Of a stretch of 64,000 nt of DNA, positions 1 to 64,000 are shown piece by piece. Each line of letters begins with the position of its first letter. Position 1 is the first letter of the stretch. Location: NCBI GenBank assembly GCA_018434355.1, contig JAHDPL010000024.1, forward strand, positions 62,001-126,000, in the 5' to 3' direction. This DNA comes from Sporomusaceae bacterium (lineage in GTDB: Bacteria > Bacillota > Negativicutes > UBA1444). The translations under genes were made by a program, and so were the position numbers. The notes beneath the pieces were generated by a model, which was not told the origin of the DNA, ran no database searches, and saw nothing but the letters and a program-made list of their open reading frames with translations.

Positions 1-1
1 G

Positions 2-307
2 CTGGCCAATGATGCCTGCCGCGAACTGACCCGCGAAGGAAAGGGGAAGATTTATTGTCTAGCTGGGGTAGGAGGGCATATTGCCGGAATTATTGACACA
101 GCAAAAAAATCTGAGGCAGTTATCGCTGTGGACGGTTGTGGAGTTAAATGTGCGCTGAAGGCACTAGAGGCAGCTGACGTGCCAGTAAGTGAACATATCG
201 TGCTGACCGACCATGGGTTTGCCAAAACCGCCGAACTGTGGCCGGAAAAGGCAACAATAAACTCTGCAAAAGCAACAATACTAAATAAAATGGAGCTGCA
301 TTCATAA
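2..307 (+). CDS. DGC-domain putative zinc-binding protein (3' part)
   Basis: The reading frame is open from the left edge to TAA at 305-307, giving the last 101 residues of a protein whose start lies outside the window. It contains GGHIAG and, about residue 47 of the visible part, VDGCGVKCA, the Cys-rich signature after which the DGC family (putative metal-binding proteins) is named. The C-terminal part has EHIVLTD, also usual in this family. The biochemical function of DGC proteins is not established. They are often found near redox, arsenic or metal genes, which fits the DUF2703 and respiratory genes downstream. A 26-base gap separates it from the next gene, so the two may be co-transcribed. 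Family assignment is fairly sure; role unknown. Confidence 0.7.
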   Translation: MANDACRELTREGKGKIYCLAGVGGHIAGIIDTAKKSEAVIAVDGCGVKCALKALEAADVPVSEHIVLTDHGFAKTAELWPEKATINSAKATILNKMELHS

Positions 308-333
308 TCAATTTTGCAACAGGGGTGAGAACA

Positions 334-564
334 ATGGGCGGTTTTCCTTATTGGGGAGTAAATCCTGGTTTTCCTTGGTTTCTGCTGATTATGCCAGTGA
401 TGTTTATTGCGATGATGTTTTTCTTTTGCCGGATCGGATTTTGCCGTGATCAGAGGAGAGCGTCTGCTTGTTGGAGTCGCTCGAATCATTATAATGGTTT
501 GGTTGATGAGGTCGCGGCGCTTCGCAAAGAAGTGGATGCATTGAAAAGAATGGTGGTTAAGTAA
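334..564 (+). CDS. Small single-span membrane protein, function unknown
   Basis: A 76-residue protein if started at ATG 334, which has AGGGG at 321-325 eight bases upstream. A GTG at 325 is possible but lies inside that site. The N-terminal half is Gly/Pro/aromatic and runs into one hydrophobic segment (about residues 14-33, including PVMFIAMMFFF). The C-terminal 20 residues form a heptad-like amphipathic helix (LVDEVAALRKEVDALKRM) suggesting a short coiled coil. I do not recognise a family. It lies between the DGC gene and the DUF2703 gene, so a membrane-anchoring or scaffold role beside the metal/sulfur proteins is only a guess. Confidence 0.55.
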   Translation: MGGFPYWGVNPGFPWFLLIMPVMFIAMMFFFCRIGFCRDQRRASACWSRSNHYNGLVDEVAALRKEVDALKRMVVK

Positions 565-635
565 GTACTAAACTTTGTATGGCAGGAAGTGAATGACAAA
601 GCGTCGAACTTTTCGGCTAGAGGAGTGTGGGTATT

Positions 636-1187
636 ATGTCACAAGAACAAAACAAAGTAGGCGAGACCGGTTGTTGCTGCGGCGCGAGCTGCTGCGATGA
701 ACCGGCGAAAGAGTTTGGCAAACGCCAGGTCATCATCGATTTTCTCTATCTGGACCTGGAGGTTTGCAGCTGGTGCAAGGGGACCGGCGAAAATCTCGAC
801 GGGGCATTGGCTCAGGTGGCGGGAGTGTTGCAAGCCGCGGGCGTCGAAGTGAAGGTGAACCGGATTCATGTCGACAGCGAAGAAAAAGCGGTGACGCATC
901 GCTTTGCCAGCTCGCCAACGATTCGCGTGAACGTCAGGGACATCCAGCTGGAAGGCAAAGAGAGCAAATGCGATTCCTGCGGCGATTTGTGCGGCGACGA
1001 GGTGGATTGCCGGATATGGCTGTATCAGGGCAAAGAGTACACCAGCCCGCCGCCGGCGATGATCGTCGATGCGATTCTGCGTGCAGTCTATGGACAGCCG
1101 GCTGCAGTGGCAGCAGCAGTTTGCGAACCGTTCGTGCTGCCGGATAACCTGCGAAAATTCTTCCAAGCGATGAAAAACAAAAAGTAA
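636..1187 (+). CDS. DUF2703 family cysteine-rich protein
   Basis: 183 residues from ATG 636 (AGAGGAG at 619-625, ten bases before); a GTG at 627 would add three residues. The protein is soluble and strikingly Cys-rich: a CCCGASCC cluster near residue 15, a CSWC CxxC pair near residue 45 within a thioredoxin-like strand (IDFLYLDLEVCSWC), then CDSCGDLCGDEVDC near residue 120. This pattern matches the DUF2703 family. Such proteins are poorly characterised but recur beside arsenic and heavy-metal genes; a thiol or metal-binding role is inference. The next gene (PhnD-like) begins 15 bases later, so DUF2703 probably belongs to the sensory operon, linking its function to the signal sensed there. Confidence 0.7.
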   Translation: MSQEQNKVGETGCCCGASCCDEPAKEFGKRQVIIDFLYLDLEVCSWCKGTGENLDGALAQVAGVLQAAGVEVKVNRIHVDSEEKAVTHRFASSPTIRVNVRDIQLEGKESKCDSCGDLCGDEVDCRIWLYQGKEYTSPPPAMIVDAILRAVYGQPAAVAAAVCEPFVLPDNLRKFFQAMKNKK

Positions 1188-1202
1188 CGAAGGAGCATTC
1201 GT

Positions 1203-2126
1203 TTGAAGCGGTTATCCTGGATAGGTATGGTTATGGGTTGTTTGCTGCTGGCTGGTTTGTTGGCAGGCTGTTCTACGCCAGCCGTTAAAACGGTCAGATT
1301 GCAGGACCCTGACGCCCGAATGCCGCAGACCGCGCCAAAAGCGTCGGGGGTCTCGCCGTTTCGCGTGGCGGTATCGTCAATTCTTTCACCAATGGAAACA
1401 CTGGACGGTTATGAACCGCTGCTGAAATATCTGGAAGCGCGGCTGGACCGTCCGGTTGTCTTGCTGCAGCGGCGAACCTACCAGGAAGTGAATCAGCTAT
1501 TGCAGGAGCGGGGCGTCGATCTCGCCTTTGTCTGCAGCGGCGGCTATACGGCGGGGCAGGGGATGGAGCTGTTTGCCATGCCGGAAGTGCGGGGCCGTCG
1601 GACCTATCAGTCCTACATCATCGTCCGCAGTTCGCTGCCGTCCAGTTCGCTCACGTCACTGGCGGGGCGTTCGTTTGCTTTTACCGATCCGCTGTCTTTC
1701 TCCGGCCACATGGCGCCGCAGTCGATGCTGATCGCGCAAAAAATTGCGCCGCAAACTCATTTTAGTCGCAGTTTCTTTACCTTCAGCCACGACAATTCGA
1801 TTCGTTCGGTGGTGGAAGGGCTGGTGGACGGAGCGGCGGTGGACAGCATGATTTATGACCGGGTTCTGGCCCAGCGGCCGGAGTGGGCCGGTAAAGTGAG
1901 AATCATCGAGAAATCACTGACGGTTGGCAATCCGCCGGTAGTCGTGCCACAAGGCCTCGATGCGGCGCTAAGGCAGAAGGTCCAGGCGATTTTGCTGCAG
2001 ATGCATGAAGACCCGGCCGGCAGGGAAGCGCTGCGACGTTTGGATTACGATCGATTCGTCCTGCCGGAGCCGGAGCTTTATGAGTCGCTAAAACCAATCT
2101 GGCAGGCGGTGCGGGGGCTATTATGA
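1203..2126 (+). CDS. PhnD-like periplasmic binding lipoprotein, likely sensory
   Basis: 307 residues from TTG 1203, with AAGGAG at 1191-1196. The N terminus has a lipoprotein signal with lipobox LLAGC (Cys about 22), so the mature protein is lipid-anchored outside the inner membrane. The rest matches phosphate/phosphonate-binding PhnD-type proteins: SPFRVAVSSILSP near the start, an EPLLKYLEARL segment and a SFAFTDPLSFSGHMAP region. No ABC permease or ATPase is adjacent. Instead a sensor kinase overlaps it by four bases. PhnD-like proteins partner kinases in tetrathionate (TtrS has this domain fused) and arsenic sensing (AioX, ArrT), so I infer that it detects the oxyanion reduced by the enzyme at 4.4-9.4 kb. 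Confidence 0.8.
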   Translation: MKRLSWIGMVMGCLLLAGLLAGCSTPAVKTVRLQDPDARMPQTAPKASGVSPFRVAVSSILSPMETLDGYEPLLKYLEARLDRPVVLLQRRTYQEVNQLLQERGVDLAFVCSGGYTAGQGMELFAMPEVRGRRTYQSYIIVRSSLPSSSLTSLAGRSFAFTDPLSFSGHMAPQSMLIAQKIAPQTHFSRSFFTFSHDNSIRSVVEGLVDGAAVDSMIYDRVLAQRPEWAGKVRIIEKSLTVGNPPVVVPQGLDAALRQKVQAILLQMHEDPAGREALRRLDYDRFVLPEPELYESLKPIWQAVRGLL

Positions 2127-3532
2127 GACTGCTCGGTCGTTTGAATTTTTTCAGCCGGATGGCATTGACGCTGTCGCTGCTACTGCTGTTTCTCGGCGCG
2201 ATTTCACTCTGGCAGACCCGCCAGACGATCGCCAGCCTGTTTTTTGAACAACAGGGACAACGCGGCCAGTCGCTGGCGGGGCTAGCGGCGGCGCGGGCCG
2301 CCAGCCTGATCCTGGTCAACAACCAGTATGATCTGTATGAACTGCTGCGCGATATGCAACAGACAAACGCGGATGTGCGCTATCTGTTTGTAATCAGTCA
2401 GGATGGAGTCGTGTTGGCGCATACGTTTTCCGGCGGATTTCCGGTCGATCTGCTGAACGCGAACACGCCGCCGACTTTGGCAAAGGGGCAGTCGTTGCTA
2501 CTGGATACCGAGGAAGGCCGGGTGCTTGATGTGGCAGCGCCGATCATGGACGGACGACTTGGCCGGGTGCATGTAGGCCTCAGCGACCGCGGCCTGCAAA
2601 CAGTGTTGGCTGATACGACAAGGCAACTGTGGCTGGACACTTTGTTGGTGCTGGTTGTGGGCGGAGTCGCCGCGTTTCTCTGGGCAAAGAACCTGACCGC
2701 GCCGGTGCGCGAACTGGCGCAGGCGGCTGCGGCGATGACCCGCGGCGACATGAGCCAGCGGGCGAAAGTTTTGTCCGGCGACGAACTGGGCCAACTGGCG
2801 GTGACTTTTAATACGATGTCGGAACATGTGGCCGAATTGGTGCAGGAACTTAGGCGCAAGGAAGAAGTCCGCACCCTGCTGCTGCAGAAGGTGATCGGTG
2901 CACAGGAAGAAGAGCGCAAACGAATCTCCCGTGAGTTGCACGACCAGACCGGTCAGACCCTGACCTCGCTGATGATGGGACTGAAATGCCTGGAGGAAAA
3001 TTCGCCGGTCGGCAGTCGTTGTCATTTGGATGAGCTACGACAGACCGTGCGGCGAACGTTGGATGATTTGCACCGGCTGTCGCTGGAACTAAGGCCGCCG
3101 CTACTTGATGACATGGGACTTCAGGCGGCGGTAAGCCGCTACGTGGAACAGTGGCGCGAGCTGCACCGACTGGATGTGGAAATGCATATTCGCTGGGAAT
3201 GCCCCGAACGGCTCAGCCACGAAGTGGAAGTCGCCGTGTACCGGATCGTGCAGGAAGCATTGACCAATGTCGTGAAGCACGCGAACGCTTCGCATGTCAG
3301 CGTGTTGCTGCGATGCGAAGGAGATAAGTTGTCGGTGGTGGTCGAAGACGATGGTTGCGGCTTTGATACCGACGCGAAACAGCAGGAAGCCGGTGACCGG
3401 CTTGGTCTGTTTGGCATGGAGGAACGGGCGCAACTGGTGGGCGGCAGCCTGACGGTCGAAGCGTCGCCGGGACAGGGGACCGCCGTGTATCTGCGAGTGC
3501 CGGTGCGTTGTCAGGAAGGGGAATTGGTGTGA
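2123..3532 (+). CDS. Membrane sensor histidine kinase (HAMP, HisKA_3), TtrS-like role
   Basis: 469 residues from ATG 2123, overlapping the PhnD-like gene by ATGA. Domain order: transmembrane helix about 9-30, extracytoplasmic domain to about 170, second helix about 175-193 (LLVLVVGGVAAFLW), HAMP about 195-250, then a NarX-type dimerisation domain with RISRELHDQTGQ (phospho-acceptor His about 272). It ends with a HATPase domain (QEALTNVVKHANA, VEDDGCGFD, GLFGMEERA). The extracytoplasmic part is short and probably reads the state of the PhnD-like lipoprotein. Together with the next gene this makes a split version of TtrS/TtrR. Specificity for tetrathionate is inferred from the adjacent reductase. 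Confidence 0.85.
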   Translation: MRLLGRLNFFSRMALTLSLLLLFLGAISLWQTRQTIASLFFEQQGQRGQSLAGLAAARAASLILVNNQYDLYELLRDMQQTNADVRYLFVISQDGVVLAHTFSGGFPVDLLNANTPPTLAKGQSLLLDTEEGRVLDVAAPIMDGRLGRVHVGLSDRGLQTVLADTTRQLWLDTLLVLVVGGVAAFLWAKNLTAPVRELAQAAAAMTRGDMSQRAKVLSGDELGQLAVTFNTMSEHVAELVQELRRKEEVRTLLLQKVIGAQEEERKRISRELHDQTGQTLTSLMMGLKCLEENSPVGSRCHLDELRQTVRRTLDDLHRLSLELRPPLLDDMGLQAAVSRYVEQWRELHRLDVEMHIRWECPERLSHEVEVAVYRIVQEALTNVVKHANASHVSVLLRCEGDKLSVVVEDDGCGFDTDAKQQEAGDRLGLFGMEERAQLVGGSLTVEASPGQGTAVYLRVPVRCQEGELV

Positions 3533-4173
3533 AAAGAATTAGAGTGATGATTGTGGACGATCATGCGATGATCCGTTCCGGTTTGAAAGTACTGTTGGCT
3601 AATTGTCAGGACATCGAAGTGGTAGCCGAGGCGGGCGATGCGGAAGCGGCGCTGCCTTTAGTGGCTGAATGTGCGCCGGATATCGTGCTGCTGGATATTT
3701 CACTGCCGGGTATCAGTGGCCTCGAATGTGTGCGGCGGATACGACGCGACCATGCGGCGGTGCGGGTGATCCTGCTGACGATGCACGAAGATCCGCGCTA
3801 TCTGCAGGAAGGGGTAGCGGCTGGTGCTGCCGGCTACGTGATGAAAAAAGCGGCGGATGATGTGCTGTATCAGGCGATTCGCAGCGTGCAGGCCGGACAG
3901 CTGTTTTTGCCGGCCTGTATGGCGGCGGAACTGTGGCAGTCAGGAAATGGCAATGACAAGGGCGATGCCGTGCAGGCGAGCCGACCGCTCAGCGAGCAGG
4001 AAACCAAGGTGCTTACTCTGATCGCGCGCGGTTTTTCCAACGCCGAAATTGCGGCGGAGCTATTGATCAGTGTGAAGACGGTCGAGACCTACAAAGCGCG
4101 CCTGCTGGAAAAGCTGAATGTGACCAAGCGGTCAGAACTAGTCAAGTATGCGATCGAGCAAGGGTTGTTGTAA
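3529..4173 (+). CDS. NarL/LuxR-family response regulator, TtrR-like role
   Basis: 214 residues from GTG 3529, which overlaps the kinase stop by four bases and has GGAAGGGG just upstream. The receiver domain occupies residues 1-120 with acidic pocket VDD at 9-11, phospho-acceptor Asp56 (DIVLLDISLPG) and Lys about 106. A LuxR-type helix-turn-helix follows at about 150-210 (LSEQETKVLTLIARGFSNAEIA, then KTVETYKARLLEKLNV). It is the cognate regulator of the overlapping kinase. The likely target is the palindrome at 4269-4290 in front of the reductase genes, because NarL-type proteins bind inverted repeats. A terminator follows the gene. Confidence 0.87.
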   Translation: MKRIRVMIVDDHAMIRSGLKVLLANCQDIEVVAEAGDAEAALPLVAECAPDIVLLDISLPGISGLECVRRIRRDHAAVRVILLTMHEDPRYLQEGVAAGAAGYVMKKAADDVLYQAIRSVQAGQLFLPACMAAELWQSGNGNDKGDAVQASRPLSEQETKVLTLIARGFSNAEIAAELLISVKTVETYKARLLEKLNVTKRSELVKYAIEQGLL

Positions 4174-4190
4174 AAAGAGTATGAACCGGC

Positions 4191-4236
4191 AAAGCTGTGT
4201 GTGAACTAAGCCAAAGTTCTCACGCAGCTTTTTTAT
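4191..4236 (+). terminator. Intrinsic terminator after the response-regulator gene
   Basis: AAGCTGTGTGTGAACT pairs with AGTTCTCACGCAGCTT with mostly canonical and G-U pairs, followed by a run of six T. It begins 18 bases after the stop at 4173 and separates the sensory operon from the reductase operon. Confidence 0.75.
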
Positions 4237-4268
4237 TGTATTCAGGGTTCCCCATATTTTTTCTATTA

Positions 4269-4290
4269 TTGTCAGGGATATTCCTGACAA
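4269..4290. promoter_or_regulatory. Perfect inverted repeat upstream of ttrB-like gene, probable regulator site
   Basis: TTGTCAGG, six bases (GATATT), CCTGACAA: a perfect 8+8 palindrome centred about 104 bases before ttrB. It lies between the terminator of the sensory operon and a promoter-like pair at 4322-4349. NarL-type regulators bind such repeats, so the regulator at 3529-4173 is the obvious candidate. Binding itself is inferred. Confidence 0.6.
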
Positions 4291-4321
4291 ACAATGCGAG
4301 TTTTCCTGATACCGTAATTCT

Positions 4322-4349
4322 TTGGTCGGATGTAAAATAAAGATAATAT
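4322..4349 (+). promoter_or_regulatory. Possible promoter of the reductase operon
   Basis: TTGGTC (4322-4327), 16 bases, TAATAT (4344-4349). The -35 element is weak, as expected for a promoter that needs an activator bound upstream at 4269-4290. The predicted start of transcription is about 30 bases before the ATG at 4384. Confidence 0.4.
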
Positions 4350-4383
4350 TGCGACTATTTTGCAAAAAGGGGGAATTGCGCAC

Positions 4384-5091
4384 ATGGCTCAGCAAGATAT
4401 TTTGATTGTGATGCAAGCCGATCTGGAGCGGGCGCTGAAGAAACCGGCAGGCCAGCGCCGCTGGGCAATGCTGATCGACACGCGGAAATGCGTCGGTTGC
4501 CATGCCTGCACCATCGGTTGTATCTCGGAACACAAGTTGCCGCCGGGTGTGGTGTATCGGCCGGTGATCGACCAAATGTCGGGGGTCTATCCGGATGTGA
4601 AACGAAAGTTCATTCCCAGGCCCTGTTTCCAGTGTGAAAATCCTTCCTGCGTCAGCGTTTGTCCGGTCGGCGCGACGAAAAAAGAAGCCGACGGAATTGT
4701 GTCGATCAACTATGAAACCTGTATCGGCTGCCGTTCCTGCGTGGCCAATTGCCCTTACGGCGCTCGCACATTTGACCGGGGCGTCGATTACACCGAGGAC
4801 ACTCCACAAAAGCAGCCGTACGAAGCGGCGACATTTTACGAATATGACAAAGCCTGGAAGCGCGAAAACCACCGATCGGCTGTCGTCGGTAGCGCCCGCA
4901 AGTGCCATTTCTGCACCAGCCGATTGACCAAGGGGCTGCTTCCCGTCTGTGTCACCACCTGCATCGGTCGGGCCACCTATTTCGGCGACCTGAAGGATGA
5001 ACAGTCGTTGTTGGTCCAGACTCTGAAAAAAGGCAAACCGTATCGATTCAAGGAAGAGACCGGGAATGACCCCCAGGTCTACTACTTATAG
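4384..5091 (+). CDS. ttrB: Reductase iron-sulfur subunit, TtrB-like (4 x [4Fe-4S])
   Basis: 235 residues from ATG 4384, with AGGGGG at 4368-4373; a TTG at 4360 is in frame but lies before that site. Four Cys groups typical of the DmsB/NrfC/TtrB family are present: CVGCHACTIGC near residue 35, CFQCENPSCVSVCPVG near 80, CIGCRSCVANCPYG near 117, and CHFCTSR...CVTTC near 175-190. Each group supplies ligands for one [4Fe-4S] cluster, giving an electron wire from the membrane subunit to the molybdenum subunit. There is no signal peptide, so export would be by hitch-hiking with the Tat-dependent catalytic subunit. The gene ends 12 bases before ttrC. Confidence 0.85.
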   Translation: MAQQDILIVMQADLERALKKPAGQRRWAMLIDTRKCVGCHACTIGCISEHKLPPGVVYRPVIDQMSGVYPDVKRKFIPRPCFQCENPSCVSVCPVGATKKEADGIVSINYETCIGCRSCVANCPYGARTFDRGVDYTEDTPQKQPYEAATFYEYDKAWKRENHRSAVVGSARKCHFCTSRLTKGLLPVCVTTCIGRATYFGDLKDEQSLLVQTLKKGKPYRFKEETGNDPQVYYL

Positions 5092-5103
5092 GAGGTGCAG
5101 GCA

Positions 5104-6168
5104 GTGATGAAAACAGTGCGAACCCTGTTGCTCCTGCTGTTTGTTGCCGGAATTGCGGCGGCGTTCGGTAAAGCGTTCCTTTGGGGCGAGAGCGTGACGA
5201 AATACGGCGCGTACGTGCCCTGGGGACTATGGATCGGAATTTATATCGCTTTGGTCGGTGCTGCGGCCGGCTCTGTTGTATGGGGCGCCTGGTTGTCACC
5301 ACAAAATGGCGACGGAAAAGGGACGGAAATTGGGTCGGCGCTATTGGCTGCCGCCCTCTGTCTGGCTTTTGGCCTGGCGTTCGTTGGCATCGATCTCGGC
5401 AAACCGCTACAAGGGTTTCGGATTTTTCTGCATCCATCGTTTGCTTCGCCGCTGGCCTGGGCTTCCTGGTTGTATGGACTGTTCTTCGTCTGTGTGGCCG
5501 GCTATTTCCTGACGGCGATGAAAAGGCCGTTGCTGCTGCTGGCGGCGGTCGTCGCCATCGGCTTTACCGTGGCAGAAGCGCTGTTCTTCGGCCAGATGGT
5601 ATCTCGCCCATTGTGGAACTCTTGGCTCACTACGCTGCTGTTTTTGACGGCCGCTGCCTCGGCAGGCGCCGCTCTGTTGCTGCTTGTTTGGCAGGGGACC
5701 GGATTAACGGTCGATTCGGCGGCTGTGGCAAAACTGCGGAAGGCTTTGGCCGCTTCGCTTATCGCCTATGCGATTGTGGAGGGTATTGACGTGGCGATGG
5801 CACTGTCCGGCTCGCCGGAAAAAGTGTTGGCTGTCAAACGGATGATTGCCTCCTATGGATTTTGGCTGCTCTATGGCGTGATCGGCACGTTGATTCCTCT
5901 GTTCTTGTTGTTGCGGACGGAACGGACGTTGCTGGCAGCAGGATTGTCGCTGGTTGGCGCGGTCGGTTCCAAGTATGCGTTTGTCCGCTACGGCTTTGTA
6001 CCCGAGCCGTTGCCGGGACTGGCCAAGTCCTTCCAGGACGCGGCGCTGCAGACCCGCTATTTTCCCTCGATGGTGGAGTGGGTTGTGGCGGTCGGCCTAT
6101 TGGCAGGGCTTGTCTGGGTGATCCTGTGGGCGGTCGAAAAGATTCTGATGCCGAAAGCGGCGCAATGA
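5104..6168 (+). CDS. ttrC: NrfD/TtrC-like membrane quinol-oxidising subunit
   Basis: 354 residues from GTG 5104, eight bases after AGGAGG at 5090-5095; ATG 5107 is equally usable. The protein is almost entirely hydrophobic with about nine membrane helices. It contains the GAYVPWGLWIGIYIALVGAAAGS stretch near the start that is characteristic of NrfD-family subunits, which pass quinol electrons to the iron-sulfur subunit without haem. The order B-C-A is that of ttrBCA in Salmonella and also of srdBCA selenate reductase. Length is near the TtrC norm. It is followed by the catalytic subunit after 15 bases. Confidence 0.82.
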   Translation: MMKTVRTLLLLLFVAGIAAAFGKAFLWGESVTKYGAYVPWGLWIGIYIALVGAAAGSVVWGAWLSPQNGDGKGTEIGSALLAAALCLAFGLAFVGIDLGKPLQGFRIFLHPSFASPLAWASWLYGLFFVCVAGYFLTAMKRPLLLLAAVVAIGFTVAEALFFGQMVSRPLWNSWLTTLLFLTAAASAGAALLLLVWQGTGLTVDSAAVAKLRKALAASLIAYAIVEGIDVAMALSGSPEKVLAVKRMIASYGFWLLYGVIGTLIPLFLLLRTERTLLAAGLSLVGAVGSKYAFVRYGFVPEPLPGLAKSFQDAALQTRYFPSMVEWVVAVGLLAGLVWVILWAVEKILMPKAAQ

Positions 6169-6183
6169 AAGGAGGAATGATCC

Positions 6184-9100
6184 GTGGATAAGCAAAAAGG
6201 ACTGCTCGATGAAGTGTTGGGTCAATCGCTGGACCGTCGTTCCTTTCTGGCTGGCAGCGCTGCCGTAGGTTGTGCGGCGCTGGTGGGCAGTTCGCTGGAA
6301 TGGCAGAGCCTGATGCAAAAAGCCAGTGCCGGAACCCTGACGCCGGCTGATGAATACAAATTGAACCAGGCCGAGCGGACGATTTATACGGTCTGTCTCA
6401 ACTGCAACACCGGTTGCGGCGTCAAAGCCAAAATCGCCGACGGCGGGCTGGTGAAGGTGGATGGCAATCCTTATTCACCCTGGACGATGATGCCGCATCT
6501 GGACTACAACCGCAAGGTGCAGGACGCGGCCCGGATCGACGGGGCGATCTGTCCCAAGGGCCAGGCCAGCCTGCAGATTTACTATGACCCGTACCGTATC
6601 CGCAAGGTGCTAAAGCGCGCCGGCAAGCGGGGCGAGAATAAGTGGGTCACGGTGCCGTTCGATCAGGCGGTCAATGAGATCGTCGAGGGAGGTAAGCTGT
6701 TCGCCAAGGTTCCCGGCGAGGAAAACCGCGAAGTGGAAGGTCTGAAGACTTTGTACGCCGTCAAGGACCCCAAGGTGATGAAGGATATGGGCGACGCCGT
6801 GTCGCAAATTTGGGCCGAAAAGGACAAAGCGAAGAAACAGGCGCTGGTACAGGCGTTTCAGCTAAAATTCAAAGAACACCTCGGCGCGATGATCGACCCG
6901 GCGCATCCCGACTTTGGACCGAAAAACAACCAGTTCTGCTTCTGGTGGGGCCGACTGAAGGACGGACGCGGCGACATCATCAAGCGGTTTACGCTCGATT
7001 CGATGGGGTCGACCAATGCCCACGGCCATACTACCGTCTGCCAGGGTTCGCTGTATTTCACCGGTAAGGCGATGAGCGAACAGTGGCGCTATGATGCCAA
7101 GAAAAACGCCTATTCCTGGACCGGCGGCCAGAAATTCTACTGGCAGGGTGAACTGGAAGGGGCCGAGTTTGTCATCTTTGTCGGCGCCAATGTGTTTGAA
7201 GCCAACTACGGGCCGCCGATGCGTACACAGCGGATCACCGAAGGCGTATCTTCGGGCCGGCTGAAATATGCGGTCATCGACCCGGTGTACCGCAAGGCGA
7301 CGGCTCATGCCTGGAAATGGCTGCCGGTCAAACCGGGCCGCGATGCGGCGATTGCCCTCGGCATGATCCGCTGGATTCTCGACAATAAGAAATATGACGC
7401 GAAATACCTGTCCTGCGCCAACAAGGCGGCGGCCAAAGCCGCAGGCGAACCGACCTGGTGCAATGCCAGCTGGTTGGTAAAAATCGTCGACGGCAAGCCG
7501 CGCGGTCTGCTGAAGGCCCATGAAGCGGGACTGCCGGATGTGATGCTGGAGAAGGACGGCAAGAGCTATCGACAGGAGAACTTTGTCGCGATGGCTGCTG
7601 GCCAGCCGGCAGCAGTCGATCCCTACGACGAAAAGACGGCGGTGAACGGCGACCTGTTCTTCCAGGGCGAAGTCAATGGCATCAAGGTCAAGACGGCCCT
7701 GCAAATTCTGCTGGAAGAAGCGGCTTCAAAAAATATCGCGGAATGGGCCAAAGAAGCCGATGTCAAACCGGCTGACCTTGAAGAGTTGGCCCGTGAGTTC
7801 ACCAGCCACGGCAAGAAAGCGGTGGTCGACATCCACCGCGGCGTATCCCAGCACACCAGCGGCTACTACAACGTGCTGGCCTGGAACACGCTGAACCTTT
7901 TGATCGGCAACCTCGACCACCGGGGCGGCTTCATCAAGCTTTCCACCTTCAGCCATCGCGGCGACAAGGCGGGGCAATCCTATAATGTCAGCAAGCATCC
8001 GAAAAAGCTGTCCGGCTTTGGCCTGAACATCATCCGGGCCGGTATAAAGTATGAAGATACCACTATTTTTAATGGCTATCCGGCCAAACGGGCCTGGTTC
8101 CCGCTGGCCAGCGACATCCACCAGGAAGTGGCGACGTCAGCCGGCGACCTGTATCCGTATCAGCTGAAATGCCTGATCATGTACATGAATTCGGCGATTT
8201 ACTCGGTACCGTCGGGGCAGGGGATCATCGACGCATTGTCAGACCCAAAAAAACTGCCGCTTGTGATCTCGTCCGACATCATGGTTGGCGAAACTTCGTT
8301 GTACGCCGACTATATTTTCCCCGATTTGACCTATCTGGAGCGCTGGGAGTTCCATGGCTCTCACCCGAACATCCCGTTCAAGGTCCAGCCGGTTCGTCAG
8401 CCGGCGGCGATTCCGCTCACCGAGACCGTCAAAGTGTTCGGGCAGGAGATGCCTTGCTCGATTGAAGCGTTGTTGCTGGCGTTGGCGGAAAAGATGAACC
8501 TGCCGGGATTCGGTCCGGACGGGTTCGACAAGGGAGTCGCCTTGTCCCATTTCGACCACCAATACCTGAAACAGGTCGCCAATATCGCCACCGACGGCAA
8601 GGCGGTACCGGATGCCGATGACGAAGAGGTAAAAATCTTCCTGGAGGCGCGCAAGCATCTGCCGAAAACGGTGTTTGACCCGGAACGCTGGAAGGCGGCC
8701 TGCGGCGGCGAAAAGTTCTGGCGCAAAGTCATCTATGTGCTGAATCGCGGCGGCCGGTTCGAAGAACATGCGGCAGCCTGGGACGGTACAAAAGTGAAAA
8801 ACAAATACGGCACCTATGCCAGCATGTATTGCGAGAAGACCGCAACGACACGCAATGCGATGAACGGGCAATACTTCAACGGAATCGCCACCTATGTGCC
8901 GGACATCACCGACTGCAGCGGCAAGAGAGTCGATGATTCAGCCGGCGGTTATGACCTGACCCTGCTCACCGGCAAGACGATCCAGCACACCAAGTCGCGT
9001 ACCAACGGTTCTTACTGGCTGCTGGCGCTGGAACCGGAGAACGGACTGAAGATCAATCCGATCGACGCCAAACGGCTCGGTTTCAAAGACGGCGACCGGG

Positions 9101-9426
9101 TCAAGGTCGTTTCGGCTACCAATCCCGAAGGCGTATGGAAACTGGGGGCGCTCGGCGACATGCCGATTGCCGGGAAACTACAGGTGACCGAAGGCATCCG
9201 GCCCGGCGTGGTAGATTTTAGCCTTGGCAGCGGACACTTTGCCAGCGGTTCGCGCGATGTTTCAATCGACGGGCAGGTGATCAAGGGCGACGGGCGGCGA
9301 GGTAAGGGAATCCATGCCAATGCCGTGATGCGGGCCGACCCGCTGGTGAAGAATACCGGCCTGCAGGATGTAATCGGCGGCAGCATCGTGTTTTACGATA
9401 CCCAGGTGAAACTGGTCCGGGTATAG
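6184..9426 (+). CDS. ttrA: Molybdopterin oxidoreductase catalytic subunit, TtrA-like
   Basis: 1080 residues from GTG 6184 (AGGAGG eight bases upstream). The N terminus carries a Tat signal, LDRRSFLAGSAAV at about 16-28, so the folded enzyme acts outside the membrane. The [4Fe-4S] ligands are Cys71, Cys74, Cys78 (CLNCNTGC) and a Cys about 44 residues later (AICPKG). The wide last spacing and the length above 1000 residues favour TtrA over the shorter ArrA or PsrA. HGHTTVCQGS supplies the likely molybdenum-ligand Cys, about 286. The C-terminal molydopterin-binding domain (LTLLTGKTIQHTKSRTN) is complete. Tetrathionate is the best guess. Selenate (SrdA-like) or arsenate are alternatives, given the arsenic genes next door. 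Confidence 0.82.
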   Translation: MDKQKGLLDEVLGQSLDRRSFLAGSAAVGCAALVGSSLEWQSLMQKASAGTLTPADEYKLNQAERTIYTVCLNCNTGCGVKAKIADGGLVKVDGNPYSPWTMMPHLDYNRKVQDAARIDGAICPKGQASLQIYYDPYRIRKVLKRAGKRGENKWVTVPFDQAVNEIVEGGKLFAKVPGEENREVEGLKTLYAVKDPKVMKDMGDAVSQIWAEKDKAKKQALVQAFQLKFKEHLGAMIDPAHPDFGPKNNQFCFWWGRLKDGRGDIIKRFTLDSMGSTNAHGHTTVCQGSLYFTGKAMSEQWRYDAKKNAYSWTGGQKFYWQGELEGAEFVIFVGANVFEANYGPPMRTQRITEGVSSGRLKYAVIDPVYRKATAHAWKWLPVKPGRDAAIALGMIRWILDNKKYDAKYLSCANKAAAKAAGEPTWCNASWLVKIVDGKPRGLLKAHEAGLPDVMLEKDGKSYRQENFVAMAAGQPAAVDPYDEKTAVNGDLFFQGEVNGIKVKTALQILLEEAASKNIAEWAKEADVKPADLEELAREFTSHGKKAVVDIHRGVSQHTSGYYNVLAWNTLNLLIGNLDHRGGFIKLSTFSHRGDKAGQSYNVSKHPKKLSGFGLNIIRAGIKYEDTTIFNGYPAKRAWFPLASDIHQEVATSAGDLYPYQLKCLIMYMNSAIYSVPSGQGIIDALSDPKKLPLVISSDIMVGETSLYADYIFPDLTYLERWEFHGSHPNIPFKVQPVRQPAAIPLTETVKVFGQEMPCSIEALLLALAEKMNLPGFGPDGFDKGVALSHFDHQYLKQVANIATDGKAVPDADDEEVKIFLEARKHLPKTVFDPERWKAACGGEKFWRKVIYVLNRGGRFEEHAAAWDGTKVKNKYGTYASMYCEKTATTRNAMNGQYFNGIATYVPDITDCSGKRVDDSAGGYDLTLLTGKTIQHTKSRTNGSYWLLALEPENGLKINPIDAKRLGFKDGDRVKVVSATNPEGVWKLGALGDMPIAGKLQVTEGIRPGVVDFSLGSGHFASGSRDVSIDGQVIKGDGRRGKGIHANAVMRADPLVKNTGLQDVIGGSIVFYDTQVKLVRV

Positions 9427-9460
9427 AGCATCAAGTTGACTAACGTTTACATAAAAGCGG

Positions 9461-9498
9461 CAGAGACGGGTTCGATTCAATCGAACCCGTCTCTGTTT
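9461..9498 (+). terminator. Strong hairpin terminator after the reductase operon
   Basis: CAGAGACGGGTTCGA, loop TTCAA, TCGAACCCGTCTCTG: a perfect 15-base-pair stem starting 34 bases after the ttrA stop, followed by only three T. It isolates the reductase operon from the arsR operon. The short T run makes efficiency uncertain. Confidence 0.75.
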
Positions 9499-9517
9499 AC
9501 AACCGTGCAAAAAACAC

Positions 9518-9546
9518 TTGAAAAATACAACCGCTTACCTTATCAT
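9518..9546 (+). promoter_or_regulatory. Promoter of the arsR operon
   Basis: TTGAAA (9518-9523), 17 bases, TATCAT (9541-9546): a good vegetative promoter placed 52 bases before arsR. Confidence 0.65.
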
Positions 9547-9565
9547 ATAAACGTAATTAAATATG
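9544..9565. promoter_or_regulatory. Possible ArsR operator
   Basis: CATAT ... ATATG forms an AT-rich imperfect dyad (CATATAAACG then TAATTAAATATG) that starts inside the -10 element of the arsR promoter and covers the expected transcription start. Autorepression by the ArsR encoded just downstream is usual for the family. The match is by position and symmetry only. Confidence 0.4.
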
Positions 9566-9597
9566 TAAAATTGAACTAAGAAAGGAGGAGTGGATGA

Positions 9598-9978
9598 ATG
9601 GCGACAGGGATAAAGCCGGAAAAGGAGAAAGAACTGTGGGATATGCATCTAAGTGGCAAAACCGCGCTTGAGCTAGCCGATATCTTCAAGGCGCTGGGCG
9701 ACGAAACTCGGCTGACCATCGTGCAACTGCTGGTTGGCAGGGAACTTTGCGTATGCGATATTCTGGATTCATTTGCCATGTCACAGCCGGCCATTTCTCA
9801 TCATCTGAAAATTTTACGTCAGGCCGGTGTGGTCCGCGACAAGCGGGAGGGCAAGTGGATTTACTACAGCCTGAATCCGGCAACTCTGGATTTATTAAGC
9901 GGCGTGCTTTGTTCACTGCAACGCGATGCGGATAAAAAATCCCGTACCGGGCGCTGCTCGCCAATCGCATTATTATAA
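9598..9978 (+). CDS. arsR: ArsR-family metal(loid)-responsive repressor
   Basis: 126 residues from ATG 9598, with AAAGGAGG at 9581-9588. The winged helix-turn-helix is clear: LADIFKALGDETRLTIVQLL at about 26-45, recognition helix MSQPAISHHLKILRQAGVV, wing REGKWIYYSLN. Cys51 and Cys53 (ELCVCDI) sit in the alpha-3 position used by As(III)/Sb(III) sensors of the ArsR1 type, and extra Cys occur near the C terminus (VLCSLQ, GRCSP). It heads an operon with a permease, an acetyltransferase and a P-type ATPase, and probably represses it from the dyad at 9544-9565 until As(III) or a soft metal binds. Confidence 0.88.
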   Translation: MATGIKPEKEKELWDMHLSGKTALELADIFKALGDETRLTIVQLLVGRELCVCDILDSFAMSQPAISHHLKILRQAGVVRDKREGKWIYYSLNPATLDLLSGVLCSLQRDADKKSRTGRCSPIALL

Positions 9979-10011
9979 CAACCGTTACCGGTCAAGAAAG
10001 AAGGATTTATC

Positions 10012-10959
10012 ATGTTTGAATGGTTTGCCGACCTGGTAGTCTACCAATGGCTGAAATTGCCGCCGGAACAGCATTTTTCGAAAGCCTTGCACTTTTTTGT
10101 TTATGACGCGCCAAAGATTCTTGTGCTTCTGGCAGTGGCGATTTTTGTCATCACAATTATCCGATCATATTTTCCGCCCCAAAAGACCAAGAAATATCTA
10201 AGCCACAAGCGGACGATATTCGGCAATGTGCTGGCGGCTCTGGTCGGAATTATGACTCCGTTTTGCTCCTGTTCGGCGGTTCCTTTGTTCATCGGTTTTA
10301 TCGAAGCCGGCGTGCCGCTCGGCGTGACGTTCTCGTTTCTGATTTCGTCGCCGATGATTAACGAAATCGCACTGGTGTTGCTGTGGGGGATGTTCGGTTG
10401 GAAGGTCGCCCTGTTATATATGGCAAGCGGTCTGGTCATTGCCATCATCGGTGGTTGGGTCATCGGCCGGCTGAAGTTGGAACACTGGGTGGAAGAATAC
10501 GTTTACCAGACCCAAACGACAGACGTCGAACTGGTGGAGCCAAGCTTTGGCGCACGGCTGCGCGATGCTGGCGAGTTTACCGTATCATTGCTGAAATCGA
10601 TTGGTCCTTATATTGTTGTGGCGATTGCCATTGGCGGTTGGATACACGGCTATGTGCCGGATGATTTTATCGTGCAGTATGCAGGGCGAAATAATCCGCT
10701 GGCCGTTCCGTTGGTGGTTGCGATAGGAGTTCCACTTTACAACAGCGGTTCCGGCATGGTGCCGATCGTGTATGCCCTGCTGGAGAAAGGGTTGCCGCTC
10801 GGCACGGCGCTCGCTTTCATGATGGCGGTTTCCGCCATCAGTCTGCCGGAGATGATCATTTTACGTCGGGTGCTGAAAATCCAGTTAGTGATGGTATTTG
10901 CCGGGATATTGGCAGTAGCGGTTATCGCCACCGGATATCTGTTTAATCTGGTAGTATAA
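10012..10959 (+). CDS. ArsP/DUF318-type permease
   Basis: 315 residues from ATG 10012 (AAGAAAGAAGGA upstream), with eight or more membrane helices. The TPFCSCSAVPLF motif at about 80-91 is the hallmark of the permease family that includes ArsP, the exporter of trivalent organoarsenicals, and YraQ-type proteins of unknown substrate. Its repeat-like second half carries VPLYNSGSGMVP. Location just after an ArsR with an arsenic-type Cys pair supports an arsenical substrate. Because the family contains non-arsenic members, I leave the symbol blank. Confidence 0.75.
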   Translation: MFEWFADLVVYQWLKLPPEQHFSKALHFFVYDAPKILVLLAVAIFVITIIRSYFPPQKTKKYLSHKRTIFGNVLAALVGIMTPFCSCSAVPLFIGFIEAGVPLGVTFSFLISSPMINEIALVLLWGMFGWKVALLYMASGLVIAIIGGWVIGRLKLEHWVEEYVYQTQTTDVELVEPSFGARLRDAGEFTVSLLKSIGPYIVVAIAIGGWIHGYVPDDFIVQYAGRNNPLAVPLVVAIGVPLYNSGSGMVPIVYALLEKGLPLGTALAFMMAVSAISLPEMIILRRVLKIQLVMVFAGILAVAVIATGYLFNLVV

Positions 10960-10991
10960 ATGCAAACGAAATGAAGTTGGGAGGACTCACC

Positions 10992-11435
10992 ATGCTGGAG
11001 AAGCAATATGAAATCCGGTCCGCCGTAGCAGCAGACCTGCCGGTCATTGAAAAACTGTTGATCGATTCCGATTTGATGGCGGTGGAACTCGCCGCCAATC
11101 TGGAACGGTTTTTGGTCGCGGAACAAGCAGGTATCATCGGCGTGATCGGCAGTGAGTATGCGGCAGATGCAGTGTTGATCCGTTCGGCGGCGGTCCGGTC
11201 GTCCGTCCGCCAGAGCGGCGTGGCCTCGGGATTGCTGGGACAGGCGCTTGAGCAGGCCAAACAGGATGGTTGTCGCACGGCCTACCTGTTTACCAATACC
11301 GCCGCCGCATTTTTTGCCAACCGAGGATTTGCCGTTATTCCCAGGACGGAAGTGCCGGCGGCGCTGCTGGCCAGTCCGGCAGTGACGGTTTGCTGCTGCG
11401 CGACGGCAGTGGCGATGCGGCGGGAGTTGGCGTAA
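10992..11435 (+). CDS. GNAT acetyltransferase, ArsN2-like
   Basis: 147 residues from ATG 10992 (GGGAGG at 10979-10984); an in-frame ATG at 10971 overlaps that site. The GNAT fold is seen in EIRSAVAADLPVIEKLL at the start, acetyl-CoA loop RQSGVASGLLGQAL near residue 82, and TAYLFTNTAAAFFANRGF near 105. The last two motifs, and the tail VPAALLASPAV...VAMRREL, follow the layout of proteins annotated ArsN2 in arsenic operons. Substrate is not established for that group. Related ArsN1 enzymes acetylate arsenic-containing or phosphinothricin-like amino acids. Here it may detoxify an organoarsenical in partnership with the adjacent permease. Confidence 0.72.
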   Translation: MLEKQYEIRSAVAADLPVIEKLLIDSDLMAVELAANLERFLVAEQAGIIGVIGSEYAADAVLIRSAAVRSSVRQSGVASGLLGQALEQAKQDGCRTAYLFTNTAAAFFANRGFAVIPRTEVPAALLASPAVTVCCCATAVAMRRELA

Positions 11436-11436
11436 C

Positions 11437-13569
11437 TTGAGCGATATAAACAAACAAAAATTCATTTCGGAATTTCAGGTACAGGGAATTAGCTGTCTGG
11501 ACTGTGCCCAAAAGTTTGAACAGGCTGTGAGGCAGCTGCCGGGAGTGGTGCAGGCAACGCTTAATCCGCTGAGCGGAAAACTGAGCGTGACCGGAACCGC
11601 TGACTTGGCGTCGATTCGCCGGTTGGGCAGCGAAGAAGGTTATATCGTCGATCCGTTTGTGGCAGAAACCAAACCGCCGGCTTTGCGGCAAACAGGCAAT
11701 GAACTGTGGCGGGCCATCGGGTCCGGCGCTGCCTTGGTGTTTGGTTTTACAGCGGAGAAACTGGCCGGACCGCAAAATTTGTTGCAGCTTTTGTTTTTCG
11801 CGGCGATCCTGCTCGGCGGTTGGGGCAATTTTCGCAAGGCGCTAAAGGCATTGCCGCGAGGAAATTTCAACATGAGCGTTCTGATGAGCATTGCCGTGCT
11901 GGGAGCGGTGGCCATCGGGCAGATAGAAGAAGGCGCTTCGGTCGCTTTTCTGTACGCGGTGTCGGAACTGCTGGAAGCCTGGACAATGGAGAAAGCGCGT
12001 CGTTCATTGCGCGAACTGATTGAACTTTCGCCGGGGGTTGCCCGGATTCGACGGGAAGGCGAGGAACAAAACCTTCATGTGGCGGAGATCGTCGTAGGCG
12101 ATATTATGATTGTGCGGCCAGGTGACCGCATTGCGATGGATGGCGTGATTGTCGGTGGTAAATCCAGCGTAAATCAGGCGCCGATTACCGGGGAATCTAC
12201 GCCGATTACAAAGAATCCTGGTGACGAGATATTTGCCGGCACGCTCAATGGCCCGGGCGCACTCGAAGTCAGTGTGACCAAACTGGTGCAGGATACGACG
12301 CTGGCCCGAATCATCCGGCTGGTGGAAAGTGCGCAGGCCGAACGGGCCCCGTCGCAGGCGTTTGTCGATAAATTCGCCGCGGTGTATACGCCGCTGGTTT
12401 TGACGCTGGCAGTCGGGATCGCACTACTACCGCCGCTGGTCTGGGGATATCAATGGACGGAATGGATCTACCGAGCGCTGGCGTTGCTGGTGGTTGCCTG
12501 CCCCTGCGCCCTGGTAGTATCTACACCGGTGGCGATTGTCAGTGCGATTGCCGCTGCCGCCCGGCAGGGCGTGCTGATCAAAGGCGGACTGTATCTGGAG
12601 GCGGTGGGAACGCTGCAGGCGATTGCGTTTGATAAAACCGGCACGCTTACTCGCGGCGAGCCGATGGTGACCGATGTGGTTGCGGTTTCGGACTGGCAAC
12701 AGGATGAACTGCTTGGCAAGGCCGCTGATGTGGAAGCACGGTCGGAACATCCTTTGGCGGCCGCGATTGTGAGGGCCGCTGAGCAGCAGGGCCATGTCGT
12801 GACGCCGGCGGAGGATTTTTTGGCGATTGCCGGACGGGGCGGGCGGGCAACTGTTGGGGAAGAGCTGCTCTATATCGGCAACAGCCAACTGTTCGATGAA
12901 CGCGGCGTCGACCTGTCATTGGCGACTGACGAGATCAGCCGGTTGCAACAGGCGGGGAAAACAGTGATGATTGTCGGTACGGCTGAAACGGTGATGGGGC
13001 TGATTGCCGTGGCCGATACGGTCCGCCCGGATAGCGCCGCAACGATAATGGAATTAAAAAAAGCCGGGATTCAGCATATGATCATGCTGACCGGCGATAA
13101 TCCAAAGACTGCGCAGGCGATTGCCGCGCAAGTCGGAGTAGATGAAGTTAAGGCCGATTTGTTGCCGGAAGACAAGCTCGACGCAATCAGGGAGCTGCGG
13201 ACACAATACGGCCAGGTGGCGATGGTCGGCGACGGGATCAACGATGCTCCGGCGCTTGCTCTGTCTAGCGTCGGTATCGCGATGGGCGGCGCGGGATCGG
13301 CAACGGCGCTGGAAGCGGCCGACATCGTGTTGATGGCGGATGATCTGAAAAATCTGCCGTTCACGATAGAGCTCAGTCGCCGGGCGCTGCAGATCATTCG
13401 ACAAAATATCAGCTTTTCCATCGGCATCAAAGTGGTCGCGGTTCTGGCGGTTTTTCCCGGCTGGCTTACACTGTGGCTGGCGATTCTGGCCGATATGGGC
13501 GCGACGTTAGTGGTTACACTGAACAGTTTGCGGCTGCTGGCAAAACCGGAGCCAACTCGCCGGGACTAA
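11437..13569 (+). CDS. Zn/Cd/Pb-type P1B ATPase (ZntA/CadA family)
   Basis: 710 residues, start TTG 11437 directly behind the acetyltransferase stop; this unusual start is chosen because MSDINKQKF leads into the metal-binding domain. Domain order: one HMA domain with CLDC (Cys20, Cys23), membrane helices, actuator domain with the TGES loop (PITGESTP), CPC in the transport helix at 355-357 (VVACPCALVVSTP), phosphorylated Asp399 (DKTGT), EHP in the nucleotide domain, and [20 protein letters not shown] is the divalent-cation form, unlike the [10 protein letters not shown] of the copper pump at 18.9 kb. It exports Zn, Cd or Pb; co-expression with arsR suggests a soft-metal response. The stop overlaps the convergent gene's stop. 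Confidence 0.88.
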   Translation: MSDINKQKFISEFQVQGISCLDCAQKFEQAVRQLPGVVQATLNPLSGKLSVTGTADLASIRRLGSEEGYIVDPFVAETKPPALRQTGNELWRAIGSGAALVFGFTAEKLAGPQNLLQLLFFAAILLGGWGNFRKALKALPRGNFNMSVLMSIAVLGAVAIGQIEEGASVAFLYAVSELLEAWTMEKARRSLRELIELSPGVARIRREGEEQNLHVAEIVVGDIMIVRPGDRIAMDGVIVGGKSSVNQAPITGESTPITKNPGDEIFAGTLNGPGALEVSVTKLVQDTTLARIIRLVESAQAERAPSQAFVDKFAAVYTPLVLTLAVGIALLPPLVWGYQWTEWIYRALALLVVACPCALVVSTPVAIVSAIAAAARQGVLIKGGLYLEAVGTLQAIAFDKTGTLTRGEPMVTDVVAVSDWQQDELLGKAADVEARSEHPLAAAIVRAAEQQGHVVTPAEDFLAIAGRGGRATVGEELLYIGNSQLFDERGVDLSLATDEISRLQQAGKTVMIVGTAETVMGLIAVADTVRPDSAATIMELKKAGIQHMIMLTGDNPKTAQAIAAQVGVDEVKADLLPEDKLDAIRELRTQYGQVAMVGDGINDAPALALSSVGIAMGGAGSATALEAADIVLMADDLKNLPFTIELSRRALQIIRQNISFSIGIKVVAVLAVFPGWLTLWLAILADMGATLVVTLNSLRLLAKPEPTRRD

Positions 13570-14438
13570 AGCGGTTGCATCGTTTTTGGTCTATTTTCGC
13601 GCAGTTTGGCAAAGTATTGGTCCATCTCAGTCGCGAAGTACGCCTGAGGCCGTCGAAACAGGGCGACAAAAGCTTTGTCGGCGCTCATTCCCTGGTTGAG
13701 CAAGCGGTAATATTGCAGCACCGCTTCAAAATCGTTTCCTGCCAATTGATGCAGCATCAGCAAAGACATTTGATATACCGGGTAGCCTTGCCGGGATAGG
13801 GCTGAAAAATCGGCATAATTGGGAGTCATCAATTGCTGGGCGGAGGGAATTTCTTTGGCGGCGAAAACCCGCATTGCGGTTTTCGCCAGAGAATTTTTTG
13901 CTTCCTCCAGCCCGGCTTTTTCGCGGGCAATCACCTGAAACAGCTCCGGTGCGGCTTCCACCATCCAAGTAGCGGTCGTTTGGCGGCCAAACTGGCTTTG
14001 TACCTGATGAAAGATTTCATGCGGCAATACCCGGAAAACTTCCTCCCGTCTGGTATGCAGCGCTGTTGTTCCCTTAAGCAGGATAACCGGACGGTTCCAC
14101 AAACTGATGCCGGAGGTGGATTGGGCGGTCTGGCGGGCTTTTTCCAGTGTATAGCCGTATTGGATCAAAAGTTTTTCATAGGTAGCCGCATCGGCGGTCA
14201 CCAACACCGTAATCGGGTTGCGTAGCGGCAGCTTGTATTCGGTCAGCATGTCAGCCACCAGGTCGACAGCGGCCTCTACATGGACGCGGGTCTGCGCCGG
14301 CACGTCCGGGTCGTACTGGACTCGTAGCCAGGAGCGTTCGGCCGCCTGGGCCAAGGGGAGCGACGCCGTCAGGCTGAAGACTGCCAGAGCAATCAAGAGC
14401 AAAAGGCAAATTCTAGCCGAAACCGTTCGGAAATCCAC
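13566..14438 (-). CDS. Secreted peptidase MA-like gluzincin
   Basis: 290 residues from GTG 14438 (AGGAGG upstream on this strand). A signal peptide is seen at 1-32 (ICLLLLIALAVFSL...AQAAE), so the protein is exported. HEIFH at 140-144 is an HExxH zinc site, and MVEAAPELFQ after it offers a Glu as third ligand, as in peptidase MA-type gluzincins. Length fits that family. Substrate unknown. It is the last gene of a leftward unit with the MORN protein, 18 bases upstream, and the SpoIIE-type phosphatase. Its stop TAG and the stop TAA of the convergent metal ATPase share bases (CTAA at 13566-13569), so no terminator separates them. Confidence 0.7.
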   Translation of the reverse strand: MDFRTVSARICLLLLIALAVFSLTASLPLAQAAERSWLRVQYDPDVPAQTRVHVEAAVDLVADMLTEYKLPLRNPITVLVTADAATYEKLLIQYGYTLEKARQTAQSTSGISLWNRPVILLKGTTALHTRREEVFRVLPHEIFHQVQSQFGRQTTATWMVEAAPELFQVIAREKAGLEEAKNSLAKTAMRVFAAKEIPSAQQLMTPNYADFSALSRQGYPVYQMSLLMLHQLAGNDFEAVLQYYRLLNQGMSADKAFVALFRRPQAYFATEMDQYFAKLRENRPKTMQPL

Positions 14439-14456
14439 CTCGTATCCCTCCTTTTA

Positions 14457-15620
14457 CTAGTAATCGGTTTTGGTCGTCGTCGCCGTGAAGGTGTACAACT
14501 TTTTGTAAACCGGGCCGTAGCCATAGTACAGGGTCAGGTTGAACGGGCGCTTGACGATATCCCGCAGCACCGCATCTTTGTTGTTAAATGAGAAATTAGC
14601 CTTGTCATAGCCGAGGCACTCGATTTTCAGACCAATGAAATTGCCCTCCTGAAAATCCCACACGACCATGCTGTCCATGAATTTGCCGGTTTCCTTGGAG
14701 GGGGGACCGTAACGCTCGGTCAGGTCTTTCTTGACGGCTTCAAAACTGCTGAGGATATCCTGTTCGGTGTTGAAAAGCGCAACCTTGCCAAGGAAAAATT
14801 TGTCCTGATAACTGTAGGTCCAGATAAAGGCGGGTTCATTGTTGAACTTGCTGAGGAAATAGGTGTATTCTGTGCCGTCGTTTGCTTTACCACTGCCCCA
14901 GTAGACGCTGTTTTTGAACATAAACAGATTTACTGTCAAATAGTTGCCGGGTCGGCCCTTCATTGCTTTTTCAGCTTCTTCTCGGCTGACGCCGAAGGGG
15001 ATATTGAGAAAGCCTTTTAGTGTCCGGTTCAGCGACGGATCATTGATCGGATAATTGTTGCTCCATTCGCCCTGGTACTTTACTTTGCCGTCCGGCCCGA
15101 TCAGCTTGCCCGAGCCGCTGCGTTTGCCGGCCGCCCAGTCGCCTTCATAGACTTCGCCGTTTTTGTAGCGATAGATCCCCTTGCCATGGAATTCATCGAG
15201 ATAAAATTCACCCTCGTAGCTCTCGCCATTGTAGCGCATCACGCCGCGGATCCGTTCGCCGTCTTTGTACTCCGCGTCCATTGCGGCGCCAAAGTTCCAG
15301 CGCAGCGAGGCCTTGCCGTTTGGTACGCCGCCGACCATGGTCATGGTCCCGTCAATAACAATTATGTTTTTTTCATTGGGGATTTGATAAAACTTGATCT
15401 GAATCGGTCCTTCGCCTTCAGCCAGTTTGTCCTTGCAGGGACCGTCCCAGCGGATTTCGGTGATTTTCAATTCTTTGGAGTGGACGGGGATGCTGAACCG
15501 GCAACCGTTCGATTGGTTGGTGTTCCAGACTTGTTCGGCAAATGCGGTGGCCGCGGTGAGCCCGAAAAGTAGGATGGCGCCGAGTAATAAAATGCAATAA
15601 CGGTTTTGGTGATTCAACAT
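14457..15620 (-). CDS. Secreted MORN-repeat protein
   Basis: 387 residues from ATG 15620, chosen because GGGAGC lies just upstream and a signal peptide follows (LLLGAILLFGLTAATAFAE). Longer in-frame extensions have neither. The middle third holds three or four MORN units (YEGEFYLDEFHGKGIYRYKNG, YEGDWAAGKRSGSGK and flanking copies). The C-terminal 190 residues form a separate domain starting LKGFLNIPFGVSREEAEKAM. The whole layout is shared with the protein at 27774-28865, which has LGVPWGANEADTKKIL at the same place, so the two are paralogues. Bacterial MORN proteins lack a general function; an envelope role is likely from export alone. Confidence 0.75.
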   Translation of the reverse strand: MLNHQNRYCILLLGAILLFGLTAATAFAEQVWNTNQSNGCRFSIPVHSKELKITEIRWDGPCKDKLAEGEGPIQIKFYQIPNEKNIIVIDGTMTMVGGVPNGKASLRWNFGAAMDAEYKDGERIRGVMRYNGESYEGEFYLDEFHGKGIYRYKNGEVYEGDWAAGKRSGSGKLIGPDGKVKYQGEWSNNYPINDPSLNRTLKGFLNIPFGVSREEAEKAMKGRPGNYLTVNLFMFKNSVYWGSGKANDGTEYTYFLSKFNNEPAFIWTYSYQDKFFLGKVALFNTEQDILSSFEAVKKDLTERYGPPSKETGKFMDSMVVWDFQEGNFIGLKIECLGYDKANFSFNNKDAVLRDIVKRPFNLTLYYGYGPVYKKLYTFTATTTKTDY

Positions 15621-15651
15621 AAAATTCGCTCCCTTCTTGCCAATGCAATTG

Positions 15652-17480
15652 TCAGTTTGGTTGCAAGCGGATGCAAAGCGCCGAACAGTCGTCGCGGCGT
15701 CCAGGCTGATCGGCAATTTCCCGCAGTTTGTCAAACATATTCTCGAATGAAGCGATAGGCAAGTTGTCGATGTCAGGTAATTGCTCGTAAATCCCATCAC
15801 TCATAAAATAAAAGTTGTCGCCGGGATGGATGTCGATGCTGAATTCCTCGAAATCGGGCGATGGACTAATACCGATCAGTGAGCCTGGTTTTTTTATGCA
15901 CACCGGGAATTCTCCCGAAGCGGCCAAGAACATGTATATGCCGGCAGTAGCAAACGTCAGACGCTGTTTGACCAGGTCGAATTCAAAGTAAATCGCCGCG
16001 GCATAGGTCTCGTCGGTGAAATAATGCAGGACGTTTTTGTTGATCCACTCCAGCCGTGACGGCAGAGTCCAGCTGAAGGAAAGCGAATGGCGAAAATAGG
16101 CGTTGACTGCCACGCCCTGCAGGGAACTGGCGACGCCGTGCCCGCTCACGTCAAGCAGAAAGCCGGACAATTTCGCCTGGTCATTGTCCCAGGCATAACC
16201 GAAATAATCGCCGCTGACCAGATGGAAGGGCGAGTGAATCGTGCGGACCGACAGCAGGGGATGGGAAAAATCTTCCGGTAAGAAGCCGGCCTGAATCCGT
16301 GCCGCCAGTTGCAACTGTTCCTGCAAATCGGTTTCCATTTTGCAGCGGCTGCGTTGCATGTCGCTGATGACCCTGGCCAGGTTGCCGAATTCATCTTGTT
16401 GCGCCAATGTCGCGGCAGGCAATTGATGCGTAAAGTCGCCACCGCTGATGTTGCGCAGATGTTGCATGATTTGCGACAGGGGACTTGTCAGGATACGTAC
16501 GATCAGCGGGATGGCAAAGCAGGAAAGTCCGATCAGGATCAGCGCGGCCAGACCGATTTTTCGCCGCAGGTCCGCCAAGCCGGCCAACGCCTCCGGTTCA
16601 CTTTGCTGGGTTACGACGACCCAGTCCGGTACGGCAAGCCGGGTGAAAGTGATGAAACGACGAGCGCCGCCATGGGGGTTATCCAGGACTTTGCTGCGGA
16701 TCTGTCCGTCTGATTCTTGCAGCACCAACTGGATCAGGTCTTGATCGAGACTGTGTTGTTGATCGCGGGCGATGCTTGTGCCGCCATAGGCCACGATCAT
16801 GCCTTTGCGGTCGACAATATAGGAAAATCCGGTCTGGCCAAGAGAAATCGACTGCAAAAACTTGTCCAGGGCTTCAAGACGCAAAATCCCGCCATGAATT
16901 GCCACCATTTTGCGATCAGGACCATCCGTGTCGAAGACGGGGGCGGCGATGGCGACCACCAGCGGTCCCTGGGCAGTGGCATACACTTCGCTGACATAAA
17001 CGGCGTTGGTCGCAGTTACGCCTTGATACCAGTCGCGATGCGAAAAACCTTGCCGGTAACTGGCCAGCGGCGTGCCTTGTTGCCAGCGGAACGGCTCGCC
17101 GAGGATCGGTTGGGCTTTGTCCGGTGTATAGAGGTTCAGGTAACTGAAATCCGGATGGGTGCGCAATACCTCCCGCAAAGAACGGCGCAGTTCTGGGCGC
17201 TCTTGTTCGGCCAAGCCGCGAAATTCATCTTGACGCCGGTCGAAGCCTGCGGTGTTCCGCGTTTCAGCCTGTTGGGCCGAAAAACTGATGGCGGCAGTAT
17301 GATACCTTGTGAAGTCAGTTACCGCCCGCAGTATGGCATGGACGCTGTATCGCTGGGAATCCAGCGCTTTTTCGCGCAAAATCCTTCCAGCATGATTTCA
17401 CTGAACGAAACGAGGCTAATCACGGCGATTCCGACGGCAATCACCATGATGACGATCAGTTTTAAGCGAAAACTGCTCAT
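15652..17480 (-). CDS. Membrane SpoIIE-type phosphatase (Cache-HAMP-PP2C) with a frameshift near its start
   Basis: The intact-looking reading frame covers 575 residues from 17379, but its first codon is TTG with no ribosome site. Upstream, ATG 17480 has GGGAGG before it and encodes a membrane helix (RLKLIVIMVIAVGIAVISLV) in a different frame. One added base near 17383 would join the two as EG-ILREKALDSQ. Domain order after that: extracytoplasmic Cache-like sensor to about residue 275, second helix (LAALILIGLSCFAIPLIV), HAMP, then PP2C/SpoIIE catalytic domain with SGDYFG, DVSGHG and FMSDGIYEQ. Such enzymes dephosphorylate Ser/Thr anti-sigma-antagonist proteins; no partner gene is nearby. The frameshift is either real inactivation of anchoring or a base-calling error. 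It leads the operon with MORN and gluzincin genes. Confidence 0.75.
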
Positions 17481-17634
17481 GCTGCCTCCCAATTATCCGA
17501 TAATAAAACCTTCCACATGAAAAAACAGAATCCTGCAAGAACAAAGCCGGGTTCGAAGGAAAAAACGTGCATCCGCAGAATATTCTATAATAATATAATC
17601 GTAGCACGATGACAAAACGAAAAGAGGTGCGTTC

Positions 17635-18489
17635 ATGTCAGAACATCAGGAAACCAATGAACAGATTATTGCCCACTACGTCCATGCTTTGGCGAAACTC
17701 AATGAAATGCAGGTCGCCGATGTCGGGGTGTGCATCTGCAATCTGGAACAGGTTGTCTTTTATAGACCAGCTCGTACACTGGACCTGCGGGTAAAGCCGG
17801 GCGACCCAGTCAAACCGGGGAGTGCTTTGCATCGAGCGATTCAGGAGCGTCGGCGGGTGACGGTCAAGATGGACGCTTCACTGTATGGGGTTCCCTATGT
17901 CGGAATCGGTACGCCAATTCAGGATGAACGCGGCAACGTGATTGGAGCGGTCACTATTTCGGAATCGACGCAGCGCTATGAGTTGTTGAAGCAGTCGTCG
18001 GTCAAGATGGGCGAAAGCATTCAGACGATTGCCAGCACTGCCGAAGAAATATCGGCCCAGACCGAAGAAATGGCGGCGGCGGGACAGGCGATGAAGACGA
18101 CGCTGGAAAAATCGCAGAATTTGGTGAAAGACACCGACCAGGTGATGGGTTTGATCAAAATGATTGCAGGTCAGACCAACCTGCTCGGCCTGAATGCGGC
18201 AATCGAGGCAGCCCGGGTCGGTGAACAGGGGCGCGGCTTTGGCGTAGTTGCCGAGGAGATTCGTAAACTGGCCGGGGTGACGGCGGATTCGATCAAAAAT
18301 ATCGAGGGGATAATTCGCGCCATCCAAAGCGACAATAGCAACAACCATCAACAGATGGCCCATATCGCGGCAATGATTGCGCAAGTGGCTCAGGCGACAA
18401 CGCAGGTCGCCGAAGCGAGCCAGACGCTGAATGAAATGGCGACGGAACTGAATAACATGGCGGAAGGGTTGATCGACAGCATCGAATAA
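17635..18489 (+). CDS. Soluble methyl-accepting chemotaxis protein
   Basis: 284 residues from ATG 17635 (AAAAGAGGTG before it). There is no membrane segment. Residues 1-115 form a small sensor domain with [16 protein letters not shown] and [28 protein letters not shown]. The rest is a short chemoreceptor signalling helix pair whose tip reads [35 protein letters not shown], the sequence that contacts CheA and CheW. The signal sensed is unknown; the Cys-containing CIC segment could bind a ligand or metal, which is a guess. It is divergent from the phosphatase gene and ends in its own terminator. TATAAT-like sequence lies at 17586-17599 but without a good -35. Confidence 0.85.
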
Positions 18490-18503
18490 GCAAGCATTAC
18501 ATG

Positions 18504-18525
18504 ACGGGCCGAAAGGTCCGTTTTT
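18504..18525 (+). terminator. Intrinsic terminator after the soluble chemoreceptor
   Basis: ACGGGCC, GAAA tetraloop, GGTCCGT, then TTTTT: a compact seven-base-pair stem with one G-U pair, 15 bases after the stop. Confidence 0.85.
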
Positions 18526-18554
18526 GTTTGTCTTATTTCAGAGTTTTCTTAGTC

Positions 18555-18583
18555 TTGACTGGCAGATTAGTTTGGCATATACT
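18555..18583 (+). promoter_or_regulatory. Promoter of the csoR-copA operon
   Basis: TTGACT (18555-18560), 17 bases, TATACT (18578-18583): one of the best vegetative promoters in the window. Transcription would begin near 18590, inside the CsoR-type operator. Confidence 0.8.
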
Positions 18584-18588
18584 CAAAA

Positions 18589-18607
18589 TATACCCTACAG
18601 GGGTATA
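18589..18607. promoter_or_regulatory. CsoR-type copper operator
   Basis: TATACCC, TACAG, GGGTATA: a perfect 7+7 inverted repeat of the C/G-tract kind bound by CsoR/FrmR tetramers. It begins six bases after the -10 element, so a bound repressor would block initiation. The csoR gene starts 30 bases downstream. Confidence 0.8.
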
Positions 18608-18636
18608 GTATATCGAGTCCGTTGGAGGGGTAAGCA

Positions 18637-18906
18637 GTGATCGTAAACAAAGAGAAGACAGAATTACGCCATCGGTTAAAAAAAGTCGCCGGCCAGATTA
18701 ACGGCATCGATAAGATGCTGGATGAAGGCCGCTATTGCGTGGACATCCTGCAGCAGATTGTCGCGGCGCGGGCGGCGTTGAACAAAGTCGCGCTGATGAT
18801 TATCGAGAGCCACGCCAAGAGTTGTATCGTCGCGGCGGTCAAAGAGGACCGGGGCGATCAGAGCATCGACGAACTGATGAACGTATTGAAGCAGTTTAAT
18901 AAGTAA
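18637..18906 (+). CDS. csoR: CsoR-family copper-sensing repressor
   Basis: 89 residues from GTG 18637 (GGAGGGG at 18624-18630). The all-helical CsoR/RcnR fold is clear: LRHRLKKVAGQINGIDKMLDEGRYC then DILQQIVAARAALNKVA. The Cu(I) ligand set Cys34, His59, Cys63 (C-H-C; ESHAKSC) is present and is the copper signature within the family, distinguishing it from nickel or formaldehyde sensors. It binds the operator at 18589-18607 when copper is low and releases on Cu(I) binding, inducing itself and the copper ATPase that follows. The role is well supported by the operator, residues and neighbour. Confidence 0.92.
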   Translation: MIVNKEKTELRHRLKKVAGQINGIDKMLDEGRYCVDILQQIVAARAALNKVALMIIESHAKSCIVAAVKEDRGDQSIDELMNVLKQFNK

Positions 18907-18921
18907 GGGAACGTGAATGGT

Positions 18922-21138
18922 ATGTCGACGAAAAATGAAAAAACCGGACTTGTTTCGGTCGAACTGAAAATCACCGGCATGAGCTGCGCCGCCTGTTCGG
19001 CCCGGATTGAAAAGGCCTTGCTGAAAATGCCGGCGGTGGCCAATGCGGTGGTGAACCTGGCGGCGGAAAAAGCCGTCGTCGAATATAACAGCGCGGACTT
19101 GAGTATTGCTGAAATTCAGGACCGTGTGGAAAAGCTGGGCTTTGAAGCGCATAATATTGAAAACCGGCGAGATGCCGATCGGGAAAAAACGGCGAGAGAA
19201 GCCGACATACGGGGGCAACGACTGCGACTGCTATTATCGGCGCTACTGTCTCTGCCACTGCTACTGGCGATGTTGCTGCATTCATTGGGGGTCATGACCA
19301 GCGTCGGCAATTTTTTTATGGACGCTACCGTGCAGCTGGTATTAGCAACACCGGTGCAGTTTATCGCCGGCTGGCCGTTTTACCGTGGCGCTTATACAGC
19401 CCTGAGCAACCGCAGCGCCAACATGGACGTACTGGTGGCGATGGGGACTTCCGCCGCTTATTTTTTCAGTATCGCCAATATGCTGACCGGCGACCCGCAT
19501 TTGTATTTTGAGACTTCGGCCATTTTGATCACCCTGATAATCTTCGGTAAGTTCCTTGAAGCAAGAGCCAAGGGAAGGACATCGGAGGCGATCAAGGCAC
19601 TCATGGGGCTGCAGCCGAAAACGGCGCGGGTGATTCGTGACGGAATTGAACTGGAACTACCGATCGACGACGTCGTGTTGAACGATGTCATCGTGGTGCG
19701 GCCGGGAGAAAAAGTACCAGTCGACGGGACCATTCTCGAAGGAACCTCCACACTGGACGAATCAATGCTGACCGGCGAGAGCATCCCGGTCGACAAGCAA
19801 CCCGGCGATCCGGTCGTCGGCGCTACGATCAACAAGCTTGGCGCGTTCAAGTTTATGGCGACCAAAGTCGGTAAAGATACGGCATTGGCCCAGATCGTCC
19901 GCATCGTCGAAGCGGCGCAGGGCTCCAAGGCGCCGATCCAGCGTTTCGCAGATATCGTCTCCGGTTATTTTGTGCCGGCAGTGGTGAGTCTGGCGGCGAT
20001 TACCTTTGTCATCTGGTATTTTCTGCTTGATCCCGGCAATTTTTCGCGAGCGTTGGTGAACTTTACCGCCGTCATGGTGATTGCCTGCCCCTGTGCGCTG
20101 GGACTGGCGACACCGACCTCGATCATGGTAGGTACCGGCAAAGGGGCTGAGCAGGGTATCCTGATCAAAAGCGCCGAACATTTGGAGAATGCCTACCGGC
20201 TGAATACGGTCGTGCTGGACAAGACCGGCACCATTACCAAGGGCAAGCCGGAGGTCACCGATATCGTGCCGCTAGCCGAGTTGTCCGCTGATGAGATCCT
20301 GCGGATTGCGGCGAGTGTGGAGCGAAACTCGGAGCATCCCCTGGCCCAGGCGATTGTAAAACACGGGCAGGAACAGGCGCTGACGCTGACGGAGCCGGTT
20401 AGTTTCCTGGCGGTTCCCGGTCAGGGAATCAAAGCGGAGTTTGAGACCCGGCAGGTCCTGGTCGGTACACGCCGGTTGATGCGTGACAGCGGCATTGAAA
20501 TTGAAACCTTCGTCAGCGCGGTGGAAATGCTGGAACAACAGGGGAAAACGGTGATGTTCCTGGCGGTAGGTGCGGCGCTGGTCGGACTGGTCGCCGTAGC
20601 TGACACGGTTAAAGAGAATTCGGCCCAGGCCGTTGAACGACTGCAGGCGATGGGGATTGAAGTCTGGATGATTACCGGAGACAACCAGCGGGCGGCCCAG
20701 GCCATCGCGTCCAGTATCGGCATCAGCAATGTCATGGCCGAGGTGATGCCAGAGCACAAGGCGGAGAAAGTCGCGGCGTTGAAACAAACCGGCAAGATTG
20801 TCGCCATGGTTGGTGACGGGATCAACGATGCACCGGCGCTGGCCTCCGCCGATGTCGGGTTTGCAATCGGCACCGGTACCGACGTGGCGATCGAGGCGGC
20901 GGACATCACGCTGATGCGCGGCGACCTGAACGGGGTTGTGGCGGCGATCCAGCTAAGTCGGGCCACGATGCGCAACATCAAACAAAATCTGTTCTGGGCG
21001 CTGTTTTACAATTCGGTGGGGATTCCGGTCGCGGCAGCGGGTTATTTGTCGCCGGTACTGGCGGGAGCGGCGATGGCTTTCAGTTCGGTATCAGTGGTGC
21101 TCAATGCGCTGCGGCTGAAAAACTTCAGACCGGAATAA
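18922..21138 (+). CDS. copA: Copper-exporting P1B ATPase CopA
   Basis: 738 residues from ATG 18922, 11 bases after AAGGGA; a GTG at 18913 is in frame but only two bases from that site. One N-terminal HMA domain has the copper motif GMSCAAC (Cys22, Cys25). Then come membrane helices, actuator loop LTGES, CPC at 389-391 in [14 protein letters not shown] (Cu(I)-pump form), phosphorylated Asp433 (DKTGT), SEHPLA, and [24 protein letters not shown]. The last helices carry [11 protein letters not shown] and MAFSSVSVV, whose Tyr-Asn and Met-Ser-Ser residues complete the Cu(I) path. It is co-transcribed with csoR and removes cytosolic Cu(I). Confidence 0.93.
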
Positions 21139-21227
21139 GAGAGTTACCAGTTCTGTTACAAAATTGACACAATTTCTCGCTTGTGATGCGATAAAATCAG
21201 AGCAGCAAGATAGAAGGTGGGATTGTC

Positions 21228-22406
21228 ATGCAGCTGACCTGGCTGAAACAATGGCCGAAAAGTAAAATCGTGATTCTACTGCTGGTCGTACTGATTCCGG
21301 TCGGTTGGCTGCTGTACAGCAAAGGGCCGCTAGGGCCGGCGAAGGTTACGGTTACGGCAGTTCAGCAACAGTCATTCAAAGCTGGTGTCTTCGGTATTGG
21401 TACCGTTGATGCCCGCCTGACGTATGCGATTGGGCCGACGCAGGCCGGTCGGGTCTTGAAGGTGTTCGCCGACCAGGGCGACAAAGTGGCGGCAGGTAAA
21501 GTGCTGGGGGAAATGGACCCGGTCGATCTGGAGCAAAAAGTAACCGGAGCAGCCGCCTCGGTGTCGAAAGCGAAAAGTGCCCTGCTGGCGGCGGAAGCGC
21601 TGGTGCGCGATACGGCGAGCCGGCGCAATCTGGCGCGAAACAGCGCCGATCGCTACAATGCACTGTTCAAGGCTAATGCCATCAGCCAGGAAGCGGTCGA
21701 TGTGAAAAACAATGAGGCCAATGCGGCCCAGTCGGCTCATGAGTCGGCTCTTGCGGCATTGGAAGCGGCTCGTGGTGAAGTGGCCCGCGCCAATGCCGAC
21801 TATGCGGCGTTTGTCAGCCAGCGCAACAACTTGCAACTGGTCAGTCCGGTCAACGGACTGGTCGTTTCGCGCGACGCCGAACCGGGCGCTACGGTGGTGG
21901 CCGGTCAGTCGGTGTTTCGCCTGATCGACCCGGCAACGCTCTGGATTCGCACCCGCATTGATCAGGGCCGGTTTCATGGGATCGCTGTCGGGCAGCCGGC
22001 GACGATCGTCCTGCGGTCGCGCCCGGACAAGCAACTGGCTGGCAAAGTCGTACGGTTGGAAGTCCAGGCCGACAGCGTGACCGAAGAACGGTTCGTGAAT
22101 GTGGCTTTCAATGAAGCCCCCGGTGTTTTGCCGCTCGGCGAACTGGCCGAGGTGACGATTGAGTTTCCGCCGGTTGCCGATGCGTTGGTCGTTCCGGCAG
22201 CCGCCGTGAAAAAGCAGGGGAAGCAGAACGGTGTCTGGCTGGTCGAAAGCGGCGCGCTGCGGTTTCAACCGGTGGAAATTGGCGTCCAGTCACTCGACGG
22301 CAAAGTTCAGATTTTAAAAGGAATCAGCCTTCAGGATCATGTGGTCGTCTACAGCCAGCAGTTGCTCAGTGACGGGATGAAAGTCCGGGCTGTGAAACAG
22401 CCATGA
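21228..22406 (+). CDS. HlyD/MacA-type periplasmic adaptor of an ABC exporter
   Basis: 392 residues from ATG 21228 (GAAGGTGGG upstream). One N-terminal membrane anchor (IVILLLVVLIPVGWLLY) is followed by a split lipoyl/barrel-sandwich domain, a long Ala/Glu-rich coiled-coil hairpin at about 100-205, then beta-barrel domains. The gene overlaps the permease by ATGA and the ATPase follows, making an adaptor-permease-ATPase set as in DevBCA or MacAB. The adaptor would span the periplasm to an outer-membrane channel not encoded here. A TTGACA at 21164-21169 could be its -35 element but no well-spaced -10 is seen. Substrate unknown. Confidence 0.8.
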   Translation: MQLTWLKQWPKSKIVILLLVVLIPVGWLLYSKGPLGPAKVTVTAVQQQSFKAGVFGIGTVDARLTYAIGPTQAGRVLKVFADQGDKVAAGKVLGEMDPVDLEQKVTGAAASVSKAKSALLAAEALVRDTASRRNLARNSADRYNALFKANAISQEAVDVKNNEANAAQSAHESALAALEAARGEVARANADYAAFVSQRNNLQLVSPVNGLVVSRDAEPGATVVAGQSVFRLIDPATLWIRTRIDQGRFHGIAVGQPATIVLRSRPDKQLAGKVVRLEVQADSVTEERFVNVAFNEAPGVLPLGELAEVTIEFPPVADALVVPAAAVKKQGKQNGVWLVESGALRFQPVEIGVQSLDGKVQILKGISLQDHVVVYSQQLLSDGMKVRAVKQP

Positions 22407-23596
22407 TTAACCTGGCAGTCAAGGAAATTTCCCACAGCTGGGTCCGTTACGTGCTGACTGCGGCCGGCTTGGGTCTGCTGATCGGCGTGACGCTGACGAT
22501 GACCGGCCTGGTACGCGGCATGATGGATGACGCGGTTGCCTTGATCCGCGGCACGCATGCCGATTTATGGGTAGTGCAGGATGACACCATGGGCCCGTAT
22601 GCCGAATCCTCGACTTTATATGATGATGTTTCACGCAACATCGCCGGTCTGCCGGGCGTGGCGGAAGCGAGCAACGTGGCGTATCTTACTGTGCAGGTGC
22701 GTCATGCGAACAAAGATGTACGGGCTCAAGTGGCGGGGTTCGAACTCGGCAAACCGGGTGAGCCGCCGTATTTGATTGCCGGCCGGCCGATTGTCAAAGC
22801 CCGTTATGAAGCGATTGCCGACAGCAAGACCGGTTTTCGGATCGGCGACCGGATCGGCATTCGTCGCACCGAGCTCACGGTGGTCGGGCTGACCAGCGGC
22901 ATGGTCTCCTCAGGCGGCGACCCGGTCGTTTTTGTCAGCATGCAGGATGCGCAGGACATTCAGTTTCAAAAGGACAATACCACGATTTACAATGAACGCA
23001 ACCGGCTGAGTGCCAATCCCAAATTAAACCGACCCGGTTCGCCCGGCCTGCTGCAGGCGGTCACCGAATCACAGCAGTCCAACCACAAGGTCAATGCGGT
23101 ACTCGTCCGGCTGACACCGGGTTTTGATCCCGATGCAGTTGCCGAGACAATTCGCCGCTGGAAACATTTCGAAGTCTATACCTATGGGCAGATGCAGCAA
23201 ATTTTGCAGCAGCGCGTCATCATCAATGCACTCAGGCAACTGGGCATGTTCATGGTGATTCTGGCGATAGTCAGTACTGCCATCATCGCCCTGATCATCT
23301 ATAACATGACGATGGGAAAAATTCGAGAGATAGCCGTTCTAAAGCTGATTGGCGCAAAAAACAGGACCATCATCGCGATGATCCTGCAGCAAGCTTGGGG
23401 GCTTGGCATTATCGGCTTTTTTGTCGGCAAGGTCACGGCAGCCACGTTGGCTCCTTTGTTTCCCAAGCGGGTCGAATTGTTGACGTTTGACAGTGTAGTT
23501 GCTTTCTTCATTATCCTGTTGATTTGCTCACTGGCCAGCCTGGTGGCGATCCGCGCTGCGCTGAAAGTCCAGCCGGCTGCGGCGATCGGAGGTTAG
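22403..23596 (+). CDS. FtsX/DevC-like ABC exporter permease
   Basis: 397 residues from ATG 22403. A membrane helix at about 15-35 (VLTAAGLGLLIGVTLTMTGL), a large extracytoplasmic domain to about 265, and three C-terminal helices (FMVILAIVSTAIIALIIYNM; LGIIGFFVGKVTAATLAPL; VVAFFIILLICSLASLVAI) give the four-helix FtsX/MacB topology. The sequence KIREIAVLKLIGAKN after the second helix is typical of these permeases. These proteins usually drive movement of periplasmic substrates through an adaptor rather than transport across the inner membrane. It sits between the adaptor and ATPase genes. Confidence 0.83.
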   Translation: MINLAVKEISHSWVRYVLTAAGLGLLIGVTLTMTGLVRGMMDDAVALIRGTHADLWVVQDDTMGPYAESSTLYDDVSRNIAGLPGVAEASNVAYLTVQVRHANKDVRAQVAGFELGKPGEPPYLIAGRPIVKARYEAIADSKTGFRIGDRIGIRRTELTVVGLTSGMVSSGGDPVVFVSMQDAQDIQFQKDNTTIYNERNRLSANPKLNRPGSPGLLQAVTESQQSNHKVNAVLVRLTPGFDPDAVAETIRRWKHFEVYTYGQMQQILQQRVIINALRQLGMFMVILAIVSTAIIALIIYNMTMGKIREIAVLKLIGAKNRTIIAMILQQAWGLGIIGFFVGKVTAATLAPLFPKRVELLTFDSVVAFFIILLICSLASLVAIRAALKVQPAAAIGG

Positions 23597-23597
23597 C

Positions 23598-24305
23598 ATG
23601 GAAGCGATTCGCATGACCAACCTGGTCAAAACCTATGGCGCCGGCCCGACAGAAGTACGGGCGATCAAGAACGTATCGCTGTACGTCAACCCCGGCGAAG
23701 TCGTCGGGTTGCTCGGTCCCAGCGGTTCCGGCAAAACAACGTTGTTGCAATGTCTGGGGGCGGTGATTGACCCAACGGCGGGGCGTATCGAGCTGAATGG
23801 CGAAATGGTTTACGATGACGGTTGGAAGATCGACGATGTCAGGGCCTTGCGGCGTGACAAGATCGGCTTTGTGTTTCAGGCGGCTTATCTGATTCCATTC
23901 CTCAGTGTGCTGGACAACGTAGCGTTATTGCCGATGCTGGCCGGCAAAACCAATGAGTTTGCCCGCCAACGGGCTATGGAACTGCTGACCACGCTGGAAG
24001 TCGAGCACCGCGCCCACGCCAAACCTTCGCAGCTATCGGGCGGTGAACAGCAGCGGGTGGCGATTGCCCGGGCGCTGGCCAACCAACCGCCGTTTATTCT
24101 GGCTGACGAACCAACCGCGCCGCTGGACAGCGAGCGATCCTTGATCGTGATGAAGCTGCTCACGCGGGTGGCCCAACAATTCAACACCGCAATCATGGTC
24201 GTGACCCATGACGATATTATCACTCCTCGCTTCAAACGGCTGTATCGGCTGCGTGACGGCGTTGCTCATGAAGAAGCGGGGCAGGGACTGCCGTTTCCCG
24301 AGTGA
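23598..24305 (+). CDS. ABC exporter ATPase (LolD/MacB/DevA type)
   Basis: 235 residues from ATG 23598, one base after the permease stop. Walker A GPSGSGKTTLL (about 41-51), Q-loop FQAAYLIPFLSVLDNV, signature LSGGEQQRVAIARAL, Walker B FILADEPTAPLDSE and the switch His (VTHDD) are all intact. The D-loop region reads PTAPLDSE rather than the usual PTGNLDS, a small variation. Together with the adaptor and permease it forms a three-component exporter of the DevBCA kind. Confidence 0.88.
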   Translation: MEAIRMTNLVKTYGAGPTEVRAIKNVSLYVNPGEVVGLLGPSGSGKTTLLQCLGAVIDPTAGRIELNGEMVYDDGWKIDDVRALRRDKIGFVFQAAYLIPFLSVLDNVALLPMLAGKTNEFARQRAMELLTTLEVEHRAHAKPSQLSGGEQQRVAIARALANQPPFILADEPTAPLDSERSLIVMKLLTRVAQQFNTAIMVVTHDDIITPRFKRLYRLRDGVAHEEAGQGLPFPE

Positions 24306-24393
24306 CAAAGTTTTTTGCTATGGCAGGATTATTTCACTACCCACGGGAATAATAAAGCAGGATGTTTTAAGCTGCAAAGCTGAGGAGGGGCTC

Positions 24394-25401
24394 GTGAACA
24401 AAAAGATAGGACTACTACTGCTCTGGTTCATATTGCTGAGCATTGCCACACCGGGCGATGCTGCTCCGGGAACTTTATTTAACGATGGACAATGGGTGGG
24501 GTACAAATACCAACAGAATTTGGGCGACTCGGACCCTCCGGTACAGAGTAAAGTCGCCAGGCCAGTATTGATGACGTTCAAGCATTCGGATCATGGCCTC
24601 GGCTTCGGTAAAATGATATGGGATGGGAAGCGACAAATCGAACTGTCCGCGAGTATTGCGCAGGCACAGCCATTTCCGGTCTATCCATACCATGTGCGTA
24701 TTGTGTTGTACGATCCGGAAAACAAGGAAGTTCGCAACGAGCATTTGTCCATCGGCGTGACCTGGCAGAATTATTCCTGGTCGGGGCCGTCTCTGCAACA
24801 CTTGTGGAAACCTGGACTGCAAGGCGGCTATTCGCTGGCACAGAAGCCATTGAGTGAATTGTCAAGGCAACCGTTCGGTATATGGAAGCTTGTGTTTTAC
24901 AAGGATATGAATCTGAAGGGCACTGGAGCTGCCGACCAATGGAAGTGGGAGCCACTGGCCCGGTATGAGTTTGAAATCACCAATAGGACTGATTCAGGAC
25001 CGGCAAACACAACTGCAACGAAATCAGCGGAAGTGAAAGTATCTCCATTGTATGCGAACGATCCGGTGACACTGGCTGGAGTTCGCTTTGAATTCAAAAA
25101 ATATGATATGCAGCGATACAAGGAAGATAACCAGTGGAAATGGACGATCAACTATTGTGAAGTGTACGCAGACGGTGAATTGGTCGCGAAAATATCATCC
25201 GAACAAATGAATGTCGGCGATGTATTCACCAAGACAATCGGTACCCGGCAGAATCCGCGAACAGTTAAGGTGAAGATCGTGGAAATGCCCAAAGTTACGA
25301 GTCTGATGGAGTGCCGGGGACCGGCGCTGCCTTGCCAGACGATGCCGCATCCGGTCAGTCGCGGGCAATATATTTTGCTGAATTTATCTGTGTCTGAATA
25401 G
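24394..25401 (+). CDS. Secreted protein of unknown function
   Basis: 335 residues from GTG 24394, with GAGGAGGGG just before it. The same frame is open further upstream into the ATPase gene, but without a ribosome site. A signal peptide is seen (IGLLLLWFILLSIATPGDAA), and the remainder is polar and rich in Trp, Lys and beta-type sequence. I recognise no domain. Two regions can be told apart: residues about 25-185 with SVRIVLYDPENKE-like strands and a GTGAADQWKWEPLARYEFE ending, and a C-terminal part (about 205-335) with YANDPVTLAGVRFEFKKYD. A promoter is not obvious in the 88 bases before it. A clear terminator follows. Confidence 0.65.
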   Translation: MNKKIGLLLLWFILLSIATPGDAAPGTLFNDGQWVGYKYQQNLGDSDPPVQSKVARPVLMTFKHSDHGLGFGKMIWDGKRQIELSASIAQAQPFPVYPYHVRIVLYDPENKEVRNEHLSIGVTWQNYSWSGPSLQHLWKPGLQGGYSLAQKPLSELSRQPFGIWKLVFYKDMNLKGTGAADQWKWEPLARYEFEITNRTDSGPANTTATKSAEVKVSPLYANDPVTLAGVRFEFKKYDMQRYKEDNQWKWTINYCEVYADGELVAKISSEQMNVGDVFTKTIGTRQNPRTVKVKIVEMPKVTSLMECRGPALPCQTMPHPVSRGQYILLNLSVSE

Positions 25402-25421
25402 ACGTGAACGTATTAAAATTT

Positions 25422-25446
25422 ACGCCGGAACGATCCCGGCGTTTTT
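25422..25446 (+). terminator. Intrinsic terminator
   Basis: ACGCCGG, loop AACGATC, CCGGCGT followed by TTTTCTTTTT, 20 bases after the preceding stop codon. Confidence 0.88.
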
Positions 25447-25524
25447 CTTTTTGTAGTTGCAGGAGTTTTGTCTAGCGCGGCGGAATAAAATAATGATAGA
25501 TTTCACCAACAGGAGAGTGAGCGT

Positions 25525-26625
25525 ATGCAGCGGGTTTCGGTGGGATTCCTGGAGGCCGGGATGGTGGCGGCACGCAATGTTCACAGCGCCGAAGGGCGCT
25601 TGCTGGTAACGAAAGATACGGTGCTGTCCGAAGCGATGGTGGCGAACATCCAGAAGACTTCGCTGGGTTCGATTTATGTGAGAAATCCTTTGTTTCAGGA
25701 CATTGAGGCGGAAGAGGTCGTTACGGAAGACAACCGGCGCAAGGCAGTCATGGCATTGAAAAGTGCTGTCACAGCTTACCAAAAGACTAAAGTGCTTGAC
25801 ATACAACCGTTAAAAAAAGTGTTGCGGGATCTGGTGGTGGAAATCATCCGAAATCGCGATTCGATGATTCACCAACTGGATATGAGGACTTATCAGGATT
25901 ATATCTATGCTCATTCCGTCAATACATGCGTCTTGTCAGTGTTGATCGCTGTGAACCTGGATTATCCGGAAGCAAAACTTACTGATCTGGCGCTTGGGAC
26001 GATGTTGCACGATATCGGCATGATGATGTTGCCTGATGCACTGCTGTTGAAAATGGGCAATTTGACGCCGGAAGAATCGAAACTGGTGCAACAGCATCCC
26101 GAAGACGGATTTAACATTCTGCGCACCGTTCGGGAGATTCCAATCACCGTAGCGCACATCGCCTACCAACATCATGAACGGGTCGACGGCAAGGGCTATC
26201 CACGCAATCTGTTCGCTGACAAAATTCTTGAGTTTGCCAAAGTGGTGGCGGTGGCCGATACGTTTGACGCGTTGGTTTCCGACCGACCCTATCGCAAGGG
26301 CATGGTGCCGCATGAGGCCTATGAAGTGATGATGGCGTTGGCGGACAGCTACGTTGACCGTGATATCCTGCATTTGTTCCTGACGCATGTGGCGATTTAT
26401 CCGGTCGGGGCGGTCGTGCAGCTGGATAACGGCCAATATGGCGTGGTGACAAAGGTTTTGCCGCGGCTGCAGACCCGGCCATATGTGCGCTTGTTGACGG
26501 ATCGGCAGGGAACGCTATTGAATGAACAGACGGAGATCGACCTAACGCAGTATCTGACGCTGATGATCACCCGCGTGCTCAAAGAAAAAGAAGTCTTTGA
26601 ACTGGGAAAAACCGTAGGAACGTAA
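25525..26625 (+). CDS. HD-GYP domain c-di-GMP phosphodiesterase
   Basis: 366 residues from ATG 25525 (AGGAGAG upstream). The N-terminal 115 residues form a small uncharacterised domain (FLEAGMVAARNVHSAEGRLLV). The HD-GYP domain follows: AHSVNTCVLSVLIA, MLHDIGMMMLP (HD about 161-162), HHERVDGKGYP (with the GYP motif about 218-220), and VVAVADTFDALVSDRPYRKGM. All metal-binding residues of active c-di-GMP phosphodiesterases appear present. With two diguanylate cyclases and a c-di-GMP riboswitch in the same window it belongs to a local c-di-GMP network. It is soluble with no receiver domain, so its input is unknown. Confidence 0.87.
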   Translation: MQRVSVGFLEAGMVAARNVHSAEGRLLVTKDTVLSEAMVANIQKTSLGSIYVRNPLFQDIEAEEVVTEDNRRKAVMALKSAVTAYQKTKVLDIQPLKKVLRDLVVEIIRNRDSMIHQLDMRTYQDYIYAHSVNTCVLSVLIAVNLDYPEAKLTDLALGTMLHDIGMMMLPDALLLKMGNLTPEESKLVQQHPEDGFNILRTVREIPITVAHIAYQHHERVDGKGYPRNLFADKILEFAKVVAVADTFDALVSDRPYRKGMVPHEAYEVMMALADSYVDRDILHLFLTHVAIYPVGAVVQLDNGQYGVVTKVLPRLQTRPYVRLLTDRQGTLLNEQTEIDLTQYLTLMITRVLKEKEVFELGKTVGT

Positions 26626-26637
26626 GGGAGGATGCAC

Positions 26638-27024
26638 ATGTACAAATTGTTTGCAGTGGTTTTGATTGCGGTACTGATTGCGGGAGCGCCGATGGTAGGT
26701 CAGGCGCAGTGGGACGCCGAGAAAAACAAGTGGATTGTTGGCGATAATGATGCGGTATTCTATGCGGATGCCAGTTGCACCGGCTCGCAGTATCTGCTGA
26801 TGCAGGGAGTGATGGAATATCCGATTCTGCACAACTTATCTACGCCGGGAGTGAAAAGTTGGAACAACAAGATTGCCTGTGCGGAGCTGGGTAAAAACGC
26901 TGTTGCAACTGTGTATAGGGTGCAGAACTATAAGGGGACTTCCATGGAATTGACGGCGGGAATACATTCCTTTATCGGTTCGAGGCTAGGCACTGATATC
27001 AGTTCGATTCGTAAAACGCAGTGA
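26638..27024 (+). CDS. Small secreted beta-gamma-crystallin-like protein
   Basis: 128 residues from ATG 26638, six bases after GGGAGG; the ATG at 26632 is too close to it. A signal peptide at 1-23 (LFAVVLIAVLIAGAPMVGQA) is followed by two similar halves. Each half has an aromatic, Gly-rich strand (VFYADASCTGSQYLL and VYRVQNYKGTSMEL) and then a motif resembling the calcium site of beta-gamma crystallins (NNKIAC and TDISSI). The two-motif layout equals one such domain. Calcium binding is inferred. It follows the HD-GYP gene by 12 bases and precedes carbonic anhydrase, so may be co-transcribed. Confidence 0.55.
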   Translation: MYKLFAVVLIAVLIAGAPMVGQAQWDAEKNKWIVGDNDAVFYADASCTGSQYLLMQGVMEYPILHNLSTPGVKSWNNKIACAELGKNAVATVYRVQNYKGTSMELTAGIHSFIGSRLGTDISSIRKTQ

Positions 27025-27039
27025 AGTGAATTGACATTT

Positions 27040-27666
27040 ATGCAAAAACTACTCGATGGGATCGTAAAATTCCGTAGCGAAGATTTTGAAGCGCACCGTG
27101 AATTGTTCAGCACCTTGAAAGCCGAACAAAATCCGCACACATTGTTCATTGCCTGTTCGGATTCACGCGTGGATCCCAATCTGATTACCGGAACGCTGCC
27201 GGGCGAGTTATTCATCGTGCGCAACATTGCCAACATGGTGCCGCCCTATCGAGAAACCGCTGAATACGCCGGTGTGACTTCGGCGATCGAATATGCGGTG
27301 ACTTTGCTGAATGTGGAGAATATCATCGTCTGTGGTCATTCCAACTGCGGCGGTTGCGCCGCTTGCCTGAAACCGGAGGAATATTTGGCCGGATTGCCTC
27401 ATACGAAAACTTGGCTGCAACTGGCCCATCCCGTGCGCGACCGGATTTTGCGGGAAGTCCCGGCGGAAGAGGCGGCTGTACGTGAGTGGATGATGGAACA
27501 GGCGAATGTGGTGGAGCAATTGAAGCATCTCGCCACATACCCTTATGTTCGGGAACGCGTGGCTGCGGGCAGGCTGAAGTTAAGCGGCTGGCACTATATC
27601 ATTGAAACCGGCGAAATCTTCATTTATGATCCGGCGACGGAGGAGTTTCATCACGCCAATGCCTAG
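27040..27666 (+). CDS. Beta-class carbonic anhydrase
   Basis: 208 residues from ATG 27040; a TTG at 27031 is also in frame and neither has a strong ribosome site. The zinc ligands are Cys39 and Asp41 (IACSDSRVDPN, Asp-Arg dyad Asp41/Arg43) and His100 and Cys103 (CGHSNCGGC). RNIANMVPP and TSAIEYAVTLLNVENIIVCGH are typical of the family. The enzyme interconverts CO2 and bicarbonate in the cytoplasm, useful for carboxylating anaerobes. It is the last gene before a hairpin shared with the convergent MORN gene. Confidence 0.9.
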   Translation: MQKLLDGIVKFRSEDFEAHRELFSTLKAEQNPHTLFIACSDSRVDPNLITGTLPGELFIVRNIANMVPPYRETAEYAGVTSAIEYAVTLLNVENIIVCGHSNCGGCAACLKPEEYLAGLPHTKTWLQLAHPVRDRILREVPAEEAAVREWMMEQANVVEQLKHLATYPYVRERVAAGRLKLSGWHYIIETGEIFIYDPATEEFHHANA

Positions 27667-27711
27667 CTATGATTCATAATGTTGAAGGAGAGAGAATGTA
27701 ATCGAATTTTT

Positions 27712-27755
27712 TAAAGGCCGACGGAACAGCATTGCTGAATCCGCCGACCTTTTTA
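27712..27755. terminator. Probable bidirectional terminator between convergent genes
   Basis: An imperfect stem of AAAGGCCGACGGA with TCCGCCGACCTTT encloses an inner hairpin CAGCATTGCTG. T runs lie on both sides (TTTTTT before it on the opposite strand sense, TTTTTAT after it), fitting the carbonic anhydrase gene on one side and the MORN gene on the other. Confidence 0.65.
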
Positions 27756-27773
27756 TCAATTATGACCGTAGTC

Positions 27774-28865
27774 TTAGAAATCTTTGTGTGTTCCGCTACC
27801 TGGTGATTTTATCAGGCCAAGTTCTTTGGCGATGTTGCTATCATAATATGCAATCTGTACACGGAAAGGATGGGTTTGCGGAGTAGGATCGGCAGGGGTC
27901 AGCTTGATGGTGTTTTTCCGGATTTCCAAATCGACGACATAAGCGCCGCCCAAAGACCAGCCTAAATAATTGTCAAGGAATTTTCCTTTATCAACAAATG
28001 GTTTTCCATAACGCTCAGTCAATCCTTGCTTCATTGCATCAAACCGGTTCATCACTTGGTCTTCTTTGAGTGGCCAGGAAATTCTGACCTGCCACATTTT
28101 GTCCTGATAAAAGTAAACGTAGATCCAGGCGTCAGAATAATCGGCATAAGGGCCGGAATAACCTTTCCAGACATTTTGACCATCTTTGCCGCTCATGAAT
28201 GAGTAAGGCCCCGACATTTTAGGCCGTTGCAACAGGATTTTTTTCGTATCGGCTTCATTGGCGCCCCAGGGGACGCCAAGTACTTTATCAGCCTTCAGTG
28301 TTTCAAAAGGCACACCGTCTTTCCATTGACCATCGTGAATCACTTTGCCGGCCGCATCTTTGCCGACGCCAAAACCTTCCGGTTGCCCTTTGACAAAGTC
28401 GCCTTCATAAATCCGCCCATCCTCATATTTTAAGATGCCCTTGCCCTCATAATCTCCATATTTCCATTCACCGTCATAGTAGGAGCCATTTTTAAAACGA
28501 TAGATTCCCTGGCCGGTTCGAATGCCTTGCGTATAGGTGCCTTCAAAGGAAGCTCCATTGGAATACTGGAAGGATGCTTTGCCGTTTAGTAGCCCGGCAA
28601 CCATTTCCACTACGCCTTTGGCTTGAAGACTAGTTCCATCTTTATAGCGGAGTGTTGCATTTAATTCCCCGTTGCCTTCGGCCTTGCCACCTACCGACGG
28701 ACCGCTCCAACTGGCAGCGGTAAGAGTCCAATCGCTGGCTGACCAGCCGATTTTGGCGCCAGTCTTGGGGTCGGTTACCCAGGTTTCCGCTGCAAAAGCG
28801 ATACTGATGCTTGCCAACAACAATACAAGCGTTGCGCAAAGTCTCAGGAAAGTTTTACGGTTCAT
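27774..28865 (-). CDS. Secreted MORN-repeat protein, paralogue of 14457-15620
   Basis: 363 residues from ATG 28865 with AGGAGGTG just upstream; further upstream extension has no ribosome site. Signal peptide at 1-26 (LCATLVLLLASISIAFAAE). Five MORN-like units lie at about 70-195 (for example GTYTQGIRTGQGIYRFKNG and GEWKYGDYEGKGILKYEDG). The C-terminal domain begins LGVPWGANEADTKKIL, matching the domain in the paralogue at 14457-15620. Overall order, length and export are the same. No catalytic motif is seen. It is probably a single-gene unit. Confidence 0.75.
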   Translation of the reverse strand: MNRKTFLRLCATLVLLLASISIAFAAETWVTDPKTGAKIGWSASDWTLTAASWSGPSVGGKAEGNGELNATLRYKDGTSLQAKGVVEMVAGLLNGKASFQYSNGASFEGTYTQGIRTGQGIYRFKNGSYYDGEWKYGDYEGKGILKYEDGRIYEGDFVKGQPEGFGVGKDAAGKVIHDGQWKDGVPFETLKADKVLGVPWGANEADTKKILLQRPKMSGPYSFMSGKDGQNVWKGYSGPYADYSDAWIYVYFYQDKMWQVRISWPLKEDQVMNRFDAMKQGLTERYGKPFVDKGKFLDNYLGWSLGGAYVVDLEIRKNTIKLTPADPTPQTHPFRVQIAYYDSNIAKELGLIKSPGSGTHKDF

Positions 28866-29005
28866 TTCAACACCTCCTGATATGTTCATCGAGTTTTTGA
28901 TTAACCATATAAAACTACTTTCGGTATTAATCAGCAAATACCTGTCAAAAATATCAACAAATATGTAAAATGAAGAAAACGGCGTGAAGTCAGCACAGGA
29001 GCGAA

Positions 29006-29632
29006 ATGATGGCACAGGAAGAAAATCAACGGATAAAACAGCAATATGCCCGAATTGCCGGCAGCTACGATCTGGTGGATCGACTGATTCCCCGCAACTG
29101 GCGCGTCAAGGCAACACAACTCGCCTATGGCCGGGTGCTGGAAGCGGGAGTGGGGACAGGTCTCAATCTTCCTTATTATACAGACCGTTGTCAGGAAATT
29201 GTCGGCATCGATCTCAGCCTACCGATGCTGAAACAGGCTGCTCTTAGAGTTCCCCAATGCAAAGTTCCGGTCGTTCTGGCAGAGATGGATATTCAGGCGC
29301 TCGACTTGGCATCGTCTTCGTTTGACTGCGTGTTGGTTTCCTTTGTGTTTTGCACCGTTGCCGATCCCTTGCAGGGATTGCGCGAATGCCTGCGGGTGCT
29401 GAGACCAGGGGGCCGTTTGATTTTACTTGAACACATGGTCAGTGATCATTCCTGGCTGCGTGGCGCGATGGATCGACTGAATCCGATTACCGTTCACCTG
29501 TTGGGCGACCACATCAACCGTCAAACCGGCACGACAATATCCACGGCCGGATTTCAAATTGAATCCTCGGAGAACCTGTTTGGCGATGTGGTTCGCTTGA
29601 TTGTGGCACGCCGCTTGGTTGCCGGTTGCTAG
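29006..29632 (+). CDS. Class I SAM-dependent methyltransferase (UbiE/PmtA-like)
   Basis: 208 residues from ATG 29006 (AGGAGCG upstream; ATG 29009 also possible). The SAM-binding motif I is VLEAGVGTGLNLPYY at about 48-62. It is followed by acidic VGIDLSLPMLKQA, motif II DCVLVSFVFCTVADP and motif III LRPGGRLILLEH. This arrangement fits UbiE-like and phosphatidylethanolamine N-methyltransferase-like enzymes. The substrate cannot be told from sequence. The frame of the next gene overlaps its end, but the true start of the potassium transporter lies 62 bases after this stop. A TTTAC direct repeat occupies that gap. Confidence 0.8.
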   Translation: MMAQEENQRIKQQYARIAGSYDLVDRLIPRNWRVKATQLAYGRVLEAGVGTGLNLPYYTDRCQEIVGIDLSLPMLKQAALRVPQCKVPVVLAEMDIQALDLASSSFDCVLVSFVFCTVADPLQGLRECLRVLRPGGRLILLEHMVSDHSWLRGAMDRLNPITVHLLGDHINRQTGTTISTAGFQIESSENLFGDVVRLIVARRLVAGC

Positions 29633-29638
29633 AAAATC

Positions 29639-29654
29639 TTTACGAAATTTTTAC
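29639..29654 (+). promoter_or_regulatory. TTTAC direct repeat (11-bp spacing) upstream of ktrB
   Basis: TTTAC at 29639-29643 and again at 29650-29654, exactly 11 bp apart, so both lie on one face of the helix. OmpR/PhoB-family regulators bind such repeats, and the KdpE encoded at 34.9 kb belongs to that family. The same arrangement recurs at 31730-31745. KdpE control is inferred. Confidence 0.5.
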
Positions 29655-29693
29655 ATGCATTTTTCCCGGCGCAGGCTTAGAATTAATAGCATC

Positions 29694-31055
29694 ATGGAGA
29701 TGCTTGTCGGAGTTTCACGGATACTTAATCCCTATCGTTGGCACTTGTCAACCTATCAGATTCTGGTCCTGGGTTTTGCCGGTCTGATTTTAGGCGGGGT
29801 CGCGCTATTGATGACGCCTTATGCGTCAAAAAGCGGTGATAGCCTGCGTTTTATTGATGCTTTGTTTACAGCGACTTCGGCAGTTTGCGTGACCGGATTG
29901 GTCGTTGTCGATACTGGAACTTATTTTTCCGTGTTCGGCCAAAGTGTGATTCTGTTGTTGATCCAAATTGGCGGGTTGGGCGTCATGACGGTAGCGACCC
30001 TGGTTGCGGTGCTCAGCGGCAAAAAAATCAATCTCAAGGAACGGCTGCTGATTCAAGAGGCGACCAACCAACTGGACTTGGCTGGCGTGGTGCGGCTGAC
30101 GATATACATTATCCGTGCGACGCTGCTGGTGGAGCTGGTCGGCGGAACGATCCTGGCGCTACGCTGGTTTCGGGACTTCGGTCTGCAGGGCATATACTTC
30201 GGCTATTGGCATGCGGTCTCGGCCTTTTGCAATGCCGGGTTTGACTTGTTTGGCGAATATCGCAGCATCACCGGCTATGTCGGCGATTTGACGGTGAATG
30301 GCGTGATTGCATCGCTAATCGTGGTTGGCGGCATCGGTTTTCCCGTAGTCGCCGATTTGTGGAACTGTCGTCAGTCCAGGCGGTTTTCTCTGCATACCAA
30401 GGTTGTGCTTACCACGACGGTTTTGCTGATTGTCCTCGGCGCCGGGTTTATCTTCGTTGCCGAGTACGGCAATGCCAAGACGCTTGGCGACTTGCCGACG
30501 GCGGATAAAGTAATGGCCAGTCTGTTTCAGTCCGTTACGGCTCGAACCGCCGGCTACAATACTGTCGATATCGGTTTGTTGCGTGAAGGAACGCTGCTGG
30601 CGATCATTTTCCTGATGTTTGTCGGCGCTTCCCCTTCTTCGATGGGGGGCGGCATTAAAACTTCGACGGCGGCGATTTTGTTCATTTCTTTGGCCGGTTC
30701 GGTTACCGGCAAGCGTGATCCGCTGGCATTCGGCCGCCAGATTCCCCAGCAGACCGTTTATAAAGCGTTTACGATCGTTACGATTTCCGTCATGCTGATT
30801 TCATTGGTGACATTGACGCTCAGCTTTACTGAAACGGCCCCGATCTTTTCTCTGTTGTTCGAAGTGACATCGGCATTTGGCACGGTCGGCCTGTCCACCG
30901 GCATCACCCCAAAATTGAGCGATGCCGGAAAGGTGTTGATTACGCTCACGATGTTCGCCGGTCGGGTAGGAACACTGACGCTGCTTATGGCGCTGGCGCT
31001 AAGGCCGCGCAAAGAACGCCTGAAATATCCTGAAGGAAAAATCGTAATTGGTTAG
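29694..31055 (+). CDS. ktrB: Potassium transporter membrane subunit, KtrB/TrkH family
   Basis: 453 residues from ATG 29694; a weak ribosome site makes ATG 29700 an alternative, and the frame upstream of it overlaps the methyltransferase. The four repeated membrane-pore-membrane units of the Trk/Ktr/HKT family are visible. Filter-like segments are TSAVCVTGLV, SAFCNAGFD, SVTARTAGYNTVD and SAFGTVGLSTG, each with the Gly that shapes the filter. The length is that of KtrB rather than longer TrkH. The adjacent RCK protein is the expected gating ring. The pair imports K+ driven by membrane potential and often Na+. Confidence 0.9.
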   Translation: MEMLVGVSRILNPYRWHLSTYQILVLGFAGLILGGVALLMTPYASKSGDSLRFIDALFTATSAVCVTGLVVVDTGTYFSVFGQSVILLLIQIGGLGVMTVATLVAVLSGKKINLKERLLIQEATNQLDLAGVVRLTIYIIRATLLVELVGGTILALRWFRDFGLQGIYFGYWHAVSAFCNAGFDLFGEYRSITGYVGDLTVNGVIASLIVVGGIGFPVVADLWNCRQSRRFSLHTKVVLTTTVLLIVLGAGFIFVAEYGNAKTLGDLPTADKVMASLFQSVTARTAGYNTVDIGLLREGTLLAIIFLMFVGASPSSMGGGIKTSTAAILFISLAGSVTGKRDPLAFGRQIPQQTVYKAFTIVTISVMLISLVTLTLSFTETAPIFSLLFEVTSAFGTVGLSTGITPKLSDAGKVLITLTMFAGRVGTLTLLMALALRPRKERLKYPEGKIVIG

Positions 31056-31063
31056 GTGACAAG

Positions 31064-31723
31064 ATGCAAAAGAAACAGTATGCGGTAATCGGCATGGGAA
31101 GATTTGGCACGAGCGTGGCGATGACGCTGGTCAATGCCGGGCAAGAGGTATTGGTGGTCGATTCTGACGAAGAACGGATTCAGAAGGTGGCAGAGCATTT
31201 CACCCACGCGGTTGTCGTTGACACGACCGACGAGGCTTCGTTTGCCGCGCTTGGGATTCGGAATTTTGACATGGTGGTCGTGGCGATCGGACATGATGTG
31301 CAGGCCAGCGTATTGACGACATTGCTGCTGAAGGAAATGGGCGTCAGGCATATCGTGGCCAAAGCAGCCAATGCATTGCATGGCAAGATGCTGGAAAAAG
31401 TCGGCGCTGATCAGGTGGTTTTCCCAGAACGCGATATGGGGCAGCGCATTGCGCATAACCTGATGTCGACGAATATTATCGACTATTTTGAGCTGGCGCC
31501 GGACCTCGGCATTATTGAGGTGGATGTGCGAGGCAATCTGGTGGGAAAAAGCCTGATGGAGTCAAATTTGCGAGAGCGATACGGGATTACTGTAATTGCG
31601 GTGCGACGCAACGGAAAGATTTCCCTGTCGCCGAGCCCTGCCGATAAGCTGGCCGAGTCCGACCGATTGATTTTGGTTGGCGACAATATCGGTATCCAGC
31701 GGTTTGAGGCAGAAGCTTCCTGA
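31064..31723 (+). CDS. ktrA: Potassium channel gating subunit KtrA/TrkA (RCK)
   Basis: 219 residues from ATG 31064, eight bases after ktrB. RCK_N Rossmann domain: VIGMGRFGTSVA nucleotide-binding loop at about 7-18 and acidic LVVDSDEE. RCK_C domain at about 135-215 (LGIIEVDVRGNLVGKSL, ADKLAESDRLILVGD), the site where c-di-AMP binds in Firmicute KtrA proteins. It forms an octameric ring that opens KtrB on ATP binding. Two TTTAC repeats start six bases after the stop and belong to the next unit. Confidence 0.9.
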   Translation: MQKKQYAVIGMGRFGTSVAMTLVNAGQEVLVVDSDEERIQKVAEHFTHAVVVDTTDEASFAALGIRNFDMVVVAIGHDVQASVLTTLLLKEMGVRHIVAKAANALHGKMLEKVGADQVVFPERDMGQRIAHNLMSTNIIDYFELAPDLGIIEVDVRGNLVGKSLMESNLRERYGITVIAVRRNGKISLSPSPADKLAESDRLILVGDNIGIQRFEAEAS

Positions 31724-31729
31724 TAAATC

Positions 31730-31745
31730 TTTACGGAATCTTTAC
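31730..31745 (+). promoter_or_regulatory. TTTAC direct repeat (11-bp spacing) upstream of the 31842 gene
   Basis: TTTAC at 31730-31734 and 31741-31745, again 11 bp apart, with flanking bases close to the copy at 29639-29654 (CTTTACGRAATYTTTAC form). A further TTTTTTACAC lies at 31771-31779. A TACAAT at 31790-31795 could be the -10 of the promoter served. Confidence 0.5.
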
Positions 31746-31841
31746 GGTTGGCGTGCTTTTTCTGACACATTTTTTACACTACACCGGCTTACAATATCAA
31801 TAAGTAGAAATACGAATGACATTGTAAGATGAGGTGGCGCA

Positions 31842-32090
31842 ATGCCGGTCGATGCCAAAGGCGCAGCTGTCGCGCTGGCGAATCTGCGGAGTATATTTTT
31901 GCTTGTTTTGGGATATGTATCGTGCGTCGGTGTAATGTTCCTGCTAAATAAGGCGTATTACAAGAGACGTCACATAGTCGCTCCGATTTTGTTCGGGACA
32001 CTGATGTGGATGTTGCTTTTGGCCTACCCTACGTTACTATGGATACCCATATCCTTGTTTCTGGTTATCGCGCTGGGGTCCGCCGCTTAA
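31842..32090 (+). CDS. Small two-helix membrane protein in the potassium locus
   Basis: 82 residues from ATG 31842 (GAGGTGGCGCA before it). Two hydrophobic spans are seen: about 17-34 (FLLVLGYVSCVGVMFLL) and about 47-80 (PILFGTLMWMLLLAYPTLLWIPISLFLVI, perhaps two helices), joined by a basic loop NKAYYKRRH. I recognise no family. Its position between ktrAB and kdpDE, and its own TTTAC-repeat upstream, suggest that it is induced with the potassium system. It is much longer than KdpF (about 30 residues) and not similar to it. A strong terminator follows, so it is monocistronic. Confidence 0.6.
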   Translation: MPVDAKGAAVALANLRSIFLLVLGYVSCVGVMFLLNKAYYKRRHIVAPILFGTLMWMLLLAYPTLLWIPISLFLVIALGSAA

Positions 32091-32106
32091 TCGCCTAATT
32101 TTTCAG

Positions 32107-32137
32107 AGCCTACCGGGCAATGCCGGGAGGCTTTTTT
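32107..32137 (+). terminator. Intrinsic terminator
   Basis: AGCCT-A-CCGG, loop GCAATG, CCGG-G-AGGCT followed by seven T. It separates the small membrane-protein gene from kdpD. Confidence 0.9.
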
Positions 32138-32220
32138 TGTGATTTGCTGAAAAGTGAGAGGATGTTGTCTTGTTGTGTGGAACGTATCATAGACAGGACA
32201 AGCAGATTTGGAGGGGCAGC

Positions 32221-34890
32221 GTGACGGAGCAGAGCAGCGAAACGCGCGGCAAGCTGACCGTGTTTTTGGGAGCGGCCGCCGGGGTAGGAAAAACGTATAC
32301 CATGCTGGAAACGGCCAGGCAAAGATTGACTGAGGGCATGGATGTCGCAGTTGGCTGGGTAGATACGCACGGGCGGCCTGAAATGGAGCAACTGCTTGAT
32401 GGATTGCCGCGCATTGCGCCGCAGGAGATTCGCCTGCCGGGACAGCTTTTTTTTGAAATGGATGCGGCCGCGATAGAACAGCGCAGACCGCAACTGGTGC
32501 TGATTGACGATCTTGCCCATGTCAATGCGCCCGGCAGTTGTCATTTGCGCAGGTATCAGGATGTCGAGGATCTTTTGCAGGCAGGGATTGATGTTTATAC
32601 GACATTAAACATCCAGCACCTCGAAAGCTTGAATGACATCGTTGCCAGGATAACCGGCGTGGTTGTAGTGAATACGGTGCCGGATCATTTTCTTGAGCAA
32701 GCCGAAAGCGTTCAGTTGGTTGATATTTCCGCCGATGAACTGATCAAACGTTTTGACGGTTCCGATGCTGGTCTGTCGGTGACTGAATCCCCGGAGTTGC
32801 GAAAGTTTTATCGTCCGGGCAATATCAATGCTTTGCGTGAATTGGCCCTCAGGTTTACCGCCAAGCGTGTCGACCGTGATTTGCATGAATATATGCGTGA
32901 GCATGAGATTGCCGGCCCCTGGCCTGCTGCTGAACGGATACTGGTCTGCGTCAGTGCAAGTCCTTTTGCCGCACAGATTATCCGGGCCGCGACTCGCATG
33001 GCTTCGGGATTGCAGGCGGAACTGATCGCGCTGCATGTGGAAGCCGAAACGCGTCGGCAGCCGATGCGCGATGAAGAAAGGGACCAGGGCGCTCGCAACC
33101 TGCGTCTGGCGGAGGAACTGGGCGCTCGCACGGTTACCGTGGTCGGCGACGACCTGGGGCTGGAAATCCTGGAGGCGGCCGCGCGTTACAACGTGTCTTC
33201 CATCGTAATCGGCAAACCCCGAATGCGGCGTTGGCGAGATTATCTCAAAGGGTCGCTGATCGACCAACTGACCCGGAACAGTGGCGGTATCCAGATTACC
33301 TTGATTCAGGGACAGGCCGAAGTCCTGCACCAGTCCGGCATCAAAATCCAGGCCAGGCAGACTGCGGTCGGTGGCCGGCAATACTTGGCCGGTTTTGCGA
33401 TGACGGCGGCAGTGACGGCCTTGTGCGTCCCGTTTCGCGATCAGATCGACCTGATCAATATTGCCCTGATTTATCAGCTGCCGGTCATGATGAGCGCTTT
33501 TTGGTGGGGGCGCTGGCCTTCTTACTTTGTTGCTTTAGTCGCGGTCGCGTCGTTTAATTTTTTGTTCATTCCGCCGTTATATACCTTTAATGTCGCCGAT
33601 GTTCGCTATGTCTGGAGCTTTATCACTTTTCTCATCGTTGCCTTTGTCATTGGCGGTCGAACCGAATGGCTGCGGGAGGAAGCGATCGCCGCCCGCCGGC
33701 GTGAGCGAAGCACACGGGCTTTGTATGAGTTCAGTAAGGAAATCGCGGCAGTTGTTGATTTGAACCATGTGTTGCCGGCTTTAATCCGCAAAGCCGCCGA
33801 TACGATCGGCCGCCCGGTGCGAGTGCTGTTGCCGGAGCAACGTGGTGAAAGAAACGGAGTTATGGCGCTGAGCCCATGGGGCGAAGATTCGTTGCTTGAT
33901 GGTGATGTTGCAACAGAGTTTGAAGCGGCGACATGGGCCTATGAACATGGCCAACCGACAGGAAGTTCGACAGATACCCTATCTAGTGCTCAATATCTCT
34001 ATTTACCGCTGATTGCCGGACAGGATAAAATCGGTGTCTTTGGGGTGCATCAGGGCGAGCGACAGGTATCGCCTGAAGAGAAACGGTTGATTGATGCCTG
34101 GGTCAATTTGGCGTCGCTCGCCATCGAACGGGTGAGTCTGGCGGCGCGAGCCCGTGAAGCGGCATTGTTGTCGGAAGCGGACCGATTGCGCAATGCGCTG
34201 TTCAATTCAATTTCCCATGAACTGCGCACCCCGCTTGCCTCCATTGTCGGATCCGTATCCTCGTTATTGGATCAAGAGGGCGTGTATAGTGACAAAGCCA
34301 GACAGGAATTGCTGGAAAATGTGCAGGAAGGGGCGATGCGTATGGAACGTTTGGTCGCCAATCTGCTCGATACAGCCCGTCTGGAAAGTGGTATGATGCA
34401 GCTCAAGATTGACTGGTGCGACATGCAGGACATTATTGGCACAGCCTTGCAACGGTTGCGCGAAAGAATGCGGCAATATACCCTGCAAATCAGCGTAGTA
34501 GATGATTTGCAGCTAGTTCGAGGCGACTGCGTTTTACTGGAACTCGTGGTGTTGAATTTGCTGGACAATGCTCTGAAATATTCGCCGCGCGGCACAAAAA
34601 TAGACATCATCGCTGAAATGGCAGCAAGTTGCGTGCAGGTATCCATCGCCGACCAAGGCGCTGGAATTCCGGAAGCCGATTTGAACAAAGTGTTTGATAA
34701 GTTTTACCGGGTCCGCCAACCCAAACAGGTCAGCGGAACAGGTTTGGGTCTGTCGATTTGCAAAGGGATTGTTGAAGCGCATGGCGGTTCGATCTGGGCC
34801 GAGCTACGACCGGAAGGCGGCACGGTTATCCGTTTTCGTCTGCCGCTGGCGAGGCGGACAAAGTCTGTGAACGAAGGGGATGGTGACTGA
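32221..34890 (+). CDS. kdpD: Potassium/turgor sensor histidine kinase KdpD
   Basis: 889 residues from GTG 32221 with TTGGAGGGG just upstream. KdpD-specific N-terminal domain with Walker A GAAAGVGKTYTML at about 18-30 and IDDLAHVNAPGS, then a universal-stress-type domain about 240-365 (RILVCVSASPFAAQIIRAATRM). Four tight membrane helices (DUF4118) follow at about 390-480, then a GAF domain, HisKA with FNSISHELRTPLASIVGS (His about 664) and HATPase (NLLDNALKYS, GTGLGLSICKGIVEAHGG). All parts are full length. No kdpFABC operon is in the window; the potassium genes present are ktrAB, which suggests KdpDE may control them. Confidence 0.93.
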   Translation: MTEQSSETRGKLTVFLGAAAGVGKTYTMLETARQRLTEGMDVAVGWVDTHGRPEMEQLLDGLPRIAPQEIRLPGQLFFEMDAAAIEQRRPQLVLIDDLAHVNAPGSCHLRRYQDVEDLLQAGIDVYTTLNIQHLESLNDIVARITGVVVVNTVPDHFLEQAESVQLVDISADELIKRFDGSDAGLSVTESPELRKFYRPGNINALRELALRFTAKRVDRDLHEYMREHEIAGPWPAAERILVCVSASPFAAQIIRAATRMASGLQAELIALHVEAETRRQPMRDEERDQGARNLRLAEELGARTVTVVGDDLGLEILEAAARYNVSSIVIGKPRMRRWRDYLKGSLIDQLTRNSGGIQITLIQGQAEVLHQSGIKIQARQTAVGGRQYLAGFAMTAAVTALCVPFRDQIDLINIALIYQLPVMMSAFWWGRWPSYFVALVAVASFNFLFIPPLYTFNVADVRYVWSFITFLIVAFVIGGRTEWLREEAIAARRRERSTRALYEFSKEIAAVVDLNHVLPALIRKAADTIGRPVRVLLPEQRGERNGVMALSPWGEDSLLDGDVATEFEAATWAYEHGQPTGSSTDTLSSAQYLYLPLIAGQDKIGVFGVHQGERQVSPEEKRLIDAWVNLASLAIERVSLAARAREAALLSEADRLRNALFNSISHELRTPLASIVGSVSSLLDQEGVYSDKARQELLENVQEGAMRMERLVANLLDTARLESGMMQLKIDWCDMQDIIGTALQRLRERMRQYTLQISVVDDLQLVRGDCVLLELVVLNLLDNALKYSPRGTKIDIIAEMAASCVQVSIADQGAGIPEADLNKVFDKFYRVRQPKQVSGTGLGLSICKGIVEAHGGSIWAELRPEGGTVIRFRLPLARRTKSVNEGDGD

Positions 34891-34892
34891 CC

Positions 34893-35579
34893 GTGCAGGG
34901 AAAAGGAATGCGCGTTTTGGTCGTTGATGATGAACCGCAGATTCAAAAACTACTCAAAGTTTCGCTTGGCGCACATGGTTATGAAATAGAGGAGGCATTG
35001 AACGGGGAGGAAGGGGTTCGCCGGGCGGCGCTACTCAAACCGGACTTGCTGATCGTCGATCTGGGGCTGCCGGATATGGACGGCAAGCAGGTCGTCGCAG
35101 CGATTCGCGACTGGTCGCTGGCGCCGATCATTGTGCTATCGGCGCGTGATCAGGAACAGGAAAAAATAGAAGCACTGGATGCGGGAGCCGACGATTACAT
35201 TACCAAGCCGTTCAGCGTTGGCGAATTGATGGCTCGCATGCGGGTTTCGCTCCGCCGGTCCGCAGCGCCGGAGCACGAACCTGTCCTGCAGTGCGGCGAT
35301 TTGACGGTGGACCTTGTGCAACGCCGGGTCAGCGTGGGAATGCGGGAAATCAAACTTACGCCGACAGAGTATGAATTGCTCAAAATTTTGGCGCAGTATC
35401 GGGGACGGGTCGTGACGCACAAGCAGTTGCTGAAGACGGTCTGGGGCAATAATTATGACGATGACACGCATTACATCAGGGTTTATATCGGTCAGTTGCG
35501 TCGCAAGATTGAAGAGAATCCGACGCAACCGCGCTATATAGTTACAGAGTCGGGAATTGGTTATCGTATGATGGGCTAA
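34893..35579 (+). CDS. kdpE: Response regulator KdpE (OmpR family)
   Basis: 228 residues from GTG 34893, two bases after kdpD; ATG 34908 is an alternative start. Receiver with VDDEPQ acidic pocket, phospho-acceptor Asp56 (LLIVDLGLPD) and Lys about 106 (ITKPF). The OmpR-type winged helix follows at about 130-228 (LTPTEYELLKILAQYRGRVVTHKQLLKTVWG, YIRVYIGQLRRKIEENP). It is the partner of KdpD. Proteins of this family bind direct repeats about 11 bp apart, like the TTTAC pairs at 29639 and 31730. No terminator is seen after it. Confidence 0.92.
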   Translation: MQGKGMRVLVVDDEPQIQKLLKVSLGAHGYEIEEALNGEEGVRRAALLKPDLLIVDLGLPDMDGKQVVAAIRDWSLAPIIVLSARDQEQEKIEALDAGADDYITKPFSVGELMARMRVSLRRSAAPEHEPVLQCGDLTVDLVQRRVSVGMREIKLTPTEYELLKILAQYRGRVVTHKQLLKTVWGNNYDDDTHYIRVYIGQLRRKIEENPTQPRYIVTESGIGYRMMG

Positions 35580-35639
35580 TGCTCATTTCTATAGTATAAT
35601 AACAACCAAAGAAAAAGAATCAATTGGGGTGTGGGTGTT

Positions 35640-36206
35640 TTGGCGCAAATTCTGATTGTCGACGATTCCGGCTTTTCGCGGGCGATGATGGTGCGGGAAC
35701 TCACGGGGCTTGGAATAGATGCCTGCCAGATCCGGCAGGCCGGCAGCGGTGCGGAGGCATTAGCGATGCTGACGGATCAGTCATTTGATTTGTTCATCCT
35801 CGATATCGTGATGACAGGTATCGACGGGATCGCCGTGCTGAAAGAAGTGAAGCGGCGGCAACCAAACGCCAAAATCGTGATGTGTAGCGGCAGCAGCGCG
35901 CCGGAACTTGTCAAAGAGAGTGTGTCGCTGGGTATTGATGGATTCATCGTCAAGCCCTATAAGGCGGAAGATTTCGTCCGCGTGGTTTGCGGCACTCTCC
36001 CTGGGGTGTCGGCAAGTTGTGTGGCCGGTGAGCCGTTGCAAGTAAAGTGCCATGTTTGCGACAGCAAAATGATCGAGGTTAATTCGCTCAATACTGTCAG
36101 TTTCTATTGTCCTAACGGCTGTATGCAGATCGGGCCGGTGGTTTATGCGCTGGCTACGCAACAGCATTTTGACGAAGATTATGATCGAGCTCGCTTAGGG
36201 AAATAA
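35640..36206 (+). CDS. Response regulator with zinc-ribbon-like C-terminal tail
   Basis: 188 residues from TTG 35640, chosen because MAQILIVDDSGFSR is the classic start of a receiver and GGGGTG lies eight bases before it; GTG 35631 is possible. Receiver at 1-120 with Asp8/Asp9, Asp55 (LFILDIVMTGIDG) and Lys105. The remaining 68 residues hold Cys137, Cys140, Cys157 and Cys161 (CHVC ... CPNGC), spaced as in a small zinc ribbon. There is no DNA-binding or enzymatic output domain. The tail could bind a partner such as the diguanylate cyclase encoded 38 bases downstream. A TATAAT at 35595-35600 may be the -10 of its promoter. Confidence 0.75.
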   Translation: MAQILIVDDSGFSRAMMVRELTGLGIDACQIRQAGSGAEALAMLTDQSFDLFILDIVMTGIDGIAVLKEVKRRQPNAKIVMCSGSSAPELVKESVSLGIDGFIVKPYKAEDFVRVVCGTLPGVSASCVAGEPLQVKCHVCDSKMIEVNSLNTVSFYCPNGCMQIGPVVYALATQQHFDEDYDRARLGK

Positions 36207-36244
36207 CCGATTGAGAAGAAATCTGCAGAAACAGGGTGAAGGCT

Positions 36245-38197
36245 GTGCAGCTGGATCTTAAGACGGTATATTTTCTGATGACGCTGGCGCTGTTGATTCA
36301 GGCCGGCGTAATGTTGTATCTGTATCGCGAACATCTCAACTACCGGGGAATCGGCTGGTGGGCCCTCGGCAGCATCGGTCTGGCGATCGGTTTTGTTATA
36401 AGTCAATTTCTTGAGGATTCCGTACTGTTTTCGGTCACGCTATTTGGCAGTAGGGCGCTTTTTGTCGGCGCTTCTTTTTGCTATTACGTAGGAATCTGTC
36501 GGTTTTTTGGCAAATCGACCAATCTTCGCTTTTTATTTTTATTATGGATGGGATATCTCGGCCTATTCGGATACTTTACGCTCTTGCTAGGGGATCTCTG
36601 GTCAGCCACGATTGTTTTTTCCGCCGTTACTGCGCTGATTGATACTGCAACTGTCCTATTGCTGCTTGCCAATCTGCCGGCAACTGGCCGCGGCCCAATC
36701 GTGATGACTTCTGCTGCTTTTTTAACCATGGCCGGTCTGTTTGGCATTCGGGTTGTCGCAATGCTGCTAACGAAAGAGGGGCAATGGGCGCCGACTAGCG
36801 TGACGACCACATTGGCTGCATTTGCTGTCAGCAATCTTTGGACTTATGGCTTCATCAGCTTGGTCAACCAGCGACTACACCGGGAAACGCTGGAATCGCA
36901 GGCGCGTTTCGAAACGATCTTTCAAACGAGTCCGGACGCTACGTTGATTTCCCAAATGTCCGACGGGCGAATCGTAGCGGTCAATGACCGCTTTGAAAAT
37001 ATTTCAGGATTCAAAGAAGTTGAAGTGCTGGGCAAGACCACGCTGGAACTCGATCTTTGGCAGGTTCCTGCCGATCGACAGGTTTTTTTGTCATTGGTTC
37101 ATCAAACCGGCGCTTGTGAAAACATGGAAGCGATGTTGCGGCAACAAGGCGGCGGAGTGATTCCCGTTTTGATATCGGCCAGAATCATGGAGCTTGGTGG
37201 AACATCGCATATCGTGTCAATGATAAGGGATATTTCAGTTTTGAAAAAAGTAGCAGCGGAGTTGGAAGCCAATCAACGATTCTTGGCTGATGTCATTGAA
37301 AACAACGGCGCGTTGATTTATGCCAAAGACCAGACAGGGCGATATCAATTGGTGAATCGCAAGTGGGAGCGGGAAACCGGTCTGCATCGCGAGGATGTGA
37401 TCGGCAAAACCGATGTCGAGGTTTTCAGTGCGGAAATCGGTGCGGCGTTTCGCGAGAACGACCTGCGAATCATGGCGTGCGGTTGCGTGCAGGAAATCGA
37501 GGAAGTGTTGGAAAGCGAGCAAGGCGCACGTTATTTCATTTCGATCAAATTTCCGCTTCGCGATGCAAATGGCGCTGTCAGCGGCATCTGCGGCGTCTCG
37601 ACCGATATTACACAACGCAAACAAACCGAAGCGGAACTGGCCAAACTCAATCAAAAGCTTGAAGCGATCGGCATTACCGATGCTTTGACAGGAATCAGCA
37701 ACCGACGGCATTTTGATGAGGTGTTGTCGCAGGAATACGCCAGACATAGCAGAACAGGCGCCGATTTATCCTTGATTTTGTTGGATATCGATCATTTCAA
37801 GGCATTCAACGATTATTATGGACATCTGCAAGGCGATGAATGTCTGCGGCGCGTCGGCAGAATACTCACGCAGTGGACCAAGCGACCGGCTGATCTGGCT
37901 GCCCGCTATGGCGGCGAAGAATTTGCCTGCATTCTGCCGGACACCGATTTGTCAGGGGCGGTCTCGGTGGCGGAGCACATCCGTCAGGCGATAGTGCAGG
38001 CTGCGATTCCACATGAAAAATCATTGATTGACAGCTGGGTGACAGCCAGCTTCGGCGTCGCCTCGCTGCATTGCAGCGGTCACCAGTCTGTCGAAGCATT
38101 AGTTGGGCAAGCGGACGCCATGTTGTATCAGGCCAAGGCAGCTGGGCGGAATCGGGTGGAATCCGTTCGCCTGACAGAGCAAATAGAAGAAAAATAA
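36245..38197 (+). CDS. Membrane diguanylate cyclase (7TM-PAS-PAS-GGDEF)
   Basis: 650 residues from GTG 36245; GTG 36236 is an alternative. About seven membrane helices fill residues 5-215. Two PAS domains follow (about 220-335, FETIFQTSPDATLIS; and about 350-465, FLADVIENNGALIYAKD), then GGDEF at about 480-640. The active site reads GGEEF, with the inhibitory RxxD motif (RPAD) five residues before it, so the enzyme should be active and product-inhibited. The N terminus (LDLKTVYFLMTLAL) resembles that of the convergent cyclase at 38267-39433 (LDLRTLFIITVLIN), so the membrane sensors are related. It probably shares a transcript with the receiver gene. Confidence 0.88.
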   Translation: MQLDLKTVYFLMTLALLIQAGVMLYLYREHLNYRGIGWWALGSIGLAIGFVISQFLEDSVLFSVTLFGSRALFVGASFCYYVGICRFFGKSTNLRFLFLLWMGYLGLFGYFTLLLGDLWSATIVFSAVTALIDTATVLLLLANLPATGRGPIVMTSAAFLTMAGLFGIRVVAMLLTKEGQWAPTSVTTTLAAFAVSNLWTYGFISLVNQRLHRETLESQARFETIFQTSPDATLISQMSDGRIVAVNDRFENISGFKEVEVLGKTTLELDLWQVPADRQVFLSLVHQTGACENMEAMLRQQGGGVIPVLISARIMELGGTSHIVSMIRDISVLKKVAAELEANQRFLADVIENNGALIYAKDQTGRYQLVNRKWERETGLHREDVIGKTDVEVFSAEIGAAFRENDLRIMACGCVQEIEEVLESEQGARYFISIKFPLRDANGAVSGICGVSTDITQRKQTEAELAKLNQKLEAIGITDALTGISNRRHFDEVLSQEYARHSRTGADLSLILLDIDHFKAFNDYYGHLQGDECLRRVGRILTQWTKRPADLAARYGGEEFACILPDTDLSGAVSVAEHIRQAIVQAAIPHEKSLIDSWVTASFGVASLHCSGHQSVEALVGQADAMLYQAKAAGRNRVESVRLTEQIEEK

Positions 38198-38198
38198 C

Positions 38199-38249
38199 AA
38201 GACCGGTGAAGGGAGACGAAAATCTGTCGTCCGTTCGCCGGTCTTCTTT
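38199..38249. terminator. Bidirectional terminator between two diguanylate cyclases
   Basis: AAGACCGG-T-GAA ... TTC-G-CCGGTCTT flanks an inner GGAGACG/TCGTCC-type pairing. T-rich sequence follows on the right (CTTTATTT), and A-rich sequence before it serves the opposite strand. It lies between the convergent stops. Confidence 0.75.
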
Positions 38250-38266
38250 ATTTGGGTCGACAATTC

Positions 38267-39433
38267 TTATACGATCTGGTTGCGACCGCCTTTCTTTGCC
38301 TGATACAGGTTGTTGTCGGCCCGCTTCAGCCAGTCCTGCCAGTTGCAGTCGGCATCGCTGAGGGCGGCGACTCCGACGCTGATGCTCATCGCCATTTCCT
38401 GGTCGTCCCAGCGGAACGGCTGACTTTGCACCGCTTGTCGAATCCTGTCGGCGAAAGCTTTGGCGGCATCCTCCGGCGTGGCCGGCAACACCACGACAAA
38501 TTCGTCGCCGCCGAGTCGCCCGAGAATGTCCTGGTCGCGCAACTGAGCGCGGACGGTCTTTACTACCGTGTTGATCAAGGCATCACCGGCGGGATGACCG
38601 AAAGTGTCGTTCATCTGCTTCAGATGATCGAGATCGATCAACAGCAATGCGCTGGGACGATTGTGGACCCGGGCGTGCGTGCGGGCAGCTGTACAGACTT
38701 CTTCCAGTTTGCGGCGGTTGTATAGCCCGGTCAGCATATCGGAAGAAGCTAATTTTTCGAGTTCTGATTGCACTCTAAGTAGATTTTTGGCCAAGCGCTG
38801 GCTGTTAAGCATCAAAAACAGCAAGGCATTAGCTACTTCAAGCAGCAATATCGACGAGAAATAAAGCGTGCTCATTGAAGACGCAATCAACAGATGCCGC
38901 GATTCCGGGTAAAGGTACCATTCGAGCACGCGTCCCATCATTAAGATGGCGTAAACGATATTAAGCAGTGTCACGGTCCAGGCTTCATAGGGGTATCCAG
39001 CTGAAGCACCTTTTAACATTTGGCGTGCGGTGGCCAGAAAATAGCCAGAGATGACTGAACTGACAGCGATCTGTCGATACATGACGTTTTCATCGATACA
39101 GGTGAAATAAGTGAGAAATAGCGCACAGGAGAGAACGACTGCCTGATGGAACCGGGTGTGTGTCAATGACTCGGCTCCCCAGAAGAAGCGAACTCCGGCA
39201 TAACGGCAAATCGATCCGGTAATCGCTGAAGTATTTGCAATGACTACGGTGACAAATTCCGGCGCAATCCCTTTCATGGCAAATAAAGAAAAAGTAATTG
39301 TCATCGCCACGTTGGCCAGCGTCCAATAGCCGAAACCGGCGTAGGTTTTTTGCGTACGCCAGTAAATTGCCATTATAAACGCAATGATAATATTGATCAA
39401 GACCGTGATGATGAACAGTGTGCGTAAGTCCAA
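38267..39433 (-). CDS. Membrane diguanylate cyclase (6-7TM-GGDEF)
   Basis: 388 residues from TTG 39433, which has GGAGG seven bases upstream; ATG 39451 lies before that site and has none of its own. Residues 1-205 are membrane helices of the same kind as in the cyclase at 36245. GGDEF follows at about 220-385: LASSDMLTGLYNRRKL, LLIDLDHLKQMNDTFGH, RLGGDEFVVVLP. The active site is GGDEF, and RDQD five residues before it is an intact inhibitory site. There is no PAS domain. It is likely a paralogue of its convergent neighbour. Sensing input unknown. Confidence 0.88.
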   Translation of the reverse strand: MDLRTLFIITVLINIIIAFIMAIYWRTQKTYAGFGYWTLANVAMTITFSLFAMKGIAPEFVTVVIANTSAITGSICRYAGVRFFWGAESLTHTRFHQAVVLSCALFLTYFTCIDENVMYRQIAVSSVISGYFLATARQMLKGASAGYPYEAWTVTLLNIVYAILMMGRVLEWYLYPESRHLLIASSMSTLYFSSILLLEVANALLFLMLNSQRLAKNLLRVQSELEKLASSDMLTGLYNRRKLEEVCTAARTHARVHNRPSALLLIDLDHLKQMNDTFGHPAGDALINTVVKTVRAQLRDQDILGRLGGDEFVVVLPATPEDAAKAFADRIRQAVQSQPFRWDDQEMAMSISVGVAALSDADCNWQDWLKRADNNLYQAKKGGRNQIV

Positions 39434-39575
39434 TTTTCGCCTCCGGCACATTAGTTTGAAGATCGGGATTAGGGATGGGTTTATAATAGAGCAATTTTAT
39501 CATTTTCTATGAATTGTTACCAGAAGTCAAGTTAACAAAGAAATCATGAAACATTACTGACGGGGAGATGAAATC

Positions 39576-40040
39576 GTGAAAAAATTCATCGCTTGGGTAA
39601 GTGGAATGGATCAGATGCAACAGGAACTTTGGCAAGAGGCCGGCTTTGATATTATACAGCCTGCAAGAAGCGATATTGTTCAAGATGCAGATATCATTTG
39701 GCTGTATCCTAAAAATGCAAGGAACAGTCAAACGACAATTGATTTTGAGGATCAGCAAAAAATATGTTACCCCAAAGTTTTCTTTCTGTGTAAGCGGGAT
39801 GCGTCGGTCCTGCTCAGCCATTGGTCTGAATATCATCAGCATATCGTTGTAGTTGATGGAACAGAGTGGGTTATTGGCAGCGAACTGGAGGAACCTTTGC
39901 CAGCGGCGCTCCTGGAGAATTTTACACAGCAAAAAACGGCCGATTTGGCGGCCGTCGTGTATATGACGCTACTTGAATCGGTATTTCGCGAAACAGCCGA
40001 ATGGTGCGGACATATGTCGTCGGTCGTCGGCCGGATGTAA
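39576..40040 (+). CDS. Hypothetical cytoplasmic protein
   Basis: 154 residues from GTG 39576 with GGGGAG ten bases before it. No signal, no membrane segment and no recognised motif. It shows alternating beta/alpha character (KKFIAWVSGMDQ; ADIIWLYP; KVFFLCKRDASVLL; HIVVVDGTEWV), which suggests a small alpha/beta fold of the receiver or NTPase-like kind without catalytic residues. The base composition is more AT-rich than most neighbours. It is convergent with the PreA-like gene, with only 17 bases between the stops. Confidence 0.55.
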   Translation: MKKFIAWVSGMDQMQQELWQEAGFDIIQPARSDIVQDADIIWLYPKNARNSQTTIDFEDQQKICYPKVFFLCKRDASVLLSHWSEYHQHIVVVDGTEWVIGSELEEPLPAALLENFTQQKTADLAAVVYMTLLESVFRETAEWCGHMSSVVGRM

Positions 40041-40057
40041 GGCGTTCTTGTTAAGGC

Positions 40058-41245
40058 TCAGCGCAAGGCCAGCACTCCTTGCGGGCAGACATGGCTGCAC
40101 AACGAACAGCCGTCACAACGGTTGCTATCGATCGTCACTATTTTATTAACAAATCGGATCGCCGACTGTCCGCATTCCGTGCAGGCCCGTATGCATTTGC
40201 CGCAATGGATGCACTTTTCCGGGGCGATGATTGTGGAATGTCGGTTCCAATGCATATCCAGCTGCTCGCGAGATGTGATGCGGGGGATGGCTGCGCCGGT
40301 AAGCGCGCCAATCTTTGAAAGACCTTTGCGTTCAAGATAAGTTTCCAGCCCACTGATGATCGGTTTGATAATACCGTAACCGTTGAACATCACTGCAGTG
40401 CAGATTTGCACTGCACTAGCACCGACCGCAAAATATTCGATGATATCTTGCCAACTACCGATTCCACCGATGCCGTGGATCGGTAGCTTTGTTGACTGGG
40501 CAAGCTGGGCAACGCAGCGAAGACCAATCGGTTTGATTGCACTACCGGAATAGCCGCCGAAGCTGCTATAGCCATTTACTGCAGGCTGCGGTTCGAACGT
40601 TTCGATATCAATGCCCATCAGGCATTGAACGGTATTGATCGCCGCCAGGGCATCAGCGCCGGCTTGTTCCACTGCCAAGGCGACGGTCTGGATGTTGCTG
40701 ACATTCGGTGTGAGTTTGACAATGACCGGGATTTTGACTGCCGCTTTCACCCAGGCGGTGATAGCTGCAGAAGTGTCCTCGTTTTTGCCGAGCGCGGCTC
40801 CCATGTTGTCGGCAAGGCGAAAATGGGGGCATGATAAGTTCAGTTCCAGTGCATCAGCCCCGGCTGCCTCCATTCGTCGCGCCAACTCCTGCCAGGCTTC
40901 GCGCCGGGGATCGGCCATAATGCTGGCAATGATCGCTTTGGCGGGAAACTCCTGTTTCAGTTGGCAAACCGTAGCTTCCCAGTAAGCGAGAGTTTTTCGG
41001 GTCAGTCCTTCGATATTTTCCAGCCCAGCTATTTTTCCTTCAGTACTGCGGTAAACGGCGAACCGGTTGGCGGGATCTGCCGTAATCAGATCGTCAGGGG
41101 CGCAAGTCTTGGTAACAGCGCCGGCCCAACCTAGCTGCAACGCTTTGGCGATTCCTTCCCGGCTCTGGGTGGGCGGCGCCGAAGCGAGCAGGCAGGGGTT
41201 TTCCAGTGTGATGCCGCAAAATTCGGTGTGGAATCTATTGTTCAT
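40058..41245 (-). CDS. PreA-like dihydropyrimidine dehydrogenase / DHOD-family ferredoxin protein
   Basis: 395 residues from ATG 41245 (AAAGGAG upstream). The FMN-barrel domain of the dihydroorotate/dihydropyrimidine dehydrogenase family fills residues 1-310: FCGITLENPCLLASAPP, AGADALELNLSCPH with the active-site Cys, VKLTPNV, GIGGIGSWQDI. A two-cluster ferredoxin domain closes it (CIHCGKCIRACTECG, CDGCSLCSHVCPQG). This is the layout of PreA, the subunit that reduces uracil and thymine with NADH through PreT. No preT is adjacent, so it may use ferredoxin directly or act on another substrate. Hence no symbol is given. Confidence 0.78.
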   Translation of the reverse strand: MNNRFHTEFCGITLENPCLLASAPPTQSREGIAKALQLGWAGAVTKTCAPDDLITADPANRFAVYRSTEGKIAGLENIEGLTRKTLAYWEATVCQLKQEFPAKAIIASIMADPRREAWQELARRMEAAGADALELNLSCPHFRLADNMGAALGKNEDTSAAITAWVKAAVKIPVIVKLTPNVSNIQTVALAVEQAGADALAAINTVQCLMGIDIETFEPQPAVNGYSSFGGYSGSAIKPIGLRCVAQLAQSTKLPIHGIGGIGSWQDIIEYFAVGASAVQICTAVMFNGYGIIKPIISGLETYLERKGLSKIGALTGAAIPRITSREQLDMHWNRHSTIIAPEKCIHCGKCIRACTECGQSAIRFVNKIVTIDSNRCDGCSLCSHVCPQGVLALR

Positions 41246-41447
41246 TATAAATAGTACTCCTTTGGTCGTAATGAATGGCTGATTCTTTCATTTCGACAAT
41301 AGTGAAGGATTCCCTTCAGCAAAATATTTCAAGGTTACGGTTCCAGTCGGTGATGAACCATTATCAGACGTGTGATTTGACCCGCGGTGCAATTTGTTGT
41401 CGCTGGTCTTTTGTTTTTTATTCTATTTTCTGACTATCTCAAAAAAC

Positions 41448-41476
41448 TTGACAGGTTTTTTTGTTCATGGCAAAAT
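41448..41476 (+). promoter_or_regulatory. Promoter of the riboswitch-controlled chemoreceptor
   Basis: TTGACA (41448-41453), 17 bases, CAAAAT (41471-41476). Transcription would begin near 41483, so the whole riboswitch would be in the transcript. The 200 bases between the PreA-like start at 41245 and this promoter hold only a minor hairpin at 41303-41318 (TGAAGG, ATTC, CCTTCA). Confidence 0.6.
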
Positions 41477-41504
41477 TACATCTGTTGTCGCTTGGCATAA
41501 TAAT

Positions 41505-41590
41505 TGCATATGGGCAAACTTGTTGAAAAACAAGGACGCAAAGCTATGGGTCTAAAGAAGCCAGCTTCTATGATCGCCAGGTTGCTATTC
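41505..41590 (+). ncRNA. c-di-GMP-I (GEMM) riboswitch
   Basis: The conserved core of the class-I c-di-GMP aptamer is easily read: GGGCAAAC at 41512-41519, GGACGCAAAGC at 41534-41544, then GGGTCTAAAG at 41548-41557, the tetraloop-receptor arm, and ATGATCGCCAGGTTGC at 41570-41585. The GGACGCAAAGCNNNNGG(T/C)CTAA order is diagnostic. It sits 89 bases before a chemoreceptor gene with an intrinsic terminator in between, so c-di-GMP should set whether transcription continues. The direction (on or off) cannot be fixed without folding both states. Confidence 0.93.
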
Positions 41591-41611
41591 GATACGGAAT
41601 ATTTTGATGAG

Positions 41612-41649
41612 TTCGTCAGGATCGCAATGCAAGCCTGACGAATTTTTTT
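41612..41649 (+). terminator. Riboswitch expression platform: intrinsic terminator
   Basis: TTCGTCAGG (41612-41620), 13-base loop, CCTGACGAA (41634-41642) and seven T. A perfect nine-base-pair stem starts 22 bases after the aptamer and ends before the ribosome site at 41664-41675. This position is that of a regulated terminator rather than the end of a gene. Confidence 0.88.
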
Positions 41650-41678
41650 GCAAATACAAGATTGAAGGAGTAGGAGAA

Positions 41679-43712
41679 ATGAAAATCAAAAGTATTCAAA
41701 CCCGATTATTACTGGCACTGCTGCCGCTGGTGCTGATAGCCTTGAGTGTGTTGGCGGGAAGCAGTTACTATCTGTCGAAACAATCGTTGGCGAAAAGTAT
41801 CGGCCAGACTGCGATGGCGGTGGGAATGGACTATTCGCAGCGGGTACAGGCGGACATGGAGACCATGATCGCCCAGTTGGAAGATTTGGCCAGCGTTTCA
41901 CAAATCAGCACTGGGACAGATAAACTGCAAAGCGTGGCAATTATGGCCGAGACGCAAAAGCGTCTAGGAAAGTTTGATGTTTTGGTATTGATTGCAGCTG
42001 ACGGGTCAGGGATAACCAGCGCGGGCGCATCTGCCTCGTATGCCGATCGGGAATACTTCAAGAAGGTTATGGCGACACAAAAGCCCACTGTTTCCGAGCC
42101 TCTGGTATCGAGAGCAACTGGAAAACTGGCGGTTGCGTTAGCGGTGCCGGTGACTAAACAGGGACGATTGACTGGAGTGCTGGTTGGAACATTTTCGATG
42201 GAACGTCTTAGCACGATGATTAAGGAGCTCAAATTTCTTGAAACCGGCTATGGCCAATTGGCTGATGATTCCGGTATGCTGATTGCCCATCCCTTGCGCG
42301 GCGAGCTGACAGGCAAGCTAAACTTGCAGGAAAAGAAGATCAATCCACAGTTGAAACTGGCCAAACCGGAACTGGACGACCAATTGATCAATTTATTCAG
42401 AACCGCGGTCCAATCCGGCAAACAATCGATGGGTCACTATACTTTTGTCGATGATGTGTCACGGATTTCTGTTTTTACACCGCTCGACCTGCCGGGCGGC
42501 CAGCGCTGGGTCTTGACCGTTGCTGCTCCGGCGGCGGAAGCCACCCGCGACACCGACGCTTTGGCGAAAACGATGTTAATCATTTCGCTACTTTCCCTCA
42601 TTATTGTCGGCGTTCTGATTTTGTTTATCGCCAAACGATTTGCCAAACCAATATCCTTGATTCGTGATGAATGCCTGCTGCTCGCGCAAGGCGATCTACG
42701 AGAACGAGCTTCCATGGTTTCGTCCGAAGATGAAATCGGTCAGTTGGCCAAAGGGTTTCGCGAGATGAGGACAAGCTTGCGCAACTTGGTTGCGACAGTG
42801 CACGCGCAATCGGAGCATCTGGCCGCTTCCAGTGAAGAATTGACTGCCAGTGCCGACCAATCGGCCCAAGCTTCGAATCAGGTCGCCGAATCGATTACCG
42901 AAGTGGCGGCAGGTGCGACGGCCCAACTGAATGCAGCCAATGACGCTGCCGCAGTGGTGCAGCAAATGTCTGCCAGTATTCAGCAGGTTTCCGCTACGAC
43001 AAGCGAAGTGGCCAATCAGTCGGCCCGCGCCGCCAACCAGGCGCAGGAAGGCAACCGAGCGGTAAACAAAGCTGTCGAACAAATGAACCGGATTGAGCAG
43101 ACTGTCAATAACTCAGCCAAAGTCGTAGCTGAATTGGGCGAACGGTCCAAGGCAATCGGGCAGATTGTCGCCACGATTTCCGGGATTGCCGGTCAGACCA
43201 ACCTGCTGGCGCTCAACGCCGCGATTGAAGCGGCCAGAGCCGGTGAACAGGGACGCGGTTTTGCCGTGGTCGCCGAAGAAGTGCGTAAACTGGCTGAACA
43301 GTCCGAGGCAGCAACAAAGCAGATTTCAGCTTTGATTGGCGGGATTCAGGGTGACACGGATCAAGCGGTTGCTGCGATGGACAATGGAACCCGCGAAGTG
43401 AAACTGGGCGCCGAAGTGGTGAATGCGGCCGGTCAGGCGTTCAATGAGATCGTTGGTCTGGTTACCCAGGTATCGGATCAGGTAAAAGAAGTATCTGACA
43501 CAATCGAGCAGATGGCGGTCGGTAGCCAACAGATTGTCGGCTCGGTAAATAAAATCGACAAGTTGAGTAAAGAGGCGGCAGCGCAGGCGCAAAATGTCTC
43601 CGCTGCCACCGAAGAACAGTCGGCTTCGATGGAGGAAATCGCTTCTTCCAGCCAAAGCCTGGCGCAACTGGCGATCGACCTGCGGGACGCGGTCGGCAAA
43701 TTCCACGTCTGA
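41679..43712 (+). CDS. Membrane methyl-accepting chemotaxis protein (Cache-HAMP-MCP) under c-di-GMP control
   Basis: 677 residues from ATG 41679, preceded by GAAGGAGTAGGAG; the frame is open further upstream but that part is the riboswitch terminator. Membrane helix at 8-30, extracytoplasmic double-Cache domain about 40-290 ([40 protein letters not shown]). Then a second helix ([19 protein letters not shown]), HAMP, and a long methyl-accepting coiled coil with tip [35 protein letters not shown]. Its sensor domain is of the kind that binds amino or organic acids. Control by the upstream c-di-GMP riboswitch links motility behaviour to the second messenger made by the nearby GGDEF proteins. Confidence 0.9.
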
Positions 43713-43729
43713 AAACAGGTTAACGGGAT

Positions 43730-43776
43730 AAAGTTTAAGGGCGCTTCGGTGGAAAACCGAGGCGCCCTTAAACTTT
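43730..43776 (+). repeat. Near-perfect 21-bp hairpin after the chemoreceptor gene
   Basis: A perfect outer stem of 15 pairs (AAAGTTTAAGGGCGC with GCGCCCTTAAACTTT) continues inward through six more pairs, including one G-U, to a GGAAA loop. It lies 17 bases after the stop. No T run follows on either strand, so it is not a standard intrinsic terminator, though it may end or stabilise the mRNA. Confidence 0.7.
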
Positions 43777-43881
43777 GGTGCTCGCGAGCGGTCTGTTGAA
43801 TGTACTAGTGACCTTTATTGTCTCAACATGTTATAGTTACGAATGGGCGAGCTACAGAAATTATTGAAGGATGAATAAGTC

Positions 43882-46800
43882 ATGAAGCAACTCGTTGAAA
43901 AAGCAAAATATATCATGGTTGCTATCGGCCTTTTATTAGGGCCTCTGTTGATTATCCCGTATGTTGGCAATGAACGCCCATTGCCGCTTGCCCAAAAAGG
44001 CATTCTCGATCTTTCAGAATGGAATTTTTCGACGAATGCGACCATCCCGCTGAATGGTGAATGGGAATTATACTGGAACCAGTTGTTGACTTCAACAGAC
44101 TTTGCAGAACGCGCTGGTGCGGTAAAGCCGAATCCAACCGGCTACGCTGTAGTGCCGCATCTTTGGCCAGGCATTGTGAATGGAACAGAACTTCAAAGCC
44201 ATGGAGTCGCAACCTATCGACTTGTGGTGAAAGTTCCACCGGGTCAGCATTCATTTGGCATTAAGACGGAGATTATCCGCATAACGAACCGACTCATGGT
44301 AAACGGAATGGCGCTTGGTGGCAGCGGTCGCCCGGAGGATGCAAAAGCATTGGGGAAAAATGTGCCGGAAAATGTTCCGTATGTTGCCTACTTTACTTCC
44401 CGGGTCGATCAAATTGAAATCATATTGCAGGTCGCCAATTACGCCTATGTGAATGGCGGGATTGCCGTGCCGCTGCGATTTGGCGGGCAGGATGCCGTAT
44501 CGGCGTTGACTCGTAAAATTAACGGTTTTGAATTGGTTGCGTTTGGCTTTTTGTTCAGCGGCAGCCTCTATCATATCGGAGTGTTCTTATTCGGGCGACG
44601 CCGCGAACGGAGTTTGTTATACTTCGGCCTTTTTTGCCTGGCATTTGCCATTATCGACATATCACTCGGACAAAAACTGTTGAATCAGTTTATTGCGGGC
44701 ATATCATTCGTGCCGATGCATAAGCTCAGGCATATATTGACCGCTTTGGCGACGGTATTGATCACTTTGTTTCTTCGCCAGATTCTGTTTGGTGCGTTGC
44801 CGGATAAATTCATGAAAAGCATTGTTGCTGTTTTCGGCGGCTACGCTTTGACGGCGCTGTTGTTGCCGCATGGATTTATCAGTTTGGCGGAGCCGGTTTT
44901 CTTTCCGGTGTCGATGGCTGTATTTGCCATACTGATTCTGCTTTTGATCCGCTTGGCATATCTTGAAAATTACGGCAGCCTTGACCGAACCGGCCTGAAA
45001 TTGCTTGTTCTCGGAATTTGGTGCCTCTGGATGTATCACATGGTGAATGTTCTCTATGTGCTTTATTTGGTCATTGACTATCGTTTCCTGGGCGATTTGG
45101 CACTACTGCTGTTTTTACTGTTTATGTCCTATATGTTAGCCATTCAGTTTGCCAACGCGTATTACAAAATTGAGGATATGTCAGTCAAACTGCAGGAGCA
45201 GGATAAAGCGAAAGATCTCTTTTTGACCAATACTTCGCATGAATTCCGCACCCCGTTGAACGGAATCATCCACATGACCCAAGCGGTTCTGGAGGAACCT
45301 GCCGGGAGCATGACCCCGCAGCAGCAAGAAAAACTTTCCCTGGTGGTATCCGTTGCCCAACGACTTTCGCTCCTGGTGACCGACATCCTGGATTTTGAAA
45401 AGATAAAAAACAATGAGATCAGCTTGGCTCTCAAACCGGTTGACCTTCACACGGCGATTGATTCAGTATTGGACGTTTTTCGGCACATTAACCAAAACAG
45501 CCAGGTTTTCCTGACCAATCAGGCAACGAATGGATTGCCGCCGGTGATGGCGGACGAAAACCGTTTGCGGCAGGTGCTGTACAACTTGATTGGCAATGCG
45601 TTCAAATTTACGGCAAACGGAGAGATTTCCGTCACTACAGTGGTTGATAATGACAGAATCATAATTTCAGTGAAGGATAGCGGACTAGGTATCCCTTCGG
45701 ACAAGTTTGAGGCGATCTTCCATTCGTTTGAGCAGGTCAGCCCTGAACGGGCTGAGACATATGGCGGTGCTGGACTGGGACTGGCGATTACCCGGCAATT
45801 GGTGGAACGGATGAATGGCAAGGTATGGGTTGCCTGGTCGGAGATCGGTAAAGGAACGGTACTGGCGTTCTGCTTGCCGATTAGTGACTCTGCACATGTT
45901 GGCGGGACGGAAGCTACAGGTCAAACTGGCCATGAATTGTTGCCGGTCGTTCAGCCGGACAGTGCGCCGCAAATTCACAAAGAAGGCGAGTTTACACTTC
46001 TGGCCGTTGACGATGACTTGATCAATCTTCAAGTGATGGTCAATATTTTTAAGAAAAATAACTATAGCATGATCACTGCTGCTACTGGCGAAGCGGCGCT
46101 CAAGGCCGTTAAAGAACATCCAAGCATCGATGTGGTGCTGCTTGATGTCATGATGCGCGACATGACGGGATATGAAGTGTGCAGAAAACTACGGGAGCAA
46201 TATTCCTTGTTTGAACTGCCCATATTGCTGATTACGGCGCGCAGTTTGCCGGACGAGGTGACAGCGGGTTTTGCGGCCGGAGCCAATGATTTTGTAGTCA
46301 AACCCTTTAACGCCGATGAACTGAGGGCGCGGGTCGCCACGCAGCTGGCGCTGAAAAAAGCGGCCCGTGATGTGATTCGGGCGGAAGTTGCTTTTCTCCA
46401 GTCGCAGATCAAACCGCATTTTTTCTACAATGTACTCAATACTATTGTTTCGCTATGCTACACTGATAGTCAAAAAGCAGGCAATTTGCTGACCGAATTC
46501 AGCAATTACCTTCGCAGCAGTTTTGATATCAAGGAGAATTTAATGTTCACGAGCCTGCAACAAGAACTGAATCTGGTGAAATCATACGTTGTTATTGAAC
46601 AGGCCCGCTTTGGTGAACGATTGCAGGTCGCCTATGATATAGATGCGAGTGTGCTGCCATGCAAGATTCCGCCGCTGATTATCCAGCCGTTGGTTGAAAA
46701 TGCGGTCAGGCATGGCCTGATGGGCAAGGAATCAGGCGGGAATATTGTAATAGCGGCGCATAGGGAAGAGGACAATGTGGTGATTCGCGTGCATGATGAC

Positions 46801-47007
46801 GGAGTTGGTATTCCAGCCGATATACTGCCGGACTTGCTGTCAAGCAAACAGGAAGGCGTCGGAGTGGGATTGCAGAACATTAACCGCCGCTTGCTGAGCT
46901 GCTTTGGCAACAGTTTGTTGATTACAAGTTCGTCAGGCAATGGCACGGTAGTGACAATCACAATCCCAGTGAACTGTTCAGAATTTGTCCAGAATCCTCT
47001 GGCATAA
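43882..47007 (+). CDS. Giant hybrid sensor kinase: 7TM-DISM, HisKA kinase, receiver, LytS-type kinase
   Basis: 1041 residues from ATG 43882 (GAAGGATGAA before it). Residues 1-205 form a jelly-roll extracellular domain, then seven membrane helices to about 425 (7TMR-DISM type). HisKA follows with FLTNTSHEFRTPLNGI (His about 454), then HATPase (NLIGNAFKFTANG, GGAGLGLAI), and a receiver from about 705 (LLAVDDDLINLQ, VVLLDVMMRDMTG). Last is a second, different kinase: SQIKPHFFYNVLNTI (LytS/YesM-type His about 848) with its own HATPase (PLVENAVRHGL, GVGVGLQNINRRL). Two complete kinase modules of unlike families in one chain are notable. The partner is the BTAD regulator downstream. Carbohydrate-like ligands are known for the jelly-roll fold. 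Confidence 0.87.
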   Translation: MKQLVEKAKYIMVAIGLLLGPLLIIPYVGNERPLPLAQKGILDLSEWNFSTNATIPLNGEWELYWNQLLTSTDFAERAGAVKPNPTGYAVVPHLWPGIVNGTELQSHGVATYRLVVKVPPGQHSFGIKTEIIRITNRLMVNGMALGGSGRPEDAKALGKNVPENVPYVAYFTSRVDQIEIILQVANYAYVNGGIAVPLRFGGQDAVSALTRKINGFELVAFGFLFSGSLYHIGVFLFGRRRERSLLYFGLFCLAFAIIDISLGQKLLNQFIAGISFVPMHKLRHILTALATVLITLFLRQILFGALPDKFMKSIVAVFGGYALTALLLPHGFISLAEPVFFPVSMAVFAILILLLIRLAYLENYGSLDRTGLKLLVLGIWCLWMYHMVNVLYVLYLVIDYRFLGDLALLLFLLFMSYMLAIQFANAYYKIEDMSVKLQEQDKAKDLFLTNTSHEFRTPLNGIIHMTQAVLEEPAGSMTPQQQEKLSLVVSVAQRLSLLVTDILDFEKIKNNEISLALKPVDLHTAIDSVLDVFRHINQNSQVFLTNQATNGLPPVMADENRLRQVLYNLIGNAFKFTANGEISVTTVVDNDRIIISVKDSGLGIPSDKFEAIFHSFEQVSPERAETYGGAGLGLAITRQLVERMNGKVWVAWSEIGKGTVLAFCLPISDSAHVGGTEATGQTGHELLPVVQPDSAPQIHKEGEFTLLAVDDDLINLQVMVNIFKKNNYSMITAATGEAALKAVKEHPSIDVVLLDVMMRDMTGYEVCRKLREQYSLFELPILLITARSLPDEVTAGFAAGANDFVVKPFNADELRARVATQLALKKAARDVIRAEVAFLQSQIKPHFFYNVLNTIVSLCYTDSQKAGNLLTEFSNYLRSSFDIKENLMFTSLQQELNLVKSYVVIEQARFGERLQVAYDIDASVLPCKIPPLIIQPLVENAVRHGLMGKESGGNIVIAAHREEDNVVIRVHDDGVGIPADILPDLLSSKQEGVGVGLQNINRRLLSCFGNSLLITSSSGNGTVVTITIPVNCSEFVQNPLA

Positions 47008-47064
47008 TAAATCCGACAGGCGTCAGCGACGAAGTAAGCCGTGACAGGTGGGGAAGTATTTTAC

Positions 47065-48195
47065 ATGTTGAGAGCTGTCATTGTTGATGATGAACAACCG
47101 GCCATCGATTTATTGAAAATACTGCTGGAAGGCACGGGGGAAGTACAGTGCGTCGGCGAGTACTGCAAGCCTTCGGAAGCTGCCGGCGCGATTCCTGCGC
47201 TACAGCCGGACGTCGTTTTTTTGGATGTGCAAATGCCGGGGATTAATGGGGTGGAATTGGCGGCAACCCTCATTGACCAGGCCGTGGATACAAATATTGT
47301 TTTCGTGACCGCTTACAGCGAGTATGCAGTGCAAGCCTTTGAACTCAATGCGCTTGACTATTTGCTCAAACCCGCTTCGCCCAAAACGTTGGAGCGGGCG
47401 GTCGCCAGAGTGCTCAAACTCAAGCAACAGCCGCTCAAATCTTGCGGCACAGGTGGCGTCGGCACGCAGATCCGATGCTTCGGCAAACTCGAAGTTCGCC
47501 AAATCAGTGATGACAGCATGGTCAAATGGCGCACAGCAAAGGTGGAGGAGTTATTCGCGTTTCTGCTGTACTACCGCGGCACGATCGTGCGCAAAGGCGC
47601 GATCATTGAGAATCTTTGGCCGGAGTGTGAACCGAAAATCGCCGATGGCAACTTGCATACTTCCGTATATCAGCTGAAAAAGACCCTCAGGGAAAACGGC
47701 GTCGATATTGCCGTGAAATTTATCGGCGGCGGTTACGTACTGGAACCGGGCCCGAATGTCGAGTATGATGTGGCGGCGTTTGAAGCCTTCGCAGCAAAAG
47801 GGGAACGGGTGGACGCGGATAATGTAGGCGAATTCGAGAAAATGACCGTTCTCTATCGCGATGACTATCTGCGGTATGCGGATTATCTTTGGTGTCTGGC
47901 CGAGCGGACCCGACTGCAAAAGTATTTTGTTGATTTGGCCAAACAGGTTGCCCGCTATTACATGGGTGCGGGAAGTTGCGGCAAGGCGGAGCAGGTTATG
48001 CTGCGAAGCGTTGAGGTTCTGCCTTACGATGAGGATGCGTACGAGCTATTGTTGAAAATCTGTTCGCTGCAAGGCGACAGGCCGGGAATGATGAAGTATT
48101 ACGAAGCCGTCCAAACCGCATTGCAGAGAGACTTAGCGATTGAACCCCGTCCTTCCTTGAAAAGATTGTATGAGAGTTTGATGAATAATTTCTGA
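47065..48195 (+). CDS. Response regulator with SARP/BTAD output domain
   Basis: 376 residues from ATG 47065; AGGTGGGGAAG lies just before it, while the upstream GTG 47041 has none. Receiver at 1-120 with VDDEQP and Asp54 (VVFLDVQMPGINGVELA), of the LytR-like type (VTAYSEYAVQAFELNALDYLLKP). An OmpR-like winged helix follows at about 140-225 (VEELFAFLLYYRGTIVRKGAIIENLWPE), then a BTAD helical-repeat domain to the end (EPRPSLKRLYESL). This receiver-BTAD form is a known partner of 7TM-DISM/LytS kinases in Firmicutes. It lies 57 bases after the kinase gene and probably receives phosphate from it. Targets unknown. Confidence 0.85.
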   Translation: MLRAVIVDDEQPAIDLLKILLEGTGEVQCVGEYCKPSEAAGAIPALQPDVVFLDVQMPGINGVELAATLIDQAVDTNIVFVTAYSEYAVQAFELNALDYLLKPASPKTLERAVARVLKLKQQPLKSCGTGGVGTQIRCFGKLEVRQISDDSMVKWRTAKVEELFAFLLYYRGTIVRKGAIIENLWPECEPKIADGNLHTSVYQLKKTLRENGVDIAVKFIGGGYVLEPGPNVEYDVAAFEAFAAKGERVDADNVGEFEKMTVLYRDDYLRYADYLWCLAERTRLQKYFVDLAKQVARYYMGAGSCGKAEQVMLRSVEVLPYDEDAYELLLKICSLQGDRPGMMKYYEAVQTALQRDLAIEPRPSLKRLYESLMNNF

Positions 48196-48210
48196 AATCA
48201 TAACGAGTGG

Positions 48211-48252
48211 AAGCGGCTGGCGGCAAGGAGTTGTCATCAGCCGTTTTTATTT
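48211..48252 (+). terminator. Intrinsic terminator
   Basis: GCGGCTG pairs with CAGCCGT across an 18-base loop region, followed by TTTTATTTTT. It ends the tandem-kinase/BTAD transcript. Confidence 0.7.
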
Positions 48253-48258
48253 TTGTGT

Positions 48259-48283
48259 AAAGTCAACCAGTGCTGTTGACTTT
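48259..48283. promoter_or_regulatory. Palindromic operator candidate upstream of gdx
   Basis: AAAGTCAAC, CAGTGCT, GTTGACTTT: a perfect 9+9 inverted repeat 72 bases before gdx. The right arm contains TTGACT, which could be a -35 hexamer, so a bound repressor would occlude it. No well-spaced -10 was found, and the regulator is not evident. Confidence 0.45.
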
Positions 48284-48355
48284 GTTCAGAAAATGTCCAG
48301 AATCGGTTGCTATAGTTATTACAGTACATTATTCGATGCAGGGAGTGGTTTGGGT

Positions 48356-48676
48356 ATGGCATGGGTATACTTGATCGTGGCCGGATTGTTTGAAATTGGT
48401 TGGCCGCTTGGGCTGAAGATGGCCCAATACGTGGAAGGAAAGCAGATTACCGGCATTGCCATCGCTGTGGTTTCGATGGCGTGCAGCGGATTTTTGCTCT
48501 ACCAGGCGCAAAAAGACATTCCTATGGGTACGGCGTATGCGGTCTGGACCGGCATTGGTGCGGCAGGAACCTTTGTGCTCGGGATTTTTCTCTATGGCGA
48601 CCCGGTCGGAACAATGCGAATCATGTCGGTATTGCTGATCATCGGCGGTGTGATTGGGCTGAAGCTGGCGCACTGA
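48356..48676 (+). CDS. gdx: Guanidinium exporter Gdx (SugE-type SMR protein)
   Basis: 106 residues from ATG 48356 (AGGGAG upstream), four membrane helices. The start AWVYLIVAGLFEIGWPLGLK with central Glu13, and GTAYAVWTGIGAAGTFVLGI in the third helix, match the SugE/Gdx branch of small multidrug-resistance transporters rather than EmrE. Gdx works as a dual-topology homodimer that exchanges guanidinium for protons. Many are controlled by guanidine riboswitches, but none is recognisable in the 160 bases upstream. The palindrome at 48259 may be used instead. It is followed after 51 bases by an amidohydrolase gene. Confidence 0.88.
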   Translation: MAWVYLIVAGLFEIGWPLGLKMAQYVEGKQITGIAIAVVSMACSGFLLYQAQKDIPMGTAYAVWTGIGAAGTFVLGIFLYGDPVGTMRIMSVLLIIGGVIGLKLAH

Positions 48677-48727
48677 GGATAAGTCAATCAAATTGATCAG
48701 CAATTGATCAGCATTGGAGGTTTATTT

Positions 48728-50482
48728 ATGAAAGAAAAATATTGCAAGACACTGACGTTGTTTCTGTTTTTCGTCGTACTCTGTGCTGTAACTTCCGTGG
48801 TGTCTGCCAGCAGCGACACGCGATTCGCCGATTATGTTTTCACTCACGGCAAAGTGTATACGATGAATGCTGCCGCCCCCTGGCAGCAGGCTGTCGCAGT
48901 CAAAGGCAACAAGATCGTATACGTCGGACCGGACAGCGGGATCAGCGACTGGATCGGTTCTGCAACAAAAGTGGTTGACCTCAAGGGCCGCATGCTCATG
49001 CCCGGTTTTGTTGACGGGCACAATCACTTTGTTGCCGGGGCAGCGAGCAAAAGAGGAGTAAGTCTCGTTGGCTCCAAGGATAAACAGGAAATGCTCCAGC
49101 GGATTCGCGATTATGTGAAGGCCAATCCGCAAAAAGACGCCTATATGGGTTTCGGCTGGGAGTTCCCGATGTTTGGCGAACAGCTGGGTACGCGGCAGGA
49201 ACTCGATGCCATTTGCAGCGATAAACCGATGATGTTTTTCAACGAAGACAGTCATCATCTCTGGTTCAACACCAAGGCCATGACTGTCGGCGGAGTTAGC
49301 AAGGACACCCCTGACGCTGTTCCGGGCGCTTCCTATTTTAAACGCGAAGCGGACGGAACGCCAAGCGGCTTCGCGATAGAGCCGGATGTGTGGATGGCAA
49401 TGGCTTCCCGGGCCGGAATCCTCGGTGGGAAGGAAATGCTGCGGGAGATCACGGATGTGGTGTTTCCGATGATTCCGAAACTTGGCATCACTGCGTATCA
49501 CGACATGGGGATATGGGCGCCGAGTTTCCCCCAGGGCTATCTCGGCTTTGAGCTGCTGTGCGATCTGGAGAAAGACAGCAAGCTGCCGTTCCGCGTCGTC
49601 GGCGTGTATGGAATCCGGGATGGCAAGGCATCGCCTCAAGAACACGTTCAAGTGTTGAAAAAATGGAACCAGAGTTATCGTTCGGAGCTGGTTCAGGTTA
49701 CCGGCGTCAAAATTTGGTCGGACGGGACGTACCTGTCCCATACCGCAGTCCAGATAGAGCCTTACGTTGACAAGCCGGAAACGCGCGGAGAAAGCGACTG
49801 GACCGCCGAGGTGCTGGCGCGCTGGATTGAAGAGACCTACCTCGCTGGATTTGATATGAACATTCACAGCGAAGGAGATATGAGCATCCGGCGCAGTCTC
49901 GACGCGCTGGAGCGCGTATTGCAAAAGTTTGGCCCTTCGCAACGCCAGACCACGCTTCACCATCTTACGGTGATTCATCCGGATGACCTGCCTCGATTCA
50001 AGGCGCTGGGAGCGGGAGCGAACATGACGCCCGTGTGGTTGGTGGACTACAAAGACCAACATAAAGATGCGCTAAGGATTCTCGGTAAGGCAAAGGTCGA
50101 GCAGGAATACGGTTTAGCAAGAGCGCTGATTGAATCAGGGATTAACGTCAGTTTCGGCAGTGACATACCCGGTACGGATGTCGAAGAGATTTCACCGCTG
50201 TATCAGATGCAGGCGGCGATTACGGGACGTGTCCCAGGCTCGGCATCCACGGCAATACCTGCCGCAAACCGGCTGCTGTCGCTGGAACAGATGCTGTATG
50301 GCTATACGCTGGCGGGAGCGCGTCAGATGCGCATGGCGGATCGAATCGGCTCTATTGAGGCAGGTAAGCTGGCCGACTTGATCGTGTTGGAGAAGAACCT
50401 GTTCGAAGTGCCTCCTGACGAACTGGCCGCAACCAAAGTTGTGTTGACCATGATGAATGGAAAGCTGGTTTTCAGTCGATAG
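48728..50482 (+). CDS. Secreted YtcJ-like amidohydrolase
   Basis: 584 residues from ATG 48728, ten bases after GGAGG. A signal peptide is seen (LTLFLFFVVLCAVTSVVSAS), unusual for an amidohydrolase and placing the enzyme outside the cytoplasm. Amidohydrolase_3 motifs are present: RMLMPGFVDGHNHF (metal HxH about 98-100), NIHSEGD, HHLTVIHPDDLPRF and VSFGSDIPGTDVEEISPL (catalytic Asp). It ends with MADRIGSIEAGKLADLIVLEKN, which closes the composite beta domain. Relatives hydrolyse N-acyl or cyclic amides; the substrate is unknown. The position beside gdx hints at a guanidino or amidine compound, which is speculation. Confidence 0.82.
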   Translation: MKEKYCKTLTLFLFFVVLCAVTSVVSASSDTRFADYVFTHGKVYTMNAAAPWQQAVAVKGNKIVYVGPDSGISDWIGSATKVVDLKGRMLMPGFVDGHNHFVAGAASKRGVSLVGSKDKQEMLQRIRDYVKANPQKDAYMGFGWEFPMFGEQLGTRQELDAICSDKPMMFFNEDSHHLWFNTKAMTVGGVSKDTPDAVPGASYFKREADGTPSGFAIEPDVWMAMASRAGILGGKEMLREITDVVFPMIPKLGITAYHDMGIWAPSFPQGYLGFELLCDLEKDSKLPFRVVGVYGIRDGKASPQEHVQVLKKWNQSYRSELVQVTGVKIWSDGTYLSHTAVQIEPYVDKPETRGESDWTAEVLARWIEETYLAGFDMNIHSEGDMSIRRSLDALERVLQKFGPSQRQTTLHHLTVIHPDDLPRFKALGAGANMTPVWLVDYKDQHKDALRILGKAKVEQEYGLARALIESGINVSFGSDIPGTDVEEISPLYQMQAAITGRVPGSASTAIPAANRLLSLEQMLYGYTLAGARQMRMADRIGSIEAGKLADLIVLEKNLFEVPPDELAATKVVLTMMNGKLVFSR

Positions 50483-50520
50483 CGGTGAGTTCCCCTGTCG
50501 CATAACCTGGATGAAAGCGC

Positions 50521-50550
50521 ACGAAAACCGTCAGTGTTGGCGGTTTTCGT
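50521..50550. repeat. Perfect 10-bp inverted repeat before the RND pump genes
   Basis: ACGAAAACCG, TCAGTGTTGG, CGGTTTTCGT. It starts 38 bases after the amidohydrolase stop. There is no T run beyond the one inside the stem, so it may be a weak terminator or an operator for the pump operon, whose first gene starts at 50575. Confidence 0.5.
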
Positions 50551-50574
50551 TCCGAATCAAGAGGAAGTGTTTTT

Positions 50575-51723
50575 GTGAACTGGACAAGTGGCAAAAAGAT
50601 AGTTGCAGTTTCCATGCTGGTTACCCTGATTATTATCTCGGGGTGCGCCAAGCAACAAACCGGTTCGGCGCCGCCGCCCCAGGTTAAAGTGATCGAGGTA
50701 AGGCCGCAGCGTGTTCCGCTGACCCTGGAGTTTGTCGGTCAGGTCGAAGCGCTCAATGAAGTGCAGGTGCGGACGCGGCTGTCGGGACAAATTGTCAAGC
50801 GGTTTGTTTCCGGCGGACAATATGTCAAGCAAGGGCAGGCCTTGTTTCAAATCGATCCGCAGGTTTATGAAATGAATGTATTGGATGCCGGCGGGCAGCT
50901 GGCTGACGCGGAGGCGGCGATGAGCCGCAACCGCCAGAATTTGGCCCGGCTGGAAAAGCTGCTTTCCGCCAATGCGGTTTCGCAGCAACAATATGACAAT
51001 GCACTGGCGGAAGACAAGCAACTGGCTGCCCGGGTTCATTCGGCCAAAGCCCGGCTGAGCAGGGCGGAATTGGATTTGAAGGAAACACTGGTTTTGGCAC
51101 CGATCGAAGGGCAGATGGACACGAGCAACCTGGCGGTTGGTAACTATGTGCAGCAAGGCAGCACCGTGCTGGTGACCATATCGGCACCCGACCCGGTCTT
51201 GGTCCGATTCAGCCTGAGCGAGAATGAATACTTGCGTTTGGTCAAAAGCGAATCAACGACATCTTCCCAAGCGGACAACCATCAATTGCAGATTGCTTTG
51301 GAAGACGGAAGCGTTTATCCGTTCAAGGGCAAGGTAGTGCAAAGCGACCGGGGCCTGGCGTCCGGAACAGGCACGCTGACCCTGAAGGCGCAGTTCCCCA
51401 ATCCCAAAGGGCTTCTGCTGCCGGGAATGTTTGCCCGGGTACAGGCCATTGCGGAAACCCGTTCTGATGCGATCCTGGTGCCGCAACGGGCCGTGCAGGA
51501 TTTGATGGGGAAACCGATGATCACGGTCGTGGGCGAAGGGGAAAAAGCGGAAATGCGCGCAGTTACTACCGGTCCCCGGATTGGGCGACTTTGGCTTGTG
51601 GAAGAGGGGCTTAACAGCGGCGAACGAATCGTTGTGGACGGAGTCCAGAAAGTTCGTCCCGGCGAGATCGTAAAGGCCGAGACGGTTTCCATCGAGCAGT
51701 ATACCAACACGAAGGCAAAATAG
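50575..51723 (+). CDS. RND efflux periplasmic adaptor lipoprotein (AcrA-like)
   Basis: 382 residues from GTG 50575 (AGAGGAAG upstream). Lipoprotein signal with lipobox ISGC (LVTLIIISGCAKQQ, Cys about 24). Biotinyl-lipoyl domain (VEALNEVQVRTRLSGQIVKRFVSGGQYVKQGQ), a helical hairpin at about 95-165, LAPIEGQMDTSNLAVGNYVQQGS, then beta-barrel and membrane-proximal domains. This is the standard HAE1-pump adaptor. The RND gene follows after 12 bases; no TolC-type channel gene is present, so an outer-membrane channel encoded elsewhere would be recruited. Its existence implies a diderm envelope. Confidence 0.9.
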   Translation: MNWTSGKKIVAVSMLVTLIIISGCAKQQTGSAPPPQVKVIEVRPQRVPLTLEFVGQVEALNEVQVRTRLSGQIVKRFVSGGQYVKQGQALFQIDPQVYEMNVLDAGGQLADAEAAMSRNRQNLARLEKLLSANAVSQQQYDNALAEDKQLAARVHSAKARLSRAELDLKETLVLAPIEGQMDTSNLAVGNYVQQGSTVLVTISAPDPVLVRFSLSENEYLRLVKSESTTSSQADNHQLQIALEDGSVYPFKGKVVQSDRGLASGTGTLTLKAQFPNPKGLLLPGMFARVQAIAETRSDAILVPQRAVQDLMGKPMITVVGEGEKAEMRAVTTGPRIGRLWLVEEGLNSGERIVVDGVQKVRPGEIVKAETVSIEQYTNTKAK

Positions 51724-51735
51724 GAGGGCAGCAGT

Positions 51736-54700
51736 GTGGCAAAATTTTTCATCGACCGCCCTGTATTTGCCGTCGTACTTTCCTTACTGATCACCATCGG
51801 TGGAACCTTGGCCGGCTTTGCACTGCCGATTGCGCAATATCCCCAGATTTCGCCGCCGCGTATCGCGGTTTCCACTTTTTATCAGGGGGCAAGCGCTGAA
51901 GTCGTGGAGCAGGCTGTGGCGCAAATCGTCGAGCAGCAGGTCAACGGGGTCGAAGGCATGTCCTATATGTCCTCGGTCAGCGGCGACGATGGCTCGTACA
52001 AACTGGATGTCATATTCGGTATTGAACAAAGCGCCGATTTGGCGGCGGTTCAGGCGCAAAACCGGGTTTCGCAGGCGGTGTCCGGTTTGCCGCAGGAAGT
52101 GGTCCAGGTAGGCGTCACAACGCAAAAACAATCGCCGGATGTGGTGATGTATTTTGTCTTATACTCGCCCAAAGGCACGTTTGATTCGATATTTCTAAAA
52201 AATTACGCCAGCGTTCAGATTATCGAAGGATTAAAGCGAATCAAGGGAGTCGGCGCCGTGGACGAGTACGGTTCCGATTATGCAATGCGGATTTGGCTGC
52301 AAGCCGATAAAATGGCGGTTCTCAATGTGGCGGCAACCGATGTGCAGCAAGCGGTTCGCAAACAGAACATTCAGGCGCCGGCGGGACGGATCGGCGAGTT
52401 TCCAACGGTAGCGGGGCAGGAGTTCCAATATACGGCAAAAGCGCAAGGGCGGCTGCAACTGCCGGCTGAATTTCAAAATATCATTGTCCGGACGAATCCG
52501 GACGGTTCGATGGTACGGATAAAAGACGTCGCAAGAGTGGAGCTGTCGGCGAAAAACTATACATTTTTTAGCGAATATAACGGGCAGGAGGCTGTATCGT
52601 TCGCCGTCAAATTGACGCCTGACGCCAATGCGCTGGAAACGGTGAAAAATGCCCGCGCCGTGATCAATGATGCCGCCAGCCGGTTTCCCAGCGATATAAA
52701 GCATAACGTCGTCATTGACAATACGCTGTTTGTGCGGGAGTCGCTCAAGGAAGTGGTAAAAACCTTTATCGAGGCGCTGGCTCTGGTGCTGGTCATCGTC
52801 TACATTTTTCTGCAAAGCTTCCGGGCTACCCTGATACCGATGCTGGCCGTACCGGTATCACTGATCGGCACGTTTATCACGTTTTACCTGCTCGGGTTCT
52901 CGATCAATTCGTTGACTCTGTTTGCGATGGTATTGGCGATCGGACTGGTGGTGGACGATGCGATCGTCGTGGTGGAAGCGGCCGAGACCCATATGCGCCA
53001 TGGCGGCCTTTCGCCCAAAGAGGCAACGTACAAGGCGATGGAAGAAGTATCGGGGCCGGTGGTGGCGATCGCGTTTGTTCTGGCTTCGGTTTTTGTGCCG
53101 GTGACTTTTTTTGGCGGCACGGTTGGCGTACTATACCGCCAGTTTGCGATCACGATTGCTGTTTCCATGGCATTATCGGCACTTATTGCTCTTTCGCTGA
53201 CTCCCGCATTGTGCGCACTTCTGCTCAAACCGCACACAGCGTCGGGCGGTTCGAAAACCGACCGGTTTTTTGCCTGGTTTAATGCGGCCTTTGACCGACT
53301 GACGGAAAAATACGGGCGTGGGGTCATTGGTTCCACCGGCAATTTGCGTCGGGGATTGCTGCTGTTTTTGGTGTTGTTGGCGGCAACGTCGGTTTTGTTC
53401 AAAAGTTTGCCGTCCGGGTTTGTCCCGGATGAAGATCAGGGCTATTTTATCGCGTCCCTGTCGTTGCCGGAAGCGGCCTCGGTCAATCGTACGCGGGAAG
53501 TGGGGCACCGGATAGCGGAGATTATTCGTCAGATTCCGGGCGTTAAAGAAACAATTTTAATTTCCGGGATCGATATCCTGTCGGGAGCCGCCAAACCCAA
53601 TACGGCGCTGGTTGTGGTTTCGCTTCATCCATGGGAGGAAAGAAAAGATCCTGCGTTGCATGCGCAAAATATCATCCATGAAACGATTAAACGGTCGTTT
53701 GCTGTTGCGGAGTCGAATCTGATTGCCTTTAATGCTCCGGCGTTGCCGGGCGTGGGCGGTCAGGGAAAACTGTCGCTCATGCTGCAGAATCGCGGTGGCG
53801 GCTCGCTGGACGAAATGTCCGATGTGGCTGCGCGCTTCATCGAAGCGGCGAATAAATTGCCGGAAATCGGCATGTTTTACTCCACGTTCCGCATGGATAC
53901 GCCGGGGTACCGGTTCGACCTGGACCGGGAACGGGCCGAAACCTTGGGCGTGTCGGTCAGTGATGTTTTTCAGACGTTGCAGTACTTTATGGGCGGCAGT
54001 CAGGTGAATGATTTTAGCGCCTATGGCCGCAGCTACAAGGTGATTGTGCAGGCTGACGCCCAGTATCGGGCCGAACCGGGTTCCATCCGCTATCTGTTTG
54101 TGCGCAACCAGCGCGGCGACATGGTTCCCTTGAATGCGATCATTAAACCGGTATCAGTCAGCGGGCCGGCCAGTATAAAACGTTTCAACGGTTATCCCGC
54201 AATCCAGATCGGCGGCGATCCTGCGCCAGGATACAGTACGGGGCAGGCGCTTGACGCGCTGGAACGGGTTGCCAAAGAAACCCTGCCGCAATCGTACGCC
54301 TATGAATGGGCCGACCTTAGCAAAGAAGAAAAGGAGTCGGGTGGCCAAAACCTGCTGATTTTCGGCTTTGCAATTGTTTTTGTCTTTCTCTGTCTGGCGG
54401 CGCTATATGAAAGCTGGAGCGTGCCGTTTTCGGTCATCCTGTCAGTGCCGGCGGCTGCTTTTGGCGCCGCTGTATTTCAGCTGGTCCGGCAGTTTCAGAA
54501 CGACATCTACATGCAAATCGGCTTGGTCATGTTGATTGGCCTGGCGGCAAAAAATGCGATCCTGATCGTGGAGTTCGCCAAGGAGCGCAGCGACCGCGGC
54601 ATGCCGGCGGAACAGGCCGTTCTGGAGGCGGCCAAACTGCGCTTGCGTCCGATTTTAATGACTTCGCTGGCGTTTTTGATCGGTTGTTTGCCGCTGATGA

Positions 54701-54852
54701 TGGCAAGCGGGCCGGGCGGCGGCGCCCGGTCGTCGATGGGTACGGCCGTTGTCGGCGGAACTTTGTTTGCTACGTTGATTGGGTTGTTTTTGGTGCCGTT
54801 GCTCTATGTTTGCGTGGAAAAGTTGCGCCAGCGGATCACGGGGAAATTGTAA
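51736..54852 (+). CDS. RND-family multidrug efflux pump (HAE1/AcrB-like)
   Basis: 1038 residues from GTG 51736 (AGGAGG upstream). Twelve membrane helices and two large periplasmic loops. FFIDRPVFAVVLSLLITIGG is the standard start. The TM4 proton relay is in FAMVLAIGLVVDDAIVVVEAAE, with its Asp-Asp pair. Loop motifs such as GVEGMSYMSSVSGDDGS and FRMDTPGYRFDLDRERAETLGVS are typical of AcrB/MexB-type pumps. Full length. Exports hydrophobic drugs or bile-acid-like compounds with the adaptor next to it. Substrate not predictable. Confidence 0.92.
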   Translation: MAKFFIDRPVFAVVLSLLITIGGTLAGFALPIAQYPQISPPRIAVSTFYQGASAEVVEQAVAQIVEQQVNGVEGMSYMSSVSGDDGSYKLDVIFGIEQSADLAAVQAQNRVSQAVSGLPQEVVQVGVTTQKQSPDVVMYFVLYSPKGTFDSIFLKNYASVQIIEGLKRIKGVGAVDEYGSDYAMRIWLQADKMAVLNVAATDVQQAVRKQNIQAPAGRIGEFPTVAGQEFQYTAKAQGRLQLPAEFQNIIVRTNPDGSMVRIKDVARVELSAKNYTFFSEYNGQEAVSFAVKLTPDANALETVKNARAVINDAASRFPSDIKHNVVIDNTLFVRESLKEVVKTFIEALALVLVIVYIFLQSFRATLIPMLAVPVSLIGTFITFYLLGFSINSLTLFAMVLAIGLVVDDAIVVVEAAETHMRHGGLSPKEATYKAMEEVSGPVVAIAFVLASVFVPVTFFGGTVGVLYRQFAITIAVSMALSALIALSLTPALCALLLKPHTASGGSKTDRFFAWFNAAFDRLTEKYGRGVIGSTGNLRRGLLLFLVLLAATSVLFKSLPSGFVPDEDQGYFIASLSLPEAASVNRTREVGHRIAEIIRQIPGVKETILISGIDILSGAAKPNTALVVVSLHPWEERKDPALHAQNIIHETIKRSFAVAESNLIAFNAPALPGVGGQGKLSLMLQNRGGGSLDEMSDVAARFIEAANKLPEIGMFYSTFRMDTPGYRFDLDRERAETLGVSVSDVFQTLQYFMGGSQVNDFSAYGRSYKVIVQADAQYRAEPGSIRYLFVRNQRGDMVPLNAIIKPVSVSGPASIKRFNGYPAIQIGGDPAPGYSTGQALDALERVAKETLPQSYAYEWADLSKEEKESGGQNLLIFGFAIVFVFLCLAALYESWSVPFSVILSVPAAAFGAAVFQLVRQFQNDIYMQIGLVMLIGLAAKNAILIVEFAKERSDRGMPAEQAVLEAAKLRLRPILMTSLAFLIGCLPLMMASGPGGGARSSMGTAVVGGTLFATLIGLFLVPLLYVCVEKLRQRITGKL

Positions 54853-54873
54853 AAAATATTGGGGGTTGTTGAA

Positions 54874-55218
54874 ATGATTGAAGGATTATGGTCAATTTCA
54901 TTCTCTACGGTGGATCAACCACAAGAGGTCGCCAGCGGCGGAGTTGTTGTTTTTGAAACGTTGCGTGTTTTTGGCGGCGACAGTACCTATTTTTACACCG
55001 GAAATTATTCGATCTCGAATGGCAATCAAATCACAGCTACGGTAAGCGCTAATCATTATTTTGGTCCGACATTATCGATTTTTGGTCCATTGGAAACCTG
55101 TACAATCATCATGAAAGGATCTATAGCGGTTGGCGAATTCAATGTTCAAGGGTATGTCAGGGAGAATCCGATGCTGCAATTTATGGCGAAGTTTGTCAAA
55201 CGGGCCGAGTTGCCATAG
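54874..55218 (+). CDS. GrlR-like small regulatory protein
   Basis: 114 residues from ATG 54874, about nine bases after GGGGG at 54861; a TTG at 54859 precedes that site. The sequence MIEGLWSISFSTVD, GGVVVFETLRVFGGDSTYFYTGNY and ATVSANHYFGP is that of the GrlR family, a small beta-barrel first known as the anti-activator of the LEE type III secretion genes. The family is also scattered in bacteria without type III secretion, as here. No GrlA-type activator is adjacent, so its partner is unknown. It follows the RND gene by 21 bases and may be on the same transcript. Confidence 0.65.
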   Translation: MIEGLWSISFSTVDQPQEVASGGVVVFETLRVFGGDSTYFYTGNYSISNGNQITATVSANHYFGPTLSIFGPLETCTIIMKGSIAVGEFNVQGYVRENPMLQFMAKFVKRAELP

Positions 55219-55247
55219 TCGCTGAAAACCAACGCTGTGTCTCTGTG

Positions 55248-55293
55248 AAAAAGGGCGGCATCGACGCGAAATTGCGTTGATACTGCCCTTTAA
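55248..55293. terminator. Bidirectional terminator between convergent genes
   Basis: AAAGGGC-GGCATC-GACGC, loop GAAATT, GCGT-TGATACT-GCCCTTT with T/A tails on both sides. It lies between the GrlR-like stop and the stop of the leftward GlcD-type gene. Confidence 0.8.
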
Positions 55294-55311
55294 CTGTATA
55301 TGGGTTGTTAC

Positions 55312-56712
55312 TCAGCAGTCGAATACTTTGCCGGGATTCAAGATCAGATTTGGGTCCCAGGCTTTTTTGACCGCTTGCATCAGCTGCAGTTCCACAGGGT
55401 CGGTGTATTCATGGAACAGGGCTTTCTTTTTGTAGCCGATGCCGTGTTCGCCAGACAGTTTGCCGCCAAGCGGGTAGACATAGCTGAAGATTTCTTTATG
55501 AATCTTCGCCAGGCGCTCCGGCCATTCTGCCAGCGGCACACTGCCCTGCAAGATTGACAGGTGGATGTTGCCGTCTCCGGCATGACTGACGGTCCGAGCG
55601 GCCGCCCCGTGTTTTTCACAGATGCCGGCCATATGTTTCATCGCTTCCGGCATTTTGTCGATTGGCACCACGATGTCTTCATTGCTGTGAATCAACGTTT
55701 CGTGACGCACTGCTTCAGCGAACGATTTGCGGGCTTTCCAGATTTGCGCCGAGTTGGCGACGAGCAGTTCTAGTCCACCATGCGACGAGCACAGCTCGTC
55801 AATCCGCATGGCGTAATCCTCCAGTTTTTCTTCGCTGTCGCCTTCGATCTGGATGATCAGGTAATTGCCGTTTTCATCATATGGCAATTTTTCATTGATG
55901 AAACGTTCAACGCAGCGGATTGCTACATTGTCCATAAATTCCAGACAGGTCGGTGTGATGCCAGACTGGGCGATGACGTTCACAAACGCGATGGCGGAGT
56001 CTACATCCGGGAATACGGCCAGCAGATCCATCACATGTTGCGGCAGCGGAACCAGTTTCAGCGTGATTTCGGTAATGACGCCCAGTGTTCCCTCGGAACC
56101 GATGACCAGTTGTTCCAGGCAATAGCCTGTGGTGCTTTTGTTTAGTCGACTGCCGAGTTTGGTGATTTCACCGGTAGGGGTGACCACTTCCACTTGATAC
56201 ACTTGATGGCGTGTTGTACCGTATTTGACGGCTTTGTTGCCTCCGGCATTCGTGGCGACATTGCCGCCGATGAAACAACTGTCGCCGCTGCAGGGGTCGC
56301 CGGCGTACAGCAGGCCGTGTTTAGCAGCGGTTTGTTGCACTTCTTCGGTTCGGGCGCCGGCCTGCACGACCATAAACATATTTTTCGGATCAATTTCGAG
56401 AATGTTATTCATTTTTTCCAGTGATAGAATGATGCCACCGTAAATCGGCACCGCGCCGCAGGCGAGTCCTGTACCGGCGCCGCGCGGCACCACCGGAATC
56501 AATGAGCGATTGGCCAACTTTACGACAGCGGCGGTCTGCTCAGTCGTTTCCGGAAATACCACGACTTCCGGCATGTGGTGATAGCGGGACTCAGTCACTT
56601 CATCATGGCTGTAAGGCTGCATACGGTCAGTATCGGTGATGACATTTTTCTCGCCGAGGATGGTTCGCAGTTCGTCTAGGATTGCCGGGGTCAGTTTGTT
56701 GTAGGTCGGCAT
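55312..56712 (-). CDS. GlcD-type FAD-linked oxidase (glycolate/D-lactate dehydrogenase)
   Basis: 466 residues from ATG 56712 with AGGAGG just upstream. FAD_binding_4 domain at about 40-180: VVPRGAGTGLACGAVP and GGNVATNAGGNKAVKYG. Oxidase C-terminal domain with HAGDGNIHLSILQ and GEHGIGYKKKALF near the end, whose His residues bind flavin and substrate. This family oxidises D-2-hydroxy acids such as glycolate or D-lactate; in anaerobes the electrons often pass to EtfAB or to an iron-sulfur partner. Neither is adjacent. The enzyme is cytoplasmic. Exact substrate uncertain. Confidence 0.87.
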   Translation of the reverse strand: MPTYNKLTPAILDELRTILGEKNVITDTDRMQPYSHDEVTESRYHHMPEVVVFPETTEQTAAVVKLANRSLIPVVPRGAGTGLACGAVPIYGGIILSLEKMNNILEIDPKNMFMVVQAGARTEEVQQTAAKHGLLYAGDPCSGDSCFIGGNVATNAGGNKAVKYGTTRHQVYQVEVVTPTGEITKLGSRLNKSTTGYCLEQLVIGSEGTLGVITEITLKLVPLPQHVMDLLAVFPDVDSAIAFVNVIAQSGITPTCLEFMDNVAIRCVERFINEKLPYDENGNYLIIQIEGDSEEKLEDYAMRIDELCSSHGGLELLVANSAQIWKARKSFAEAVRHETLIHSNEDIVVPIDKMPEAMKHMAGICEKHGAAARTVSHAGDGNIHLSILQGSVPLAEWPERLAKIHKEIFSYVYPLGGKLSGEHGIGYKKKALFHEYTDPVELQLMQAVKKAWDPNLILNPGKVFDC

Positions 56713-56753
56713 GAGGTTCCTCCTATATCCGGTTATTTTCTGTTTCCATAAAG

Positions 56754-56783
56754 ATTATACGGGAAAGCGGGAAGATGCGGCAA
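56754..56783 (-). promoter_or_regulatory. Promoter of the GlcD-type gene
   Basis: Read on the minus strand: TTGCCG (56783-56778), 18 bases, TATAAT (56759-56754), about 40 bases before the start codon. Perfect -10, weaker -35. Confidence 0.6.
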
Positions 56784-56807
56784 CAACCTTTCGTGCAAGC
56801 TGACTCG

Positions 56808-57221
56808 TTAGGAAAAATATTTGCCTTTTAGCCACATCAGCAGGATGCCGCTGATGAGTCCGGCAACAAAGCCGACGGAAATCATTTTGTAGTTCCAGGT
56901 CCGCTCTTCCCAATCCTCTATTTCCGCCAGTGCCAAAGCATCGGCCTCGGCTTTGGCAGCGTCCTCGGCTGCTTTTCGCAGTTCGCGGCTATTATAATAA
57001 GTATAAGCAGAGGGGTTGACCCGGGCGAACGGCGTTCCTTTGATTCGTTTGGCAGAAAGGCTGATCAGGCGCTGGGACTCGAAGCGCTCCAAAATTAGCA
57101 GTATACTTTTCCTATCAAGATCAGGATGCGCTTTTTCCAATGTGTAATGCAGGCTGAAAAAATTACCCTGGTTTTTATCTTCATCCAACAGTGTTTTTAG
57201 CACCCGGTCTCTTTCATCCAC
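56808..57221 (-). CDS. Tail-anchored membrane protein of unknown function
   Basis: 137 residues from GTG 57221, which has AGGAGGTG seven bases upstream; longer starts to 57251 lie before this site. The N-terminal 80 residues look like a winged-helix fold (VLKTLLDEDKNQGNFFSLHYTLEKAHPDLDRKSILLILERFESQRLI), and a basic Ser/Tyr-rich stretch follows. After an acidic Ala/Glu helix (EDAAKAEADALALAEIEDWEER) there is one C-terminal membrane span (VGFVAGLISGILLMWL). No family recognised. A membrane-tethered DNA- or protein-binding protein is possible. It has the same strand as the GlcD gene but a separate promoter lies between them. Confidence 0.55.
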   Translation of the reverse strand: MDERDRVLKTLLDEDKNQGNFFSLHYTLEKAHPDLDRKSILLILERFESQRLISLSAKRIKGTPFARVNPSAYTYYNSRELRKAAEDAAKAEADALALAEIEDWEERTWNYKMISVGFVAGLISGILLMWLKGKYFS

Positions 57222-57412
57222 CAGAGAACACCTCCTGATGATGAGTTCCACAAACTGGCGGGAGAGTCCTGCAAAATGAGAATAACCGATTGTTTAAGGC
57301 AGGAGACGGAATATTTTTGTGGAAAGACATAAAAAAGAATAATTCATGCGTTACCAAAACCGGTTGGTTGCGTTTAACTGTGTGAAACCAAAAATTTTGG
57401 AGGGTGAGAACG

Positions 57413-58651
57413 ATGATGCGTAAATTGATTGCTGGAGTGATTGTGGTAGGACTTTTATTGGCCTATTTTTCGGTAGGCGTCGTATCTACCGGCGCGGCGG
57501 CGACGATTCCCCGGAAAGATAATCCCGATTTGCGGGCTCAGGTTGCCGGGAATTCGGAGTTTGCGCTGGCGATGGTTCAAAAACTTATGGCAACGTCCGG
57601 GGCGGAAAACATCTTTTTCTCGCCGTATAGCATTTCCACCGCGCTGTCGATGACCTATGCCGGCGCACGGGAGAATACGGCGCGGCAGATGGCTGAAACC
57701 ATGCGTTTTCGCTTGCCGCAGGAAGCTCAACATGCAGCCTTTGCAGCATTAGCCAGGGCAATGAACCCGGAAGGTCAGAACTATCGACTGGAGATTTCCA
57801 ATGCACTATGGGGACAGCAAGGTTATGCCTTTCAGTCAGAGTTCCTTGACCTGGTGAAAAAGTATTACGAGGGCGGCTTCAATACGGTGGATTTTGCCGG
57901 GCAGACGGAAGCGAGCCGGGCAATCATCAATCGTTGGGTCGAGCAAAAAACCGCCGACAAGATCAAAGATTTACTGGCGCAGGGATCGTTGACTCCGCTG
58001 ACCCGGTTGGTACTGACCAACGCCATCTATTTCAAGGGCGACTGGGAAAGTCAGTTCAAACCGGCGATGACCCGTCCGATGCGCTTTCATCTGAATGAGA
58101 CGCAGACGGTTGATGTGCCGATGATGCGGCAAAGCGGCAATTTCCTGTTTACGGAGAATGATGCGGTCAAAGTGTTAGAGTTGCCATATGTCGGTCAGGA
58201 GTTGTCGATGATACTGGTGTTGCCGAAAGGTAAACCGGAGGAATTTGCCCGATCGCTTGACTTGACTCGACTGCATGAGTGGCAGGGACAGGTTGCCCGT
58301 CAGGAAGTCGATATCTATCTGCCGAAATTCAAGTTTGAAACCCAGTATGAACTTAAAGAACTGTTGTCCGGCATGGGGATGCTGGATGCGTTTGAACTAC
58401 CGCCAGCCGATTTCTCCGGCATATCTGGATACAAAGACCTGTATATCACCAAAGTCATCCACAAAGCGATCATCGAAGTGAACGAAGAGGGCAGTGAGGC
58501 TGCCGCCGCTACAGCGGTCGTGGTCGGAACCAAAGCAGTGATGCACAAGCCGGTGTTCAAGGCAGATCATCCGTTCCTGTTCATGATTCGGCACAATGAA
58601 ACCGGTTCGATCCTGTTCCTGGGCCGAGTGGCAAATCCTGCGGCAAAGTAG
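57413..58651 (+). CDS. Secreted serpin (inhibitory type)
   Basis: 412 residues from ATG 57413, eight bases after GGAGGG. N-terminal signal or anchor (LIAGVIVVGLLLAYFSVGVV), so it is exported. The full serpin fold is present: NIFFSPYSISTALSMTYAGA, LVLTNAIYFKGDWESQF, the shutter and breach regions, and VNEEGSEAAAATAVVVG, an inhibitory hinge with small residues at P12-P9. Counting from the hinge Gly as P15 places a Lys near P1 (GTKAV), hinting at a trypsin-like target. The loop C-terminal of it is about two residues longer than in antitrypsin, so P1 is uncertain. The end DHPFLFMIRHNETGSILFLGRVANP is standard. Bacterial serpins are sporadic, suggesting old transfer. Confidence 0.9.
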   Translation: MMRKLIAGVIVVGLLLAYFSVGVVSTGAAATIPRKDNPDLRAQVAGNSEFALAMVQKLMATSGAENIFFSPYSISTALSMTYAGARENTARQMAETMRFRLPQEAQHAAFAALARAMNPEGQNYRLEISNALWGQQGYAFQSEFLDLVKKYYEGGFNTVDFAGQTEASRAIINRWVEQKTADKIKDLLAQGSLTPLTRLVLTNAIYFKGDWESQFKPAMTRPMRFHLNETQTVDVPMMRQSGNFLFTENDAVKVLELPYVGQELSMILVLPKGKPEEFARSLDLTRLHEWQGQVARQEVDIYLPKFKFETQYELKELLSGMGMLDAFELPPADFSGISGYKDLYITKVIHKAIIEVNEEGSEAAAATAVVVGTKAVMHKPVFKADHPFLFMIRHNETGSILFLGRVANPAAK

Positions 58652-58688
58652 CAAACTGTAGATTTAGAGGCAAACAATAGAAAAATTT

Positions 58689-58724
58689 AAGGTCGGCTCT
58701 GCGTGAAGCGGAGCCGGCCTTTTA
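58689..58724 (+). terminator. Intrinsic terminator after the serpin gene
   Basis: AAGGTCGGCTCTGC, loop GTGA, AGCGGAGCCGGCCTT, with T run TTTTAT. Fourteen mostly canonical pairs. Confidence 0.85.
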
Positions 58725-58826
58725 TAAATTTTGAGATAATTATGAGAAAAAGTAGGGATTGGCGCAGGCAGGTCAAATTTAAGAATTAACGATAATACTG
58801 AATATTTGAAATGGGGGAATCAAGAC

Positions 58827-59390
58827 ATGAAACAATGGATGAAAGTTCTGGTTTTGGCGATGGCGATCGGTTTAGTGGCGCTAACTGGCGGTCCGGTCCA
58901 GGCAGCCGGTTTGAGCGAACCGATTTTTGAGAGTCCGACACTGATCACTTCGGTTGGCCAGAGTGCTGACGGGCAAATGGTCAAGGTGCTGGCGCAGCGG
59001 ATCGGACTGACCTTTACCTATGAAACCTTGGCGCCGGAGTCGGCCGTCAGTCAGTACAAGACCCTGATTTTGGTTGTTGGCGGCAGTTCGAAAGGTCTTG
59101 GTGCAGCTGGAATCAATCTGGACCAGGAAGAGCGAAGGACCAAGGCGTTGATTGCGGCTGCCAAAGATGCCGGCGTTAAAATCCTGTTCATGCATGTCGG
59201 CGGCGAAGCAAGACGCGGTGAACTGACCGACCGATTTGTCAGCCTCAGCGCTCCGGCAGCCAATTACCTCATCGTTGTGGCAGACGGAAATAAGGACGGA
59301 TTCATGACCAATGCAGCAGGCGGAGCGCCGATCGACATGGCTGATTCTGTCGGCGATGCGGGACGCTTGATGAAAGCGGCTTACAAATAA
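58827..59390 (+). CDS. DUF6305-type exported protein
   Basis: 187 residues from ATG 58827 (GGGGGAATC upstream). A signal peptide (VLVLAMAIGLVALTGGPVQAAG) leads to a mature domain of about 160 residues with alternating strands and helices: PTLITSVGQSADGQMVKVLAQRIGL, YKTLILVVGGSSKGLGAAGINLDQEERR, VKILFMHVGGEARRG and NYLIVVADGNKDGF. I assign it to the DUF6305 family with moderate confidence. In position it takes the place of a substrate-binding protein: the DctM-like permease starts two bases after its stop. A ligand-binding role is inferred. It heads the operon ending with gamma-glutamyltransferase. Confidence 0.65.
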   Translation: MKQWMKVLVLAMAIGLVALTGGPVQAAGLSEPIFESPTLITSVGQSADGQMVKVLAQRIGLTFTYETLAPESAVSQYKTLILVVGGSSKGLGAAGINLDQEERRTKALIAAAKDAGVKILFMHVGGEARRGELTDRFVSLSAPAANYLIVVADGNKDGFMTNAAGGAPIDMADSVGDAGRLMKAAYK

Positions 59391-59392
59391 CG

Positions 59393-60667
59393 ATGTCACA
59401 GGAAACAATCTTGTTGTTATTGATGTTGGCGGCTTTTCTCGGGTTGGTCGCCGGATTGAAATGGCCGGTAGGCCTTGCGCTGGCTGCGACCAGCGTTGTC
59501 GTAGCGGCTGCCGACGGGCAGGGATTTCCGCTAAGACATCTGGTCGAGGGCATGTTCGGTTATCTTGATGTATCGCTTGTGCTGATTACGGCGATGATTT
59601 TCATGAAGATCATTGAACGCAACGGCTTGCTGGATGTGCTGGCCTGCGATCTAATGCTGCGGTTCGGCCGTTCGCCTGCCACCATGCTTACGGCGATGAC
59701 GCTGATCATCATGTTTCCAGGCATGATCACCGGTTCCTGCACTGCTTCGGTGCTATCCACCGGTGTTTTGCTGACGCCGGTGCTATTGAAAATGGATATG
59801 CCGCGGGCGAAAGCGGGGGCGATCGTGGCGATGGCTTCCGTTTATGGCATGATTGCGCCGCCGGTCAATATCGTGGTCATGATCATTGGCGGCGGGATCG
59901 ATATGCCTTACATCGGTTTTGACTTGCCGTTATTGCTGATGACTTTGCCGCTGGCTATTTTGACTACGCTTTACCTGGGCTATGGTTTTGCCCGCAAAGC
60001 CGATATGGAAAGCGTCGTCAGTGAATTCACCTGCCATGAAAGAGCGCCGGGCGGATTTTTGCTTTATCTGCCGCTCCTCGTCGTCTTGGTGCTGATGATC
60101 GGGCCTAAAGCGCTACCGGGAATCTTTCCCGATCCACGCTTGCCGCTGACCTTTGTGATTGGCAGTGCTCTGGCGATGCTGTCCGGTCGCAAATTTAATC
60201 TACTGGAGACAGCACGGGCCGGTGTGGCGGAAATATTGCCTGTTGTGGGGATTCTGATGGGAGTGGGCATGTTGATTCAAATCATGACTCTCACCGGTAT
60301 CCGCGGCAGCATCGCGGTCAGTAGCCTCAGTTTGCCGCAATATCTACTATTGGCCAGTATCGCTGTTACCTTGCCTCTGTTTGGCGGAATTTCCGTGTTT
60401 GGCGCCGCCAGTGTTCTAGGTGTGCCGTTTATCCTGACGATGCTGGGACAGAACTTGATCATCACGGCTTCAGGCATGTCGCTGATCGCCGCGATGGGCA
60501 GCTTCATGCCGCCGGTGGCATTGACCGCCGTGATTGCCGCCCAGGTGGTCGAGGAACCGGATTACCTGAAGATCGTCAAGCCGCTTGTCGTGCCGTCGTT
60601 GGTTGCGATCGGCATCGGCGTGCTGATGATCAAATACGCCACGCAAATTGCGCGGTTGGTATTATGA
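59393..60667 (+). CDS. TRAP-type large permease (DctM-like)
   Basis: 424 residues from ATG 59393, two bases after the DUF6305 gene. About 11-12 membrane helices in two repeats. Key signature segments of DctM are recognisable: MFPGMITGSCTASVLSTGVLLTPVLLKMDMP and VYGMIAPPVNIVVMIIGGG in the first half, LPLFGGISVFGAASVLGVPF and GSFMPPVALTAVIAAQ in the second. TRAP carriers normally work with a DctP binding protein and a four-helix DctQ subunit. Neither is here, but a DUF6305 protein and a 48-residue membrane protein occupy their places. It likely imports an organic anion with Na+. Confidence 0.8.
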   Translation: MSQETILLLLMLAAFLGLVAGLKWPVGLALAATSVVVAAADGQGFPLRHLVEGMFGYLDVSLVLITAMIFMKIIERNGLLDVLACDLMLRFGRSPATMLTAMTLIIMFPGMITGSCTASVLSTGVLLTPVLLKMDMPRAKAGAIVAMASVYGMIAPPVNIVVMIIGGGIDMPYIGFDLPLLLMTLPLAILTTLYLGYGFARKADMESVVSEFTCHERAPGGFLLYLPLLVVLVLMIGPKALPGIFPDPRLPLTFVIGSALAMLSGRKFNLLETARAGVAEILPVVGILMGVGMLIQIMTLTGIRGSIAVSSLSLPQYLLLASIAVTLPLFGGISVFGAASVLGVPFILTMLGQNLIITASGMSLIAAMGSFMPPVALTAVIAAQVVEEPDYLKIVKPLVVPSLVAIGIGVLMIKYATQIARLVL

Positions 60668-60680
60668 GGGGAGATCAGCA

Positions 60681-60827
60681 ATGATGACGATAGTGTACCG
60701 ACTGATTTTGGTCGCGGCAATCCTGTTGATTGTGCTCGAAATGACCAAAGAAAAGGAACTAAAATATCAAATCAATGCCGCATGGGTACTTATTCCCTTT
60801 ATCCTGCGTGCGCTGATGCTGGCGTGA
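60681..60827 (+). CDS. 48-residue membrane protein, possible mini-subunit of the DctM-like permease
   Basis: ATG 60681 to TGA 60827, with GAGGGGAG 8-10 bases upstream. The peptide has one N-terminal hydrophobic helix (YRLILVAAILLIVLEM), a charged middle (TKEKELKYQ) and a second hydrophobic helix (INAAWVLIPFILRALMLA). Good ribosome site, tight spacing (13 bases after the permease, 10 before the hydrolase) and two-helix pattern argue that it is real. No family recognised. Position suggests an accessory subunit replacing DctQ. Confidence 0.65.
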   Translation: MMTIVYRLILVAAILLIVLEMTKEKELKYQINAAWVLIPFILRALMLA

Positions 60828-60837
60828 GGGTGAACGG

Positions 60838-61962
60838 ATGCGAATGATGCAAGGAACTAAAAAGACGGCATTCATCCTGTTGGCGCTGAGTATGCTGGTT
60901 GTGGTCGCCGTAACACCGGATTTTCGACGGATGCATGTGGAAGAACCGATACGCAAGGGACCGGGCGTGACTACGGTTAAACAGCTGAGCGACTATTTTG
61001 CCAAACTAAAAGGGACCAATGGCGATACCCCGGTATATGTGCTGGACAGCGGCAAGCCGGGCGGTACGGCGCTGGTTCTGGGCGGCACTCATCCCAACGA
61101 ACCTTCCTCGTTTCTGAGCGCCTTGTTGTTGATTGAAAATGCGAAGCCGGCCAAAGGTCGTCTGATCGTCATTCCTCGGGCGAACAATAGCGGCTTCAGT
61201 CACACCGACTATACCGAAGGAGCGCCGCAGCATTTCATGCTAAAGGCGGCTTCGGGAGAGCGCTGGTTCCGTTTTGGCTCGCGGGCGACCAATCCGACCG
61301 ACCAATGGCCTGACCCGGATATTTATGTGCATGCGGCTTCCGGCCAAAAACTGTCCGGCTCGGAAACTCGCAACCTGAACCGCGCCTATCCCGGTCGGCC
61401 CGACGGCACGTTGACCGAGCAGGTCGCCTATGGGATTGTTCAGTTGATTCGTCAGGAAAAAGTAGCGATGACGATTGATTTGCATGAAGCCTCGCCGGAA
61501 TACCCGGTCATCAATGCAATCGTCGCCCATGAACGGGCGATGGACTATGCGGCGGAAGTCACCATCGGTTTGCAGATGGATGGAATCAAGATCGGTCTTG
61601 AGCCTTCGCCGAAAAGTCTGCGCGGCCTGTCTCACCGCGAGCTGGGCGATGCCACCGATACCCTGGCGATCCTGATGGAAACTGCCAATCCAGCCCAGGG
61701 CAGGTTGCGTGGTGCAACCAACGCCGCGTTGGTCGTAACCGGCAAGGATGTCATGTATGAACGGGCGGCGAAGCTGAACCGGTTGTTCGTTCCTTATGAT
61801 GAAAAAGGCCAACCGATCGATTTGCGGGTGGCCCGGCATGTAACGGCAATCAATGAGTTCCTGAACGTTCTTTCCGTCAAAAACCCTGCCCAGGCGGTCG
61901 TCCTGAACCGTGTCCCTTCATACAACGACATGGTCAAGAAGGGAATCGGCTCTTATCTATAA
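60838..61962 (+). CDS. Exported AspA/AstE-M14-like zinc hydrolase
   Basis: 374 residues from ATG 60838; ATG 60844 is also possible. An uncleaved or cleaved N-terminal signal (AFILLALSMLVVVAVTP) places the domain outside the membrane. Zinc site of the succinylglutamate desuccinylase/aspartoacylase and M14 carboxypeptidase group: GGTHPNEPSS (His85, Glu88) and a later His in TIDLHEASPEYP (His216), with RNLNRAYPGRPDG supplying Arg/Asn substrate residues. Relatives release acyl groups or amino acids from N-acyl amino acids. It lies between the small membrane protein and gamma-glutamyltransferase, so I infer it trims a compound before uptake by the permease. Confidence 0.75.
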   Translation: MRMMQGTKKTAFILLALSMLVVVAVTPDFRRMHVEEPIRKGPGVTTVKQLSDYFAKLKGTNGDTPVYVLDSGKPGGTALVLGGTHPNEPSSFLSALLLIENAKPAKGRLIVIPRANNSGFSHTDYTEGAPQHFMLKAASGERWFRFGSRATNPTDQWPDPDIYVHAASGQKLSGSETRNLNRAYPGRPDGTLTEQVAYGIVQLIRQEKVAMTIDLHEASPEYPVINAIVAHERAMDYAAEVTIGLQMDGIKIGLEPSPKSLRGLSHRELGDATDTLAILMETANPAQGRLRGATNAALVVTGKDVMYERAAKLNRLFVPYDEKGQPIDLRVARHVTAINEFLNVLSVKNPAQAVVLNRVPSYNDMVKKGIGSYL

Positions 61963-61996
61963 TAATAAGACCAGCAAAATAAGAGGAGGGTATACG

Positions 61997-63730
61997 ATGA
62001 AAAAAATCAGATCCTGGATGGCCCTATCCCTGGCGTTGCTACTGATTCTGTCGGTGGTGACGGCTGCAGCCGGACCCTACGATCCGCCGGAAAAACGCGA
62101 CGTAATCGCCAAGAACGGCGTGGTGGCGGCTGCGCATCCGCTGGCAGCCCAGGCCGGATTGGAAGTGCTGAAAAAAGGCGGCAATGCCTTTGATGCGGCG
62201 ATTGCAACTTCCTTCATGCTGAATGTGGTCGAACCGAACGCATCGGGAATGGGCGGTGGCGGTTTCGCTGTCATCTATACCGCCAAAGACAAGAAAACCT
62301 ATTTCATCGACTATCGCGAGATGGCGCCTGCTCAGGCCAGACCGGATTTCTATCCGTTAGGTGAAAACGGACGAGTCAAGGATATGGCTACGACCGTCGG
62401 CTTTTATGCCAGCGGCGTGCCAGGCCAACTGCGCGGCATGGAAATGCTGCATCACAAGTTTGCCACGATGAATTGGGCCGACTTGGTCGCTCCGGCAATC
62501 AAACAGTCCGAACAAGGCCTGGTCGTGACCAAGAACCTGAACGGCATCATCATGGACAATATCGGCCGGTTCGAAAAATACTCGCCTTCAATGGCTGCAT
62601 TCAAGAGCATCTTCTATAAAGATGGTCTGCCGGCGCAGGAAGGCGACGTAGTAAAAAATGCCGCGCTGACCGAAACCTTGAAGAAAGTTGCCGCCGGTGG
62701 CGCGGATGTCTTCTACAAAGGTGAGATCGCCAATAAAATTGATGCGTATTATGCCAAGAACGCCGGCGGCTGGATCACCAAGGCCGATCTGGCAAACTAC
62801 AAGGCGAAATTGCGTGAACCAGTGCAGGGCACCTATCGCGGCTATACGTTGATCACTTCGCCGCCGCCGTCTTCCGGTGGCCTGACTGCCGTGAATATGC
62901 TAAATATCATGGAAGGCTATGATGTGGCCAAGATGGGCCGCAGTTCGTCCGAGTTCCTGCACACTTTCATCGAAGCGCAAAAACTGGCGTTCTCTGATCG
63001 GAACAAATATATGGCCGATTCCGATTTCGTCAATGTGCCGATGTCCGGCATGGTTGACAAAAAATACGCAGCGGAGCGCCGCAAAATGATCGACCCGGAC
63101 AAAGCCAACAACGCGGTGAAATTCGGCGATCCGGCCAAATACTCCGCCGGTAGCACCACTTCCTTCTCGGTCATCGATAAAGAAGGAAACATGATCACCG
63201 TGACCCAGACGATCAATGATTTCTTTGGCTCCGGCGTGATTGTCGACGGGACAGGGATTATCATGAACGACGAAATGGATGATTTCGTCGCTAACAACCC
63301 CGATCACAACAATGCTCCGGCCCCCGGCAAGCGCCCGCTCAGCAGCATCACCCCGATGATCGTGCTGAAGGATGGCAAGCCGTTCATGACGATGGGAACT
63401 CCGGGCGGTCCGCGCATCATCACCACTGTGGTGGGAATTGTCATGAACGTGGTTGATTTCAAGATGGACCTGCAAACGGCGATTCTTGACGCCCGCTCGC
63501 ACAATCCAAACGCGGCGGTGGCGCAACTGGAAAAACCGGTTGTCGAGTACAAATTCGCCGATTATATGGATGTCGCGGTGCGTGAACTCGAATCACGCGG
63601 CCACAAGCTGAATCTGAGGCCGGAACGTTCCGCCTACTTCGGCGGCGCTCAGGGCATTATGATTTTGCCGGACGGCAGCCTGCATGGCGCTGCTGACAAC
63701 CGGCGGTTGGGACAGGCGTTCGGCTACTAA
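61997..63730 (+). CDS. ggt: Gamma-glutamyltransferase (periplasmic)
   Basis: 577 residues from ATG 61997 (GAGGAGGG upstream); the frame extends into the preceding gene but without a ribosome site. Signal peptide about 1-25 (MALSLALLLILSVVTAAAG). The precursor is self-cleaved before the catalytic Thr387 in STTSFSVIDKEGNM, equivalent to Thr391 of the E. coli enzyme. Other conserved parts are MGGGGFAV, DYREMAPAQA, GVIVDGTGIIMNDEMDDF and the oxyanion Ser pair in RPLSSITPMI. It hydrolyses or transfers the gamma-glutamyl group of glutathione or other gamma-glutamyl amides. Its operon with a transporter and zinc hydrolase suggests a catabolic path. A strong terminator follows. Confidence 0.93.
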   Translation: MKKIRSWMALSLALLLILSVVTAAAGPYDPPEKRDVIAKNGVVAAAHPLAAQAGLEVLKKGGNAFDAAIATSFMLNVVEPNASGMGGGGFAVIYTAKDKKTYFIDYREMAPAQARPDFYPLGENGRVKDMATTVGFYASGVPGQLRGMEMLHHKFATMNWADLVAPAIKQSEQGLVVTKNLNGIIMDNIGRFEKYSPSMAAFKSIFYKDGLPAQEGDVVKNAALTETLKKVAAGGADVFYKGEIANKIDAYYAKNAGGWITKADLANYKAKLREPVQGTYRGYTLITSPPPSSGGLTAVNMLNIMEGYDVAKMGRSSSEFLHTFIEAQKLAFSDRNKYMADSDFVNVPMSGMVDKKYAAERRKMIDPDKANNAVKFGDPAKYSAGSTTSFSVIDKEGNMITVTQTINDFFGSGVIVDGTGIIMNDEMDDFVANNPDHNNAPAPGKRPLSSITPMIVLKDGKPFMTMGTPGGPRIITTVVGIVMNVVDFKMDLQTAILDARSHNPNAAVAQLEKPVVEYKFADYMDVAVRELESRGHKLNLRPERSAYFGGAQGIMILPDGSLHGAADNRRLGQAFGY

Positions 63731-63748
63731 TTCCGTTTCATAGGGCAA

Positions 63749-63770
63749 GGGAGCTTCGGCTCCCTTTTTT
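63749..63770 (+). terminator. Intrinsic terminator after ggt
   Basis: GGGAGC, TTCG tetraloop, GCTCCC, then six T. A textbook hairpin 18 bases after the stop. Confidence 0.93.
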
Positions 63771-63847
63771 GTTTTGCCTTGCTTTTCAACTAAAGCAGGA
63801 AAATCCGGCAATGGCGGGGAATGAATTTGACGAGGGGGAACAGGCCA

Positions 63848-64000
63848 TTGCTTCGCAAGGTTTTGCATAATCGTTTCATTGTCTCTGGAATTTTGCTGAT
63901 TCTGCTGGGGTTGCTCGCACCTCTGCTGCTTACAGTTAAATTGTTCGGCATTTTTCCGCTCATGGTAGAGAGTTTGGACTTATCTAGCAGCGGAGCGTTG
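63848..64000 (+). CDS. Membrane protein, 5' part (runs off the window)
   Basis: At least 51 residues, open to the right edge. TTG 63848 has GAGGGGG nine bases upstream; ATG 63821 in the same frame would add nine residues but has poorer spacing. A basic start (LRKVLHNRF) leads into one hydrophobic helix (IVSGILLILLGLLAPLLLTV), then LFGIFPLMVESL. The family cannot be told from this fragment. Confidence 0.5.
   Translation, partial: MLRKVLHNRFIVSGILLILLGLLAPLLLTVKLFGIFPLMVESLDLSSSGAL

Follow-up and report, generated by a model that had tools for sequence, protein, structure and literature searches.

Two histidine kinase modules around a receiver in one chain, with a separate response regulator, are found in TodS/TodT of Pseudomonas putida; the available parts of two sources describe TodS without transmembrane regions and with PAS sensors (PMC4321377, PMC4861429). 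In Leptospira the two kinases are separate proteins: LvrA feeds the receiver of LvrB and, according to the accessible part of the report, phosphorylation of this receiver activates LvrB via a helix that continues receiver alpha5, LvrB having its own DHp-CA and a longer alphaS helix (PMC13269768). In LytS/LytTR systems such as BtsS/BtsR, a kinase made of PF06580 and an HATPase is paired with a regulator that has a BtsR/LytR-like receiver and a LytTR DNA-binding part. SARP activators such as AfsR combine a wHTH with a BTAD domain, and the portion available of one source places the direct repeats of their promoters 11 bp apart and about 8 bp before the -10 box (PMC10936776).

The window, the 64,000-nucleotide stretch of DNA analysed here, carries on its forward strand a hybrid two-kinase sensor and a response regulator. 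Like TodS, the sensor has two kinase modules around a receiver, but it has an outer beta-sandwich and 7TM helices, its second kinase is of the LytS type and no domain lies between the receiver and this kinase. As in LvrA/LvrB, an upstream kinase would feed a receiver gating a second kinase, here within one chain. TodS is the precedent for a relay and LvrB for a gate. The second kinase and the regulator's receiver resemble those of LytS/LytTR systems, whereas the DNA-binding part is wHTH-BTAD. This part and 11-bp direct repeats shortly before a -10 box are shared with SARP activators; the window differs from them in that the protein is a Firmicutes response regulator, the repeat is TGTTCAG, and the genes putatively targeted serve export, the surface and signalling.

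The two-kinase sensor is common in Firmicutes. The earlier note had called its domain order rare, which is contradicted by the genome counts: with the best few candidates per genome scored, homologues were found in at least 236 of the 296 genomes from a single order (that of G444, inferred to be Paenibacillales), at least 18 of 380 genomes of the class and at least 31 of 398 across the phylum. In one large order, roughly four sampled genomes in five thus carry this kinase family, yet our literature searches found no study of it.

Architecture of the sensor and its regulator

The sensor gene (43882-47007) encodes 1041 amino acids. Its extracytoplasmic N-terminal domain (43951-44535) had no match in a Pfam search or in a sequence search of solved structures. 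Its AlphaFold2 model (pLDDT 91.9) is closest among PDB structures to the N-terminal beta-sandwich of GH2 glycosidases, so that the label "jelly-roll" in the earlier note is a fair one. A 7TMR-DISM transmembrane domain follows (Pfam 7TMR-DISM_7TM, amino acids 216-420; 44527-45141); no PAS domain was found in the sensor by Pfam search. The first kinase module (45211-45882) consists of HisKA (444-510) and HATPase_c (558-667) and has H453 (codon 45238-45240), N572, D599 and G601. The internal receiver (Response_reg, 707-818; 46000-46335) has the phospho-acceptor D755 (codon 46144-46146) together with D710, D711, T785 and K807. The second kinase module (46381-46989) consists of a LytS-type His_kinase (PF06580, 834-914) and an HATPase that extends to about residue 1036 (Pfam match at about 938-997), with H846 (codon 46417-46419), N940, D972 and G974. 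The domain order and the conserved His and ATP motifs of both kinases were as the earlier note had read them, as were the extent of the gene pair (43882-48195) and the pairing with a BTAD regulator carrying D54.

The receiver lies directly N-terminal to the second kinase core, an arrangement with a structural match in LvrB (8vc9). In the AlphaFold2 monomer model, a single unbroken helix (811-841; 46312-46404) links receiver alpha5 with the LytS module, its confidence falling to 68-76 at the end. Among solved structures, GanS of Geobacillus (6swj/6swk; 31-32% identity) comes nearest to the LytS module; by its PDB titles it comprises the kinase domain only.

The regulator gene (47065-48195; ORF, Pfam and NCBIfam) encodes a receiver (5-113, D54), a wHTH (about 157-225) and a BTAD domain (235-372). 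The listed ORF begins at GTG 47041; a start at ATG 47065 instead fits the start of the receiver. The BTAD match scored 45.5 bits against a Pfam cut-off of 22.1, and the wHTH match, to Trans_reg_C, scored 22.7 bits, below the cut-off of 26.2. The top NCBIfam match for the receiver was BtsR. The REC-wHTH-BTAD order is presumably that of the COG3947 "SAPR" response regulators, and no characterised member with this kinase was among the matches listed.

Conservation of the two kinase modules

The earlier note had proposed a domain search of homologues. We ran it on a census of 104 distinct fused proteins, limited beforehand to chains with a receiver as well as a LytS match; in this set the LytS His was retained in 104/104 and the LytS N-box Asn in all 103 proteins having that domain. 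The HisKA His was present in 98 proteins and lost in six, spread over four lineages of the tree, and one Propionispora protein had no first HATPase. Seventeen of the 104 came from a pattern scan biased to PHF motifs; when they were left out (n = 87), the LytS His was found in 87/87 and the HisKA His was lost in three. The LytS half is the constant output of the family. Among the relatives, a LytTR partner was found in only four of 104, and no regulator was found nearby in 12 of 104, where flanks of only about 1.5 kb were available for many.

The distance from the receiver Lys to the LytS His (K807 to H846 in the window) was 39 residues in 101 proteins and 42 in three; in the window protein it spans the continuous helix predicted by AlphaFold2. 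The step of three residues is not the heptad step expected of LvrB-type kinases, which speaks against a gate of that type. The linker between HATPase and receiver, in contrast, varied widely in length. In three relatives (L101, L195, L196) the same front end carried GGDEF in place of LytS, and these forms were nested among LytS forms in the tree (for example, L195 with L194, support 0.965). In L085, from Aquibacillus, the sensor was joined straight to LytS, without HisKA and receiver, and a receiver-BTAD gene adjoined it.

These patterns bear on the two-step relay within one protein suggested in the earlier note, in which phosphoryl groups would pass from H453 to D755, H846 and D54 of the regulator, the LytS module being for the most part a phosphotransfer domain. 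None of the four acceptor residues is missing, 103 of the 104 fused proteins retain D755, and TodS/TodT, with its HK-REC-HK order, is reported in the available parts of the sources to use a His1-Asp1-His2-Asp2 route (PMC4321377, PMC4861429); a TodS-type relay through H846 would be compatible with all conserved residues. A pure relay would not need the ATP-binding residues of LytS, but these do not decay; HisKA decays in four lineages, and the linker between receiver and LytS is fixed in length and predicted to be helical. GGDEF has no phospho-accepting His, so the receiver could not relay to it. The relay is therefore weakened, and we consider it unlikely. The constancy of LytS, the losses of HisKA, the fixed linker, the GGDEF swap and L085 are better fitted by a receiver that would gate a LytS kinase working autonomously.

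The HisKA-receiver block might instead be modulatory or partly vestigial. In that case the 7TM helices would drive LytS through different contacts, and further kinases or hetero-dimers would set the receiver. L085 is a natural LytS-only form of the kind expected, and five of the six proteins that lost the HisKA His kept D755 (L050, L079, L080, L082, L193), which a simple cascade would not explain. We nevertheless regard this reading as improbable: the HisKA His is kept in 98/104 and the window protein retains every motif of the first kinase, so that selection acts on HisKA.

In a tree of 142 receivers, internal receivers and those beside HisKA kinases split from those beside LytS kinases with two misplaced (support 0.927), while shuffled labels gave a minimum of 52 misplaced. 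The domain with D755 clustered with HisKA clients and the window regulator with LytS clients. In relatives, stand-alone LytS kinases adjoin receiver-wHTH/BTAD genes. We therefore rejected direct phosphorylation of the regulator by the HisKA module. Together with the structural match to LvrB, the position of the regulator in the tree argues for the gate, and the comparisons as a whole speak more for a serial kinase switch than for a His-Asp-His-Asp relay.

Candidate operators and the downstream genes

Downstream of the regulator lie a terminator-like hairpin (48205-48252; fold z-score -5.85), an SMR family exporter gene (48356-48676; PF00893) and an amidohydrolase gene with a signal-peptide-like start (48728-50482; ORF, Pfam and sequence). 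The SMR protein is SugE/Gdx-like by sequence, with NCBIfam matches below cut-offs. From the gene spacing, the amidohydrolase gene is possibly co-transcribed with it. A guanidine riboswitch upstream of the SMR gene was rejected, the sole Rfam match in the window being a c-di-GMP-I aptamer. The SMR gene was also rejected as a conserved partner: no homologue was found beside the relatives' kinases, the pairing being seen only at the window's own locus. PADLOC gave weak matches only; a plasmid collection gave partial hybrid-kinase matches in the protein search and none in the DNA search.

A search for targets around the operon and the SMR gene, proposed in the earlier note, gave a candidate operator at both. 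The first, TGTTCAGAATTTGTCCAGAATC (46975-46996), lies in the final codons of the kinase gene before a -10-like CATAAT (47003-47008); the second, TGTTCAGAAAATGTCCAGAATC (48283-48304), precedes a -10-like TATAGT (48311-48316). TGTTCAG-N4-TGTCCAG followed by a -10-like box 10 nt on had exactly two occurrences in the 3.9-Mb genome, one ahead of the regulator gene and one ahead of the SMR gene. The 22-bp repeat had no further copy at three or fewer mismatches, and the composite of repeat and -10 box was confined to the same two sites at two or fewer. The -10 box lies 10 nt past the heptamer, or 8 past a 9-mer repeat, so the candidate operators would have the geometry of SARP promoters. This suggests that response regulators of Firmicutes can use the SARP layout too.

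The TGTTCAG sites were exposed by a generic scan for 11-bp direct repeats. Upstream of regulators such repeats were only weakly enriched: 7 of 85 reached 8/9 identity, while among 425 kinase-internal controls about 2% did so; periods of 10, 12, 21 and 22 gave 2, 7, 2 and 1.

The element recurred in relatives before regulator, S-layer/adhesin, GGDEF and chemoreceptor genes. Of 50 sites, 24 had TANNNT exactly 10 nt past the repeat, and no other offset had more than four; two of the 50 (L322, L323) came from a search already requiring the -10 box, and without them the count was 22/48. The repeats could be due to chance or belong to another regulator, as might be suggested by the 12 genomes that lack a BTAD partner, which gave 13 composite hits where the control gave 5 (two or fewer mismatches). 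At one or fewer mismatches, however, the 24 genomes that have the system gave 31 composite hits and those 12 gave none. Seven of the 24 are the genomes where the element was first seen; in the remaining 17 the composite was hit 31 times, compared with 5 times in the control. In L170, L171 and L236, as in the window, the element stands upstream of the regulator's gene, and the regulators of genomes with the element share an LH-type recognition helix (10/11 versus 3/13, p 0.0013), a class defined after the sequences were seen. We give chance or another regulator very little weight. The confinement of the repeat to two copies in 3.9 Mb, the fixed -10 offset and the hairpin that separates the regulator from the SMR gene all support the operators, the SMR gene being a candidate direct target. 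On the other side stand the non-conserved SMR neighbour, the sub-threshold wHTH and six BTAD-system genomes without the composite (G474, G428, G551, G604, G583, G1062), the last also speaking for chance or another regulator.

A probable serial kinase gate

The best explanation, and in our judgement a probable one, is a single-chain two-stage switch whose LytS-phosphorylated regulator activates SARP-like promoters. The outer domain and 7TM helices would control the HisKA kinase, which would phosphorylate D755. As an input domain of the kind found in Rec-controlled histidine kinases, the internal receiver would act through the rigid helix to turn LytS activity on or off. With its own ATP, this second kinase would phosphorylate H846 and pass the phosphoryl group to D54. 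The phosphorylated regulator would then activate promoters in which two TGTTCAG-type direct repeats lie 11 bp apart and the second heptamer is followed, 10 nt on, by a -10 box, the predicted targets in this genome being its own gene and the SMR exporter gene.

For the family as a whole, we tentatively propose, at somewhat less than even confidence, that in a large set of Firmicutes single-chain cascades a HisKA hybrid gates LytS via a fused receiver, so that the signal is amplified by unlike kinases in series and no single phosphoryl group is relayed, and that cognate SARP-like regulators reading TGTTCAG repeats at a fixed -10 distance switch surface-layer, adhesin, c-di-GMP and export genes. 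The natural deletions, His losses and GGDEF-for-LytS swaps make the choice between relay and gate directly testable, and the candidate operator gives a concrete starting point for finding the genes that receiver-BTAD regulators control in bacteria other than Actinobacteria.

Make-up and distribution of the chain

The 1041-residue chain (window 43882-47007, forward strand) matched, from N- to C-terminus, the Pfam domains 7TMR-DISM_7TM, HisKA, HATPase_c, Response_reg, His_kinase and a second HATPase. The next gene (47065-48195, forward strand) encodes Response_reg, a Trans_reg_C-like stretch and BTAD, so the earlier description of the chain and its partner regulator holds. Two intact kinase modules in one chain had also been claimed, and the window protein has the full set of catalytic residues in both kinases and in the receiver. 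The outer domain had no Pfam match. Its AlphaFold2 model (pLDDT 91.9) is a beta-sandwich with GH2 glycosidases as top PDB matches (TM-score by query about 0.5), which makes a sugar or another small molecule a plausible ligand.

With the whole window protein as query, the class yielded homologues in 18 of 380 genomes and a sample across the phylum in 31 of 398 (E <= 1e-60). At E <= 1e-100, one order (that of genome G444) had them in 236 of 296 genomes and another (that of G577) in 12 of 113. The former order is presumably Paenibacillales, because the G444 loci are near-identical to named Paenibacillus loci. Among the matches listed, the majority were full length, with 33-46% identity; carriers by name include Paenibacillus, Lysinibacillus, Siminovitchia, Allobacillus, Desulfosporosinus and Propionispora. 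Judging by these counts, the domain order, which the earlier note had called rare, is ordinary in parts of the Firmicutes. We regard the chain with its regulator as a real, intact and widespread system.

Coupling between the two kinases

Across 104 distinct proteins that combine a receiver and a LytS module in a single chain, the LytS histidine was always kept, as was the LytS N-box asparagine in all 103 chains that have its domain (one chain was cut). The HisKA histidine was replaced in six (L050, L065, L079, one of two L080 copies, L082 and L193), and these losses map to four places on the tree. The first ATP site was also damaged in L065, L082 and L193, and the receiver phospho-acceptor was lost once, along with HisKA, in L065. 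The Propionispora chain L161:6405-9008 (also L069 and L034) has no first HATPase and retains the HisKA histidine.

The intact modules are compatible with the two-step relay of the earlier note, from H453 to D755 of the internal receiver, H846 and D54 of the regulator. TodS, which shares the HK-receiver-HK order, is reported to relay (PMC4321377, PMC4861429). D755 is retained even in chains that have lost the HisKA histidine, which counts against a receiver that gates the LytS kinase allosterically. However, the spacing from the receiver lysine to the LytS histidine is 39 in 101 of the 104 chains and 42 in the other three, the linker ahead of the receiver being variable in length, and AlphaFold2 predicted a single helix (residues 811-841; pLDDT 85.6 on average, dropping at the helix end) from receiver alpha5 to the LytS module. 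In LvrB, as published, a phosphorylated receiver can activate the following kinase via such a helix (PMC13269768). GGDEF replaces LytS behind the same sensor-HisKA-HATPase-receiver front end in three relatives (L101:7841-10861, L195:7503-10481 and L196:7890-10973), with receiver-to-GGDEF spacings of 27, 34 and 27, a heptad apart (n = 3); a tree of the front ends places L195 together with a LytS form (support 0.965). In Aquibacillus (L085:8741-12361), the same sensor is joined directly to LytS, without HisKA and receiver, next to a receiver-BTAD gene; this is the naturally occurring equivalent of Min-TodS, an engineered form mentioned in PMC4861429. The near-constant spacing with its predicted helix, the GGDEF replacements and the Aquibacillus fusion favor gating of the LytS kinase by the receiver, which we consider somewhat probable; the relay we consider rather unlikely.

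The partners adjoining the 104 chains were receiver-wHTH/BTAD proteins (77), PucR-like receiver proteins (9), LytTR regulators (4) and unclassified receivers (2); no partner was found next to the chain in 12. The kinases closest to that of the window (L021-L023) pair with a PucR-like partner (L148-L150), so the output domain of the regulator has been swapped behind a conserved kinase. In the window's own class (L148-L150, L155-L159, L069), most partners are receiver proteins that carry PucR HTH_30 and, in some cases, GGDEF_2-like domains; in three loci, the partner gene lies on the opposite strand. A tree of 142 receivers split in-chain or HisKA-adjacent receivers from LytS-adjacent ones, with two misplaced. 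The window's internal receiver fell in the former group and the regulator's in the latter, so that HisKA would be expected to contact the internal receiver and LytS the regulator.

In the literature covered (titles and abstract starts, most subscription journals being outside it, and thus weak evidence), neither the kinase family, nor the regulator's binding site, nor a LytS-type Rec-HK was described. We conclude that the system is a variant of HK-REC-HK chains and of Rec-gated kinases, both known kinds, here with a SARP-like response regulator.

A candidate operator

The target search proposed near the operon and the SMR exporter gene (48356-48676, forward strand) yielded a candidate operator before the regulator gene (TGTTCAGAATTTGTCCAGAATC, 46975-46996, with CATAAT 10 nt past the second heptamer) and before the SMR gene (TGTTCAGAAAATGTCCAGAATC, 48283-48304, with TATAGT at the same distance), the latter downstream of a terminator-like hairpin. 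Both are direct-repeat pairs 11 bp apart. This layout agrees with published SARP promoters, in which the repeats are spaced by 11 or 22 bp and the final repeat lies 8 bp from the -10 (PMC10936776), or in which heptameric repeats, separated by spacers of 4-15 nt, overlap the -35 region (PMC10972967).

With up to 3 mismatches, the 22-bp element matched only twice in the window (shuffles: none) and only twice in the 3.9-Mb genome. When the regions 5′ of regulator genes were scanned for any direct repeat of 11 bp, L170, L171 and L236 showed TGTTCAGAAATTGTTCAGC with TATAAT behind it at an identical distance. In 1.34 Mb of loci, the core (a TGTTCAG-type heptamer pair) had 7 matches at 13 or 14 of 14 bases (two in the window), and the reversed pattern had none; the corresponding counts were 12 and 2 at 12 bases, and 114 and 73 at 11 bases. 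In whole genomes, the core with at most 1 mismatch gave 89 matches (controls, 13) across the 24 genomes that carry the BTAD system, and 9 (controls, 7) across the 12 that lack it. For the core plus -10 box (at most 2 mismatches), the counts were 61 versus 8 and 13 versus 5, respectively. A TANNNT box lay at offset 10 in 24 of 50 distinct sites and in at most 4 at every other offset. Among the 11 genomes that have a strong site, 10 had an LH-type recognition helix, a class set post hoc, versus 3 of the 13 genomes that have none.

Genes behind the element

In relatives, the element lies 5′ of the regulator gene and, in L277, of a paralog of the two-kinase gene. It also precedes genes for S-layer-homology proteins (L170, L276, L277), surface proteins of collagen-binding type (L190 and, at 12 of 14 bases, L189), a lectin/Ig protein (L274) and a polysaccharide deacetylase (L275), as well as genes for GGDEF proteins (L279, L281) and for a chemoreceptor (L166). 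In L278, L280, L284 and L288-L290, no convincing gene follows sites that match 13 or 14 of 14 bases. Aquibacillus L085 has a variant, TGTTAAG-N4-TGTTAAG-N10-TATAAT, about 0.4 kb 5′ of a gene for a 1683-aa Ig/FIVAR protein.

In the window's genome, the composite element precedes only the regulator and SMR genes. An amidohydrolase gene (48728-50482, forward strand) closely follows the latter, then RND-pump genes; these may or may not be on the SMR transcript. A further direct repeat of 11-bp period (TGATCAGCAATTGATCAG, 48694-48711; 12 of 14 to the core), without a -10 at the proper position, lies just 5′ of the amidohydrolase start. An HlyD-type adaptor gene and a 1038-aa RND-pump-like ORF (together 50575-54852) lie behind the amidohydrolase, so that an export gene cluster adjoins the system. 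On the other side, a c-di-GMP-I riboswitch aptamer (41503-41589, 80.3 bits) lies directly 5′ of a dCache chemoreceptor gene (41604-43712), and a very stable hairpin (43724-43784, fold z -8.92), probably a terminator, separates this gene from the kinase gene.

Of the results of this analysis, we consider the candidate operator the most useful. From the genes behind the element in relatives and in the window, we infer that the system may answer a toxic or surface-related signal.

What the first reader, a model, noticed from the sequence alone, without database searches (positions are those of the whole stretch)
58827..63730. Compact DUF6305 / DctM-like / 48-aa protein / zinc acylase / gamma-glutamyltransferase operon: candidate new scavenging system
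Five genes on one strand with gaps of 2, 13, 10 and 34 bases and one terminator at the end. A TRAP-type large permease lacks its usual DctP and DctQ partners; a DUF6305 exported protein and a 48-residue two-helix protein sit in their places. Two exported hydrolases follow: an AspA/AstE-M14-type zinc enzyme and a gamma-glutamyltransferase with its nucleophile Thr intact. Together they suggest outside-the-membrane breakdown of a gamma-glutamyl or N-acyl-amino-acid compound and Na+-driven uptake of the product. I know of no described pathway with this set.
Basis: partly seen in the sequence, partly recalled or inferred. Interest (0 to 1): 0.82.

Follow-up and report, generated by a model that had tools for sequence, protein, structure and literature searches.

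The report
Uptake-and-trimming arm of polyglutamate system
Five neighbouring genes that looked like an isolated scavenging operon prove to be half of a widely conserved, apparently undescribed gene system in which bacteria that carry a poly-gamma-glutamate (chain of glutamates) synthase also carry dedicated outside enzymes, an unusual transporter with two new partner proteins, and in many cases a sensor pair.

Summary
The five genes are real and exactly placed. The set is not local: DctM-like permease, 48-aa two-helix protein and exported Zn enzyme recur as an invariant core, with DUF6305 and GGT, in 71-78 of the 80 best relatives, from at least nine named phyla, with GGT changing position at least ten times. 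No cassette has a DctP of its own. The next gene (starting at 63821) is a histidine kinase, followed by a response regulator of a family that also pairs with solitary DUF6305. In close relatives a block of small Zn hydrolase, PgsB, PgsC and TIGR04332 sits between GGT and the kinase; in this genome that block lies on another contig. In 299 genomes of the phylum, 20 of 20 cassette genomes carry TIGR04332, against 3 of 279 others (p 2.5e-28); 24 of 25 cassette genomes lacking it nearby carry it elsewhere. Best reading: an extracytoplasmic trimming, sensing and Na+-driven re-uptake arm of a poly-gamma-glutamate system. Membership in the system is strong; direction and substrate of transport are inferred. 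The permease is a distinct TRAP-like branch with new partners. New variant of a known kind; interest 0.72.

The parts
58827..59390 (+). DUF6305 protein, 187 aa, signal peptide, exported single-domain Rossmann-like protein; proposed ligand-binding or sensing partner
   Evidence: PF19823 E 1.2e-46; fold pLDDT 93.9; the conserved residues of 64 homologues sit just after strands 1, 3, 4 and 5
59393..60667 (+). TRAP-DctM-like permease, 424 aa, ion-transporter-superfamily elevator fold, a subfamily of its own
   Evidence: PF06808 39.6 bits against at least 266 bits for the 16 ordinary DctM of this genome; model matches SiaM 7qha_B TM 0.73; not hit by a profile of this genome's ordinary DctM
60681..60827 (+). 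48-aa two-helix membrane protein; invariant Y6 and R43, near-invariant P39 and L42
   Evidence: alignment of 31 homologues; found after the permease in 78 of 80 loci
60838..61962 (+). AstE/AspA-like exported or membrane-anchored zinc hydrolase, 374 aa, carboxypeptidase-type fold family
   Evidence: PF24827 26.8 bits; invariant H85, E88, H216, E281, N179, R182 in 36 homologues; best PDB match by profile 2qj8, E 2.6e-11
61997..63730 (+). gamma-glutamyltransferase, 577 aa, nucleophile Thr387 (63155-63157), no lid loop (Bacillus type)
   Evidence: PF01019 528 bits and TIGR00066 over cut-off; alignment with E. coli 2e0w and with 4y23
63747..63766 (+). intrinsic terminator after GGT
   Evidence: 8-pair stem, 4-base loop, T tract
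63821..64000 (+). first 60 codons of a 457-aa sensor histidine kinase that runs out of the window (L225:422-1795), followed by a response regulator (L225:1803-2429)
   Evidence: HisKA and HATPase_c; 35% identical to the kinase beside solitary DUF6305 genes; same family in 32 of 80 cassette loci

Best explanation
The operon is the extracytoplasmic arm of a poly-gamma-glutamate system. SHOWN: it is a conserved module (DctM-like permease, two-helix protein and Zn enzyme nearly always together; DUF6305 and GGT around them) found almost only in genomes that carry the poly-gamma-glutamate system gene TIGR04332, and often contiguous with PgsB-PgsC-TIGR04332 and a histidine kinase/response regulator pair. 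INFERRED: PgsB and PgsC make and export gamma-linked glutamate chains. GGT takes residues from the amino end, and the Zn hydrolases (AstE-like and its smaller paralogue) take residues from the carboxyl end or cut inside. DUF6305 binds the released glutamate or short gamma-glutamyl product and hands it to the elevator permease, whose two-helix partner replaces DctQ, for ion-driven re-uptake. DUF6305 or its ligand also informs the membrane-embedded kinase, which through the response regulator adjusts synthesis against breakdown.
For: Cassette in 80 named relatives: P48 78, Zn enzyme 77, DUF6305 71, GGT 71, over nine named phyla. GGT position needs at least 10 changes on the permease tree, so linkage survives reshuffling. 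PgsB, PgsC and TIGR04332 pass NCBI's equivalog or subfamily cut-offs and lie inside the same loci in 42-44 of 80, and in 21 of the 30 full-length loci. TIGR04332 is in 20 of 20 cassette genomes, against 3 of 279 others and 0 of 20 genomes with solitary DUF6305, p 2.5e-28. 24 of 25 cassette genomes without it nearby have it elsewhere. The nearest relatives L091 and L093 hold the whole 11-gene run; the window's genome holds the two complementary pieces, C16 (window) and C43 small Zn hydrolase-PgsB-PgsC-TIGR04332. GGT lacks the lid loop, like the Bacillus enzyme; B. [quoted passage not shown] Fusobacterium, one of the lineages with the cassette, includes a demonstrated polyglutamate producer (Candela 2009, cited in PMC3815933). 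DUF6305 also occurs as DUF6305-kinase-regulator and fused to a Zn hydrolase.
Against: No substrate was tested; the transport direction is assumed from the fold family. Some genomes carry 4-9 DUF6305/permease copies but one TIGR04332, which fits diversified substrates better than one polymer. A set of cassettes with more distant permeases lacks GGT. Solitary DUF6305-kinase-regulator genomes lack TIGR04332, so DUF6305 is not specific for gamma-glutamyl ligands. The window's genome has PgsB-PgsC-TIGR04332 unlinked to the operon, and its CapA-like match is marginal.
Confidence: 0.5

Rival explanations
1. Scavenging of external gamma-glutamyl peptides (glutathione and the like) or N-acyl amino acids: GGT and the Zn enzyme split them outside and the permease imports the products; the link to poly-gamma-glutamate genes is a shared physiology (glutamate-fermenting anaerobes), not a shared substrate.
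For: GGT is a true GGT with the glutathione-type binding residues; the Zn enzyme is nearest to N-acyl amino acid deacylases; multi-copy cassettes suggest several substrates; the solitary DUF6305-kinase module sits beside peptide ABC transporters.
Against: Shared physiology does not explain 20 of 20 genome co-occurrence, the contiguous 11-gene runs, or 0 of 20 in genomes with solitary DUF6305.
Confidence: 0.2
2. Poly-gamma-glutamate as an extracellular gamma-glutamyl donor: GGT transfers gamma-glutamyl from the polymer to external amino acids or peptides, the permease imports gamma-glutamyl-X, and the polymer plays the part glutathione has in the classical gamma-glutamyl cycle.
For: Explains the synthase together with a transpeptidase and an importer, and several permease copies served by one synthase.
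Against: No intracellular cyclotransferase or gamma-glutamyl hydrolase was looked for; part of the cassettes lack GGT.
Confidence: 0.12
3. Capsule maturation: GGT acts like CapD to trim and attach the polymer to the cell surface, the Zn hydrolases set chain length, and the permease merely supplies glutamate for synthesis.
For: GGT-family CapD lies in the B. anthracis cap operon and anchors the polymer (PMC4497714); PgsB and PgsC are in the operon.
Against: Does not explain why the permease, two-helix protein and Zn enzyme are the invariant core while GGT is the dispensable part.
Confidence: 0.1
4. An ordinary TRAP transporter whose DctP and DctQ lie elsewhere in the genome.
For: The genome has two DctP genes without a neighbouring DctM (C48, C18).
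Against: In 140 cassette or DUF6305 loci only four DctP genes occur, each with an ordinary DctM of its own beside it; the permease is not hit by the genome's ordinary DctM profile; DUF6305 and P48 are absent from all fetched TRAP loci of this genome.
Confidence: 0.03

Closest known systems
Poly-gamma-glutamate synthase operons (pgsBCA(E) / capBCAD), including NCBI's TIGR04332 'poly-gamma-glutamate system protein'
   Same: PgsB and PgsC equivalogs and TIGR04332 in the same loci; an extracellular GGT-family enzyme, as with CapD, and B. subtilis GGT as depolymerase
   Different: No CapA/PgsA recognised in the runs; adds a permease, a two-helix protein, DUF6305, AstE-like Zn enzymes and a kinase/regulator pair, none of which is part of the described operons that I could read
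TRAP transporters (DctPQM; TAXI; TPAT)
   Same: Permease of the DctM fold (TM 0.73 to SiaM and IseQM); exported partner gene and small membrane protein gene beside it
   Different: DUF6305 is a single-domain Rossmann-like protein, not a two-lobed DctP or TAXI protein; P48 has two helices, DctQ four; a separate sequence subfamily
Phage poly-gamma-glutamate hydrolase PghP and B. subtilis YndL/YoqZ
   Same: Zn enzymes of the carboxypeptidase-type group, acting on the gamma-glutamyl link (PMC4497714)
   Different: The operon's enzyme is of the AstE/AspA/DoeB branch (PF24827) and exported; activity on poly-gamma-glutamate untested
DoeB / N-acetyl-diaminobutyrate deacetylase and succinylglutamate desuccinylase (AstE) family
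   Same: Zn ligands and NLNR motif; nearest solved structures 2qj8, 3cdx, 6twm
   Different: Those are cytoplasmic catabolic enzymes (from general knowledge); this one is exported and about 45 residues longer, scoring far below NCBI's DoeB cut-off (34 against 403 bits)

Membership tests
TRAP transporter | DctM large permease subunit | tested here: met
   PF06808 39.6 bits over cut-off 23.8; fold TM 0.73 to TRAP M subunits, but equally to DASS carriers
TRAP transporter | DctP or TAXI solute-binding protein encoded with the permease | tested here: not met
   No DctP in the operon; in 140 loci only 4 DctP, each with its own ordinary DctM. TAXI not searched for in the other loci. DUF6305 stands in its place
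TRAP transporter | DctQ four-helix small subunit, separate or fused | tested here: not met
   A 48-aa two-helix protein is in its place; a DctQ profile was not run on all loci
Poly-gamma-glutamate (Pgs/Cap) system | PgsB and PgsC in the locus or genome | tested here: met
   Equivalogs TIGR04012 and TIGR04011 over cut-off in L105; in 44 of 80 loci; window genome C43
Poly-gamma-glutamate (Pgs/Cap) system | CapA/PgsA component | tested here: inconclusive
   One marginal PF09587 match in the window genome, 26.5 bits, not near PgsB; TIGR04332 may take its place
Poly-gamma-glutamate (Pgs/Cap) system | The organism makes gamma-linked polyglutamate | not testable with these tools
   Only literature for Fusobacterium nucleatum (cited in PMC3815933)
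Gamma-glutamyltransferase (T03) | Autoprocessing Thr nucleophile and substrate-binding Arg, Asp, Ser-Ser | tested here: met
   T387 invariant; aligned to T391, R114, D433 and S462-S463 of the E. coli enzyme (E. coli numbering from general knowledge)
AstE/AspA Zn hydrolase | HxxE...H zinc ligands, catalytic Glu, NxxR | tested here: met
   H85, E88, H216, E281, N179, R182 invariant in 36 homologues
CapD-type anchoring enzyme | Transpeptidation of polymer onto the cell wall | not testable with these tools
   Needs biochemistry

The most novel reading that the evidence does not exclude
A new class of binding-protein-linked secondary transporter: a TRAP-like elevator that works with a single-domain Rossmann-like exported protein and an obligatory 48-residue two-helix subunit, bound up with a self-made extracellular gamma-glutamyl polymer in a make-outside, trim, sense and re-import cycle, present across at least nine bacterial phyla.
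Probability: 0.35. Interest if true: 0.86.

Novelty: new variant of a known kind. Interest (0 to 1): 0.72.

Why it matters
Poly-gamma-glutamate is studied mostly as a capsule or product of Bacillus. If this reading holds, many anaerobic, largely peptide-fermenting lineages have a polyglutamate system that also takes its product back and senses it, which would change what the polymer is thought to be for. It also gives a first hypothesis for DUF6305 and for TIGR04332, adds an unnamed conserved microprotein, and offers a transporter that can test how a TRAP-like elevator works without DctP and DctQ. Several carriers are culturable (Clostridium tetanomorphum, Clostridium pascui, Fusibacter paucivorans), so it is directly testable.

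Tried and rejected
Chance or artefact: rejected, the set recurs widely. Ordinary TRAP with distant partners: rejected on locus survey and profile separation. DUF6305 as a DctP relative: the best fold matches are general Rossmann-like proteins (VIA Z up to 8.9, spread over unrelated families) with no specific relative found in this search. TIGR04332 as a DUF6305 relative: hhalign probability 2%. TIGR04332 against PDB sequences: nothing useful. Weak PDB sequence matches of DUF6305 to dihydropteroate synthase (E about 0.005) judged chance. Literature: no paper in the library names DUF6305; one names the TIGR04332 product, in passing; none links TRAP-like permeases with poly-gamma-glutamate genes in the searches made.
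Full report
OBSERVATION. The five ORFs, their strand, gaps (2, 13, 10, 34) and the closing terminator are as described. Pfam and NCBIfam name DUF6305 strongly (PF19823, E 1e-46), GGT strongly (PF01019, 528 bits; TIGR00066 over cut-off), the permease weakly as DctM (39.6 bits) and the Zn enzyme weakly as AstE/AspA catalytic domain (26.8 bits); the 48-aa protein has no family.

RECURRENCE WITHIN THE PHYLUM. In 299 genomes drawn from the same phylum, 40 have DUF6305, some with up to nine copies. In 60 neighbourhoods fetched around these hits, about 40 show the run DUF6305-DctM-P48-Zn enzyme; GGT is present in roughly half, upstream, inside or downstream, up to three copies. The P48 homologues share a strict pattern with two hydrophobic helices: Y6 and R43 are invariant and P39 and L42 nearly so in 31 sequences.

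RECURRENCE ACROSS PHYLA. One scan of 84,980 species genomes with the permease alignment gave 449 relatives; the best 80 were kept. In these, P48 is found in 78, the Zn enzyme in 77, DUF6305 in 71 and GGT in 71, although many loci are cut by contig ends. They come from Bacillota, Spirochaetota, Synergistota, Acidobacteriota, Fusobacteriota, Calditrichota, Ignavibacteriota, Bipolaricaulota and one Myxococcota MAG, plus 16 unranked, among them KSB1 and Aminicenantes. DctM-P48-Zn enzyme stays together while DUF6305 and GGT move around it; on a quick permease tree the GGT position needs at least 10 changes and the DUF6305 position 3. Conserved linkage through repeated rearrangement argues for joint function.

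CONTROLS. Sixteen ordinary DctM (266 bits or more) and 17 DctP genes exist in this genome. None of the fetched TRAP regions contains DUF6305, P48, the Zn enzyme or GGT. A profile of the genome's DctP genes finds only four DctP in 140 cassette or DUF6305 loci, each next to an ordinary DctM of its own; the profile of ordinary DctM does not hit the window permease, which scores 459 bits with its own family profile. Two DctP genes of the genome have no DctM beside them; nothing ties them to this operon.

THE MISSING HALF. The gene directly after GGT, starting at 63821, is a sensor histidine kinase, followed by a response regulator. The same kinase family (35% identity) forms a DUF6305-kinase-regulator module in Bacillota without the cassette. 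In cassette loci the stretch between Zn enzyme/GGT and kinase often holds four more genes: a small exported AstE-like enzyme, PgsB (TIGR04012, E 6e-113), PgsC (TIGR04011, E 8e-41) and TIGR04332 'poly-gamma-glutamate system protein' (E 2e-105), all over NCBI's cut-offs except the first, which passes the Pfam AstE cut-off. PgsB, PgsC and TIGR04332 are in 42-44 of the 80 loci and in 21 of 30 uncut loci. The closest Selenomonadales relatives, L091 and L093, have the full run DUF6305-DctM-P48-Zn enzyme-GGT-small Zn enzyme-PgsB-PgsC-TIGR04332-kinase-regulator. The window genome has exactly the two complementary pieces: the window locus (with kinase and regulator) and small Zn enzyme-PgsB-PgsC-TIGR04332 on contig C43.

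GENOME-WIDE ASSOCIATION. In the 299-genome sample TIGR04332 is in 23 genomes (22 over cut-off); all 20 cassette genomes have it (one, G201, shows only GGT-DUF6305 at a contig end; without it 19 of 19), 3 of the other 279 do, and none of 20 genomes with solitary DUF6305 does (Fisher p 2.5e-28; species are not independent, so the p value is nominal). Of 25 named cassette genomes from many phyla that lack TIGR04332 in the fetched locus, 24 have it elsewhere. TIGR04332 without the cassette exists, the cassette without TIGR04332 hardly: the cassette appears to depend on the polyglutamate system.

MOLECULAR ANATOMY. DUF6305 folds confidently (pLDDT 93.9) as one Rossmann-like domain without a specific relative among solved structures in the search made; its conserved residues, G-Q-S after strand 1, G-x-S-x-K-G-x-G-A-A after strand 3, H-x-G-G-x-x-R-R-G after strand 4 and G-x-x-D after strand 5, lie together at the usual ligand side of such folds (inference from topology). 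The permease model is an elevator of the ion transporter superfamily, equally close to TRAP M subunits and DASS carriers (TM 0.73-0.74). P48 has two hydrophobic stretches with a charged loop between; its invariant residues are at the two ends, so probably at the outer face (inference from the positive-inside rule). The Zn enzyme keeps all catalytic and carboxylate-binding residues. GGT keeps the nucleophile and binding residues and lacks the lid loop, like Bacillus GGT.

MECHANISM. Known facts: B. [quoted passage not shown] Fusobacterium nucleatum is reported to make polyglutamate (cited in PMC3815933). From these and the association I infer a cycle: synthesis and export by PgsB-PgsC(-TIGR04332), trimming from both ends outside, capture by DUF6305, ion-driven re-uptake by permease plus P48, and control by kinase and regulator. 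Shown: the gene system and its tie to the polyglutamate genes. Not shown: polymer production in this organism, substrate, direction of transport, contact between DUF6305 and permease or kinase.

WEAK POINTS. Several permease copies per genome against one TIGR04332 suggests more than one substrate; a clade of cassettes lacks GGT; solitary DUF6305 occurs without polyglutamate genes. These keep stand-alone scavenging and a gamma-glutamyl-donor cycle alive as rivals.

NOVELTY. Annotators already know PgsB, PgsC and TIGR04332 as one system (family names; my recollection is that TIGR04332 was defined by such neighbourhoods). I found no paper in the open library that names DUF6305 or links this permease set to polyglutamate. 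I file it as a new variant of a known kind: a polyglutamate system with a dedicated transport, trimming and sensing arm, and a TRAP-like transporter that fails two defining features of TRAP (DctP, DctQ).

Noticed in passing
57404-58651: Exported serpin (PF00079, 432 bits) directly upstream, ended by its own hairpin near 58690-58730; not part of the conserved set.
   Followed up: no
L031, L034, L039-L044, L047, L056, L057, L068, L070, L081, L088, L089: A second conserved context of DUF6305: DUF6305-histidine kinase-response regulator, often beside Opp/Dpp peptide ABC genes, in genomes without TIGR04332. Looks like an undescribed sensory module with an external sensor protein.
   Followed up: partly
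L033:10816-12024, L035:10623-11831, L037:11363-12589: DUF6305 fused to a small AstE-like Zn hydrolase in one ORF, between TIGR04332 and the kinase; suggests that both act on the same ligand.
   Followed up: partly
L085:9844-10416, L087 near 9837-10544: DUF6305 next to genes resembling sugar-kinase/ATPase-type, carbamate-kinase-like and amidohydrolase-like proteins, a third context.
   Followed up: no
G000:C48:51831-52670 (L223) and G000:C18:215840-216640 (L224): Two DctP genes without DctM/DctQ beside them, one next to a LarA-like gene, one directly after a large receptor-like gene.
   Followed up: partly
L103:13346-14635: A very divergent second DctM-like gene (20% identity) with its own P48 and Zn enzyme in tandem with a normal cassette.
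   Followed up: no
L092: A MAG titled Deltaproteobacteria carries the permease closest to the window's (75%), inside the Selenomonadales clade: horizontal transfer or a mixed bin.
   Followed up: no
genomes G114 and G200: Nine and seven DUF6305 copies in one genome, mostly in cassettes without GGT: likely expansion to several substrates.
   Followed up: partly
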